From Corythucha ciliata (lineage: Eukaryota > Arthropoda > Insecta > Hemiptera > Tingidae): DNA of 64,000 nucleotides. The stretch is from contig CM075943.1 of assembly GCA_038030265.1 (NCBI GenBank), positions 45,880,001-45,944,000 on the forward strand, in the 5' to 3' direction. Below the pieces are notes generated by a model that saw only the letters and a program-made list of their open reading frames with translations, made no database searches and had not been told where the DNA came from. The translations under genes were made by a program, and so were the position numbers. Of the stretch, positions 1 to 64,000 are shown in pieces (positions within the stretch are counted from its first letter, which is position 1; each line of letters starts with the position of its first letter).

Positions 1-429
1 TCCGCCTAAATCGTATCCACCAAATAACAGAAATTGTTTTCCCATGTTCGATCGTAAGCGACAAAACATGTTTAAAAAGTATCTTGCTCATGGTAGAAAG
101 TTTTGAAATTATGAAAATAATTAAAATGAATCACTAGGGTCACGTACACAAATTTTCAAGAGAATCAGACGACATTCAGTTGTCCTAAACGAAAAATGCG
201 TCTCCTGTAAAGTTGGCCAAGTGGCGCTTACGATACTTTGCCTTTCCAGTAACGATATTCGCTTTTTTCAGGATAAACAGACCGGCGTGGTGTCAGATTG
301 ACAGATTCTTGGCGTGGGAATGTTTCTCGGGACAGAAATCAGCAGTTTCGTAGTCTCTGTGGGCTAGATTTGAAGTAATTAAGCCAATATGATGTAGGTA
401 CGATCAGAGATAGGGGGAGGGGGTATGGT
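1..429. other. Unassigned non-coding sequence
   Basis: I see no convincing coding region, RNA gene or repeat end here. The composition is ordinary and AT-leaning. The short-period repeat array begins at about 430. Confidence 0.5.
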
Positions 430-722
430 CCGGAGAGAACCAACTTCACGAGAATGGATCTTCAAGAAACCGATTTCGTGGGGTTTAATCGTTAAAAAAA
501 AACAATCTTGGGGGTTTGGATCTGTAGAAAAAAAAGTCATGAGCCTGGCTAACATGAAAAACACAAACTTTGAGGATCCGCATTTCCAAAAACCAATTTC
601 ACGGGTTTAACTCCTGAAACCTCTTATTTCGAGGATTGACTCAGTAGAACCAACTTCACAGGTTTTGTGCTTCAATAAACCAATCTCAAGGGCTTTTGTT
701 GTTCAAAAAACCAATCTTGAGG
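430..722 (+). repeat. Degenerate short-period array, family C
   Basis: Roughly eight imperfect units of about 33-38 bases follow one another. Each carries a version of 'AAACCAATTTCACGGGTTT' followed by a spacer of variable sequence. The same consensus is recognisable in reverse complement at about 23.04-23.34 kb, so this is a dispersed family and not a local duplication. Open reading frames across it are by-products of the repeat. Confidence 0.6.
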
Positions 723-2730
723 GTTAGTATCTCTTCTATAGTATTCGCGATTGTAGCTAAGGGATACGATGTCTGGCGGCGTTTCAGAGAAACATTGAGT
801 CCGGTACTTCATGTGATTTGTTGTTGTCGTTTGACAACAAACTACAACAAAGATTTTATACAATGAGGAAGTTCATGCATCAAAAATGTTGATGAGTGAC
901 ACTTTTTTACTGTGAACTACGGCTAAATAATCCGATGGTGACGAGGAGGCCTCGATACTGTACCATTGGCATCACCGAATCAAGAAAACAAGACGGTTAT
1001 GCGGGTGCGCAGTACACCCGTACAGAAACTTTCACTGTCGGCTATTTGTTGGAGCAGGAAAACTCGAAAAGACCGATTCAAAAACGTTTTCGACCATTAT
1101 GCTGAACCTGTGCCGTTCTCTGAGCACTAAAACGAAACGGTGAACTGGCGAGTACCAATGAAGAAATGATAGGGCGCTCGTGGGATGTCTCTCAAGGGTG
1201 AATCCAGAGAAAACTGTGTGCTGTGGTTTCTCTTCCCATCGTAACCGAGACACAACATTGTCATTTCATTGTTTCGCAAAAATTGAAGGTTCAACGGTGT
1301 CAGCTATTAATTAGCCCAGTGTTGGGAGAAAGTCGACCGCCGAAAGGCTTGGGGGCTTGCTTGACGTTCGAGTATAAGTGTATCAGAGACCATGTTCTTC
1401 TGTTCTCGTCACTTTAGGCCAACTGACTACTTTTTTCCCATTATGTTACGGACGTTGACCACGAAAAAACACTTTTAAAAAACACAAGACTTGTTATCAT
1501 TTAACATATGTAGGGAGTACCGGTTTTATTATCACACGACACTAGCGCCGCTAGTGATAGCTACAATCGCCAATAGAAAAGCACACATTTTGTGCACAAA
1601 AATCATGTTCATCTATAATTATTTACTTTTACGATACCCTTTCTCAACGTTTAATAACTCTAAAAACGCTTTATTAAGTACACGGAAACATAATCATAAT
1701 GGGAGGAAAAATAAGAGGTATCATAATTTATTACCAAAGAAATTTCTGATACTGAGTACTTGTAGTAAATCGCCTGAGCAAAAATATTACAATTACAATT
1801 ATTAAGAATGGCAACCGAATAAGCGTTCTTTAAAATTTATGATTTTTCAGATTAACCGAAAGTTCAGTTCTCCGTGGCTTTTATACTTAGTTTCATGTCA
1901 AATCTTGCTCCATGCTGAAATTCGCCTTTACTTCATCCTAAAATGTCTCCGCCCAAAGCAGTCGGGCGAGATAATTGGGAATTACGGTCCAAATGACCTA
2001 CTAACCGAATGGTTGGGTGATTTTCGGCTAACCTTTCGCCCTTGTTTCGGTCATTGTGCTCTGAAGCTGAAGTTCGACCATGAAAATGACTCTCTAGTGC
2101 CAACTCAGCACGACGTTCTGGTATACTCTTGAAACGAAAGGGGAAAAAATTGAACCGAAGAGGCGTTCGGTTCGCCGGGGAGTTTTTTCGGTTTGGCGTT
2201 TTTTTCCCGCAGTGTTGAGTTTGACACCCCTGCTATAAACCATGTGAACGCACCGCCATTTTGGGGCTTCTCCCCAATATTTCCGCCTCCATTCCCGTAG
2301 AATTTGAATTCAATCTACACCAAGATAGACGGGTGGGAGATGCGTTCACTCGGTTGTATAGTTGCCTTAGTTAAGATTCCTAAAACCCTTTTTTCATCCC
2401 GAGCTTATATATGTTAAGAGCAAAGCCCGGAACTGTACCGTGTCCGCATTGCAGGTGCATTGCCCATAGGTATTTGCAATGCTGACATTGCCCAGTCTTA
2501 TCGTACAGAGTCCAAAATTACACCTAATTCCGGACTTTGTACTAATTGACTTGGTCCATGTCGACAATGCACAAGCTATGATTTGTACAAAGTTCATTTA
2601 TAAGCGGGAGGCTATGTTTGTTCAGTTACGGTCGGAACAGTGAGTGGTAGTGGATGTTCTTAATTTTTCAATTGATTGTCATTCATTAGTTACACAGCTT
2701 ATCTTTTACACTTAATCCTCAATCTTAGCC
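723..2730. other. Unassigned sequence, no recognised gene
   Basis: This 2-kb stretch holds several open frames of 60-104 codons on both strands, the longest at 1491-1805 and 1839-2132. None has a domain, signal peptide or splice-supported extension that I recognise. I treat them as chance frames. The LINE on the right ends near an ATT-rich microsatellite at about 2737-2760. Confidence 0.5.
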
Positions 2731-2819
2731 GCGAATATAATAATAGTAATAATATATTTTTGCTTTTAACACGGTATTTGGTCGTGAATCAGCAACGTCA
2801 GTATACATCATATTTCAAG

Positions 2820-5587
2820 TCAACGGATAGAATAAAATTCATCAAGGCTATACAAGGCAAGACCAACAATGTAGCGCTTGGTCAGAGTCAAATTTACTTG
2901 CCCATCGCTCCGGACAAGATGACGCGGCAAGAGGTTGTATAACCTCACACCTGTTAATGAGGGGTCGAGGTTACTTCTGTGGAGGCGGTGGAAGTCTCGG
3001 ATGAGATCGTTAGCCCCTCGAGTCTCATAAAGATGTCTTGGGCGTTCGGACTTGAATTGCTCGATGTGTCGAGAGATGAACTTAGTACACTGGTAGATAG
3101 ACTTCCCGAACAACGTGTTGATTTTGGTCTCTTTGAAAGCTTGTCTGCACGAGTCCCTATACCTCAGATCAAGCAGAGCTCTAATTGCTCGTTTCTGGAG
3201 CTTAAATATTTTTTTGGCGCTCGGAGCGTTACCCCAGGAGGTCAATCCATAAGAGAGAACCGAATGAAATAAGGCAAAGTACACCATTCGTCTCACGTCA
3301 AAAGACACGACTGTCCTAAGCCTGGATAGGAGGTAGACCACCCTTGTGAGCCTTTTCTCAAGGTCACTGACGTGCGGCGCAAAAGTCATCCTAGAGTCAA
3401 GGGTGACTCCTAAGAATTTTACAGTCATGGAATTGAGGTATGGAAGATGACGCAACGTAAAGACAACCTCGACAGTTTTTTCCTCATTGAGTTTGAGACC
3501 ATTTCTCTCGAACCATTCCTTGGCCGACAAGACGTCCGATGCGGTATGTGACTTAGCGACAGTAAGGTCCCTGTGATTATTCACAATCGACGTGTCGTCC
3601 GCGTATAGTAGAAGATCACCGTAGTTTATGGCCATACTCAGGTCATTAGTGAGAATTAGAAACAGAGTGGGTCCGAGGATAGAACCCTGAGGAACTCCAC
3701 GTTTCACTGATAGTGGGGCCGATTCTTTTCCTCCATGGAAGACAAACTGCGTACGATTTTTGAGGTAGGACCTTAGTAGGTTCAGCGCGGGGCCGCATAC
3801 ACCCATCTTTTTTAGTTTAATCACGATTAACTGATGATTGGCCGAGTCGAAGGCTTTAGATAGATCCAAAAACGCCCCCACAGAAATTCTTCTTTCCTCG
3901 AATGACTTAAGGATTCTCGAAACCAGAGCGTTAATAGCATCACACGTCGTTTTACCCCTCTGATATCGTGACCGCATCGTTCGAGGTAGTCCACAAGATG
4001 ATGCTCATTGATGACATGCTCGACAACTTTAGATACGATGGGAAGGATGGAGATCGGACGGTAGTTCGATATTTCCTTACGACTGCCCTTTTTGTGCACC
4101 AGCACCACTTTGGCAATCTTGAGGGCATCCGGGAAGTGGCCACGTGATATACAGTTGTTAACTAAGACCTTGAGTGCACCGGTACAGGCCGGAAACACTT
4201 CCTTGCAGAGAGACGTTGACATGCCATAGCAGTCTCTGGCATTTGATGATTTCATACCCGAAATGCATTTCATTACAGCCTCCTCGTCGACGGGTTGAAA
4301 ATGGGAGAGTGACTCCTTGTTCGGCTCATCAAGGGTGAGATCAACTAGTTGGCAATCTGCCTCGACATTTCCTCCACAACCGATGAAGTATTCATTCAGT
4401 TGATCAGAGCCAAAGTCAGTGGTTGATTTACCAGGAGGGCTCGGCCCTAGACCACCACCCACACTCCTCACGACGTTCCACGAGGCTCTGCAGGTGTTTT
4501 TACTTTGTCTTATGTAGCTATCATTGAAGAGCTTTTTAGCCCGCACAAGTGCACAGTGATATTGTTTTTTACAAATTTTGTAGGATCTCAAGTTAACAGC
4601 CGTTGGAAGATATTTTTAGACCAAATGACAAAATGTCAAGTATATTTTCTGTTGCCTGAGCTCAGGGGTGTACCACAGCCCCTTTTTTGTGTTGGCTGAG
4701 ATCCCATTTTTCCTCCTTCGCAGAGGGAAGCTGGACTCAATCATTCCAGTAAGACGATTTAAGAGTGAGGAAGCAAGAGCATTTGGTTCATAATTTGAGA
4801 ATTCTGTGGACCAATCAATGTCGGCTAGAGATCGCAGCAAACTCTCAGCTCCACCAGTAGTCCGGTGATAGTAATAACCTAGATGAGAAGTCGCATTCGA
4901 CGATGTACTATCAGCGACTCTCATTACTTCGAGTGATCAGAGAGCATGGGGTCCATAATATCTACGACGTACCTGCCTATTTCCATGTTAGTAAGAATAT
5001 TGTCGATGCAGTTGTCCCCTCGAGTCGGTGCATTGATAGTTTGAAAAAATCTTTGACTTCTGAAACTCTGGATGAACTTATTGACATTCCTGTCAGATTC
5101 GTGTATGAAGTTTAAATAAAAACCCCCCGCTATTACAACTTCACACCTGTTGCGTTTACCGAGCAATGAGAACAAGGACTCCATTACCTTTAGAAATAAC
5201 TTTTTGCACCCGCTGGGAGAGCGATAAACGCAAACAATGATTTTTTCAGCGAATATCTGATCTTTTTTAAGGAGTTTTACCGCCGCTAGTTCACAGACTC
5301 TTTCCACAGAGAGGTCATTTATCTGTTGTAGTGGCTCACAGTCCAGATTTAGGTCGACGAAGACTGCGACTCCCCCGCCGTTTGCCTTGACTCTACAATA
5401 AAAGGATTTTAGTTGAAAGTCTGCTGTTAAAAAGGCCGACTTCTTCCGATTTCGGTCCATATTCAGATAAGCACAGAACGTTGGCCTTCGTGGACGACAC
5501 AAAGTCTTCCAGAGGCAGGAGTTTGCTTCGTATTCCCCGGATATTCACGTGGATGATTACAGTAGAATTTACTGACATCTGAATCAT
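2820..5587 (-). pseudogene. LINE ORF2: endonuclease plus reverse transcriptase (broken)
   Basis: ORF2 would make the protein that nicks target DNA and primes reverse transcription. The endonuclease is spread over two frames at 5587-4924; its usual GDFN motif reads GGFY, which removes catalytic residues, while the SDH motif survives. A linker at 4924-4616 ends in a nonsense TAA, and the RT runs 4591-2820 with a frameshift near 3960. RT motifs are clear: NYRPISILP, FLDLSKAFD, GVPQGSILGP and YADDT. The C-terminal domain is present to the stop. Changes in at least three places make the product non-functional. Confidence 0.85.
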
Positions 5588-5683
5588 TTGATTTTGCGCT
5601 AAAAGGTCCTCATTAGTACGGTCTGAAGCAGAAGCTTTTGAAAGCCAATATAGAGGGTTCTTTCAGCGTCCGGAATCATCATG

Positions 5684-6882
5684 TCATCTTAGATCAGGCT
5701 GGTCCCTCATTGAGGGCTGATGACGCCGTTGGTACCGTGGTTGACGAGAGGGAGCTAAAATGCAGCCTTTGGGCCACAGCTCTGGGTTAAACACCTCCTC
5801 AAAACGGTGGTCATCCACCATAATTCTAAACGAGAAATAGGTGTTGTGACGAGTTACCAGCTTCGAGAACTCCGGAGGACTCTCGAAGGACAAATTATCC
5901 AGTACAGAAAGGACAGCCCCCCGCTGTAGTGCTGGGGTGTAAGCGACTCAAAAAAATACCCTTTCTTCGGGCTACAGTCATTATCTGTGAATCACTTTTC
6001 ATACCCAAGCGAACATCATTCCTCGGTGACGGTTTAGAAACCAGGCTCTTAGGCGGAATTGGAGGATTTCGTTGAATATTGTTACTTTTCAACACACTCC
6101 TATAAGAGAAAATTCTGTCGTTAGGCGGCGTGATGCGTTGCATTTCGACCTCTTTATTTGAGGTAGCGCTTTCACTTGTAGAATTGGAGTCACCTACCGT
6201 TTTATTTTTAATCCCTTCACAAGTCACAGCGGTATCGTGTGAAGTTTCGTCAATTTTATAGAGGAACACAGTTTGGCTCCTCGCCGTCTAGTAATGTACT
6301 TGAAATTATTAGCAACGTCAGTGGTAAGTTCGCCCTCTACTCTACCACATCGTCGTTATTTGTTTTTGACCTCGCCTCATTCCCAAATGAAGAGGGGCAA
6401 GGTAAATCCGACTGAAGGACTTTGTTCCCAAGAATGTTACTCTTGAGCTCGGATAATGACTGTCTTATCTCCTTATTTTCCTGTTCCAAAGCCTCGAGTT
6501 TCGCCAATAATTGAATATTTATCTCACCCAGAGACTTTAATTGAGTCGCAACAACGTCATAGATAGCTGCAAAATTCAGAGCGGCCTCTTCCCCACTAAG
6601 ACATGCTGATACTTTCTTGGAACATTTTTCACAGAACCATTTCATTTTCCCAGATAACCGTGCACCGCGGTGGATATCGTCTTCAGAAAACCCAACGCAG
6701 CCAGAATGGTAGTAATTAGTACAAATACCGTCAGACACAACAATCTGGGTGCAGTCATTTATAGTCTTCACACACAGAGCACAAATCTTAACAACCGGCA
6801 CATCCGCTATCTTTTTCCCGAACTCCCGCGATCTTTCTCCCGAAGTACCGTTTTTACATACCACGTTAGCGATTTTTGCCAT
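5684..6882 (-). pseudogene. LINE ORF1 with PHD-like zinc finger (broken)
   Basis: ORF1 proteins of CR1-type LINEs bind the element RNA. The first 181 codons (6882-6337) carry a Cys/His pattern, C-x2-C ... C-x4-H-x2-C ... C-x2-C, typical of a PHD-type finger, then a coiled-coil-like stretch (LEALEQENKEI). Two further pieces in other frames follow at 6269-5895 and 5893-5684. Together they hold the usual ORF1 ending with a 'FLSRL' strand and a 'NPELWPKG' motif. Three frames for one protein mean at least two frameshifts plus a stop. Confidence 0.75.
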
Positions 6883-6894
6883 GAATTGAAGTTT

Positions 6895-7185
6895 TCCTAG
6901 ATTTGTGCAGCAAATAAGCGATTTTTTTTTACCTTTTCAGCATTGAATTAGCACTTTTTCTCTCTTTCAGCTGCAAGTATAACGTTTTTAGATAATTTCA
7001 TCCGCGATATTTGTCGCACAATAGCGGTGTATGAAGTATTTTTGCCCCGCATTTATTATTTTCCCCAACTTTTATCTATATGAGCTAGCGCTTTTTCTCA
7101 GTTTCAGGCCCGAAGTAGCCTTTAGAAGCCACGGATTTGTGTTTTCCTAATTAGCCGCGAGTCAGCATTAAATTTATAATAATAA
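6895..7185 (+). repeat. Degenerate short-period array, family A
   Basis: Imperfect units of about 30-36 bases alternate 'TTTTTCTCAATTTCAG'-like and 'GCGAATTAGCG'-like segments. The same family forms longer arrays at 44.46-45.19 kb (same strand) and 31.72-33.07 kb (opposite strand). Confidence 0.55.
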
Positions 7186-10100
7186 TGGCTAGTTCAGTTA
7201 CTACAATTGTTGTTGTCGGAAGCAAAACTTTGGATATTTGAGTTAGCGGAGCTGGGGGTGGGTGGTTAGAAGGTCCGGAAAACAACGTTTGTTGACATTT
7301 TTCTTTTCCTTAAACTTTAAGCCAGCCAAATTAGGTAGTCAAGAGGATGAAAAGGAAATTGGGTGGTGGTGGTGGGGGGGGGGACGTATAATTCCAGTTT
7401 GCAGATCGCCTCTTTTGTTGCAGTCCCGCTCTTTCTGCTGCTATAGGATTTTGTCTACGCTTCACCCTTCCCCTGCCCATCTCGTTATCTATATTTATAC
7501 GTTAAAGTGCGGAATAAGCTCTGGGAATTAAGAAGGGAAAATGTGCTTATGAAACTTTTCCCTTCCTGGTTTTTCCTGCTCTTACCATTTCATTTTTTTT
7601 TTTTTTTTTTTTTTTTTCCTCGAGAAAACTCTGACTTTTATTTTTTTTTTTCGTTTCTTTTCCTTTTCCCCTGTTTTTCGCTTCAATTCAAACTTAAAAA
7701 TCACGCTTTCAACCATATCCCCGTGCAATATTCAGCACAACCAGCACACCCCCTTCCCACCGGTAAAACTTGAAGTGATACACCCCCTCTCCCCACCACA
7801 GGACCCTTACCAGTCAACCCCTTCAATTACCACCATCAAGATAATATTACAAGAAATCGTATATCTCGACCAATTTAGGCCATGGTTTGGTATGGATGGG
7901 AGGGTTGTTCTTGAAATGGTAAGTGTGGGGTGGGGCAAGATAGGAAGGTTGTTAAATCTTAATTGCTATAGCGGTCGGTCGTTGGGCAATGTGGCACGGA
8001 TTGAGATTGTTCCCCCCCCCTTCTCCTTCACGGTGGAAACTGAGGGGGGGGGGGGTTGTCGGCCCTCAAAAATCATCGTCAATAAACTGATTGCTTTTGA
8101 AAGCCAATATAGAGGGTGCAGGCTGGCTGTCTGGCTGGTGGTTTCTTTCAGTGGAACCGTTTTTGAGTGCCTTATCGATAAAACCAGAGAACCGTGACCG
8201 AAAGACTAATGCAATACTCGAAAAAAATGGTGGAGGGGGGTAGTAGGGTAGTGTGGCGTTTCAATAACTTGATGGTTTTAGTGGGTGAATGGTGGTGCGG
8301 CGGGGTACGGCTCGTTAAATTGAGGGCACCGGCGGCGGCGGCACTTTTTTCAGGGCTCCCAAAATAAAACAGTCTTTTCGTGCGATTAATTTAATAAACT
8401 ACGAGAAGGGGGAAGGGGAGAACTTTTCCTTCTGAAAAATGTGATTCTCTATCTCGACCTCCACTATTTTAATTTTCCTCCAACATCTTTTATTTGCCTC
8501 TTACTTCTCCTCCGGGGCGTGATGATAAATTCGGATAAACGGTTGACACTTTTTGTGAAAATTCTCTCGGCTAATCGCTTCATTAAGATCCGAGTGAGAT
8601 AGCTTCAAGCTGCCCTACAACTAGGATACTTGCGATGGGGGGGGGAGGGGCTGCTAGCCTCGGTTCGTAGCAGAACCTTTGGACCTTGCTATATACTTCA
8701 TATTCTTTTATTTCGGAGGCTATGATGCCCCTCTCTTTTCTTTATTTTATTTAATTCAATTGCTGTGGATGGGGGAAACTACGAAAACCGTTTACGTGAT
8801 TTGAATAAATAATAGACGAATTAAAGTGGACTGGCAATAACAAAGGCTTTGTATACGTTTCCATGTTACACGGGAGAAATTCATGGATGATCGCCCGTGG
8901 AGGACCCTACGCAACCACCCTCTTATCCAAAGATTCTCACTCTTTGGTGGCTACCGGAAAACGGTAGTTTCACGCGCGTGTTTCTCTCAATTATGAGGGG
9001 GAGGGGGGAGGTTAAATCTCGTGAACGGGAATTGCGTAGAATGATACAGTGGCGACGCGGGAGTATAGGGACCGGTTTTTCTCGAATAGGAAGCGAAAGA
9101 TTGCGTGCTCTGATGAGGAGCTGTTGCAGGCGAGGGTGCTTACTCTTGCGGAAGGGGAGGAATCTTGATTATAAGCAGTTCCTGGCCTGACGGGATATTA
9201 GCGTCGGCTCGGGATTTTAATCAGAACGAAATTTATCTTTAGAATTAAAAGAGTGCGGGAAAGAGGAAGAGCTGAAGATGATTATCTCTTAAAGGAACCT
9301 CATCGGGTTGCTTATAATCGAAGTTTTTTTTTTTCCTCCGGCGGCACGAAATTAGTCAGATCCTAAATGTTTTGCATCAAATAATCTAAATCACTATGGA
9401 AAATAATCCATTCGCATTAAACTCAAGGGAAGAATTGGTCGCGTGTGATTAACTCGGGCAGAATCTGCCTCGTAACAAGTTAAGCTCAACCCTTAATTCA
9501 TCCCGGACATTAGTCAAAACTATAGACGCATACGAAATACCTATACCTACGGGCACCTCTGTTAAGTTGGGTGGTTGACGGGGGGGGGGGCAGGGAGGAA
9601 GAACCACGTGTTCGACCGTGAATTATTCCTCTCACTTCGTCAAACGCAGAATTTCACTATAGTAATTTGTTCATTAAAGCGTTGCGTTTAGCGGGAAATT
9701 CGATGTGGAATTAACGTTGTTCACTAACTAGTTTCATTCAAGATCCTCCTCCTCCCCCTCTACTCACTCGAGGCTACAATCACCATTTTTAGGTTTTGCA
9801 TTGTCCCTCCCCCTCCTTGCACCAAGTCAAACCATTCCCAACCAGAGAAAAATTAAAGTTGGTAACACCTTATACCTTCCTAAATGATGTTGTATTATTA
9901 TACGAGCTTAGGAACTTTCTGAAAAGAGAGGAACGTCTTGTAAAGTTCAAGACGTGGGCACGTTGTGACGCGGGTTCCCTCCGTCCGTCGTCGCTCCGCG
10001 TTCAAATGTTGAAAGAGTCGTTAAAGTGTTATAATATAGCGATGGAAAAAGAGGAGGGAGCGTTGTTTTGAGTCACTCCGCCAAGGTGAACACTGGTAGG

Positions 10101-11435
10101 GGTGGTCATTGATTGACCCTCCCCCCCCCTGTTCAAACTCTCAAAAACTACGGTGACACCCCACCAAAAGTGAAAACAATTTAACGTCTGGGTCTCCCGC
10201 CCGCCCACTACATAAAGACGTTGCATGGCATACTTATGTTTCGTATAAATATTACAACAGTTTTTTTTTAACAGACCCGTCCTCTTCCACCCGATGCATT
10301 TTAAACTGAAGACATCTGCAGTTGTATAAAGAAAGAAAAAAAAAATGGGAGAATAAAATAAAAAGAGACAGATTGAACAGACATAAATCAAATGACGCGG
10401 GGTACCAGTATCCGTGCTGGAGATCTAAAAAGTGTTCTTTCCGTATCCTTTTTCCCCTGAAAGGTGCTGAATATAAATTCAGTTTTTTTTTTATGATTTA
10501 TAGGGATTACAAGTCACATATTTCCTTTTATTTGACCTTTCTTTGTAAAAAGAGAGAGGAGTGTGAGGTAATAAACTCCTTGGGAACCTTTTTATTTCGA
10601 TGGGGGTCTCCTTTGATGATGCCCCGTATGATGGTCAATTTGAGTTGCTAGGACCGCGGAGTCAATTGACAAATGCAGCCAGTCCAGGTGATGAAGACGT
10701 CTTATAACTGCCCGCTCCAAACCACGCCATCAGACGGTGGTGCGGATGTTCTCCCTACGTAGGACATGCGAAGAACCCACAACAGCATCGACCGTGAAAG
10801 CGGTCGCTTTGGAGCCCAAAAAAAATGTCCCACAGTGTCAGTTTCATCCCTTTTTGTTTGCGAGCCTGCCACGGTCGATGATATTGCGAAGACGGGAGGA
10901 CGGTGAAGTTATTAGTGCTCAAATTCCGTATCACGCTATTAAAATCGTCTGTCCCGCGATTGAAGCCATCACGCAGGGTTTTTTCTTCCCCTATTGTTCT
11001 TCTTCTTTCTCCTCTTCATTCAAATCCACTGGATTGCAGGGAACTAACAAAATTTTATGTTCTTTCCACCAGTGCGTGGAGCGGATAATGATCCCCCTCT
11101 CCCACGAAAGAATAACAACCCCGCATTCCTTTCTTCTTTTTCTTTTTATTAAGTATTTACAATCTCATCATCTCTGTAATCCTTCAGAAAACCAGAGAGG
11201 ATATTAAATAAATAAAATGAGAAGAGAAATAGAGTCGAATGATGTAATTTTTTAACAAAATTGAATTCACAATAACCACAACTCGGAAAAAACCGATTTC
11301 CGTTCCCACGAAAAGGATATTTTTCATTACGTTTGAATCGGATTAATTCGATCACTGGACCTCACTGTCCAGTTGGGCGATGAATCGCCTTTCATTGGAG
11401 GCGGAGGAGACTGGGCTTATATGTATTGTACAGTT
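7186..11435. other. Unassigned sequence rich in poly-G/poly-C and poly-T tracts
   Basis: No gene is recognisable in over 4 kb. Conspicuous homopolymers occur: G10 at 7374-7383, C9 at 8012-8020, G12 at 8044-8055, G9 at 8637-8645, G11 at 9580-9590, C9 at 10121-10129, and a long T-run near 7592-7618. Open frames up to 156 codons (10737-11207) are low-complexity and show no splice support or domain. This may be ordinary intergenic host DNA. Confidence 0.5.
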
Positions 11436-11439
11436 CGTG

Positions 11440-11925
11440 AAAATGGCCCAGTGGTAAAACTGACAATTTGCGCCTCATAAATTGCTAAACTAACCATTCA
11501 CATCCCAAAGTTGACAAAAACTAACGACTAACTTAAGACGGACTTTAGCCACGCCCTAGAAATTACGGTACTCAACTTGCGCCCTAAAAGTGGTTAAAAA
11601 TGTCTCTTTCCCCCCATACAATGGCTAAATATGACAGTCTAACCGCCATGAAACAACTCAAACTGATTACCTTCCCTGCAAATGTCAAAACCGGCCTGCA
11701 TTTACTGTAAAAAACATGCCAAAAATGATCATTCGCGCCTTAAACATATGGCTAATAGACTGGCGAGAAAACTGGGAATTCAGGCTATAAAAATGGCCAA
11801 ACTGAATTCGTGCTATTTAACAGAACTGACTATTCGCACCTAAACATGTCTAAACTGACGAATTGTCTCCTGGAAATGGTCAAAAGAGTCGTATTGACAA
11901 TTTGTGCCCTTAAAATTGCCCGATG
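11440..11925 (-). repeat. Degenerate short-period array, family B
   Basis: Imperfect units of about 28-40 bases; read on the minus strand they resemble 'GCGAATTGTCAGTTTAGCCA'. The same family occurs at 60.33-60.68 kb in the same orientation and at 54.83-55.55 kb in the opposite one. Most of this array lies inside the long near-identical repeat described next. Confidence 0.6.
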
Positions 11926-12110
11926 TCACCCTCGAGAGCAAATTGAGCCCATTTTGAAGGCTTAATAACACTCGCGGGAATTTTGTGCGCATTCAGGCAC
12001 TTTCCACGTGGAAAAAACGTTTTACAGGTGTCAAGCTCCTAGCACACTATTTTTTCCTTAGTACGAATTGAATAAATGGGCAATATCGTCGATTTTGACA
12101 AGATTTGGTC
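11551..12110 (+). repeat. Long dispersed repeat, copy 1
   Basis: About 510 bases from 11551 to 12060 match 60305-60815 almost base for base; I count roughly a handful of substitutions and one C-run length change. The match then continues less exactly to 'AGATTTGGTC' near 12110. The right half contains a motif family (CCCGATGTCACCCTCG ... GCCCATTTTG) that recurs at 43.86, 47.51, 47.86 and 53.67 kb. No coding capacity is seen. Confidence 0.85.
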
Positions 12111-12347
12111 CCCCAATGACCAGGAGAATAGACTATGCTGGGAGCTCGTTAACGAAATAATTTTTGACTGAAGTTGAGCTCCTATCACATTATATTGTCG
12201 TAACACTTTCCAGGTACGTAAACCTGGCGGCACACATATCACTAAACACGACGAAAATGGCGGCATTCATTTGTTTACCGTTTGTTTAGCCCAAAGTTTC
12301 GTTTGTTTAGCCCTGCAACATTCAATTTTTTAAAAAACAAAATGCAT

Positions 12348-12593
12348 GCCGCCAACTTCACGCAACGGCACACATGACCCCAATCGTTTGTTTCACTACA
12401 TTATACAGTCAAAACACGTTTTTTTGGCCCAAATTTTCATTTGTTTAGCCCTGAAAAACATTTATTTATAAGAAAATACATCACGTGTGACGAAACTTCA
12501 CGCAATGGCACACATAACTTCAATCGTTTGTTTCTGAATATGTAGTGAAACAAACGATTGGGGCCATTTGTGCCGTCGCGTAAAGTTGGCGGC
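12348..12593. repeat. Imperfect fold-back, ~54-bp arms
   Basis: 12348-12401 and the reverse complement of 12540-12593 match with only a few differences; both contain 'CCCAATCGTTTGTTTCACTA'. A third partial copy lies in the spacer (about 12495-12535). The structure sits inside the outer inverted repeats and immediately left of the pogo insertion. Confidence 0.65.
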
Positions 12594-13182
12594 ACACATG
12601 ATGTACGCCGACCGGGGTTACTTTGCTCCGGTTTTTTGAGATTTTTTCAAAAACTTCAAATTTTGGCTACCCGTATCCTTCTATCGAGCTGATTTTCACA
12701 TGGTGTTTTGTTAAGGCATTTTACTAACTGTGTGGGAAGTGGGAGTTGTGTTACACCAAGGTACATACCTTTTTTTAAAAATCAAAAATTGGAGCAAAGT
12801 TTCCCGGAAGTTTGTTTACTTTGCACCACTTTTTAAAATGCCTTGTAGAACGTATTGAAATCCCAATTGGAGTAATGTAACCTCTTCTACAAAGATAAAA
12901 AATGAAAAACTGCACAAAAAACTTTGAAAAAAAAAAGTATTTCTCAACGGGGATCGATTAAACTTTGTAAAAGTTGAAATACAAATATAAACTTTATACA
13001 TTTCAATAAAATGGTCCCAACGAGGTTCTACTTAAATTACGAAATTATACTGAATCCTTCATTTGAGAAAAATAGGTAACACTTGAGCTTCACGAAAGAT
13101 TAAAAAAAAAAGTGGTGTCACTTGAAAGAAAATCACTCCCATATTATGGGTTTGTCGACCGGCAGGTAATGCATAAACTTAG

Positions 13183-15185
13183 TCATTCCTTGAGATATTG
13201 TCTCATCTCTGGGACTTCGTAAAGCCTCCGAGTTCTCGAAATACATTTTGCTTCGTCAATGCCACAGATGACATTTTCCCAATCGTAGTCCAAGACGTCT
13301 TCTTTTTCTGGCCACTTCCAGCACTTTAGTCCCTTTACCATGGTGGAAACTTTGTATGATATCGGGATAGAAACCGTTGTTGTATTTTACGATGCAGTGA
13401 TGCGCAACAGCCCTCACTACTGGCTTGAGGGCTTCAGTTGATTCAATGGGTGAATCTGGATTGCTCTCATTTCCCTGCAGCTGCCTCTCGCAGAATGATT
13501 CAAAATCTTCCAAGTCTGACTCGTCTTGGACAACGTCACGCTCCTCAAGATCCAGTTCAGAGTCAGTCTCTATTACGTTTTCTGCCTTTCGTCTTTTTGA
13601 AGCAAGACGGTTCGACGAGGATGACAAGGTTGGACGGCTGCTTGATTCAGAAAAATCCCTTTTTTCTAGGGCTTTTCCAGGGGTCACCTGTACTTTTTTC
13701 CTGCGCTTGATCGTTTTCTTTTCTGTCCATTGTCGTCTCTTCTTCTCCAAGTTCCCAATGAAACAGTTCTCAATCACTTCATGATCATGGTCACAATGTA
13801 GATCTTGTGATGGAATGCGCTTCAACAGTTCATCCACGTTGGTTGGGTAATCCCGCAAGCCCGAAATCCGGACTGAAGATTGTTTGCCACATAAGGATGA
13901 ATTCTTTCCCACAACACCCTCAGAAGGGGAGGTAGATCGTGCTTGTGAATGTTTTTATTCCCGTGGCTATCCTTCCAATTAGAGAGGATTTTCCTCCATG
14001 TCCTCTTGACTCCAGCAAACACCGCAACATCCAATGGCTGGGTTATGTGCGAGCTGTTAGGAGGCAAGCAAATGAAGGCTATGTTGTTCCTGTCATATAA
14101 CTCAAGCACTTTGGGTGATATGTGAAGGGCAAGATTGTCACAGATTACGACTTTCCTCCCTTGCAATTTTCGGATTGAAGGAAGAAATATATGCTGAAAC
14201 CACTCAAGAAACATGGCAGCATCAAACCACCCACTGGTAGTGTTCCGATATATTGTGCCTGGCGGACCACCTTCCTTCCATGTGTCCCCCATCTAGAAAA
14301 AAAAAAAAGGAGAGACGTTCACGTCGCGCAAAGATCACTTTATTACGGGACCGGTTTCAGCTGCTGCCAGCCATCTTCAACCATTATAAACATAAAACAA
14401 TAAATAATTAGCTAAAAGCCATACCCCTTCAAAAAGCAAAGGCAAGGCTTCCGGAACCGTGAATGAAGAACAAATAAACCCACCCACATCTGTTTGGACT
14501 TATAAACAACGAATAATGGAAGCAGAATCCCTGATGCGCTACCACAGGACATGATTGAATGCCCTGTTTTGGACGTGTTACGGATGTGTTCTACATATTT
14601 TGTCCCTCGACAAACAATGGCTCGCTTCTTACCGGGTTCGTCTGTCAGATTAGTTTCGTCAAAATTGAATATATTGGAAGGTGGTATTCCCTCCAATTCC
14701 GGTGAAAGGGAAGAGATGTAACTCCGGAGGTCAGCAACGGAGACGGCTGCACGTGCTTTCTTTATGTTGTTAGCAAATCGCTGTGTTAATTCTGAGTGCC
14801 GCTTCAGGAAGGAAACCACCCACTCTCGTCCAGGAACGTTGTCTTTGAACTTATTCACAGTTCTTCCTTGCAGTTCCAAATAATCTCTAACCACCATTCG
14901 GAGGTCAAATTCGGTAACAGGGAACCCATAGTCAGACATTCTAACAAGACAGTCAACGATTGTCTTTTCTTCAGCATCTGAGAATATCTTTGGGATTCCC
15001 GGTGTTTTGTCGCGTCTTCCACTCAGTTTATTCATTATTGTACGTCGGGCTATATTGAAGTGTTTGGCAGCTTCTCGATGGCTCATTTGCTTTGATCGAA
15101 TTGCAGCCAAGCATTCTTGTAGAGTTTCTTCGGAATAATCTTTATATTGTCTTGCCCCTAACTTCCTTTTTTAAGTCCGAACCAT
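13183..15185 (-). pseudogene. pogo/jerky-like transposase, two exons, inactivated
   Basis: The enzyme would bind the element ends and catalyse cut-and-paste transposition. Exon 1 is 15185-14484 and exon 2 is 14292-13183, with an in-phase GT-AG intron between. The start at 15185 gives MVRT followed by a TAA where the family usually has tyrosine, so codon 5 is a nonsense mutation. An N-terminal Psq-like HTH, a CENP-B-type HTH and a DDE core follow. The acidic residues are visible in FNFDETN, VICDNLALH and TQPLDVAVF. Single-base frameshifts near 13850 and 13310 split the C-terminus, which ends at 13183. The length of about 600 residues is on the long side for pogo. Confidence 0.85.
14293..14483 (-). 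other. Transposase intron carrying a repeat with hammerhead-like core
   Basis: The donor is TGG|GTGGGT and the acceptor TTTTTTCTAG|ATG; removing 191 bases leaves the transposase in frame exactly where family members are continuous. The intron contains a segment with TTGAAGA, a short self-complementary stretch, then GAAAC and GGTCCCGTAATAAA. I associate this arrangement with repeats linked to Penelope-like elements that carry hammerhead-type ribozymes. The first core base differs (T for C), so self-cleavage is doubtful here. Confidence 0.6.
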
Positions 15186-15959
15186 TTTCCACAACCTGAA
15201 ATAAACATACAACGTGCTTAATTAGAGGAAAATAAACTATATAGTGCCGTGGACATAGTACCAACAGTATAACATGATGGAGAGTATCATGTATAGGGAT
15301 ACTTTGCTCCAGGGCAAAGTATCCCCACATCTGGAGCAAAGTTACCTCAACCCACATTTCCATTCATAAAATTGTGAAAAACCAATGAAAATTGAAATTT
15401 CAAAGATATTCGTATTCAGCATTAAATTTCCAACAAGTTAGAGCCAGAGCCAACTTACCAAATCGTTCTCCTTAAGCTGGAGATCCAACTTTTTCACTAA
15501 CAGTTTTGTGCCAAAAACTCATACAACAAATTCAAACAGGTGGATTAGCATGAAGAAACCTTCCTTCTCGCTTTTTCAACTTGGGGTGGGAAAGTCTCAC
15601 ATCTCTTCTTTACGTAGGTTGGTGGGCCGACTCTGACGGACACAATCAGCCAGTGGTATGAATCATCCATCATTTTTCGCATTGTGGAGCATAGTTACCC
15701 TGAAGGAAGCAAAGTAACCCCGGTCGACGTATTTTCTCATAAATGAATGGCCCCGTTGTAAAACTCAAAAAGTCACTCAGCACTTGGTTAGCACTTGACG
15801 AGGTTTTGTTTTTAACACGTGTAAAATAAGAGTGAAGGATTAATCGTGTTATAGTTTTACAACGAGCCCAATGTTTTGCAGGGCTAAACAAACGAATATT
15901 TGGGCTAATCAAACGTAAACAAACGAATGGTGCATTTGGTTCACGAACGTATCCTTTCC

Positions 15960-16260
15960 AAGTGTTTTGGAAATTGCAAGTTCCAGGTTTTTAATAACTC
16001 GAAATTTGAGCTTAGGAACAAATTGCAAGTATTCGCGAAATTTGATGCTTCTTGTCTTTATTTTAGCGACACTTTTTTAGTTTTGGTCACGAAATAGCAA
16101 TATTCGGGGCCTTTCTTTTGGTAGGCGTGGACCATGGGCAAGCCAGTCTTGACTGAAGGCATAACAAAATAGCCAACATTTCGTGCTAAATATTTGTAAG
16201 TGTGCAAGTTCGACTCCAAATTTGAGCGAAATTAAAAGTTCAAAAAGTAAAATTCAACTT
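15960..16260. repeat. Dispersed repeat related to 19.2-19.9 kb and 31.4-31.7 kb
   Basis: Shared phrases such as 'GGGCCTTTCTTTTGGTAGG', 'GTGCAAGTTCG' and 'GGAAATTGCAAG' occur here and at 31.38-31.56 kb in the same order. A 3' part recurs at about 19.18-19.34 kb and 19.78-19.88 kb. The copies are strongly diverged and non-coding. Confidence 0.5.
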
Positions 16261-16264
16261 CCGT

Positions 16265-18310
16265 AAGCAGACTGGAAGGGTTTCAAAAATTACATTAACT
16301 CACGCATCAGCCCTAATCCCCCAATTTCTAGTGAGTCAGATTTGGACCTTGCTGTTGAACAGTTTACCAAGCTTGTCGTACAGGCCGCTGATCAAAACAT
16401 ACCTCGGTGTCCCCCCCCCCCCCGTCAAACAAAAACACTTCCATCCGATATTCTAATGCTTATTAATATGAAAAACTATTTAAAAAATACAGTCAAAAAT
16501 CAAATAACCCTACATTCAAAAAAATGGTCAATCTTCTTCAAAATACTATTAAAGCCTTGATTAGGAATTTCAGAAATTTAAATTGGCACTCCTTCCTTTC
16601 TTCGCTTAAGCCTACTAATTCAGCTTTTTGGAGGGTTACTAAGTACTTCAGTAGGGGTAAGTCCAACCGTGTAATACCAACTATCACGGAAAACAATGTT
16701 CAGCTTTCATCGTCGCTTGAAAAAGCCAACACTTTTGCAAAGCACTTCGAGCACGTGCCAAGAACTACTCAGTCTCTCAGTTCCTCGAATCACAACAATG
16801 TAGTCAACAGGGGTGTCCGTAGATTCCTAAAAACAGCTAACCACGCTCCTACTGAGGTAAAACTTGTTACTCCTAAAGAAGTTTCTCTCTGTATTAAGGC
16901 TCGGCCTAGTAATAAATCTCCCGGCCACGACACGATAAGCAACATTCTTTTAAAACAACTCCCACGAAAAGCCTTGGTATTTTTATCAAAATTATTCAAT
17001 AAAATATTGTTTTTAGGGTACTTCCCGAAATTCTGGAAAATGGCTAAAGTCATTGTTTTGCACAAGCCTGGCAAAAATTCCTCGCTGCTATCAAGCTACC
17101 GTCCTATCAGTCTCTTGCCCACTCTCAGCAAGGTATTCGAAAAATTAATCCAATCCCGGCTACTAAGCTATACTGTTGCATCCAACATATTGTGTAACGA
17201 ACAATTCGGGTTTCGAGCTGGTCACTCGACTCAAGCACAGCTGTGCCGAGTTGTGGACGACGTCACTCATCGCTTCAACGAGCGTAAACACACGGGAATG
17301 GTTTTACTTGACGTCCAAAAAGCATTCGATACAGTTTGGCATTATGGCTTGCTATATAAATTAATAAAACTTAACTTCCCTGTTTATCTCATCAAAATTA
17401 TTGCAGCTTACCTCAGGGACAGGAAATTCTTTGTGACTGTAAATACAGCCAACTCCTCGTTGCATATTTGCTGCGCTGGAGTTCCCCAAGGATCTATTCT
17501 TGCACCACTCTTGTTCATTTTATTTATTAACGACATTCCCACATCACCACACGTAAATATAGCGCTTTTCGCGGATGATACTGCAGTTTACACGTCTTCC
17601 TGGAGAGTAGACACTATAGTTCGTAGGTTGAACGATATTCTTTCAAAAATTATTAAATTCTTCTTTCACTGGAAAATTTCTCTAAATTGTACTAAAACAG
17701 AAGCTATTATTTATTCAAAACGCAGGCCATTATTAAATCGTAGCATAGTTCTAGAAAATCAACAAATACCGTTCTCTTCATCTGTAAAATACTTGGGCCT
17801 CAAACTAGATTCAAAACTAAATTTTACAAGCCACATCAATGATTTGGTAGATAGGAGTAAACTCTCGGTTAGACTCCTTTTTCCCTTAATGCGGCGCGAA
17901 TCAGGTATGTCCCAAAGGAATAAATTGTTAATCTACAAAACATGTATCCGTCCATTCTTAACGTACTCTTGCTCAGCATGGAGTTACACGTCCGACTCGA
18001 ACTACAAAAAACTCCAGATTATTCAAAATAAATTTTTCCGTTCATGCACCGGTAGCACAAAATCCACGAAAATTTCCACCCTTCATGAAAATTGTGACAT
18101 GCCGTTTATCAAGCCTTACATCCAACAGTTATCCTCCAATATGTTGAAAAAATTTCATAGTTCAATAAATCCCCTCGTCGCTAAAATATCTCGCTATGAT
18201 TTTCCAATGATGTGCAAAAGTTCATAGTTACACCATTTTTCCGTTGAGATATGAGCAATAAACTTGAAAAATCCAGCCAGAAAACGTGAAATTCATGCAT
18301 TTCTTCGACA
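16265..18310 (+). mobile_element. Jockey-like LINE, 5'-truncated
   Basis: The element begins inside ORF2, just before its reverse transcriptase, as expected for incomplete reverse transcription, and runs through the end of the RT ORF at 18227. The short tail contains AATAAA (18256-18261) but no long poly-A. Part of the tail is repeated in inverted orientation at 18.60-18.70 kb. No ORF1 or endonuclease is present. Confidence 0.75.
16342..18227 (+). pseudogene. Jockey-type reverse transcriptase fragment
   Basis: Two overlapping frames (16342-16560, then 16524-18227) join the linker to a 567-codon RT piece, so one frameshift lies near 16530. A C13 run at 16411-16423 within the linker may also disturb the frame. 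RT motifs appear in order: SYRPISLLP, EQFGFRAGHST, VLLDVQKAFD, GVPQGSILAP and LFADDTA (near 17566). A C-terminal thumb/connection region follows and the frame ends at a natural-looking stop. The catalytic FADD is intact, but with no endonuclease or ORF1 the copy cannot move by itself. Confidence 0.85.
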
Positions 18311-18700
18311 ATATTTTATTACACAAGGAGACATTTTTTTCTTCTTTTATTTTATTTGTGGCTCAAGTATTCATCTTTCATCTTCTTAGTCAATAATTTA
18401 AGTTCCTCTCCCTTCCGAAAGAGACCCCCACCCACACTCATATGAGTGCCTAAGTAGTTATTCCAGGGGGAGGGGGGGATGAGTTTACGAATCGAGCGTA
18501 AATTATTAATTAATAAGATAAAAGATCAATAATTAATTCAAAAAAATAAATAAAATAAGAAAACGATAGTTCCTTCGGTTATAATGGTAATGAAAAAATG
18601 CTTGAATTCCTCGTTTTCTGACTGAGATTTTTCAAGTTTTTTACTTATATTTCAACGGAAAAATACTGTAAGTGTAAACTTTTACACATCGTTGGAAAGC
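18205..18700. repeat. Inverted copies of the LINE tail
   Basis: 18211-18305 and the reverse complement of about 18600-18695 share GATGTG-AAAAGTT, ATTTTTCCGTTGA, AAACTTGAAAAATC and CAGAAAACG in the same order with scattered differences. The first copy overlaps the last codons of the RT. The spacer includes a poly-G-rich patch at 18468-18478 and AT-rich filler. Confidence 0.6.
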
Positions 18701-19888
18701 TTATAAAATAAGGAAGTTTTTCCACTGATTTCAAATTTTTTCTTCCCAATGGCGAAGAGGTGAAAATCGCGTCGGAAAAGTGTATGGAAATGTGAGCCAC
18801 CAGTTTCTTTGGTAATTCGGCTGCTCTCACGACTGTTACGAAGGTAATTTTCATCCGAAAGTGAACACATTTCAAAGGAAATTTTGTGCTCTTTCCAATG
18901 AGCTGATTAGTTTTAGGCTAGTACCATTTTATGAGGGTATGGCAAGCATCTAAGTGGGAAAAAAGGGAATTAATGAAAAAATCATAAAATGTGTGATATC
19001 TCGGAAACAAGGCGGAATTTCGAAAAACTCCAAATAGTCATTTCGATGGCAAATGATGTGCCCCATAACTGGTTTTCTTCTGTCCAGCTAATTCATGAAC
19101 ACCCTGTATAGTTAATACTGAATGTTTCTGTGTATTCTGATGTATTTCATCTGTCAACAATACCTGCACAATAAAATTGCTACCTTCTACACCCTTCAAA
19201 AGTTGCCTGACTGAATATTCAGGAAATTGCAAATTTATGGGCTTCGTTTTAGTGATTGTCCACAATCATTAACCGGTGTTCTAACCCGGTCTAGCCGCCC
19301 ACGACAAAATTGCAACTGGCCGCAAAGTTTGAGAGCTATAGAGCAATTGGGGAGGAAAGTATACCGGTGAATTGGCACATATACAGAAGGATATCAACTT
19401 GCAGCCACTTGACTTAATGAAACCCTCACTCAAAATTTATAAAAATTCGCTTTAAAAAAAACTCCTTGATTGATTTCTATGTTTAATGTGAGCAACAGCC
19501 TTGTGGAAGAGCCCTCTTCAAGAAACACCAGTGCTTGAAAAATGTGCAAGTTCCTTATTGCAATTTTCGACTTCTTCGCAATGCGCGGTTCCATTCAATT
19601 TTAAATATTGGCCATTTTTACCAGCCCCAGCCTTCATTACGAGTCGTTGGCGCCACCGAAAAGTGCACGTTGTGCCTTGTCGTTGGCTCAGGATGATGTT
19701 TCTTCAGCTAATCAAGGTCCATGTGCGCATATCTTTTCTGTGACCATCAAGGTTATACGGTCAAGTAGCTTCGCCTGAAATTGAGCAAAAACGCTATAAT
19801 TTCAAGTTTCTGTACGTCCTTATTAGGCGGATAAAATTAAGAAGTCACGCTAATTTGCTGGTTCTTGGGGCAATTACGCGACTTCAAG
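18701..19888. other. Unassigned sequence with diverged dispersed repeats
   Basis: No gene is recognised. Parts at 19.18-19.34 and 19.78-19.88 kb resemble the dispersed family also present at 31.4-31.75 kb (shared 'ACCCGGTCT-GCCGCCCAC'). Confidence 0.45.
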
Positions 19889-22800
19889 CAGGCGCGGATC
19901 CAGGGGGGGCCACAGGGGGCATGCCCCCCCTTGGCTCCGGTAAAAAAAAATCTCGATGATTGATCCAATACAACAAATGTTTTCGACGTTGGTCTTTGAA
20001 GGCTCTAGCCGGGTAAGGGGGGCAAAAATGCCTTTTGTGTTTTTTAGGATGAAACTCCTCAAACTCCTTTTGTTGTAGGCAGCTAGAAAGGGGTGGGAGT
20101 TATAGCGGATTTTTTGGTACTTTTTAGGCCTCCTTCTTCAGATAAATGGTTTTATCTCCGGTTTAAATGACCGGATCTGGACCAAAAAATTACATGATTT
20201 TCTTGATCACGTCACAAAAGTCTCCCGAGAATTTCAAGCCGCTAGCATTGTTAGTGTGGCAACGAAAAATTGATCTATATGACGCGAGCATATTTTCAAT
20301 GATTGGCGATTTCTGTCCTTTAAAAATGAGATCAGGGCATGAAACTCTGGTGATAGACTATTCTCGTGGGAAGTAACTTACAGCAGGAGTTTCATCCCAA
20401 AAAACGCAAAAGGCATTTTTGCCCCCCCCCCCCCACCGTGGTGGATTTTTTTTTTTCGAATGGAAAACGCTATTAATTTTTCATTTTTATTCTCCACCAA
20501 TTTGTGAATGAAATTGAGGGTTGTTGTGAAGCTGTTCCCTGGACTTTTTTGTCCCTTGGTCGTTCCTTTACTGGTAGGTATTCATGAATTGGTCTCAATG
20601 TTGTGCAACAGGAAAAATCGAATGATATATGTGACGGCCACCAAGGTTCCAAGGTGAAGGCAAAAGAAAAAAATACTCGGCTAATCTCGGATTTCTTTGC
20701 TAAAAAACCGAAACTTGAGGTGTTGGATTCTTTCGGTGCAGGTGTCAGCGGAACTAGTAATGCTTCTTTCTCACTGTCCCTTGTAGGTTCCCTTACTCTG
20801 TACATATCTCTTCAACAGGTCAGCTTGCTACTCCTGACCCGGTGGTCATTTCTTTACCCACGACGTTGCCCTCAACTTCAAGCATTGACGCTGGAAAAGA
20901 TGTTTCCATTGCATCGCCATACTCTGTTGATGAAATTACATCATCTCACATTCCTGAGCATCTCCCTTCGGTTAAGTTCGATATAGGTCATTACATCGAC
21001 AAAAAAAATGACATTGACGCGCTCACCAAGAAAAGACTCATTGAGGCGCCATGGGTACCCGACAAGAACTACCAGTTTCCATTTTCAACGCACGTCAAGA
21101 ATGGTAGACCTGTAAGGCGCTTCGCCGGATTGCAGCACCTAGAAAAGCACCATTGGCTTTGCTTTTCTCACACCCACAGAGGTTTCTACTACAAATATTG
21201 CGTCATATTCGCCCCAGAGTCCGCTGGAGATCGAGCATCTACTTCACCTAATATTTTGGTGAAAAAACCTCTTACTGTTTTTGCAAAGCTATATGGCAAA
21301 GACGGCGCTCTGACGGTGCATGAAGGAAAACAAATATCATCTTGGTGCTGTAGAATCCGGCAAGAATTTTCTAAGAGCTTTAAAAGATCCAGCGTTGGAC
21401 GTTTCCAACCAGCTGTGCTCCCAGCGTCTCGCACAGGTACAGGAAAATCGAGCTCGCCTGCGTCCAATTGTTGAGACCATAATATTTTGTGGGCAGCAAA
21501 ATATTGCTTTAAGGGGCCACAGGGACCATGGTTCTCTAAAGTTCAGCTCTAGCAGTATCGTTGCGAACGACGGAAATTTCAGGGCCCTTCTTCGCTTCCG
21601 AGTCGCGGGAGGAGATACAATGTTAGCGAACCACCTGAAAAGTGCTGGCTCAAACGCCACGTACATCAGCAAGACTACGCAGAACGACCTCATTAAATGC
21701 TGTGGGGACGAAATTTCTGAAAAAATTTGCGAAAGGGTTCGCAACGCAAAATGGTTTTCCATTATCTTTGATGAAACAACAGATGCTGCTCACATTGAAC
21801 AAATGAGCGTCTCGTTGCGATATGTCTTTGAGAAGACCATTCGAGAAGATTTTTTAACTTTCGTGGACTGTTACGAATCGATTGATGAGGTCGTTGGAAA
21901 ACAGAAAAGACTGACCGGTAAAGCGCTTGGTCAGCTAGTGTTTGACGTCTGTGAAAAATTTGGCTTGGACTTAGAATCTAAATGTGTCGGCATTGGCACT
22001 GATAACTGTTCTGTAATGGCCTCTGAGTTGAAAGGCGCCGTGAAAGTAATCAGGGAAAAGGCGATAATGGCGGTAAGGTGTCCGTGCTTCAATCACATTC
22101 TCAATAACTCACTGAAGGCTACAAACCAGAATTTGTCATGCAAAAACACTATCAGCAAAATGAAAGAATTGATTTCGTTCACAAAGTCATCAGCAAAATT
22201 AAACGCTGTTTTTAAGAAACACCTTCGAGGCGCCTTTTCCGGTCTGTGCGAGACCCGCTGGCAAGAAAAACACGACGGGGTCTTACAATTCTCCCTCAAC
22301 CTTCGCCTTCTGTGTGCGGCACTTGAAGAGATTAGTAACTGGGTACCGTCAGAATCATCTTCAAAGGCTTATTCTCTTTTAAAATCGGTGGGTGACAGCG
22401 AGTTCATAATCGTGACGTTCGCCTTGAGCGATATATTGTCAACCACACGGCCTCTTAGCTTAACATTGCAAAAGCCGTCTCTGGATGCCATTGCAGCTTG
22501 CAATTCAGTGAGAGACACTATCGCCGCGTTGGAAAGACACAGAAGTAACGCTGAAGATTACTTCAGTCGTATTTTCAAGCAGGCTTGTGAATCGGCGGCT
22601 GAAATCAATGTGCAAATCGAAGTCCCTCGATTAACGAAAGGGCAGACACTAAGGTCTAATCACCCATTCGGAAGTGCTGAAGAGTACTACAGAAGGGCCA
22701 TTTTTATTCCTCTTCTGGATGCAGTTGTGAACGACCTTCAAGATCGGTTTCCAGCTGAAGTGCTCGATTCTTTTGACCTGAGGATGGTGCTCCCTTTCAC

Positions 22801-23035
22801 CGTGAATTTCGGAAACGATTCGGACGAAAACGACAAAAAAATACGCGCCATCGCAAAGAAATACGAGGCCGCTCTAGGCAAAAATGCAGTGGCACTAAAA
22901 GCTGAGTACGAGATGTGGGTGGAGAGACAAAAGCGGATGAAAAGAGAACAAGCCAAGATCCCGGAAAATGTCTTGGACACGCTCGACGATTGTGATGAAG
23001 ATATTTTCCCAGGAATTTATACTTTGATAACAATC
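19889..23035 (+). mobile_element. hAT-type DNA transposon (DUF4371 group), 3'-truncated
   Basis: The left end starts CAGGCGCGGATCCAG followed by a self-complementary G-run/C-run stretch, an end type I associate with hAT elements of the DUF4371 group. A 0.7-kb leader precedes the transposase frame. The transposase stops matching before the hAT C-terminal dimerisation motif, and no matching right end is found before the next repeat at 23.04 kb. I infer that the 3' part was lost. The same 15-base left end recurs at 54159. Confidence 0.7.
20603..23035 (+). pseudogene. hAT transposase, ZMYM/DUF4371 type, frameshifted and truncated
   Basis: hAT transposases excise and reinsert their own DNA. The N-terminal piece (from about 20603) ends in a 32-base interruption at 20787-20818 that begins GT and ends AG; removal restores the frame, but 32 bases is very short for an intron. 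A TTF-type zinc-finger-like region follows in the 20842-21330 frame (KKRLIEAPWVPD, HWLCFSHTHRGFYYKYC), then a frameshift near 21320. The core to 23010 carries QNIALRGHRD, IIFDETTDAA and CPCFNHILNNSL, the usual DUF4371 landmarks. The SAERSFS-type C-terminus expected after FPGIYTL is missing. The product would be inactive. Confidence 0.85.
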
Positions 23036-23039
23036 AATA

Positions 23040-23400
23040 TAACAATGTTATATAGGAGGGAAAAACAGCCAAAATTGGGTTTGAAAGAAACGCCACGAAA
23101 CCACAAACGTGTGTATTGAAAACGCCGTGAATGAGCAAACCCCGCGAAATTTGGTTCTGTATAGAGCCAATAATCCACGCAATTTAAACTTTGAAGGTGC
23201 CAAACCAGCGAAATTTGGTTTTTGAAAGGAATGAGGCCCGAGAAATTGCGTCTCGAAATGAGTCAACACCCAAGCGATTTTGATTTTGAACGTGTGAAAT
23301 CCGTGAAGTCTTTTTGTCGTCGGATAAAATTGAAGTAATCCGCGAGTTTTTTACATAAACAAAAACAAAACCACCACCAACACAACAACAACAACAAATG
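23040..23400 (-). repeat. Degenerate array family C, then (ACC/ACA)n
   Basis: Imperfect ~35-base units with 'CGCGAAATTTGGTTT' fill 23.04-23.34 kb; reverse-complemented they match the family at 0.43-0.72 kb. A short microsatellite of ACC, AAC and ACA units follows at about 23358-23397. Confidence 0.6.
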
Positions 23401-23506
23401 CAGGCCTGGGAAATTTTTTTAATTTTTTTTTTTTTTTTTGCTTTAGACGGGTGTCTATTAGCTCAATACTTCTACAACGTCACACAGCATCATATCATGC
23501 AGCTGG

Positions 23507-26500
23507 TTAAATTCTCATGCCACATTCTTTGAGGAAGTCTAGAATTTTTTTATAAACTGTGAGGGTGGAACTGCCAATCAGAGATTCATAATTTACCGGT
23601 TGCGGAATTACTTTTGAGAGGTTCATGAATAATTTATTTCTTTGGCTTGAATATTTATTGCACAACATTACTAGGTGGCATAAGTCCTCTTCATCGCCGC
23701 AAACAACGCAATTGGGATGCTCCCTCTGTCCGATCCTATGTAGGTAAGCACCACACAGACCATGGTTGGTGCGTAAACGAGTAATGACTGAACACTCAGC
23801 TTTGGTTAGGTTCATATCTGTAAACCATGGGAACTGCCTAATGGAAGGATTGATCTTGAAATAAAATGCTCCTGATGTCACCACCAGCAACGAGTTCTGC
23901 CATTCTTCCCGGAAACGTGATTTGTGGTAGCATTTTGCATCTGATATTGGTAGATTAACATTTACTTCACTTCCATTAGATGCTGCTGCTTTAGCCAAGG
24001 AATCTACGATTTCATTCCCATTTATACCACAGTGGCCCTTTACCCATCCGAAATATATCCTAATACCACAGGATAACTCAATTTCGCCTAGCTTGTCCAA
24101 GATATTTGCAACTATATAGTTCGAATTTGAAGTTTTGCCTATTCCTTCCAGGCTATGAATAGCACTAGACGAATCAGACAGAATGCATACATTTTCAGCA
24201 AGATTAATGTTATTCTTTATGTATTCTAGCGCTTTGAACAAGGCGTAAAGTTCAGCTGAAAAAACGGAAAATTTGGGGGGCAGTTTATACATTTCACTTG
24301 TGTTGCCTTTCGGGTCATAAATTGCACATCCTACTTCACCATTTATTTTCGAACCATCGCTAAATATGAGATAAAGTTTTTCGTGTATGTTGGCTATGTC
24401 TGATTGAAATACCGAGTCGGCGTAAGCTTTTGGGAAGGTTGAATAATCCCGGAGATTACGTATTCGTTTTTGGAGTTTCATAGAGTCGAAGCTTATACTG
24501 GAGAAAGGATGTTTATCCGAGGTGTGCATGCTACGGATATCTTGAACTGTTCTCAAGTACGCATCAATCAAAGGAGGAGATTTCAATTTTTGCCAAAAAC
24601 GCTTAGTCAGAACTTTGATATTTACTGAGTGTATTTTCTTGTAAAGAGAGCTACAATGAGAATAAAGATTTATTACATGGTTCGTGGCTAACCTTTCCCG
24701 GCGAATATTTAAGGGTGGTTCACATGCTTCCACCTGCATGGCATTTATTGGTGTGGATGGAAGACAACCTAAGCATACACTGATACACTTGTTTTGGAAA
24801 ATGTCAAGCCTCCGGAGGTGGCAGTTACTCGCAGCGCCATAGAAGATGCTTCCAAAATCCAAGGTGTTGCGTATGCAAGCTCGATAAAAAAGTAAAGCAG
24901 TGGACGGGTCAGCGCCCCACTTATTGGCAGCAAAGCATCTCAGAATATTGAATAACCGTTCCCCTTTAATAAGTAGGGAATCAATGTGTGATCTCCATAG
25001 TAGTTTTCGATCCAGGACGATGCCCAAGAATTTTACTGTGTGTGCAACGCTCAACGCCATACCCCCCAAATTAATTTCACTTATAATAGGCAGGATTCTT
25101 TGTTTTGAGAAAGGGCAGACTACTGATTTCATTGGAGAAATCGTCTGATCGTTACTGGCAGCCCAATCCATAAATAAGTGAACACCATTATTTAGAACCT
25201 CAATACACGACTCAATCGACTTCTGAGATGTGTAAATGCATACGTCATCCGCGAATTGCGTCACGCTAACCTGGGGAGGCAACCCCTGTTGTAGGTCGTA
25301 AGCGTAAACGCAATATAAAAGTGGGCTTAATATACCTCCTTGAGGCAGACCTCGATAAGTCCAGAATGGGCCAAAAATGGAGTCCCCAATCTGTAAATAG
25401 TTCACTCGTGAAATTAAAGTCTTATAGATATTTTGAATGAGAGTTGATGGAATTCCTATATTTATCATTTTTTGGACCAAAACATTGACGTCGACGCTGT
25501 CATATGCTCCAGAAATATCAAAGAATACCGCGAGCAAAGGTTTATGGTCTGAGAATGCGTTGTGTATATCAAAAATTAGCTTGGTTTGGGCGTGATGGAC
25601 TGACTTACTTTTCCGAAATTCGAATTGAGATTCTGGCAGCTTACCATTGCTTTCCAGCCACCACTGCAGCATGTTCTTAATCATTCGTTCATAGGTTTTA
25701 AGTACACATGATGTTAGGGCAATGGGTCGGTAAGATGTGGCGTGGCCTGGATCTTTATTAGGTTTTAATATTAGAATAATACGACTCTTTTTCCACGAGT
25801 GAGGGAAGTCTAGTTTTTTAGTCAAAATTCTGTTGAATATATTTAAGAGGGTCAATTTAGAAGAAGAAGGTAGGTTATCGAGCATGGAGTAATGGACTTG
25901 ATCCATTCCTGGCGCAGAGTTATTCACCGTTTTCAGAGCATTGCTCAATTCCCTAATTGAAAAAAGTTCTGTGATAGGAGAATTATACGCTGGCGCTTCA
26001 AAATGACTATTTGGAACTGGACCTTGAGGGAATAAATTATGATAAAATCATCTGTCCCTTCTCCTTGAAGGACGTGGGGATTAGGATTAGACCACATATT
26101 CTTAAAATGTTTCAGCATTGACCATATTTCTTTTACAGGTGTTTGACTATTTAAAGAAGAGCAATACGTTCTCCAGGAGGAACGTTTTGCTTGCAATATT
26201 GCTTTTTGTACCTCCGCTGTCTTGCGTTTGTATAAAACGAAATTTGGTAAGGATGGTGAGTGTTTGTATGTGGCGAGGGCCGCTTTCTTTTCTCGTACTG
26301 CTTTGTCACACTCCGACGTCCACCAATGTTTAGTTAGCTTTTTCGAATTTTTGGAGACCTGTGCATGGGTAGGGATAGCTGCTTCACAGGCATTATTCAA
26401 ACACTTTTCAAACATTTCGTACGTTACCGTATTAGATTCCATTTCAGAAGTATACTTATCCATGAGTTGTGAGAAAAGAGGCCAATTAGCCTTTTTAACA

Positions 26501-27216
26501 TTCCACTTCCTCGCAGAAGTCACCGGAGAGGAAGAGGGTGAATTACCTATCGTTATGTTAATAGGGTAATGGTCGGAACCCATTGGGTCACCCATTACCT
26601 CCCATATTGCTTCAGATGCTATATCAGGGGTTGCAACAGTGATGTCTACAGCAGATTTTCTAGTCTGATGCGGGCCTCGGAAAAGAGTGGCAGTTCCATC
26701 GTTAAGGTAAACAAGATTGTGTTCTTCGAGAGCGTCTAAAAGGGCTCTGCCTTTGTTGTCGGTCCAGTCAGAACCAAATGAAGTATGATGGACATTGAAA
26801 TCACCAGACAGAATGAATGGTTTTGGAATATTTCTAATCAATTGGTTCCAGGCGCTGTGTGGAATATTGTGGATAGGATTACTGTAAATTGAAACAATGG
26901 ACAGGGGGGCTAAATTTCTTCTCGGTATTTGTACACCAACAACCATAATATTGGGTATTGGATTGTCTATGTGAAGCTGTCTATACGCCACCGAATTTTT
27001 TATTAAAATGGCGACACCTTCATTCCCATCGAGTCTGTCCCTACGTAGAACAGAAAAGTTTGGGAGATGACAACGCTGGGAAGGGCGAAGCTTTGTCTCT
27101 GAAATAGCTATGACGTCAATATCGCGGTTTTCTAAGCATTTTTCTAGTATTCCTAGTTTTTGTTTGAGAGAACGTGCGTTCCACTGCAATAGCTTAAGAT
27201 TATTTAAACCATCCAT
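23507..27216 (-). pseudogene. I-type LINE ORF2: endonuclease-RT-RNase H with one frameshift
   Basis: The protein would nick DNA, copy the element RNA and degrade the RNA strand. The ATG at 27216 gives an N-terminal exonuclease/endonuclease/phosphatase domain with LKLLQWNARS, ISETKL, SGDFNVHH and GSDHYP all present. A one-base indel near 26040 shifts the frame just before the RT. The RT runs with SYRPIALTS, FFDISGAYD, GLPQGGILSP and QFADDVC. RNase H has DGSKINGE, SAELYAL, LSDSSSAI and VKGHCGINGNE. A C-terminal Cys/His motif (NCVVCGDEEDLCHLVMLC) follows near 23680. All catalytic signatures are intact. An ATG at 27330 would overlap ORF1, so I prefer 27216. Confidence 0.9.
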
Positions 27217-27217
27217 A

Positions 27218-28015
27218 TTAGTAGTCCATTTCTTCCTCATTTTGACCCCTGGAATGATCACCGCGGGACACATCATCGATATCTTTATTTTCTTGGACCA
27301 TGTTAAGCAAAACTTTTCCGATGCTGTCAATCATCTCTTTTTGAGATAAGTGGCTGCCCCGGATGATGGAAGCTAATTTTTTCAAGATAATACTATACTT
27401 TTCTGCCTCTGAGGTCGCATGAGGGTTAGGTACCATCTGGATTTTCTCGCGAGGATCAGTAATTAATTGTTGTTGTTCTTTAACGAAAGGGACTGAGGAA
27501 TGCCCGGAATTTTTAGCTGAACGGTGCGTCCTGACAAACGTTTTGCGGAAGCGGCGCCGATTAGATTCGCTTGAACTAGGAAGAGCAGGAAAGTTTTGGT
27601 CATATTCGAGGGAGTCACTGAGATTATTTAAAGCGTCAAACTTGTTACTTGTAGACACTACTTTTGAAAAGGAGACGTCCAAGTACTTTTTCCGGTTCTC
27701 TTCTACAGCGGCTTTGTAGGCCTCACATTCCCTACTGTTTGCTAGATGACGTAGAGAGCAAAGAGGGCAGCTTCCTTCGCTGTCCGATTTGGGCCAATCC
27801 TTTAGAACGTGATTATCACCACATTTCAAGCAACGTTGTCTACTTCGGCATTGCACCGCAGTATGATTAAACCGAAGGCACTTACCACACTGGCGGACTG
27901 ACGGAATGAATGGCCGAACCCTGCAGGGAAATGTTAAATTCGGTGCCATCCACTGATCCACCCCTTCCCCATGTGTAATTTCATTTATGATTCTGGACCG
28001 GCAGCTGGCGCACAT
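27218..28015 (-). pseudogene. I-type LINE ORF1, gag-like, 5'-truncated
   Basis: This ORF (about 265 codons) encodes the nucleic-acid-binding partner of ORF2. Cys/His knuckles are clear: CGKCLRFNHTAVQC, then CLKCGDNHVLKDW (an altered CCHC), then CPLCSLRHLANSREC. Only the 'IPSVRQCGKC' tail of the domain that normally precedes the knuckles remains, and a stop lies just upstream in frame, so the N-terminal half is missing. A serine- and charge-rich C-terminus ends at TAA, one base before the ORF2 ATG (TAATATG). That arrangement would allow ORF2 translation by termination-reinitiation, which is an inference. Confidence 0.8.
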
Positions 28016-28063
28016 TTCATCGCTTTTTCAAAAATCTACCTCCTCCTCACATTAATAATTTGC

Positions 28064-28069
28064 TTTAAT
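28064..28069 (-). terminator. Possible poly-A signal ATTAAA of the IR gene
   Basis: ATTAAA lies about 90 bases after the IR stop codon, just before the LINE ORF1 region. The position fits a polyadenylation signal, but the motif is common in AT-rich sequence. Confidence 0.35.
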
Positions 28070-28157
28070 AATTATTGATCCTCATTTGTCAGAAAAAGTA
28101 CATTTTCACAACAGAACTAGTGGGTTTGCCGTGAGATCAATAGGAAAGTGCAGCTCC

Positions 28158-30777
28158 TCACGGAAGGATTTGAGTCTTCTTTGGCCTCCCTTTTATCTTT
28201 GCCTTCGACGATTTCCTTAATAAAGAAAAAAAACAACAAAAAAACACGAGTTTATATCAGTTCTGGTGGGGTGGCAGAGGGAAGGGAGTTGTCTTACCAA
28301 GTCAAAGTAATTATTAATTCGAGTAAAAACGTCACGGCCGACAGTCCAACGCCGGCCAGGAAAATGTAGATGACGTAACGAAATTCGGTTAGCCCGACGC
28401 TTACGAAGTTACGTCTTTTCGAATGACAAACGGGTTTGTCCGTCAATAGGTTGTCCGAAATTCTCTTCCAGTGACCTGATTCTCGTTGCCAGCAAAGCCT
28501 TTTTTTGTGTGTGTGTGTTATAATTAGTGAGTGGCGAACAAAATAAAGTTGTTTACGGTGAAGGTGGGGGGATTTACATTCGGGCGAAATGTTCCCTCAG
28601 ACCGGATTTCCTTTGAACGCCCACCGATAGATTGGGAATTCTAAAGAGATTTATGTCATCTAAATCGCACTTTTCTTCCTCGAAATAGTAATGGCCGATC
28701 ATTCGGTAGGCGACGTTGACTTCAGTCTGAACACACACAACAAATGAACCTGCAGCTGCAGGCACACTGTTCGTTACTTACATTAAAGCCGTACTGTCGA
28801 CTTCTGACTAAGTCGACTCCATTTCTAGCAAAGCAAAACGCGGATCTTCCTTGGGGCTTGATTTTCTTTTCGTTCAACTTGCCGAATAATTTCGGGCCCA
28901 CCCTTATGGACTCCTTTTGTTTCGACAATGTTTAAAGTTTCTTTGACTTTAATTTTTCAACAATTTAATAGACGCAGTTACCTACTTTTAAATATAAGTG
29001 ATTGTACCCAGTGTCAAGAATTTTCAATGTCAGAGGACTGTCGACGAAATCGTTCAGATTTTTAATGACCGGAGACGTTGACTGAAGCATGGCCACGAGT
29101 TTGGCGGAGTACGATGTGTACAGAAATAGAGCGCACAGTGATATGACCAAAAGAACAATTCTGACCGAATTACCTTGCGGGCTAAAGTGTGTTCCTAATA
29201 TGGACGGCGGAAATTTAATTTAGTTTTTTTTTTTTTAACTGACCCTCCCCGTTTCGCCCACCTTGCTGGCATATGAATCCGACGACTATTGACACGACGT
29301 CGGCAATGGACAAACGTTCTTGAAATAAAGGCCAACGACTGTTTCGTGTTAGAAAAAGTTCCAAGCATAGCATGGCTACACTGATGACTATGATGACTCC
29401 TGTGGCGATCCAGACAAGTTCGGTGAACGGTAGGAGGTAAATGTTGTAAATATAGGACTGTGTGGGCTGGCGGAAAACTATGCCCGTCCTGTGGACAGGC
29501 GGGGAGACGTCTTGAAGACAGAAAAAAAAAGAATTCGTTATAGTTACAAATTACTTGAATTCAAACGTGTCCAAAACGTAATCAACGGCTATTCGTCTGT
29601 CATTTCTCATTATAAGCCCGGTGACTGACACGTCAGCTTCGTTTCTCTGCATTTTAGCAAGAACACCATCAGTGTACATTCCATTTTCATCTATCACATA
29701 GCCCACATCGTCCACGACCATTAAATTTATTCTGGAAATGCCCCAAAATCATTTAAACCGCTTGATGGTGTTCAACTAGTGTGGATGTGGTGGTGGAGGG
29801 GGGGGGGTTGTTACGTGAAATTGAGCTGGCACCCGAGTAGCTTAATCAGAGGCCACTGAATTTTAGATGTAAAATCATACTCGGGATGCCTCAAATCTTC
29901 GGGCGTTTTTGCCACGTCCTGATATGCGAGCTATTAACAACAACAAATGTGGAATTGATAGAGTGATCTGCGGTGGTGGTGGTGGTGGTGGTGGGGGGGG
30001 GGAGGCAACAGAAACTAACGCTGACAACCGCGGTTATTTCGCTGCCCTGAAAATTGTATCGCTCGTCGCGTCGATCCACTAAAACCAACGTTCCGTTCAT
30101 CGCGGTGAAGCCCGCGCTTAAAAAAATCACCGGTTTCGCCTCCGTTATTTTATAGACTTCGGTAAAATGAATTGTCGACGACGTGTAATTCGCTATAGTG
30201 ACGCAACTGCCTGGCAAAACGTAGGCGTTTTGAATTGCCACCCAAACTTCAGCGTCATTTCCTTTTTCTTCGACCGCCCTCGTTGTAAACAACCACTCAG
30301 TGTGCGGGTTGAATAATTTTTTATCGGAAATCTGTCAAAGTTTAATTTTGATCATTAAAATACAAATTCTGACCAAACCCAGTGGGCATGGTGGAAGGGG
30401 AGAACCAACCGCGTTAATTAAAGCACAACTTTGAGGACAAGTCAAGTCTATTACAGCGCCGTTCCTTTGCTCGTTTTTCCAGTCGAGGAAATGAGATGAA
30501 AAGACCACGGTAATGCTTTGATTCGACAAATATTTCAAGTTCCTCGCTCTCTCGCCTGTGTGATTAAGACAAAAATGAGGGGGAGGAGAGGGGATTACAA
30601 AATACGTTTACGTGTAAATTGAATAAACAACTTACTCGGGTCCCCGCAATCAAAAACAACGATGGAATAAATGTTTTTTAGTTTGAAAAATTGCCCGACG
30701 TACTGAACGTGAATCGAGGCGAACGCCTGTTGTAAGCAAGCCGCAAACAGAACGTGACGGATAAAGTTGCCGAACAT
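28158..30777 (-). CDS. Ionotropic receptor, IR75-like, 11 exons
   Basis: A chemosensory-type variant ionotropic glutamate receptor, expected in the plasma membrane as part of a ligand-gated cation channel. Exons: 30777-30636, 30555-30410, 30331-30020, 29930-29815, 29731-29555, 29488-29262, 29194-28986, 28913-28782, 28726-28578, 28498-28298, 28215-28158. All ten introns are GT-AG, 55-89 bases, and phases agree, giving 622 residues. Residues 1-21 form a signal peptide. The S1 half is near 201-310 (GLIMRNDRR with the arginine typical of IRs), M1 about 322-340, pore with FICQQGTHF about 367-377, M3 with YTSYSAKLVAMLQ about 395-410, S2 about 411-560 (FEEEKCDLDDINLF, IR75-like), and M4 about 578-602. 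No stop or frameshift. The weakest splice calls are the acceptors at 28913 and 28498. IR75 is my best subfamily; another divergent IR is possible. Confidence 0.88.
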
Positions 30778-31375
30778 TTTGTGATCTTTTCCGAGGTCGG
30801 CCGTCCCTCTTAAAAGGGGAAAACGTTACGCTCGTTTGCTCAATTATACACGTTGTTCGTCACTCATTGATGACATGAAGACAGAAGACCGAGACGATAT
30901 GGGACAAAGGGTGTGCAGGCAGACGAGGTTGGGGGGCTTGCCTTGAATTAAAAATCAAAGAAAACGTTGGAAAAGGGGGAGAATCTTCATCACATATTAA
31001 ATTGAATGTATACGAGTCCCTTTTAAGAGGTTTTTAGGGACGTCGGTCGATGTTTCAATCCTTTCACTCCCCCCCCCCCTTTCCTTGGGTTTTCGCACAT
31101 TCTCACGTTTCTCTACAACACCAATAGTTCAGGTCCCCGTCCAACCACCTCACAAGTCCCATACATTACACGTACGGAGAGGAACCACGTTTTTTTCAAT
31201 ATTTTATACCCAGGGGCGCGGGTTGGGGGGGGGGGGTGTCACACCCCTCCAAAATTCGGTGAACGATTTCTCAGGTGGTAAAACTCGCTCCAAATTGTAC
31301 TTTCGGGTGGCAAAATCCCTTTTTAAGTGGACAAACTTGAGGTGGAAATTGCGGCCCAGCGAAAGCGAAATTTTG
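30778..31375. other. Upstream flank of the IR gene, poly-G/C tracts
   Basis: A TATA-like TTTTAAGA on the minus strand (about 30809-30816) sits some 35 bases before the IR start codon and could be its core promoter; this is weak. C11 at 31069-31079 and G12 at 31225-31236 lie further out. No other gene is seen. Confidence 0.4.
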
Positions 31376-31720
31376 GCCCGTAAGCTAGCAAGTTCTGGGC
31401 CTTTCTTTTAGTAGGGGCAGACCCTGGACCTGACGAGTACCGTATAATTAGTCAAGCCAGATATTAGTGATTGTGCAAGTTCGGGTCATAATTAGAGTGA
31501 AATTACAAGTTTCCTAGCTGAATATTCGGGAAATTGCAAGTTTCATGTCTTTACTAACGTGAATAAATTGCAATTTTATTGTATTTGTTTTCGCTAAATT
31601 GCAAGTTTCTCATCTTCTTTCTAGTGATTGTGGAACCCGGTCTGGCCGCCCACCACAGCGCCCAAAATCTGATGTTAGCCGAAAAAATTGCAACCATCCT
31701 TTCTATACGACCTTAGGCGG
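31376..31720. repeat. Dispersed repeat related to 15.96-16.26 kb
   Basis: The segment shares 'GGGCCTTTCTTTTAGTAGG', 'GTGCAAGTTCG', 'GAATATTCGGGAAATTGCAAG' and 'ACCCGGTCTGGCCGCCCAC' with copies at 16.05-16.25 and 19.18-19.31 kb, in the same order. It is non-coding. Confidence 0.55.
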
Positions 31721-33075
31721 CTAAGATTGAGAAAACAAGCTAAATTGCTGTTCTTGGGTAACTACGCGGCTAAAAGTTCAAAAAACGTTAATATTCTTGG
31801 CTAAAATTTCGAAAAAAACGCCAAAATTGAGAAAAAAGGCTCATATAGTGCTTCGGGAAAATCTGCGACTAAAATTAAGATAAGCTCTAATTCCCAAACC
31901 CTCGAATTTGGTCTTTATCTTCACCGTCATCTCCTTCTGGTCCAATATGTCTTATTCCCCCTCTCCCCCGCCTCATACAATTTCTTAAATTTTGCCTCCC
32001 AGAGCTATCGCCATGATCCGGCCCTGGGGGGAGGGCAACGTTTTAAGAATAATGTATGTATGCTCAGGAGTAAAAAATAGGAGTGAAATAGCTGATTTAC
32101 TTCACTTAGGACAGGGTTGAAGAATAAATTGTTACTAAGTGTTACTAAGAGGCTAGAAGTATAGAAACGACAATTTTCAGCTTCTAAAGGCAAGTTCGTG
32201 TCTCAAAATGCGAAAAACTATCTCCAATTCGCAGCGAAAAGTTGCTAACTCATGGATAAAACTGAGAAAAATCGGTAATTAGTGGCTGAAATGAGGAAAA
32301 ACACGAATTCACTGCAAAATTCACGGCTAAAATTATGAAAATCACTAAAATTACACACCACGGCTAGAATGAAGAAAAATTGCTAATTCATGGATAAAAT
32401 TGATAAGAAGCGCTGAATTAAGGAAAACGCGTTAGGTAATTCGCGGCGAAAGTTGGAGGAACTCTAATTCGTCGATGAAACTAAGAAAAATCCGAAATTA
32501 GCGGCTAAAATCAAGAAAATGGCTAACTGGGGGGTAATTTGAGAAACTTTGCTAATTTACAGAAAATTGAGAAATCAGGAAAAACATTCTGATAAATTGC
32601 TAATTGACGGCTAAAATGGTGAAAAATTGCTCAAATAAAATAAACAGCTAATTCGCGGCTATCACCGATAAAATTGAGAAAGAAGCGCTGACCGGTGGAA
32701 AAAACCCTAATTCCCGGTTAAAATGGAGAAAAATCCCATTCAGCAGCCCGAAGGCAGCCATTTGCAGGCAGTCTGAAGGTAACTTCGTGGCTGAAAGTGA
32801 ACAAAATCGCTAAATGATGATAATGCGCTTATTCTTGGATATAATTTCAAAAACAACGTTAATTCGCAGCGACATTAGCTATTTCACAGAAATAAATTGA
32901 ATAAATGGCAAGACGCGGTTTCCGAAGACAACTTCGTGGCTAAAATTAGAAAATATAGCGCTAATTCACGGGTAAAATCGGTTATTAGCGGCGATGAAAT
33001 TGAGAAGAAGTGATGATGAGTGGAAAAACCCGCTGATTCGCGGCTCCTGAAGGCAACTTCACGGAGGCGTTGGTA
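31721..33075 (-). repeat. Degenerate short-period array, family A (reverse orientation)
   Basis: More than 30 imperfect units of about 30-40 bases resemble 'GAAAAATCGCTAATTCGCGG' followed by 'CTAAAATTGA'. Read on the minus strand this is the family A consensus seen at 6.9-7.2 and 44.5-45.2 kb. No unit is exactly conserved, and the array has no coding capacity. Confidence 0.65.
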
Positions 33076-33202
33076 AAAGATTCACCCGGCCAAATGTCTA
33101 AGGCCGGCACTGCAAATGCTTCAATGAGCTGCTGCCACAGGGCTCATTTTTTGTGCAAATGGAAAACGCTTTTATACTGTGGTTAACTTGTGTTGTTGAA
33201 GT

Positions 33203-33367
33203 TTTAGTCGTCAGGCGGTAATTAATAAGACCGAGACTAAATGAAGAACTATTTTTTTACGACCAAAGACAAAAAAGCAACTGACTTTATTTTTACGTGT
33301 TGATGAAAATGATTAAAATTAAATGTAAAGTTTGTAATGAAGCAGTGGACAACTGTGCTGCCACATT
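33203..33367 (-). repeat. 3' LTR of the gypsy element
   Basis: This is a direct repeat of 37664-37828. It lies downstream of the integrase frame on the minus strand and follows the purine tract at about 33370-33380. Confidence 0.9.
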
Positions 33368-33402
33368 ACTCCTCCCTCAGTAACTGAGTTACGAGACCAG
33401 TA

Positions 33403-34429
33403 TCAAGTCGCGTGCAAAATGTACGCTGGCTTAAGGCGATCAATGGAAATATTTACTTCTTTGTTTTTTATGAGAAGTGTGAAGTATTTTTCTGTTCTTG
33501 TTTTTACTGGAAATGGACCATCATACGCCGGTTGAAGGGGTTTCTTGACATGGTCGACTCGGACGAAGGCGTGCGTTGTTGTCGCCATGTCACGGTGGAC
33601 GTAAATTTTGTTGTTCGTCGAGTGACACCGAGTGTTTAGGGGCTTCAGATTATCCATCTGCCGGATTAAATTGTTACGAACGACTCGGGCTCGAAGAGGT
33701 CACTTGTGACTTTTCGAAAAATTGTCCCGGCAGCTTGATAGTCTTGTCGTAGACCATTGTGGCGATTGAGTGTTTGGATTCCTCGTGAACTGCTGCTCGC
33801 AATCCAATCGGTAGCGTGTCAGTCCATTTCAAAGAACTGTTAGATTTTATCGCTGTTTTTATTGTTCTGTGAAGCCTTTCAACTTTCCCATTGGACTGAG
33901 GATGAAACGCAGTCGTATGCTGAATTTTCGAACCACAAACTGAAGCGAGATGTTTGAAAATTGCTGAAGTGAACTGTCTGCCTTGATCAGTTATTATTTG
34001 TTGTGGTACGACGAACCGGCTAATCCAGTTGAAGTAAAAAGTCTTCGCAACCGTCTCTGCTGTTATGTTGTGAAGTGGAATAACTTCCATCCAGCTCGAG
34101 AAACGATCGATACAGGTCAAACAGTAGGAGTAGCCATCAGAGGGGGGAAGGGGTCCGATTATGTCAATGTGAACGACGCTGAACCTGCCATCTGGCTCAT
34201 GATATGCACCGAGGGCCGATTTGTTGTGCCGATAAATTTTGTTTTTCTGGCAACTGACGCAACTTTTGGCCCATACCCGAACATCATGTTTGATTCCTTG
34301 CCAAACAAAAAGATTAGTCATTTGTTTGACTGTAGACTTTACTCCAGGGTGAGCCATGTTGTGGATTTGATTAAACATTTGAAGTCGGTACTTCTTGGGC
34401 AGGTACGGTCGAATTATTGGAGTTGACAC
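33403..34429 (-). pseudogene. gypsy integrase with C-terminal tail, one frameshift
   Basis: Integrase inserts the element DNA. The frame at 34429-33674 has an H2C2 finger (HNMAHPGV ... CVSCQ), then the D,D,E core: HIDIIGP, ITDQGRQF and NGKVERLHR. After a frameshift near 33690, the tail continues at 33657-33403 with FVRVDHVKKPLQPAYDGPF, the strand-rich module that ends many gypsy integrases. The catalytic triad is intact. The start is artificial, since the integrase is part of a polyprotein interrupted upstream by the 441-bp insertion. Confidence 0.88.
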
Positions 34430-34590
34430 ATCACACCAGAGGATTTTCCCGGAACGAAGAGGGTACTGTCTAAAATGGAGCGATGTGGTGTTTTCTTTTT
34501 TTAGTTTGTCTAGTTCTCCGTCTTGTTCTTGCTCTTCAGCGATTTTTTCGTAGTCGACGATAGAAAGTTCGTCGATCCTTGATAGGTAGT

Positions 34591-35031
34591 GTACCGATGT
34601 GCTACTTCATTATTACAATAAAAGAACGACATATGGGAAAATAAAAACAATTAATCAGTTCCGTTTTGGAATTTGATGCGAGTGTGGATTTCAAAAAGAG
34701 CTCGACCACGGAGTACTCGCTGTGCACTAAACATATCGTCGTGATAAAAAAGAAATTTCAATACAACAACTACGGCGCGTGAAACAACAGAATTCTTCTC
34801 AACGAAAACATCGAAGAAATCATTAATATCTACGGATACGTCGACACTTCGGAGTTCAACCCCTTTCTTCACATCCTTCACGTCTCGATGACCGAAGACC
34901 GGATTTTTATGAAAGAAAGTTTTCCGCCATTTTGAAAAAAATATAAAATAATTACAAATTAACATTAATTTCCCTTTCAGCTTTTTTTTTTTTAAAACAT
35001 CAAATTACTTATATACACCGGAAACGATACA
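34591..35031. mobile_element. 441-bp insertion inside gypsy pol, possible solo LTR
   Basis: The pol reading frame is cut between the RNase H end and the integrase N-terminus. GTAG flanks the insert on both sides (34587-34590 and 35032-35035), and deleting the insert plus one copy restores the pol frame. The insert begins TGTACCG and ends CGATACA (short inverted termini of TG...CA type). It contains TATATAAG near one end. It could be a solo LTR or a small TIR element. The 104-codon frame inside is not recognisable. Confidence 0.8.
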
Positions 35032-36855
35032 GTAGTCGGCAACAATATTTTCTTTTCCACTGACGTGTTTGATGTTAGTACTGAATTGAGAAATATATTG
35101 AAGATGTCGAAGTTGCTGTGGAGACGCTTTTTCATTTTTTTGTAAAAACGCAAAAGTTAACGGTTTATGATCTGTGAAAATTACAAATTGGCGTCCTTCT
35201 AGAAGGTATTTAAAATGCTTGATTGACAGGTATATGCTGAGTAGTTCTCTATCATATGTACTGTATGATTTTTGAGCCTGATTTAGTTTTTTTTAGAAGA
35301 AAGCAATTGGCTTCCAGCCGTCTTCTTCATATTGTTGAACCACGGACCCAATAGCGGAATCGGAAGCGTCGATGGATAACGCCAGTTGACGCTTAGGATC
35401 CGAGAAAGTTAGCAAGGCGGCATTCGCTAATTGTAGTTTACATTGTTGGAACATTTCCGTTGCATGTGTTGACCATTGAATTTTTCTTTTATCATTTTTC
35501 TTCGAGCCTTTCAGAAAGTCGTGGAGGGTGGCCTGAGTTTCCGCAGCATTAGGTAGATAGCGTCGATAAAAATTTAGCATTCCCAAGAACGCTCTTAGTT
35601 GTTGAACTGTTTCGGGAAGCTGTGTATCGAGGATTACAGCGACTTTTTCGGGGAGAGGCCGTGAACCAGTGGGTGTAACGAGGTAGCCCAAGAATTCTAT
35701 TTCAGAGACACCAATGACCGACTTGGAAATATTAATTCGAAGTCCATACTTGTCGAGTCGAGAAAAAACTATTTGTAGGTGCTCTCGATGCTCGGCTTCC
35801 GACGCAGATGCAATCAGGACGTCGTCGAGATATGCGAAAACGAAATTCAGGTCGCCGAGCACGTCGTGGATAAAACGTTGGAACGTAGATGGCGCGTTTC
35901 GCAGCCCGAAGCTCATGACGTTAAACTCGTACAACCCGAAAGGAGTTATGATGGCCGTTTTTTTCTTGTCCTCTTCGGCCATAGGGACCTGGTAGTAGGC
36001 TTTGAACAAGTCTATTTTCGAAAACATCGTTTTTCCTGTGAGGATGTTCTGAAAATCTTCAATCCGAGGTATTGGGTAGCGATCTGGTACGGTGCGCTCG
36101 TTTAAACGACGATAGTCACCGCACGGCCGGAACGAACCATCCTTTTTCGAGACCATATGGAGAGGACTGGCCCACTCAGATTTCGAGGGTCGTATGATTT
36201 CATTGTCGAGCATGAATTTGAATTCTTGTTTAGCCACTTCTAACCGTTTTGGGTCAAGTTGTCTCGCTCGGCAGTGAACGGGGGAACCTCGCGTCGTTAT
36301 GTGATGTCTAACGTTGTGTTTGACTTCGAGAGGCAGAAGATTGGGTTTTGTTAGGCCGGGAAAAGAAAGGAGGAGGTCAGCGAATTTTTGCGATTTCGAC
36401 AATGTACTAATGATATTTTCTTGTGAAACGAGAGAGACATCACCCGAAATACTCAAGTTTGTGATGCCATCCACTAAACATCTCTTGTGAAAATAGATCA
36501 CTAAATTGAATTTGTCCAAGAAGTCGGCACCTATAATGGCTTTCTTTGTCCTGGCGATTATAAATGGCCATTCGAATCGGCGGCGCAAACCTAGGTCGAC
36601 GTTGAGTATTTTTGTTCCGAACGTCGGTATTTCTGTTCCATTAGCCGCAAAAAGTTTGTATGAGCTGCTTGACATGGTTGTTGACGTCATCGGGATTATC
36701 GAGACGTCCGCTCCACTGTCTACTAAGAACTTCATTCCTGTGTTACGGTCACGAACGAATAGACGACGAGTGTGAAATTTTCCAGCAGTTGAATCCGCCG
36801 CTAATTTGACTGCTGGTTCGAGTTTTCCGCTTTCCATTGACATCGAGGGGTACAT
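35010..36855 (-). pseudogene. gypsy protease-reverse transcriptase-RNase H
   Basis: The long frame (36855-35293, 520 codons) holds an aspartic protease (FLVDSGADVSIIP), then RT with FRPCGDYRRLN, FSKIDLFKAYYQV, FGLRNAPSTFQRF and FAYLDDVLIAS (near codon 340). It then enters the connection/RNase H region. A single TAA after PIAFF interrupts RNase H, which continues in the same frame to 35036 (STYDRELL, FTDHKPL, HVSGKENIVAD). One substitution would explain the stop. The domain order protease-RT-RNase H-integrase is that of Ty3/gypsy. Confidence 0.9.
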
Positions 36856-37625
36856 TTATCGGGTTTGCATTTTTTTCCGAAACGGAAGTGAAAATAACAG
36901 TATTTGCCTGTTCTATCGAATGATCTGTTCTGTTTTTCTCTACTATGGCTTCGACTAGCTGGACGACGACGAGTTCGACTTCTGTCGAACGAACGCGAAT
37001 TTTGTAATTTCAACGCTTCGATTTCTTTTTCCAACATTGATAATTTCTGCTGAAATTCTGATTCGACGACTGACGTGGCAAAAAGTTCCGAATGATGGTT
37101 GGTAAATTCGAGCATTTTGTCGGCCATTTCAGCCAAATTTTCGAGGGTTTCGTTGCTGATGACGAGGATGTTTTTAACGTTCTCGGGCATCTTGTCAAGC
37201 CATAGGGTTTTGAGGACCCTTTCGGTAACGTCGTTTCCGGCAAGGGCCTTCATTCTTCGAAGAAATTGAGTTGGCTTTTCATCTCCTATTTCGAGGTTAG
37301 ACATTAATCGACGAATCCTTTGTTCTTCACTTTCTCTGAACGTGTTGAATAATCTTTCTTTTGCTGCTGAATATTTGTCTAATCGAGGCGATTGTATGAT
37401 GTCCCATATATTTTCAAGTATCGCGGGGTCCATCTGAGCGACGAGGTAGTTAAATTTTGTTTGTTCGCTCGTGATTCCACTAATGGCGAATTGAGCCTCA
37501 TCTTGAAAAAACCATATCTCGGGCTTTTCTTTCCAAATTGGTGGAATTTTAATGCTGACTCTGTCCACGAAAGCATTTTGATCGTGCGCTTCCATGCGAG
37601 ATCCACCGCCACCTTCTTGCTGCAT
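36801..37625 (-). CDS. gypsy gag-like protein
   Basis: A 274-residue frame starts just inside the 5' LTR and ends overlapping the pol frame by 55 bases in another phase, as in elements that use frameshifting. The capsid-like helical part has WKEKPEIWFFQDEAQF and FLRRMKALAG. A basic Arg/Ser region follows, then a Cys/His segment (CYFHFRFGKKC ... CTPRC), a variant typical of arthropod gypsy gags. It is uninterrupted. Confidence 0.85.
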   Translation of the reverse strand: MQQEGGGGSRMEAHDQNAFVDRVSIKIPPIWKEKPEIWFFQDEAQFAISGITSEQTKFNYLVAQMDPAILENIWDIIQSPRLDKYSAAKERLFNTFRESEEQRIRRLMSNLEIGDEKPTQFLRRMKALAGNDVTERVLKTLWLDKMPENVKNILVISNETLENLAEMADKMLEFTNHHSELFATSVVESEFQQKLSMLEKEIEALKLQNSRSFDRSRTRRRPASRSHSREKQNRSFDRTGKYCYFHFRFGKKCKPDKCTPRCQWKAENSNQQSN

Positions 37626-37663
37626 CGAAATGTTGATAACAAAAGTAGTCGGGGGTCACCAGA

Positions 37664-37828
37664 TTTAGTCGTCAGGCGGTAATTAATAAGACCGAGACTA
37701 AATGAAGAACTATTTTTTTACGACCAAAGACAAAAAAGCAACTGACTTTATTTTTACGTGTTGATGAAAATGATTAAAATTAAATGTAAAATTTGTAATG
37801 AAGCAGTGGACAACTGTGCTGCCACATT
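37664..37828 (-). repeat. 5' LTR of the gypsy element
   Basis: This is the upstream LTR, carrying the promoter region of the element. The internal sequence begins TCTGGTGACCCCCGAC, where a tRNA primer-binding site would lie; I cannot name the tRNA. Confidence 0.88.
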
Positions 37829-40800
37829 GTTATTGAACAGGCCCCCAGTGCGTTTTATTCAGAGCGTCTCGGCCTTTTGCTGAGATCAAAATGTTGTGAT
37901 CGAGGGTGGGGGGGGGAGGGATGGATGGCCCGCCTGAGTTCTTTTCAGCCTGATTTATGGCCCACGACCAAAAAAGGTTGGCCGGCCTGACTTACGAGAT
38001 ACTTTTCCATCATCTCTGAAGGCGGTAAGCAATGTCCCGCAAGACCTGCCGGTCTTACTTTTTAAAGTCCAACTTTTAATTAACAATTCAGCGAATTGTT
38101 CACTCCTGGGACTCCAAATCCTCAATGGACGACGCAATAATTTCACTTTTTGCAGTATTTTTTATTAGAATAGGCAGGCATCTTGGGGACATCCCTCGCG
38201 GGTGTTGTATTCTAATGTCCACGCATTGCGCTTGTCTCTTTTTAACCGGTTTGATTTTATTCGAAGACTCGACTCCCCCACCCCTCACCGTCTACTATCA
38301 CACATTATCGATCACAATGACCGCGAATCCAGATAAGCTCCCCTCTCACTCTTTATAATGTTACTTTTTTTTCGCGTCAAACAAAGTTAAAGCTCGTAAT
38401 TCTTTTCAAGTACACTGTATCCCACCCTCTTGCCCCCCCCCATCATCCCTCAGGTTCACCGATACTACTGTGTTTAAGATTCCAGACACTCATTTTAAAC
38501 CCCCCCCCCCACCCATTGGTTGTGAGGGAGTGGTGTGGGGAAGAGGAGACTCCGTAAAGGATTGCCCTTTTTCCTGGGGGTTATTTCATTACACCCTGAG
38601 CTCTATTCTTGTACCTTCCTATTCCAGGCAGCGACAATAAGTTTCTTCCATGCTGGATTTTTTTTTGTAGTTCAAACTCTCCGTAAAGTAATAAAAAATA
38701 GAACGAGCTTTTTTTTATTGTCAATCCCCCCCCCCCACATTCACACCACCAAAAGTATCGTTTGCAATAATCGCAGTAAAGCGAATCGATTGAAATCATT
38801 GTTAAATCGTTTCTCAATAACCCTTCGACCCCGTGTCAGCGTTCTTGTTCAGCCCGGAAATCGACTAAATATGAACCTTTTTAGTGACTTTTCCAGACCT
38901 TTAAATTTGTTAACGAAATGCAGGTGTTCGCAAACTTAAGGGCCTTCTTGCATTTTCATTTGAATCATAAACCTTTCTACCACCGGGGGGGTGTAAGAGC
39001 TTTTGATGTTCAGTTTAAGACCGTCGTCGTCGTCGTCGCCATCACTCCCTTTTTTTTACGACTTGGGAGCTTCCACGAGAATCTCCTTCATTTACATTAT
39101 GAGGGCGGACTTTTACGGTAACGATAATTTAAGGATGGGCTTTCTTCACTTCGTGTGTGTGTGTGAATTAAAACGTTTCACACTATTCAATTATTACCGT
39201 TCGTCTAAGGGTGTGTTTGACCTCCCCTACACCACCGATACAATGATTCCCGGACGAATGTTGGGGGGGGGGGCCTTGCCCCTACCCTTTTATTTTGGGG
39301 CTGAAAAAACGCCGTCAAGAGAGAGGATTGGGCATGAGGAATGCCGAAATAAAGAAACTCCGTTGGAATGCGAGTGCGACTTTTATAGGGGGAAGAAGCG
39401 AATCCCCGTTTATAACTGTCGTCTGAAGGGTGTAAGCGAGAGATAGGCATGCACGATGCTCTGACTGGGTGGTGGCGGGGGGGGGCGCATGTTCATAAAA
39501 TATTTAATCCCATTTGTCTTGTAAAAGAGAGCAATACATTAACTTCGGGGTTTTCTGGATTGTCCGAAAAAAAAAAATCCTTCCTTCCTCCCATTCCATT
39601 ATCAACAGATCCCTCCGGATTTTCTTTCTTCCCAGTAAAGCTTGACCAAAAGAAAAAATATCGGTATCTTGATTTATTTATTAGGAAATCCCGATACATA
39701 TATGTATCCAATTCATTTTAAATCGGTTTAACACGCTTGGCGTTTCTGTGAATTAATTAAAATTTTCCTTCGTACTTGATTGAGAAGGAGAACGGGGCAA
39801 AGCGAGAGAAGTTAAAAGTTTTGAAATTTTTTGTTTTGAATCGGCTCAATTTGAACGCTTTTACTGAATTCTAATCCAATTAAAATCGGGCAGTTTTGCA
39901 CTGGATTGTCGAAAGCAAACACGCGTTACAAATAACAGAAAAAAAAACTTGTTTTTAAATTGTTATTTTTTACGACGCTCATCGTGGGAAAACTGCCTCT
40001 TTTTTTTAGATTCCTTGTCTGGTTCAACCCTTTTAAGAGGGCAATTTCCCGTGAGGAACCTATAAAAACCGACGACAAATATTGTCTTTAAAAAGAGGAG
40101 TTTTCCATTCTAATCTAGAAATTGCCTGGTTTCACTGGCGTGGGTTTATTGGGGGAGGGGGAAGTGATATTCCGCGGTGAAATGGCGTAGCACGGTATTT
40201 GCTGGATTGGGGTGCTTGGGGTATGGGATGGAGTATAGTCATAATCATATTCTGAGGACAAGGGTCAATATTACTATGTCCCATCATCAGCGTCACAATC
40301 AACGTCTTCCGGGAAGGGCCGGGCTAGCAGGACGTTCACTATAACTCAACAATTATTCCGCGAGAGTGGTGGGTGCATCAAACACTTCCGAAAATTTTAA
40401 TAATACCCTCCCCAACCCTCCTCCAACCCCACTCATCAACCAGCAGTGGATAATTCCGCTTCTCATGTTTCCTTATTGCATCTCCCTGTTACAAATTGCA
40501 CCCTAATACTGCAGGTGTATTTGCATTTCCAGTTATTCCATGGAAATATTCTCTCTTCAAGCCCATTTACCTTTTGTGACGGGAGGACGCGAGGTGGTGG
40601 CGGAGGGATCAGTTACTCGCTTAATGAGCGAAACCCTTTCCTCTCTCATCAAATTCATTATTCTCGGAAAGGAAAGAAAAAGGTTTTTTTCTCTCTCTTT
40701 TAATCGACCCAACCGGAGTTAATTAACAAATATAATGTAATTTAGCCTTTTTCAACTCAGCGGTAAAGATGTAAAAAGGCGTGAAGGGATGAGGATGAAG

Positions 40801-41223
40801 AGGGCGCGGGAGGAGGTGGTAGTACATTAGAAAACCCCCACACGCCGCAATATCACGTTTTAAAGCTACTCGAATTTAGACTCTTGAGCTTGAGACTATT
40901 TCTCTGTTCCAATTCAAATACTGAAAACTCTGAAGGCCCCTCGTTTTCATGAATAAATTTTCTTTTCCTTTCAAATCGGAGAAGTGAAAAGAAATAAAGT
41001 AAAGTTGGGTTTACGGGTGGGGGGTGAGGGTGGGGTCTTTAAGGACATTTACGAGTTTAGACTCGTTTTAAAACAAGACTGTGCTCACCTACAGTGTCCT
41101 ATACATCAAGTTGCCCGTCTTGATGCAGAATTCTCGCTGTGCACCACATCCATTCGCCACTAGTACATATAGTAGCGCATGTAGTAGTATAGTAGTAGTG
41201 AGAGCATGATTGATGCAAAATGC
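37829..41223. other. Unassigned sequence rich in poly-G/poly-C tracts
   Basis: No gene is recognised in 3.4 kb. Homopolymers include G9 at 37908, C9 at 38433, C11 at 38500, C11 at 38726, G11 at 39263 and G9 at 39477. Open frames up to 147 codons (39003-39446) cross these tracts and look accidental. Confidence 0.5.
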
Positions 41224-42000
41224 CTAAAGCTCCCTGTTTCGCCGTAGGGGTTGGGCTACATTAGCCCCCCCCCCCATACCAACAACGATGTTCAAAACCC
41301 AATCCGCGTTCTTGGGATTCCGATACTCTGTACTTCTAACCCTAGGAAACTCGACCTCAAACGAAATCAGCCTATGGTCAGACATTGATGTTTCTGACAT
41401 GACTTTCCGATCTCTGACACTATTGGCCAAAAACTGGCTGGCCAGAGTAACATCCAGGACCTCACTCCTCGCACTTGTCACGAAAGTAGGGATCGAGCCC
41501 TGATTTACCACCACCAGGTCATGCGTCATCAAAAATTGAAAGAGTGACTCACCCCTGGCGTTGACATCTGTACTTCCCCAGATGGTATGGTGAGCATTCG
41601 CATCACAACCCACAATCAGCTGCAGGTTCCTCGCGCTGCAGTACAGGACCAAACGCTGAAGCTCCTCCGGCGGCGACACCTCAGCGTCCCCCGGGAAGTA
41701 TGCGGAAGCTACCACACACCTCCGGGTCCGGTCCTCGTCCTTGGCTTCCAGGATGACTGCTGTCAAATCTCTGCACAGAAATTCTGGCATAGTTAAAAAT
41801 TTCACTGCGGGACTTGGAAGCAGCGCAGTTCGTGGCCGCTCCTCATCCCTACAGTAAACCAGCTTACCTGCTGTCGAAGAGAGGCCCTTGACCTGCCCCA
41901 TGGCTCCTGAACCATGGCGACGTCATAGCTTCCTCAAGTGAACACCCTGCTCAAGACGGCCGATGCCGCTGCCGCACGATGCAGATTCACCTGGAGGAAG
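41224..42000 (-). pseudogene. LINE endonuclease domain, truncated ORF2
   Basis: The N-terminus in the 42000-41900 region reads LRFLQVNLHR and MVQEPWG in two frames with a stop between, so it is broken. The 41901-41224 frame continues with VASAYFPGD, VGCDANAHHTIWGS, LDVTLAS and SDHRLISFEV. These are the catalytic landmarks of the endonuclease family (here CDAN for GDFN-like). The frame then runs out with no RT motif. Confidence 0.8.
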
Positions 42001-42016
42001 CGCAACCCCGTAGCGG

Positions 42017-43402
42017 TCACTTATTCCCCTTATGTACCCCACTCCGCGATTGCTTCTTCAGCATCGCCTTACTCGGAGTAGGGTGGGGTTTTCGTGCCCG
42101 ACCTGCCGCCTTCGGGACTCTTTCATCCCCCGCTGGTCCGACACTATCACCTCTCTCCCCCGCCTTGCTAGTAGATGGCCTAGCATATGAGGGAGCTACC
42201 TGCGTTGACTGCCCGGATGCCGTGGCGCCAACCGCTGTTCCCACAGATAGCACTTCCTGCCGCGGTGCGGGGGTGGGACCCCGCACAGCAGCGGCTACTT
42301 GATCCACCTCCATCGGCTGCTGCCGGGGGCCGGAGGATGATCCTTCCCCCTTCCGAGCCTTAGGCCGAATGGTCCCCTTGCCGAACCTGATGTGGACTAC
42401 ATTATTCCTTTCCAGGATCTTTGCCGACTCTTCATCGATGAGCAGGGTCATCATCAAAGCCGGCGTGCCCTGAGGCACACTCCTGGACAGTACCTTCCAC
42501 TGTCCCACATTTAACCACCGATTTTGACGCACGAGGAACTGAAGGACTTGCTCATTCCCCAGATCCGCGCACTTCGGGAGAAATTCAACCGCCACCCTGG
42601 GCTTGGGCAGGTCACTCCCCTGAACCACCTTCAACCTTGCCCCCTCCAAGGGTACAATACTTTCAACGAGCGATTTTAACCAAACAGCCGTCCCATCGTC
42701 CTCGCAGGTGATGGATAGCCATCCCCTCCTTCGCACCAGACCATCAAACTGGGGCACTACCTCACCAGCTTTAGGTTCCAGCGCAACAATAGCAGCTTCA
42801 ATGCCCCTTTCCAGGGCCTCAAGCTGGTCGTCCAAGAGGAGGACTGCTCGGTAGTCTCTATGAACCACACCAATCTTCCTTCCCTTGAGCGCTCCGGTGT
42901 ACGAAGGACCCTGTACGGTCGTCCTTCGCTTCTTTTTCACGGCTCCCTCCGGAGTCGTCTCTGCAGAGGCCCTCCCCTTCTTCCTCTTCACCACCATCTG
43001 CAGAGCACTCGCCCTGGCGGCTTCCGGTTCCTCCCCCTTCTTCCGAACCAGCCACAAAAAGCGTCGCCTCTGATCCCTGTTCAGGCCAGAGACGTATTTG
43101 TCAAAATGAGCGATCTCCTGGTCTCCAGGCGCCGCTGTTGCGGGATCGACGGGTTCGGATACCGTTCCCTGACCCGCTTGTAATTCGGGTACGCCGGATA
43201 CCGGCGAACCCGAGAGGGAGACTACTCCCTCAGCGACATCACCGGGGGTTTCGGGCTCAACCACCTCCATTGAGGTGGTCATCTCCGCGGTGCCGGGCTG
43301 AGCAGGCTGAGGGCTACTGAGAAGCTCGTCCTCAACCTGCTCCAGGGTTATGAACCCTGGGTTTGTCGATGTAAAACGGTCGCGATCCATAAACGGTCCC
43401 AC
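42017..43402 (-). CDS. LINE ORF1 protein with DUF4780-like region
   Basis: An intact 461-codon frame, much more GC-rich than its surroundings. The N-terminal third is acidic and Ser/Pro-rich and the middle is basic (KKKRRTT). Residues about 190-350 (RAVLLLDDQ ... VHIRFGKGTIRPK) resemble DUF4780, a region found with arthropod LINE ORF1 proteins and presumed to bind nucleic acid. The C-terminus is low-complexity. No zinc knuckle is visible. The uninterrupted frame beside a truncated ORF2 suggests a fairly recent rearrangement. Confidence 0.75.
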   Translation of the reverse strand: MGPFMDRDRFTSTNPGFITLEQVEDELLSSPQPAQPGTAEMTTSMEVVEPETPGDVAEGVVSLSGSPVSGVPELQAGQGTVSEPVDPATAAPGDQEIAHFDKYVSGLNRDQRRRFLWLVRKKGEEPEAARASALQMVVKRKKGRASAETTPEGAVKKKRRTTVQGPSYTGALKGRKIGVVHRDYRAVLLLDDQLEALERGIEAAIVALEPKAGEVVPQFDGLVRRRGWLSITCEDDGTAVWLKSLVESIVPLEGARLKVVQGSDLPKPRVAVEFLPKCADLGNEQVLQFLVRQNRWLNVGQWKVLSRSVPQGTPALMMTLLIDEESAKILERNNVVHIRFGKGTIRPKARKGEGSSSGPRQQPMEVDQVAAAVRGPTPAPRQEVLSVGTAVGATASGQSTQVAPSYARPSTSKAGERGDSVGPAGDERVPKAAGRARKPHPTPSKAMLKKQSRSGVHKGNK

Positions 43403-43849
43403 GAGCAGCTAGGGAAATAAAAGTCACCCACGGCAGAGCCCCGCATGACGTGGGAAGGCTTAATACTCAGGGAGGTCGCCTGGTATCTCTGAGGCTCCGT
43501 TAAATACACAGCTCACCCTGTGTCACGCACCCTTCGGCACGGATCGCATAACGCCTTGGGTTGGTAGCGAGTTCTTTTAAGACCGTGCCCTCGCCACTAC
43601 ACGGCCCATACCCCTCCTCCATTTGTTAAGAGAATTCTCCGTAACAGGGCCGCCAACCGTGCCGCGGATGCCACAGCACGGCGCGTCAAAGACGCCGGGA
43701 AGGCTGGAGGTCGGAGTTGGGTGGTCAGTGGCTAGCTGCACCAAAAAGCATAATGCCGTATTTTTAAAGACGCCATGAAATACACGGCGTCAACGCATAA
43801 CCACCCCATTTGACCCCAATTTCAAGCGGGCTAATTGGGTTGAGAGATG

Positions 43850-44290
43850 GGCGTTTTTGGGGGCGCCCGATGTCACTCTCGGGAGCAATTTGGGCCTATT
43901 TGCCCAGTGCAAATAGGCCTATAGTGCACATTTAATCCAAACCATGTGGGAATTTTGTTTCCTGTACCGAGCTCCTAGAACGTTATATTCTCCTGGTGCG
44001 AAAAATCAGAAATCGCCTAATCACGCTGTCAAAAAGGGGCAAAATCGTCGTTTTTGGCAAGGTTTGGTTCCCCATGACCAGGAGCTCTTCGGCAAAATAA
44101 TTTTTGACAGAATCCGAGCTACGAGCACTTTATATTCTCCTAATACAAAAGATAGAAAAATACCATTATAGCGTTCAACTTGAAAGAGAGAGGTAAAATC
44201 GTCGTTTTTGAACAAATTTGGCCACCAACGACCAGGACAATACAATTTGACAGGAGCTTGTTAACAAAGAAATGTTTGCCAATAAGTGGC
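43850..44290. repeat. Dispersed repeat family R
   Basis: The stretch contains GCCCGATGTCACTCTCGGGAGCAATTTGG-type sequence, then 'AAACCATGTGGGAATTTTG', a 'CCTGGTGCGAAA' box and repeated 'AAATCGTCGTTTTTG' segments. Related copies occur at 11.92-12.11, 47.50-47.80, 47.85-47.99, 53.67-53.83 and 60.67-60.89 kb. It is non-coding. Confidence 0.65.
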
Positions 44291-44459
44291 ATGGTGTGGC
44301 AGTGGCGGTGCAAGTCAGACGGCATTGGAGGAGCAAGAATCTGAGCGGTTCAAATTTGAACCCCCCACCCCTCAACAAAAACATATATAAATATTATTTT
44401 TCTCAATTTTATTCACGAAGTTGCCTTAGGAATCCACCAGTTGGTGTTTTTTTTTTTTT

Positions 44460-45190
44460 TTAATCTTGGGTGAAAATGAGCCCTTTTTTCAGTTTTGACC
44501 GTAATTTGCTCATTTTCTCTATTGCATCCCCGGATTAACACGTTTCTTGAATTTTCTCTGCGAATTAGCGTTTTTCTTCATTTTGAGCATTGAATCGCAG
44601 TTTTTATAAACTTTATTTCAGCCACAAAATGGCGCTTTCTCACAATTTAAGCTATACGAAGTTTCCCCACGAATCCGCGAATTAGTGTAGCGAATTAACG
44701 ATTTTTATTAAATTTAACATCGAATCGGCACATTTTCTAAATTCTTTTTATCAACTATCTCAACTAATATTTTACTCTAATTTTCACCCACGCAGTAGCG
44801 TTTTACCAGTAAAGTTGCCTCAAGAATCGGCGAAATGAAGTTTTCTCAACTTAGCACTTTTTCTGAACTTTTATAGGCGCAAACCGCGCGGCGATTCATC
44901 TCAATTTAAGCTGGAAATTTCAGATTTTCTCAACTTTAGCTACCGAAGAGCACTTTTTCTCAATTTCAGGCGTGAATTAGAGTTTGTTCTCAATTTCATC
45001 CGCGAATCAGTGCTTTTTCACCATTATATTCGCGTATGTCCGCTTTTCCTCAAATTTCAGCCACGAATTAGCGCATTTTCTCATTTTCAACCGCAAATTG
45101 TAGAGCTTTATCTCAATTTTAGCTGCGAATTACCATCTTTCTCAATTTTGCCCAACAAAGAACACCTTTTCTCAATTTCAGACAGAAATT
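44460..45190 (+). repeat. Degenerate short-period array, family A
   Basis: About 20 imperfect units of roughly 33-36 bases resemble 'GCGAATTAGCG' followed by 'TTTTTCTCAATTTCAGCC'. The array abuts the truncated RT of the gypsy fragment at about 45190. Confidence 0.65.
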
Positions 45191-45194
45191 AGTG

Positions 45195-46662
45195 GGTTTT
45201 CATTTACGAGAGTATCGATTTTCGGAAGGGGATACGCGTCGAGAAGAGTAAATCTATTAATCGTTCTGGAATAATCAATTACCATTCTTTTCTTCAGAGT
45301 GCCAGAAACAACAAGTACTTGGGCTCTCCAGGGGGAGCTGCTACTTTCGATAACACCTTCTTCGAGTAGTCTTTGAATTTCAGTTGAAATGAAAGCTTCA
45401 TCATCTGGAGAATGGCTACGAGATTTAATAGCAATTGGTTTACAATCTGGAGTGAGAAATTGAAACAAGGAAGCAGGAGGAACATCAGCGTCTGTCAAGT
45501 TGCAGAAAGACAAAGGTTCCTTGTGGCCACCAAAATTAACACTAATAGCGGAATGTCGTTTTAGGATGTCGTGACCGATAATTACATCCGTACAAAGGTT
45601 TGAAAGCACGCAGAGTTTGGTGTGACCATGAAAATGACCGAGAATTCGTAAGTCAACGAGACAATGACCCAGTATCGGTGAAGATAGAGAAGTATTAGCC
45701 ATTGAGACTGTACCTGATTCTCAGAAAAGTCGTAATTTCAGTTTGTCCACGAGACGACTGTCAAGAAAACTAATTGAGCTGCCTGTATCTATGAGCACTG
45801 TCACTAAGTGGGAGTTGATTTCGACAGTTGTGGAAGATTTCTCAAGGCTACCGGGTAAAGAAGCTAAAATAGAAGCCGACTGATGAGATTTAGGAGGCGA
45901 ACTGACTCTTTTTGCAGCTGATTTGCAGACAGACTGGAAGTGACCTCTTTTTCCACATTTCAAGCAATCCGAATCACGAGCGGGACATTTGGTACGAGGG
46001 TGTCCAGCGTAGCCACAAAAATAACATTTTTAGGAGTTGGGTGATACTGCAGCTGCTATATCCGAGGGGAAAACCGACTCGACAGGTGTACGAGTATGAG
46101 TATCTCGAGCAGTAGTGAAAGAAACGCTGTGAGATGGGTAAGATTGTGCTTGGGTTTGGGCCATTTCAAGAGCTCGAGCTTGTTTCGTTGCTTCAGATAA
46201 TGTCAATGAATTGTTTTCGAGTAATCGCTGTCGTATGGAATTTGAATTAAGCCCTCGAATGAATGAGTCTCGGATATATTCTTCTCGATACTCTGTAGAT
46301 GTAACGGATTTAAATTGACCCGATTTACTTAGTTGATTTAGGGCTAACAAGTAGTCATCTACCGTCTCGCCTGACAATTGAACACGAGAAGCAAGGACGT
46401 GGCGGGAAAAAATTTCATTGGTGGGCTTGTCGTAAATACTGTTGAGAGTGTTTATGGCTGAGTCATAAGTGGGACACTCACTTACAGTGTCGTAAACGGA
46501 AGGCGACACGTAGTTGACCAGAAGCTGTAATTTATCTTCATCAGATGCTCTAGCTGATGCGACGAAATTTGTGAAAGTGCGGAGCCAGTGTTTCCAATCT
46601 TGCGCCGAAGAGTTTGAGTTTGGTTGAACATCGAATCTTTCTGGTCTTAATAGCTTGTCCAT
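45195..46662 (-). pseudogene. gypsy gag-protease-RT fragment with two in-frame stops
   Basis: One frame runs from 46662 to about 45195, broken only by TAA at 46030-46032 and TGA near 45721. The first 210 codons are a capsid-type gag (WKHWLRTFTNFV, YLLALNQL). Right after the TAA come two zinc knuckles (CYFCGYAGHPRTKC, CLKCGKRGHFQSVC), then a protease with LIDTGSSISFLD. After the TGA it enters RT (EEGVIESSSSPWRAQVLVV, LDAYPLPKID) and is cut off before the palm motifs. The RT end coincides with the family A array. Stop positions between gag, knuckles and protease-RT are probably mutations. Confidence 0.85.
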
Positions 46663-46689
46663 CGTGATTGTTAGACGAAATCACGGCCT

Positions 46690-46763
46690 AGTTTGTTTTG
46701 AACGAATAATTGTAGTAAAGATAGACCTTTTGCTGAATAAGGTTTATTCGTTCAAAACAAACT
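46690..46763. repeat. 20-bp perfect inverted repeat upstream of gag
   Basis: 46690-46709 and 46744-46763 are exact reverse complements (AGTTTGTTTTGAACGAATAA) separated by 34 bases. They lie in the leader or LTR remnant of the gypsy fragment. A hairpin in the RNA leader is possible. No LTR pair was found. Confidence 0.8.
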
Positions 46764-46774
46764 AAATAAATTAA

Positions 46775-46916
46775 AGCTCGGTTCACACGATGCATTTTTT
46801 GAAGCATGAAGGGCTGCCTGTTCTAAAAAAACATCCGGTCACTACCGGAGAACATATGTTTTTTTTTCACCATGCAAGTAAACATGCTTCGAAAAATCCA
46901 TCGTGTGCACCCAGCT
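46775..46916. mobile_element. 142-bp MITE-like element
   Basis: Ends are inverted: AGCTCGGTTCACACGATG on the left and an inverted copy with few changes on the right, extending about 34 bases to GAAGCATG. Flanks are TTAA on the left and GTAA on the right, perhaps a decayed TTAA duplication. The middle has a small CCGG palindrome. It is non-coding. Confidence 0.65.
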
Positions 46917-46989
46917 GTAAGGGAAGTCATGTGAAGATAAACAAAAGTAGAGGGGAGAAATCAACAATTTAAAATTCTAGGACAGGGGC

Positions 46990-47440
46990 CACGTTTTCAT
47001 TTTGTTGAAATTCTCCTCCACCTAATCCTTTCTCTGCATTAGCCTTTCTCTGCATTAGGTTGGGGGGGGGGGATATTTATCGTGTACTTTTTGTCCCGCG
47101 GTACATACGGGAAATCCCGCGCGGGACGGGACGCCGGACGGGACTTGAGTGCGCGGGACGGGACGCGAGACGGGAACTCAGCAAAAAAATGCGGGACGGG
47201 ACGGGACTTTTCATTTCCCGTCCCGCGCGCACCCCTAGCTGTGCGAAGGAAGCCTGCAAGAAAAAAGAGGACATTGTGTACGGTCTTATAAATTAATTTG
47301 TTGTGCATCGATCATTTTTACAGAAGCCACTTTAATGTCAACCCATTCTTTTTTGCGATTCAGGGGGAGCACCGCTCCCCCAACCAGACCATTGGGGGAG
47401 CATTCGCTATCCCTGAAATCCACTTCCGCCGCCACTGTGG
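46990..47440. other. GGGAC-rich segment and possible hAT-type end
   Basis: 47094-47228 is a low-complexity stretch of GGGAC/GTCCC units in both orientations, able to fold on itself. At 47360-47425, a poly-G/C self-complementary segment followed by 'CTGAAATCCACTTCCGCCG' resembles the right end of a hAT-like element. G11 is at 47062-47072. No gene is seen. Confidence 0.35.
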
Positions 47441-47459
47441 TGTGGTTTAATCAATTTCA

Positions 47460-47990
47460 AGCGTTTTCTAGCGGGCTAATTGTGTTGAGAGATGTGCGTT
47501 TTTAGGGCTGCCCGATGTCACTCTCGGGAGCAATTTGGGTCTATTTCAAAAGCTTGGTATCACCGTGGTAATTTTGTGCACATTTAATCCAAACCATGTG
47601 GGAAATTGTTTTTCGATGCCGAACCCCTAGCACATTGTATTGTCCTGGTTCGCCGGTCCTGGACCTGGTCCTGGAAATTCACCGCATTACACTTGAATGA
47701 AGGGGCAATATCGTTGATTTTGACAAGATTTGGCCCCTCAACGACTAGGAGAATAGAGGAGCTCGTCAACAAAGGAATTTTTTCCAATATGTGACATGGT
47801 GTCGTTCAATCGATTTCGAGCGTGCTAATTAGGTTTGAGTGATGGGCATTTCCAGGAGTGCCCGATGTCACCCTCGAAAGCAATTTGAGCCCATTTTGGA
47901 GGCTTAATAACGACGTGGGTGTTTTGTGTACATTGAGACGCAACCACGAGATGCCGCTCCTAGCTGATCATATTCTTCCAATGCGAAACG
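47460..47990. repeat. Dispersed repeat family R, two tandem-like copies
   Basis: Copies at about 47.50-47.80 and 47.85-47.99 kb both carry 'GCCCGATGTCAC' with the TCTCGGGAGC/CCTCGAAAGC variants and 'AATTTGAGCCCATTTTG'-like text. They match the family at 43.86 and 60.67 kb. Confidence 0.6.
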
Positions 47991-47999
47991 TCCTCATTG

Positions 48000-49452
48000 T
48001 TTCTACCAACCTTTGGAGAAAACTCTATACATAGATATTTATATTAACCTCTCACATGAAATGAAATTCATTGGCCGAGAGAGTTTGTAGGTCAATAAAT
48101 GTTTTCCTCTCTGCCCGCTCCCTGCTATCCTTCTTTACTCCTTAACAACAAACTTCTTCATGTTCGTTCAAAAAGTAAGAAAAAGAACGGTGGTATAGAG
48201 CCCCCCCCCCCCCTACGGAATTGATGGGTGGCGGAACTTCCCTTTTGTTTCCTCTTTCGTGTGATGTATGCGAGACCGATAACTATTAAATAGAAACAGA
48301 ATCGATTTCTTTGCCGAGTCAATGAGAGAGAGAGAGAGAGCGAGTGAGTGAGTGAGTGAGAGAGTGAGTGAGTGAGTTTGGCATCAGTTTCAACATTAGG
48401 TAGGCAAATGTTAAGACCATTCCCTCCTCCTCCCCCTACGACCGATCGTCACAAGAGAAACCCTTCGAAGCAAACTTTAAAGAGGCGGAGATCGGAATAG
48501 CGTAAATCGTGGAATATATCCATCCCTAATCGTCCTTTCTCTGCTACAAATGTCACGATTTGTATGGAAAATACTTACTTTAGCGAAGAAATTGTCCCCT
48601 TGCTACCAGTTTGTCGGCCCCCGACCAATCTTTCTTTTTTTCGTTCGACTGGCGTCATTTCTCACACATCCATGAATCCTTAAAAACTTTATTTACTACT
48701 TGGGCCTAAAGGCGGAGGGGGGATTAGGGGGGCGGACACCCGAAAATTAAAGAAAAAAATAAAACTTCACGCTCAGGAAGAACTTTTCTCTCTTCGCCAT
48801 TCCCTCTACGAAACATCATAGGGAGGGGCGACATTCTGTTCATTTCCATAAGAAGCTATTTTGAATGTCCGGACTTGGAACTGGCACGGGAGGGGGAGGC
48901 AATTTACAATTCAGATAAACGACGGAGTGTGTGTGCGTGGGTCCGTTGATGGTGGCGTGGGGTGTGGTGGGAGAGTGCGAAGTCAGGGAAAAATGCTCCC
49001 GAGGTCGTGATCCTACCCCCCCCCCCACCACCACCATTCACAGCTTTGAAAGATGACACCTTGGGACATTCAAGCGCCGAAAAAAGGCTGCGACGGCAGC
49101 AGGTGTGAAGCCCGTCGCTTTTATTCAAAGCGGAACGGATTTATTGTGTAATTTCCGTTCCATAAATTAATCTACGAGAAAATTTCCATTTTGGAAAACT
49201 TTTTTTTTATCGTATTAACACGCTCTTTACATTTCCTTTCATAAATCAGACCGTTCCAAGTTTTAAATTAGTTCGATTGGAAATTAAAAGAACGCCAGGA
49301 AATAAACTTATCGAATGCCCCCCTCCCCACGCTTTCGCGACCTACCTGCCGCCGGATGAGAGAAATTCGATAACCCGGTTTTTGTTGTCATCAAAAGTTT
49401 TCTTGATTATTCACGCTTTCATTGTTAAATTTATGAGATAACTGGAAGTCTC
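48000..49452. other. Unassigned sequence upstream of the secreted-protein gene
   Basis: No coding region is recognised. C13 at 48201-48213 and C11 at 49016-49026 occur. A GA/GAGT microsatellite lies at 48323-48376. The last 60 bases hold the promoter of the next gene. Confidence 0.5.
48323..48376 (+). repeat. (GA)n-(GAGT)n microsatellite
   Basis: A run of GA dinucleotides passes into GAGT tetranucleotides over about 54 bases. Confidence 0.9.
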
Positions 49453-49460
49453 TTTATAAG
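49453..49460 (+). promoter_or_regulatory. TATA box of the secreted-protein gene
   Basis: TTTATAAG lies 45 bases before the start codon. An initiator-like TCATAAC about 30 bases downstream (near 49485) would give a 5' leader of about 20 bases. Confidence 0.5.
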
Positions 49461-49504
49461 CGATGGCAATATTGAAGTTCGAATCATAACTTTTAGGGAC
49501 CACT

Positions 49505-50424
49505 ATGATTCTCTTGGCGATCGTCTTTTTTTCCGCTGTTTCATCGATTAATTCTCAGGTAAAAATTCTATGAACGTGTTTTACGGAGTTGTTTCTTTTT
49601 AACTCCGCGGTTTTATTCCGAAGGTTTACCACAATGGTCGAATTAGCTGGCAGTACTGGCTCCGTGATAGACCCCGTCACTTCAACTATGAAACTTCGGG
49701 CCTCAATGGCGAATTTTTCAACGTGGGCGACATTAATTTTATAATGAAACATCCGTCTTACGACAATATTCGGGAATTAAACGAGGAGCCACCTTTGCCT
49801 CCACGATTCGTGTTGATCAGACCGAAATGGCCGCCGCCAACATCGTCACCGCCGCCGCCGCCACCTCTATCGGTTCGCTTTAAACCGAATTTTATCGCTC
49901 GTTTCAACGGTAGTCGTCTCATTTTGCCCGGTGAGCGTTCTCCATCAGTGACTCGACGTCAACTCGAGTCGGTCATTCGTGACCTACAGAGTCCTGCGTC
50001 AGTTCCCGTGCTCAGCTCCGACGGCAGCTATCCAACCTCTTTGGACAAATACCTTCGATCGACCACCATTGTCGACGGTGACCCGCAACTCGATGACCGG
50101 GTGTGCGTGTTCGACGATGACATCGTTCTACCAGTTCCGGCCACTTTGAGCGTGCTAAGATTCTATCGTTTTCTTGTGGAGCAAAGTGTGAGCCCCAGTA
50201 GCCCAGTTCAGTTGAGTATGGCGAAGGCTGAGAACGTGTCCGCATTTCTCGAGTATTTGACGCATCAGGATGACGTTACGATTGAGTGTATGTCTCAGTT
50301 GCCTTTTAGATATGTGCAAAAGATTCTTGAAAGCGCCCCATCCAAAATACAGGACAAAATGATCTTGAAAATTTATCATTTCAGGATACCATTCAAAGTT
50401 TTGAAACGTTTTTTTTACAAATAG
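49505..50424 (+). CDS. Unknown secreted protein, two exons, proline-rich
   Basis: Exon 1 (49505-49558) encodes a signal peptide, MILLAIVFFSAVSSINS, ending in CAG|GTAAAA. A 65-base intron ends ATTCCGAAG, and exon 2 (49624-50424) continues in phase to TAG, giving 284 residues. The N-terminus has an aromatic/charged stretch (WQYWLRDRPRHF). Residues near 78-94 are proline-rich (two PPP blocks). The C-terminal half is helical-looking with acidic DDD and basic ends. There is no membrane segment after the signal, few cysteines and no domain I recognise. A TATA box and AATAAA flank the frame. It is likely a host gene. Exon 2 alone cannot be a chance artefact easily at 267 codons, but the function is unknown. 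Confidence 0.75.
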
Positions 50425-50501
50425 ACCGCCGGGACGTTCGGGAGAAGGATTTTGTTCTCAAACAATCCAATTACTTTATTTAACTATTACCTACTATAAA
50501 C

Positions 50502-50507
50502 AATAAA
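50502..50507 (+). terminator. Poly-A signal AATAAA
   Basis: AATAAA lies 78 bases after the stop of the secreted-protein gene, a usual distance for cleavage and polyadenylation. Confidence 0.6.
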
Positions 50508-52780
50508 TTATTCGCACACACTAAGCACTATGTGGATGTAACCCCCCCCCCCTCCTTGTAGAGCTCATTGTCAGACAATTGGTTAAAACTGGAAGAGTTT
50601 TAATGCTCGAGAAACGTGAATCAACTACCTTCATGAACCGCGCTCCCCCTCACCGCTCTCAAATTTTACAATTCGAACGTAATTTTAAGACATACACCTA
50701 CTCGAAAACCTCTTCGTTTTCAACCTCTTGATCTCGTCTTCAGACCAGCATCGGGGGCTGATTATTTAATTAGAACAAAGCCCCCCCCCCTCTCAATCCA
50801 TTCACCCGCCCACAATTAGATGAAAATAATGTTTATTCAAAGCCACCCTTCTTCCTTGCCTTCCATCCAAGACCAATTCATCTCAGCCACCGCAAGAATT
50901 TCACCCCTTCAGGGGGCAAAGGAGGGGGGGGTGTTCGCTCAAGCGAATGTTGGGATTCCTGGGAATGGTTTTCGCATTCGAAGACCCTCCTATGAATAAC
51001 CATTGTCCTATTAAAAGGGAACGGGATACGGCTCGCTCTCCTTATTTGTTAAAAGGTTAGATGAAGACATTTTCTCCTTGAGTCCCCGTGGTAGGAAAAG
51101 CGCTATAGTGATGTGGAATAGGGGGGGGGGAGGGTAAATATATTTTTGTCCCCGCCGGAGAGATTCTGGGTCACAGATAAACGTGAAACGTTACGATGTT
51201 TGGGGGGGGGGGGATGAGGGAGAAATACAGGTTCAATCTTGATGATATTTGTACTAAAAGTCTGAATCTGAAAATCTACTTCAGTGAGTGTGATGGTCCA
51301 GGGGTGAGTTGGGGGGAAGGAGGGTGCAGTGCCTTCACAATACAAAAAAAACCAAGGAAATAAGTTCGAACGTGTTTTTTGTGGAGGGCAAAAAAACGAG
51401 GACGAAAAAAAAAAAGATAACAACGCACAAAGGGGGAAAATGAAGAGAGCTAAAATGAGGAAAATAAGGTTACTCGAATATAAAAGGAAGGCTGTGACTA
51501 AAATTTGAGAATAATACCGTCAAAAGCCTCACTTCCCATCGTTCATCGCTCATGACTTACGATTCGCGGAGGGGGTGGGGGCAAAGAAACAGGATATTTT
51601 GGCAGTTGAGGCACGCCCTGTGCAGTTTAAGACGTTCTTTTCGGAAATTATTACCGACAGCCTTCTCTTTTTTGTGGTCCCCAATTGGCTCCTCTTTCAT
51701 TGCTATAGGAATTCTGTTGATTACCGGCGGGAGAGGAGCGGTTTTGAATCGCGAAGAAACCCCCCCCCCACCCCTCCACACCATATCGATGTATCATTAC
51801 AGCCAAGGTGATAGTCATATGCACCCCCACCGCATCCCCAACACCACTGTTTATGAGTCATAATAATTAATTCTTTAAAATCAGGATTTTTTCCTGGAAA
51901 ATGGGGAAGGGAATGGGAAGACGCAAGTCTTCTAAAAAGGGCATTAAAAGGGGAATTAGCGGGAGGTCGTTATAAAGGGAATAAAGTTGCGATCGGCAGG
52001 TGGTTTCCATCCTAATAACTTTTATCGCCCCCTAAAAAAAAAAAAAAAAAGAAGGAAAAAAAGGAAGAAACGAGAATAGCGCCGCGCTAGCACGAAGCTT
52101 TTAAATGATAAATTATCGAGACGAGAGGTCCTATAGCTAGTCATTAGATTTCTGTCATAACCCCCCCCCTCCTCCAGTCACCCCCAACACACCAAATCAA
52201 AAACCACTCACCAGTCTTTTGTATGTATAACGACAGATGACGGGAGGGGAGGGGTTTGTGAGAAGGGTTAATCACGTAACAAAAGGCTCTCGGGGGATGC
52301 TTGAAATTAGGGGCCCGTTACTAATTGGTTCCCCCTCGTTATACAAAAAAAAATATCCTTTGCATGCTGCTGGACGTTGACTTACAGAACATTTTAGGCA
52401 TTAATTTCTAAATAGACCGAATTTTAGCTAATTTAGAAGTGCTCTTGATTCATATTGAAATACGCACGATCGCTATGAGTATTGGCTGGAGGGAGGGGGA
52501 TCAGGAAGTGGAATCGCCACCTTCTGCTTTTCGCAATAATTGTATTGATGAGCTTTGACGGTGATAGAGAAGATATTGACCTTACCCTGGCTGTTCTTAA
52601 GGTACGCACAGAGAACTAATAAACGGCAAATAGTTGGGATTGGGTTTGCCAACTCGAAATTTAACAAAATCTGTATAAAAGTTTCAGAGTTCAAAAAGAA
52701 AGAAAAACAAAAACAAAAACAAAAACGGGACACTCGACTTGAGGTGTCGTCATAGAGGGCACTCGCGAAGGACGTGCTGG
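50508..52780. other. Unassigned sequence with many poly-G/poly-C tracts
   Basis: C11 at 50542, C10 at 50781, G8 at 50924, G10 at 51121, G12 at 51202, C10 at 51760 and C9 at 52161 stand out. An A-run lies near 52036-52050. Frames up to 137 codons (52473-52886, minus) are low-complexity and unconvincing. No gene is recognised. Confidence 0.5.
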
Positions 52781-52784
52781 ACGA

Positions 52785-53112
52785 ACTCGAGAAACTCCAA
52801 CCACAAGAAGCTCTAACCACAGAAAGCCGTAACCCCAAAAATATCAAACCACAAAGTGCTCTAACCATGGAAAGACTTGACCACATAAACGTTTAACTGA
52901 CATCAAAATGCTGAAAAAAAATCCCATCATAAAAAACTCTAACACCACACTGATCACAAACAAATTGAACCACAAAAACATGGACCCACAACATACCAAA
53001 ATACCAAAAGATGCGTTCCTAACCTCAAAATGCTCGAATCACAGAAAGCAGCGACCCAAAAATGTTCTAACCACAAAAAGCTCGAATCACAAAAAGCTTT
53101 AACCACAACAAG
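52785..53112 (+). repeat. 16-base degenerate tandem repeat, family D
   Basis: About 20 imperfect copies of 'CTCTAACCACAAAAAG' run head to tail with occasional expanded units. The phrase 'AACCACA' recurs every 14-18 bases. It translates to Asn/His/Lys-rich peptide by chance. Confidence 0.75.
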
Positions 53113-53169
53113 CCCTGAGCACTATGAGCTACTGTCAAAGTGGGTAAAAATCGCAGTTGTTGCTGCATA

Positions 53170-53604
53170 ATTATCTGGATATTGTCATTTCATCTCAAAT
53201 ACACCGGGGGCCGAAGCACATCATATTCTCCTAACACGATAGATCGTTGATCAACTCAAAACCTATTGGATAATTGCTGTTTTTTTTTTGTTTTTTTTGC
53301 AAGTTTTGGTCCCCCTCCCACCACCACTGATCAGAGTGCAGAGAGCTCAGCATTGGAGCAGTTTTTGCCAATAATGTTTCTGTATGGCTTAAATTAAAAT
53401 TGAGTGAAATTAAAATTTCCAGTTGGATATGAATGAAGCATTTAAAATGCTCCCGAAATCTTCATATTAGTTTCCAACATTTTCAGGAAATTTCAATCCA
53501 AATATCAAATTTCCGCCCAGGAAATTTCAATCCAAATATCAAATTTCCGCCCCCATGCTTCGGCTCTTATCAAAAAATATTCAACGATCCGCTGAAAACC
53601 TTTG

Positions 53605-53645
<41 letters not shown>

Positions 53646-53835
53646 CATTCTATATGGCTTAAGAGAGCGACATTTCTAGGGGTGCCCGAAATCACTCTCG
53701 AAAGCAATTTGGGCCCACTTTGAACTCATTACAGCCTCGTGAGAATTTTATGCCCTTTTCAAGCCACACCCAACCAATTGTATGTAGGAAAAGTTCCTTC
53801 AGAGCCGTGCTCCTAACGCATCATAATATTAGTTG
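53170..53835. repeat. Dispersed repeat family R with 34-bp duplication and poly-T
   Basis: 53675-53830 carries a diverged copy of the family (GGGGTGCCCGAAATCACTC). Upstream is an exact 34-base tandem duplication at 53485-53518 and 53519-53552. A T36 run occupies 53606-53641. Confidence 0.65.
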
Positions 53836-54699
53836 AACAGTTGAAAATGAGGCCGGCAAAGGTCAACCAGGTTGCCAAATGTCAACTGTTCGAAAGAGTT
53901 ATCGAAAGCCATACCTTTTTAGCCAAAAAAGTTGCCTCCAGAAAACCGCGAGTTATATGTATAGAGAAAAATCCATTATATTACTATATATGGTCACAAA
54001 ACTTCCAGATCTTTCTCAAGTCTTGTACAGTTTCTAGGAATTGTTTTCCTCTTTAATAAAATTCTAGACTTTTCCCAAGCAAAGCTTTTAAATACTCCCT
54101 CCACCTTTATTGAGTAGTTCAGTTCAGTTTCAGTCTTGACGGAGTGATTAAGTTGTTGAGTGCAGGCGCGGATCCAGAGTTTGCTCAAGGAGGGGGCTAT
54201 GACCCCCATCCTGTACCACCGGAGTTTTGGACGCGATAAACCCGAAAATCTGCGCGTTTAACCTTGCTGACGCCCTTATCTCTTGACCTCTTTGTCACGT
54301 TTTCTCGTGGTTGTTGTGGTGAATGCCAAAGGATCTCATAAACCACGTCCAGTTCAAATAGAAACACATAAACGTTCAGCCTACAAACTGTCCCTGGGAA
54401 ATTTCTGGCAAAAACGGCCAAAAATTTAAAGAACATTGGCAAAACCGCGTATTTTAACGAGCGGTTAAAGTGGTTTTCACTTTGATACCAGGTTCCAAAC
54501 CACAGTACACTGTAAGGGTTCAACCTTAGCAGTCGCGGATCCCAGGCTCAGGATGGTTGAACCCTCTCCTTCACTTCAGTTGGTAAGGTGAAGACTGTGA
54601 GTTCGGGGGGAAGGGGGGGGGGTCGAATGGTTCACCGATTGAGTCAATTAATATCTTTTGAGAGTGCGAAGAGCCTCTGATTTGGCAATTTTTTTCGGC
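53836..54699. other. Mostly unassigned; one hAT-type end
   Basis: CAGGCGCGGATCCAG at 54159-54173 equals the left end of the hAT element at 19889, followed by a short self-complementary GGGGG/CCCCC segment. The rest shows no recognisable gene. G10 lies at 54613-54622. Confidence 0.45.
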
Positions 54700-55560
54700 G
54701 CAGCAAGTCACATCAGGCGTGCTATGAATAGCGTCATTTAAGCCGAAAGCCGTATACATATACATACATGGCGCAAATGCAGTATTGACGACTTTTGGAC
54801 GCAAACAGTCAGTTTTGCCATTTGTGTGGTGCAAATAGTCCGTCATATACCATTTTTAGGTTGCGAATGGTCATGTTTGCCATTTCCAAGGGGCAAATTG
54901 TCTGTTTCCAAGGGACAAATTGTCTGGTCATTCTGGATCACAAGTGAATATTAGCAAGAATCGTCAGTTTTGCTTTTTTTTTTTTACAGCAGGCATTGCA
55001 TGTTAGCCATTTTCCACGCATGAATGGTCAGTTTTGCCCGTATTTGTGGCTGGAATCACCTGTTCAAGCATTTTAGAGCGCAAATTCGGGACTCGTAAAG
55101 TCAGTTTCGTCATTTTTAGAGCGTGAATCGCCAGTCCGTTTAGCCATTTTCAAGGCGAGAATCGTCATTTTTGCCATTTTTCAGGTCATAAAAATAGTCA
55201 CATCAAGCCAAAAGCAAAGAATGGCCAGTTTGGCCATTCGTTGCTCGCGAACGGTCGATTTTGCACTTTTCAGGGCTGGAATCATCTGTTTAGGCATTTT
55301 CTGGGTGCGAATAGTCAGTTTAGCCGTTTTTGGAACGCGAATATGGCCCGTCGTTGAGCCAGAGAAGCGAATGATCAGTATTGGCCATTTTTGGCGCGCG
55401 CAAATGGTTGATTTTGCCATTTTTGCCGCGCAAATAGTTGATTTTGCCATTTTTGGCGCCACTTTGGGGTGCGATTGCAGTCAGTTCAGCTGTTTCTATG
55501 GTGGGAATAGCCATAGTTTGGCTATTTTAAAGCAGTTAATGGCTGTCAAGCAATTTCTAG
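54700..55560 (+). repeat. Degenerate short-period array, family B
   Basis: About 25 imperfect units of 28-38 bases resemble 'GCGAATGGTCAGTTTTGCCA' plus 'TTTTTGG'. Reverse complements form the arrays at 11.44-11.92 and 60.33-60.68 kb. Confidence 0.65.
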
Positions 55561-55649
55561 AAGAGCGAAACACACAATTTTCCAAGCCCCTCCTATATTA
55601 GCAAGTCTGATCGGCGGCTGAATCTTTCTATTTTGGGGTTTCTCCACAC

Positions 55650-56245
55650 AGGGAAAATCTACATTTAACAATTTTAATCATAATATTACTTTACATTTTA
55701 CCACCCCTAATCACCACAATTCTAATGGTCCAATTAATCGAGCTCATTCGACGATGATCAAAATTATGAATATTATTCGTAGTGAAGATACTAATATTTC
55801 CCTGGTAAATTTAATAAAACTAGCATTAATCGCGTACAATAATACTCTTAATTCCAATTTGAAATTATCCCCCAACGAAATAACATTCGGCGTCACTCAT
55901 CCCACCGAAACAAATGCAAATATCATTATGGACCAAAAAATTGACGAGTACCACGAGGAGAAAATCTTAATACATAAAGCCATGAAGCAGTTAATAGAGA
56001 AAGAAAAAGAAATTAGAACTAATAGCCTCAATCAAAATAGGGAAACCCTTGAAGTACCGTCTGGAAACATTTACATTAAAACTCACTTCAGAAACAAAGC
56101 AAGAGACCGATACAAAAAGGTTGCCTACGATAAAAATTTAAAAAGAGCCAAACTAAATAAGAAAACTATTAAAATCCACCCCAGCCAAGTTAAAAGGCCA
56201 AGAAAATTTGAAGATCACTGGGAAAAAAGAACGGTTGAAATTTAA
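55650..56245 (+). pseudogene. Ty3-type integrase C-terminal fragment, catalytic Glu lost
   Basis: The frame is open from about 55650 and holds the end of a retroelement integrase core: LHFTTPNHHNSNGPI, then helices (LALIAYNNTLNSN, LSPNEITFG) and a basic C-terminal tail (HPSQVKRPRKF). In the family the core reads NGPIER; here it is NGPINR, so the catalytic glutamate is replaced. The two upstream aspartates are absent because the sequence starts too late. It is flanked by no LTR, RT or gag. It may be a retroelement remnant or part of a Ginger-like DNA transposon; I cannot decide. Confidence 0.75.
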
Positions 56246-56249
56246 ACGT

Positions 56250-58815
56250 TAAATAACGGTTGTGATTAGCCAAACGTTATTGTTCGTTACTTTTTACCGT
56301 ACACAAATATTACCGTATTTTCGGTAGACTGTGCTTCACCGTTAAAATTATTCAGAAAAAAATGTCTACCGTTAATTTTTTTACCGATATATTTTTAACG
56401 GTAAGCATTTGTCAACCGTAATTTTTTACCGTTCAAACGCTTAGCGGAATACGGTTGGCATACATTTAATTTTACCGCTCATATCGGTAAACTTACGGTT
56501 TAACTTAACGTCATAGACGGTAATTTTGAATGTAATTGTACGGTCAAATCTAACTATCACTGACGTTAAAAATGATTCTTAATGCACTGTATTCGTTAAA
56601 ATTTACCGAAAGAAATTACTTCAATTTCACCGTCACTACGGTTGATCTTAGCGATTTCAAACCTGTAAATTATATCTTTTTGGTTAATTCACGGTCAGTC
56701 TAACCGTGAATACATCGTTAAATCAACGGTGAAATCCTTGTCATTGACGGTAATCTTGAATGTAATGACGCCGTAAAGATGTACCGAACATTGACATTAA
56801 AAATTATGTTTAATGAATTGGATTCTTTAAAATTCAACGAACATAAATTTAGTACAGTAATTTACAGTTTCAAGCTGTAAATTAACAGTAAAGAAGAAGA
56901 AGAAGAAAAAGAAGAAAAAAGACATATTCAGATCAAAAATGTAATAAGGCATAATATTATTTCGTAACATACAGGTATAACAGTATTTCTCGATAAGTTA
57001 TTTCAAATTAGGCCTATAAATATATAAAGTAAAAAAAATACAACAGATTCAAAAACAAAATACATCAGTCATTCAAATCACACTAATTGTGCAGGAATGC
57101 GTAATATCCATCATTTTAGGTGGTTTTAAGAATGAAATAAACCCATATATTTAGTTGTAAGTAAAATATCTCAAGCAGTCAAGCAACTGAGTTTCGTGAA
57201 GTGATTAAATAATCACCGGTGTGGTCAAATGCCGCAGTTAAAGTGTTTGGCTTGGAATACTGCAAGTTATTTTGTTCGAAGTACTTGGATTCATGAGCAA
57301 TTTTCACTCTGTAAGCGTAAAAATGGTTACTGAATGCTACAGTTTCATACAGAGTTCCCAGACCTAGAACCTTTGATTGATGGTTTAAAGTCACTTCGGG
57401 GACGTGAAAAAGCGAAAACACGATGCTTTCTAGAAAAAATGCTCAGCGAGCTACGTCATTGAGGCAACTCACCTTTTATTTTCGCGATTTCAACGCCTCG
57501 AAGTCCCCACGAAGAAATGAGCTCTTCGACGTCACAACAAATTGCCGAATCTGTCACTAACGTATAAAAAGAAAACTCAAATTAAAAACCTACCGAAAAA
57601 AATAAAACGCATAAAAGAAAGTCAAAAATTTAAAAGAAAGTATATAAACAAAAAAAAATGCGGCTGACTATTTTAACTCAGAATAGGCACAACCCGTAAG
57701 CAAAACACCACTCTGATCACGTCCATAAGAGCTTAACCTCAACTAAAAGCAACAAGTAAGCCAGTTTAATTCAGAAAGGAAGTGTAGTGGGGGTTAGACG
57801 GTAAGTCATACCGTTCTTAATACGGTAACTTTGTGATTTTACTGTAAATAGTGGGGAGACTTACCGTATGCGTAACGGTAACAGATTAGGTTTTAACCGT
57901 TATAGGTCGGTGAAAGAGTTTTCTCCTGTCGTCATCTAATTTACATGCCCATCCCTTTCTAGTGTTCCACTCACAAGTTCGGTAAAGCATGGATGAACGT
58001 TAAAAATAAAAGAAAAATTACATTAAAAGCAACCAGTCTTTAACGGTAAACCCCGAACCCGAAATCAATATAATATTTAAATCCAATTAGTTTATTAATA
58101 ACCAATCCATTTTAAATTATTGAAGCACACCGTTGGTGCTCCGGATACTTCAAAACTATAATCTGTTCCGTCTCCAAAAATTTTATCACTTACCTCATAT
58201 AATAATAGAAATGATATACCTACATCCTTCGGAGACAACGAATTTGAAATCACTTGAATGAATATGACTCCACTGAACTACAACGTTTTGAGACATATAC
58301 TGGTCTAATACGAGCAACTCTAATAACCAAGCCAACATTATTAGTTCCTGGATCCGTTCGCAGATCACTTAGTCCAATTATAGCTTATGTGTTTCTATTG
58401 GCGGAATGTTTCGATGGAATTTGGATGTTACATTACTCAATGGCATTGTATTATTGGGGCATTTTCACTAACTTGTTGAGATAAATAATCTCATCTAATT
58501 CAATTTTTACCGCTATCCAACCAAAAGTATTCAATTTGTGACGTTAAGCATATTACTTTACCGAATTTTTATTTTTAACGTGTTCATTTGTACCGAGCGG
58601 TCTCGGTAAATAGAATTTTACAGTCATTTCACCCACAAAGCACGTTAAAATGCCTAGTTATTAAGTAAAATAGCGTTTGTTTTTACAGGAACCTTGTTTT
58701 ACCGTAATACGGTTTTCGCTAACGTCAACAATGTCGGTAGATACTAACGCAATGACTTTAAAATTCACCGCAAAGCATTTTTTACCGCAGCAAAATACCG
58801 TACTTTTTTCCCAGT
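56250..58815. repeat. Region dense in ACGGT/ACCGT motifs
   Basis: I count about 18 ACGGT or ACCGT pentamers between 56250 and 56780, where about one is expected, and about 29 in all up to 58805. They occur in both orientations, often as TTACCGTTA or TAACGGTAA. Segments near 56510-56640 and 56740-56870 also look like diverged tandem copies of about 230 bases. A GAA-rich microsatellite lies at 56889-56920. Confidence 0.65.
57179..57556 (-). CDS. Weak two-exon candidate, unknown
   Basis: A possible 3' part of a gene: exon 57556 (or 57550)-57473, a 43-base GT-AG intron, then exon 57429-57179 ending in TGA. The spliced frame is open for about 109 residues (ISSWGLRGVEIAKIK then FSLFHVPEVTLNHQ...). 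I recognise no domain; the first exon faintly recalls the helix-strand end of SPFH/stomatin proteins, which is not enough to name it. No upstream exon was found. It may be chance. Confidence 0.2.
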
Positions 58816-58816
58816 G

Positions 58817-59066
58817 TGGCTTTTTTCTTCTTCTACTTCTTCGTTTCCTGAGTTTTCGCCTTCTTGTGCTGAAGGCATCGTCAGAGAACTTTTTTGGGTT
58901 TTTTTATTTTTAAAACATAGACATGTGACGTTTAAAACATTTTAAAACATTCATTTTTAAACATTCGTTTTAAAAATAAAAAAACCCAAAAAAGTTCTCT
59001 GACGATGCCTTCAGCACAAGAAGGCGAAAACTCAGGAAACGAAGAAGTAGAAGAAGAAAAAAGCCA
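58817..59066. repeat. Perfect 100-bp inverted repeat with 50-bp loop
   Basis: 58817-58916 and 58967-59066 are exact reverse complements by inspection. Each arm contains CTGACGA, a five-pair stem GCCTT/AAGGC and GAAA, a layout like a hammerhead ribozyme core (58999-59029 in the right arm). The arm also encodes an acidic peptide (MPSAQEGENSGNEE) by its purine bias. The left arm overlaps the right terminus of the preceding element by three bases. Confidence 0.9.
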
Positions 59067-59089
59067 ATACCCTAAAAATATAACATTTA

Positions 59090-59398
59090 TCAAGTATTAT
59101 GGCTTAAAAACTGATAATAGAAATGTATATTTTTATGCAGTGTAGTAATCTCCAGGATTTTTTGGTGAATTTTCGACAAAAGGGGTTCCGGGTCAAATTT
59201 ATTTTGAAGTGCTTGTAGGGAGCTAAAAGAGTCGGTGATTATGAGAAATTTTGAAGATGGACAATGGCAGATGAAGTCAAGGGAGAAAAGGATAGCATAA
59301 AGTTCTGCAGTATACACGGATGAGGCTGGCGGTAGTGGGTGGACAGAGGAGGTAGTAGGCGGAGCATAAAATGATTTATAAAAATCTTTAATTTCGTA
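59090..59398 (-). pseudogene. LINE RNase H fragment at an assembly gap
   Basis: About 100 codons next to the gap carry SVYTAELYAILFSLD and FLIITDSFSSLQAL, the second and third motifs of a LINE-type RNase H. The match stops before the final His/Asp motif, near the inverted repeat. The upstream part, probably the RT, lies in or beyond the gap. Frames drawn across the N-run have no meaning. Confidence 0.7.
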
Positions 59399-59898
59399 NN
59401 NNNNNNNNNNNNNNNNNNNNNNNNNNNNNNNNNNNNNNNNNNNNNNNNNNNNNNNNNNNNNNNNNNNNNNNNNNNNNNNNNNNNNNNNNNNNNNNNNNNN
59501 NNNNNNNNNNNNNNNNNNNNNNNNNNNNNNNNNNNNNNNNNNNNNNNNNNNNNNNNNNNNNNNNNNNNNNNNNNNNNNNNNNNNNNNNNNNNNNNNNNNN
59601 NNNNNNNNNNNNNNNNNNNNNNNNNNNNNNNNNNNNNNNNNNNNNNNNNNNNNNNNNNNNNNNNNNNNNNNNNNNNNNNNNNNNNNNNNNNNNNNNNNNN
59701 NNNNNNNNNNNNNNNNNNNNNNNNNNNNNNNNNNNNNNNNNNNNNNNNNNNNNNNNNNNNNNNNNNNNNNNNNNNNNNNNNNNNNNNNNNNNNNNNNNNN
59801 NNNNNNNNNNNNNNNNNNNNNNNNNNNNNNNNNNNNNNNNNNNNNNNNNNNNNNNNNNNNNNNNNNNNNNNNNNNNNNNNNNNNNNNNNNNNNNNNNN
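59399..59898. other. Assembly gap, 500 N
   Basis: Exactly 500 undetermined bases, a customary placeholder length, so the true distance is unknown. Confidence 0.98.
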
Positions 59899-60140
59899 CG
59901 ATATCATTCCCTCGTCCCCGGTCGAAAATCGTCTCTCTCTCTATCGCTCGGGTTTGATCTGACGAATAATAAACAAAGACAGCCCTCATTGTATATATAT
60001 TCCTCCCTCTCGTTGTATATAAATATTATTACTATTTGTTCATAAATAAATATTACCGTTCGTCGAAATAAATTTTACCTTTTTGTGAATTATTATTCTC
60101 TTCTACCAAATTGCCTTCTCTGACCATCCAGAACCCCGTT
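59899..60140 (+). repeat. Possible LTR remnant
   Basis: An AT-rich segment with GTATATAAATAT (TATA-like), several AATAAA motifs and an end '...CCCCGTTACA' has the look of a gypsy LTR 3' half. No partner LTR or coding region is attached in this window. The rest may be in the gap. Confidence 0.35.
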
Positions 60141-60304
60141 ACACTTCTTTGAAAAAGTGCAAACAAAACCTTAAGAACCGTCTCCAAAAACGTTTCGAGA
60201 CGTGCAATTCACTGCTGGAGCAATTGGTTACTGGTTTAAATGACCGGCGGAACTTCGGAGTGCAGGGGCCTAGAAAATTCTTATGACTTTTGACAACTTT
60301 AGAC

Positions 60305-60888
60305 ACGCCCTAGAAATTACGGTACACAACTTGCGCCCTAAAAGTGGTTAAAAATGTCTCTTTCCCCCCCATACAATGGCTAAACATGACAGTCTAACCG
60401 CCATGAAACAACTCAAACTGATTACCTTCCCTGTAAATGTCAAAACCGGCCTGCATTTGCCGTAAAAAACATGCCAAAAATGATCATTCGCGCCTTAAAC
60501 ATATGGCTAATAGACTGGCGAGAAAACTGGGAATTCAGGCTATAAAAATGGCCAAACTGAATTCGTGCTATTTAACAGAACTGACTATTCGCACCTAAAC
60601 ATGTCTAAACTGACGAATTGTCTCCTGGAAATGGTCAAAAGAGTCGTATTGACAATTTGTGCCCTTAAAATTGCCCGATGTCACCCTCGAGAGCAAATTG
60701 AGCCCATTTTGAAGGCTTAATAACACTCGCGGGAATTTTGTGCGCATTCAGGCACTTTCCACGTGGAAAAAACGTTTTACAGGTGTCAAGCTCCTATCAC
60801 ACTATGTTTTCCTTAGTATGAAAGATGGGAAATCTTCGCATTACACTTGATTAAAGGGCAATATCGTCGATTTTGACAAGATTTGGTC
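60305..60888 (+). repeat. Long dispersed repeat, copy 2
   Basis: 60305-60815 matches 11551-12060 almost exactly. Beyond it, this copy keeps about 25 extra bases (AAATCTTCGCATTACACTTG) that copy 1 lacks, then both share 'CAATATCGTCGATTTTGACA'. It ends where the LTR of the next gypsy element begins. Confidence 0.85.
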
Positions 60889-61025
60889 ACTATTAACGAA
60901 TCATTAAAGTGAAATTAGTATTTTTATTTTATTCCCTTTTGCAAATCAAAGGAATGGTTGAAATCAAAAACAAACATATACAGATTGGACAATTAATTAA
61001 AAGAGGGGTATTTTAAATAATGAAG

Positions 61026-61925
61026 TCATGACAGTCCTCCTTCGTTAATGGAACTTCGGTCCTTGCGTATATGGTCGAGGTGCTTCCTGTGAATTTTCCC
61101 GTTCACCATTACATCATAAATTACGTTTCCGACCTTTTTTTGAGTGATTCCTCTTTCCCACCTAGGTTGCTGTTTGGGCCAGTTGCGAACAAGCACTCTC
61201 TCCCCGGGCCTGAAATTTCTAGCTGCCCTCGGCATTGTTTGAAAATTAGGTGCGCCAACGGTTGTCGTAATTTGCGGAGGCCGAAGAAGATCCATAAGAC
61301 AACGTAATTTCCTTCCAAGTAGAAGTTCAGCTGGAGTTTTCTCAGTTGTCGTGTGAGGAGTGTTCCGGTATTTCATGAGAAATCGTGATAGTTTCAAATT
61401 AAGCGATCCTTGATCATTCATTGCTTTCCGTAATGCTCGTTTCATAGTCTGAACGTATCTTTCCACCTGTCCATTTGATGACGGATGGTAGGCCGGAGTA
61501 GTTTTATGAATTACTCCGTTAGAGGTGATGAAGTCCTTGAAGTCGCGAGATGTGAAGTAACTAGCATTATCGGTAACGATTAGTTCGGGTATGCCATACC
61601 TGGAAAATAAGTCTCTGAGTTTTTCGATGGTTATTGAAGTAGATAGGATTTGAACTGGAAATACTTCCAGCCATTTACTAAAGGAATCGACAACGACGAA
61701 GAAATGTTTTCCGAGGAATGGTCCGGCGTAGTCTATGTGAAGTCGTGTCCACGGTTTAGTTGTTGGCTCCCACGGATGGTTCGGAGCCTTATTCGCATTC
61801 TTCTGGTTTTCTATGCATTCAGTGCAGTTCTCAGCAATCTTATGAATGTCGGAATCTAGTCCTGGCCACCTGACGTAACTACGAGCTATTGTTTTCATTT
61901 TTGTTATGCCCGTATATGTGCAGAG
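61026..61925 (-). pseudogene. gypsy integrase
   Basis: A 290-codon frame (61898-61026) encodes an H2C2-type N-terminus (the His part lies across a frameshift near 61908), then CTECIENQ, HIDYAGPF, IVTDNASYF and NGQVERYVQTMKR, so the D,D,E triad is intact. A C-terminal module (RPGERVLVRNWPK, YDVMVNGKIHRKHLDHIR) completes it. Nearest relatives, by memory of their style, are K02A2.6-like gypsy polyproteins. It ends at the purine tract and probable LTR. Confidence 0.88.
61034..61042 (-). other. Polypurine tract and 3' LTR start
   Basis: AAGGAGGAC immediately precedes TGTCATGAC on the minus strand, just at the end of the integrase frame. This is the usual place where plus-strand synthesis is primed in gypsy elements. 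Confidence 0.55.
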
Positions 61926-63961
61926 TGTATTTCACGAAGAATTTGATTTCTTAGACTGGAAGGTACGAGTACCCGGTGACCTCGTTGTATGCATCCTTGT
62001 TCAATGGACAATTCTTTCTCCAAGCCTCTGAATTCTGATTGTCGAATCATTCTTCCTTCTTGTAAATCATTTAGGAGAACGGATAGAACCGGATCGTTCG
62101 ATGTAGCATTTATAATAGTGTGGAAAGTCAATGGCAGATTGGAAATTTGCTTCAATCGGTAAAAACCGGATTCGTCAAGGTAATCGTTGTTCGTCTCTCC
62201 GTTCAATGGCAGTCGAGACAATGCATCGGCATTTGCGTTTTCTTTTGAATTTCTTTAATTTATTGTGAAATCGAAGCCTTGAAGAAATAACGCATAACGA
62301 AGCAGACGATGCGTTGTGGGGTTAGGTAAGTCTTTGTTAGGGTGAAAGATTGATACTAGAGGCTTGTGGTCAGTTAATAGTTCAAATTTTTGTCCGTAAC
62401 AATAATTGTAAAATTTATGTAGCGACCAAAAAATAGCAGTTGCTTCCTTCTCAATCTGACTATAGTTGTGTTCAGCCGAAGTCAGAGTTCTGGAGGCGTA
62501 AGCAATCGGCCGTTCAGAACGATCTGGCATCCGGTGGGATAAAACTGCTCCAAGCCCGTACGGGCTGGCATCGGTACTTAAAACAAGGGGAAGTGAATCA
62601 GAGTAAGGTATTAACATTTCATGAGATATCATTTTATTCTTAATCTCCTGAAATGATTGTTCACAGTGCGTATTCCATTCAAACTTGGATTTTTTGGTCA
62701 TGAGATTGTGTAATGGGGCAGCAGCAGAAGCAAGGTTTTGTGTAAAACGACCGTAATAATTCACTAGACCTATCCAACTTCTTAATTCATCAACATTTTT
62801 TGGTTTTGGAGCATTTACTATAGCTTTTACCTTCTCTTGTGATTTAAGTATACCTTCTGACGATATACATGTCCCAAATAATTAATGGAAGTTTTGAGAA
62901 ATTGACATTTATCTTTGTTGACTCGTAGACCGTGCTTGTCTAATGCTCGAAGTACTTGTTTGAGTCGGTCCCAGTGTTCTTCAAAATTCCTCCCTTGAAT
63001 TTTTATATCATCGTAAAACACAGTGACCCCAGGAATCCCGTGCAAAATTTGAGAAATTACACGTTGCCAGATAAAAGGGGCGGACTTAACACCAAGCATT
63101 AAGCGATTCACGCGGTAATTTCCTTTTAAAGTTGTAAGGTTTGCATTTTAGAACTTTCGTCGTCCATTTCAAGATTTAAATAGGCCTTTCGAATGTCTAA
63201 AACTGTAAAGAGCTTTCTGCCATCTGGCTAATAATGTCTTCTGTCCTTGGTATGGGATACGAATCTTTTTCTAGGCACATGTTCAGGGTTACTTTGTAAT
63301 CAGCGCAAAGTCTTACTTCCCCATTAGGCTATACGATGGGGACAAGCGGTGTTCCCCACTCAGTAAAGGAAACTTTGGTGATAATGCCCTGTTCTTCGAG
63401 ATCATCTAATTCTTTGTCAACTTTAGCCCTGATGGAGTATGGAACTGGACGGGGTGGTTTAAAAATTGGAGATATTGAACTCTTCAGGTGTAATTTCCCT
63501 TTTATATTTGGTATTCGGCCAAGTTTCCCGTCGAAAACTCGTGGAAATTCATCGTACAAATTTTGAATGGCGTCGGAATACAAATTAGTGTCATGTTGGA
63601 GTTGTTTAATCTTAGGTAATTCAATCGTAATATTTTTCATCCATTCTCGACCAAAAATAGAGTCAACATGACCCGGTAATATGTACAAATTGCCATTAGA
63701 ACGTTGGTCGTTGCATTGAATCGAAAAAGTCGCATAGCCTAATGGTTTAAGTCTTTCCCCCGTATATGTAAACTACGGTAGGTTAGAAGGGGTAAGATTC
63801 TTTGTTGGAAATAATTGTCTAAAAGTAAATTCTGACATAGTTGAAACAGCCGCTCCGGTGTCAAACTCAAAAGTAACGACTTCGCCATCCAAACTACAAT
63901 TCACAAGTATTTTACCTGGTTTTTTAATTTCTTCGGGCAATTTCAAATTATTGACTTGCAA
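61904..63961 (-). pseudogene. gypsy protease-RT-RNase H, multiply broken
   Basis: The protease has FEFDTGAAVSTM (near 63860). RT begins at 63688 (LDDLEEQGIITKVSFTEWGTPL) and is interrupted by a stop after VPIV. It continues with LCADYKVTLN and a stop, then the 63111-62827 frame with GVKSAPFIWQRV and VFYDDIKIQG. After a further break, RNase H runs 62764-62255 (LSTDASPYGLGAVLSH, SQIEKEATAIFW, LLTDHKPL), then a linker at 62221-61904. At least three frame changes and two nonsense codons are present. Confidence 0.85.
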
Positions 63962-64000
63962 GCATTCTTGATCGAAATTCGAGATTTGATTTGTTGTAAC

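What the first reader, a model, noticed from the sequence alone, without database searches (positions are those of the whole stretch)
28158..30777. Complete 11-exon IR75-like chemoreceptor hidden as short exons
Ten GT-AG introns of 55-89 bases can be removed with consistent phases to give 622 residues with signal peptide, S1, M1, pore, M3, S2 and M4. The joined pore motif FICQQGTHF and YTSYSAKLVAMLQ appear only after splicing. A simple frame scan would show only fragments. No lesion is visible despite dense transposons on both sides, which suggests selection.
Basis: partly seen in the sequence, partly recalled or inferred. Interest (0 to 1): 0.75.

Follow-up and report, generated by a model that had tools for sequence, protein, structure and literature searches.

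The report
Bug IR75 chemoreceptor gene, short introns
The window holds an apparently intact gene for an IR75-type chemoreceptor of a true-bug-like insect, cut into about eleven short exons; it is a real and rather diverged member of a well-known receptor family, not a new kind of thing.

Summary
On the minus strand, 30777-28158, ten GT-AG introns of 55-89 bases splice to 622 residues. Introns 1-9 are each reproduced base for base by a homology-guided splice aligner, by 3 to 10 of 10 guide proteins; intron 10 by 1 of 10. Reading through intron 10 stops right after W604, so exon 11 is unproven.

The protein matches Cimex lectularius (40% identity) and Rhodnius IR75d (36%). It falls in one hemipteran clade (100/99). 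A 33%-identical paralog elsewhere in the genome has eight introns at the same residues and phases. It keeps the S1 arginine (R284) reported for acid-sensing IRs and the S2 acidic residue (E489). Most likely it is an acid-sensing tuning subunit; ligand and partner are inferred.

"Selection" is only partly supported. The frame has no lesion, which argues against more than about 1.1-2.5% of neutral drift, but this is the most diverged of eight clade rows compared: it keeps 77 of 108 otherwise invariant sites. Verdict: a new member of a known family, low interest.

The parts
30636..30777 (-). exon 1 (start codon at 30777-30775; N-terminus)
   Evidence: intron 1 found by 3 of 10 guides
30410..30555 (-). 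exon 2 (N-terminal region)
30020..30331 (-). exon 3 (N-terminal region, IR75A_N-like)
29815..29930 (-). exon 4 (residues 201-238, S1 region)
29555..29731 (-). exon 5 (S1 with R284)
29262..29488 (-). exon 6 (end of S1, M1, first part of the pore)
28986..29194 (-). exon 7 (pore end, M3 with SYSAKLVAML, start of S2)
28782..28913 (-). exon 8 (S2)
28578..28726 (-). exon 9 (S2, begins with residue 488; holds E489)
28298..28498 (-). exon 10 (end of S2, M4); if intron 10 is not spliced the frame ends at TAA 28296-28294 after W604
28158..28215 (-). putative exon 11 (basic 18-residue tail, stop); weakly supported
   Evidence: found by 1 of 10 guides

Best explanation
It is a protein-coding gene for an IR75-clade variant ionotropic glutamate receptor of a hemipteran, probably heteropteran, insect. 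Shown by computation: gene structure (introns 1-9), family, clade, retained R284 and E489, no disabling lesion. Suggested: a co-receptor gene in the same genome with a CREL-like loop (judged by eye). Inferred: two copies of this tuning subunit pair with two copies of an IR8a-type co-receptor in the cilium of a sensory neuron; an organic acid binds between S1 and S2, with R284 contacting the carboxyl group, the lobes close and open the M3 gate, and cations depolarise the neuron. I put about 0.9 on the gene and family and about 0.5 on acid sensing with IR8a.
For: Exact splice model; Pfam domains; homologs Cimex 40% E 1.4e-193, Rhodnius IR75d 36%, Rhodnius P0003 35%, Diaphorina 28%; junction support for introns 1-9; control scores; eight introns at the same guide residues and phases in the C2 paralog; tree, 9-row clade 100/99 and 11-row clade 99/96 against 9 other rows; R284, E489, QQG pore. 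Passages of PMC7882480: the S1 arginine is kept in acid-sensing IRs and diverged in amine-sensing ones, and IR75a acts with IR8a. Passages of PMC6472016: the CREL loop marks IR8a and IR25a; a CREL-like stretch with an N-glycosylation motif lies in L038.
Against: The IR75A_N model scores 24.3 bits, under its cut-off of 27, and Lig_chan-Glu_bd 23.9, under 30. The S2 threonine, reported as kept in Drosophila IR75a and IR75c, is N438 here. Only 77 of 108 otherwise invariant clade sites are kept, the lowest share of the eight rows compared. PMC9801554 (passages) says the IR75 lineage is contracted or absent in some non-heteropteran hemipterans, and few IR75s were found here, so the heteropteran label is not firm. 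No expression or function data.
Confidence: 0.82

Rival explanations
1. An IR75-clade gene that has recently lost function or expression: still open-reading, but no longer under selection.
For: Most diverged of eight clade rows compared (77 of 108 invariant sites kept; with six references 0.66-0.71 against 0.83-0.99 for the other seven); lysine K405 in the M3 motif where the iGluR-like rows have asparagine; transposon frames near by, an open frame beginning 130 bases downstream of the stop.
Against: No stop, frameshift or lost splice site; neutral drift beyond about 1.1-2.5% divergence would very likely have left one (with assumed indel rates). The gate position also varies in the three paralogs and in three other IR rows.
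Confidence: 0.12
2. A working tuning IR of the IR75 clade with another ligand class or co-receptor than acids with IR8a, or with a non-olfactory role.
For: High divergence; S2 threonine absent; PMC9801554 (passages) names aliphatic amines as well as short-chain fatty acids for the Ir75 clade.
Against: R284 is kept, which PMC7882480 (passages) links to acid sensing.
Confidence: 0.3
3. A chance reading assembled from unrelated frames, or a transposon product.
For: Transposon frames surround it.
Against: Score 938 against a control maximum of 58; E 1.4e-193 to Cimex; intron positions shared with three paralogs.
Confidence: 0.005

Closest known systems
Cimex lectularius LOC106669347 isoform X2 (P0001), a record holding two IR copies
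   Same: 40% identity over 86% of the query; same domains; returns introns 2-9 exactly as guide
   Different: The record is two receptors in one frame (908 residues); the window gene is a single receptor with K405 instead of N in the M3 motif
Rhodnius prolixus ionotropic receptor 75d (P0002) and P0003
   Same: 36% and 35% identity, same clade, return introns 2-9 and 1-9 as guides
   Different: Window gene has a longer branch (1.08 against 0.22 and 0.55)
Drosophila IR75a/b/c acid receptors
   Same: Family architecture; S1 arginine kept (literature passages)
C2 paralog in the same genome (L029, minus strand)
   Same: Introns 2-9 at the same guide residues and phases; a first intron of phase 1 as well, placed with the window protein as guide
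   Different: 33% identity; no intron 10 in the model; higher score with the Cimex guide (1132 against 938); groups with Apolygus lucorum P0008 (92/97)

Membership tests
Ionotropic glutamate receptor superfamily / insect IRs | S1, M1, pore, M3, S2, M4 order with Lig_chan domain | tested here: met
   Lig_chan 6.3e-17 over 323-587; profile of six clade proteins matches GluD1 over positions 174-579; hydrophobic peaks at M1, M3, M4
Insect IRs (tuning type) | No iGluR-type amino-terminal domain and no CREL insert | tested here: met
   No ATD family among the Pfam matches up to E 1; no insert of about 30 residues at the start of S2 in the alignments
IR75 subfamily | Groups with named IR75s in a tree | tested here: met
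   Clade with Rhodnius IR75d, 100/99. That is the only row named IR75 by a source; the tree has no Drosophila sequences and no named IR41a, IR21a, IR40a, IR68a or IR93a, and its own-genome iGluR rows are rough models
IR75 subfamily | IR75A_N domain over Pfam cut-off | tested here: inconclusive
   24.3 bits, cut-off 27. Of eight other proteins scanned, 3 exceed it (C7 paralog, P0001, P0002), 2 score below it (C2 paralog 26.7, P0008 20.8) and 3 have no match at E 0.01 (P0003, P0004, P0007)
Acid-sensing IRs | S1 arginine that binds the carboxyl group | tested here: met
   R284 aligned with the iGluR arginine
Acid-sensing IRs | Functions with IR8a and responds to acids | not testable with these tools
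   A gene with a CREL-like stretch exists in the genome (L038, judged by eye); its name IR8a is from recall
Drosophila IR75a/IR75c | All three ligand residues R, T and D/E | tested here: not met
   R284 and E489 present, T replaced by N438; T is absent at that column in all 10 other IR75-group rows aligned

The most novel reading that the evidence does not exclude
In a bug lineage whose IR75 set looks very small (two close members found), one of the two survivors has diverged fast and carries a lysine in the channel gate motif, so it may have a changed gate or ligand class rather than be an ordinary acid receptor.
Probability: 0.12. Interest if true: 0.35.

Novelty: new member of a known kind. 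Interest (0 to 1): 0.12.

Why it matters
It shows that a real multi-exon gene can be read out of transposon-rich insect sequence with introns of 55-89 bases, and it supplies one more IR75 for comparing chemoreceptor evolution across bugs. The search of the 5.8-billion-protein set, which reaches only word-sharing candidates, returned nothing closer than 40% identity, so the gene may be unannotated. It opens no new question of principle.

Tried and rejected
Splicing exon 5 to the nearest acceptor (29510) was rejected because it puts the next exon in the wrong frame (frames); the acceptor at 29488 keeps the frame, and all 10 guides chose it. Exon 11 was not accepted as certain. dN/dS was not tried: the nearest paralog found is 33% identical. 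A structure prediction was not run: the spliced protein is not a letter-for-letter translation of the window, which the tool asks for. Species naming was left open: the three protein searches went to receptors, the COX1 copy could not be compared, and a look for lace-bug genomes (listing only) settled nothing. A count of the motif TTAGG in the window was uninformative (97 seen, 122 expected). IR8a could not be sought by name; L038 and L042 were called IR8a-like and IR25a-like from recall, and the CREL-like stretch was seen in L038 only. The ten-row tree and the twenty-row tree both left the place of the window protein inside the clade open. Paper searches were seen as listings; only passages of five papers were read.

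Full report
What was claimed.

Is it there? Yes. Splicing at the ten sites gives 622 residues with compatible phases; exons, introns and phases are listed. The spliced protein carries Lig_chan (6.3e-17) and weaker IR75A_N (2.7e-5) and Lig_chan-Glu_bd (4.6e-5) matches, the last two below their curated cut-offs. With the three bug guides (P0001 first half, P0002, P0003) it returned introns 2-9 exactly, and intron 1 with P0003, whose N-terminus is long enough; the Diaphorina guide returned introns 3-10 and one junction that is not in the model. With ten guides the exact hits for introns 1-10 are 3, 7, 6, 9, 10, 10, 8, 9, 9 and 1 of 10; guides that do not cover a region cannot support it, and six of the ten proposed at least one junction outside the model. 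The score of 938 for the Cimex guide compares with a maximum of 58 over 32 control runs (16 stretches, both strands) and 54 over 20 shuffles.

What remains doubtful is the end. If intron 10 is not removed, the split codon reads TGG and the next is TAA, so the protein ends at W604, just after M4 (sequence). The paralog on contig C2 has no intron there in its models and its frame reads on into a basic tail. Exon 11 also gives a basic tail, but only one distant guide calls it. A signal peptide was not shown.

What it is. The relatives found in a 5.8-billion-protein set are Cimex lectularius LOC106669347 (40%), Rhodnius IR75d (36%), a second Rhodnius protein (35%) and a Diaphorina citri protein (28%). 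A search with an alignment added only a distant iGluR, P0006; one with the C2 paralog added Rhynocoris fuscipes and Apolygus lucorum proteins. These searches score only candidates that share exact words, so they are not exhaustive. A maximum-likelihood tree of 20 rows puts the window protein with eight rows (seven proteins; Cimex counts twice) in one clade (100/99) and with two more genes of the same genome in a wider one (99/96), apart from nine iGluR and other IR rows. Branching inside the clade is not resolved. Only one row bears the name IR75 from a source; there are no Drosophila sequences and no other named tuning IRs, so the subfamily name rests on that label, the weak domain match and the clade.

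Gene structure is conserved. With Cimex as guide, introns 2-9 of the window gene fall at guide residues 34, 138, 177, 233, 309, 378, 419 and 469 with phases 0,0,2,2,1,0,0,2. The C2 paralog (33% identity) has all eight at the same residues and phases. The C7 gene at 32.79 Mb has seven of them exactly and lacks the one at 419. The C5 gene has seven of the same phases, five at the same residues and two within two residues, and also lacks the one at 419. With the Rhodnius guide the window gene and the C2 paralog again share eight introns at the same residues (the C2 model adds one doubtful intron at each end), while the C5 and C7 models are poorer and add unlikely introns.

Setting. The window lies in a 400.9-Mb genome of 57 contigs, with COX1-like copies in the chromosomes. 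The relatives found are bugs, so a hemipteran source is inferred, heteropteran being more likely than not. Around the gene lie reverse transcriptase, RNase H, integrase and other transposon-type frames.

How it probably works. Alignment to iGluR-like genes of the same genome shows the S1 arginine (R284), the S2 acidic residue (E489) and the QQG pore; the S2 threonine is N438. According to passages of PMC7882480 the arginine is kept in acid-sensing IRs and diverged in amine-sensing ones, and IR75a acts with IR8a; passages of PMC8575457 describe IR75a and IR75b as organic-acid receptors. Passages of PMC6472016 say that a loop of about 30-35 residues near the start of S2, with one glycosylation motif, marks the co-receptors IR8a and IR25a; a stretch that looks like it is found in gene L038 (judged by eye). 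Hence an acid-sensing tuning subunit is the leading model; ligand and partner are inferred.

Selection. With 4.2% of random substitutions giving a stop, and splice sites, start codon and frameshifts counted, about 1.2-2.8 lesions are expected per 1% neutral divergence, so the clean frame argues against more than about 1.1-2.5% of neutral drift (indel rates of 0-0.1 per substitution are assumed). Against strong constraint: the window protein keeps 77 of 108 sites that are invariant in seven other clade rows, or 0.66-0.71 with six references, where the seven others keep 0.83-0.99; the Diaphorina row was left out of this count. So the gene was under selection until recently and may still be, but it is the most diverged of the eight rows.

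Compared with the known. The gene belongs to a family described in many bugs: passages of PMC9801554 give 13 IR75 members for Rhodnius, 19 for Triatoma infestans, 12 for Cimex and 10 for Oncopeltus, and a table row, cut in what I saw, appears to give 7 for Halyomorpha; they also say the lineage is contracted or absent in some non-heteropteran hemipterans. PMC6249893 (passages) gives 24 in a water strider. Here two close members and two relatives were found, with a search that works exon by exon and can miss diverged genes.

Noticed in passing
G000 contigs C2 44.002-44.005 Mb, C5 49.463-49.466 Mb, C7 32.786-32.789 Mb and the window: Two close IR75 genes and two relatives were found, against 10-24 IR75s reported for five other Heteroptera (and apparently 7 in a sixth); possibly a reduced set, but the exon-wise search has limited reach.
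   Followed up: partly
window 29194-28986 (residue 405): M3 motif reads SYSAKLVAML, lysine where the iGluR-like rows and the other bugs' clade rows have asparagine; the C2 paralog has tyrosine, the C5 and C7 genes alanine.
   Followed up: partly
window 27218-28027, 23507-26047: An open frame without Pfam match begins 130 bases downstream of the gene's stop, on the same strand, followed by a reverse transcriptase and RNase H frame; perhaps one retroelement.
   Followed up: no
P0001: The Cimex record joins two receptor copies in one frame; the second lacks the N-terminal part, perhaps a fused gene model of tandem copies.
   Followed up: no
L043 (C1) and L044 (C2): Nearly the same iGluR-like sequence lies on two chromosomes, with almost the same predicted intron lengths over a long stretch.
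   Followed up: no
L026 (C2 28.40 Mb) and seven further matches on contigs C1, C2, C5, C6, C7: Chromosomal stretches match COX1; the longest reads 447 residues without a stop under the invertebrate mitochondrial code, so a fresh mitochondrial insertion or an assembly join; the C1 match has no stops under the standard code.
   Followed up: no
window 59399-59898: 500 bases read N.
   Followed up: no
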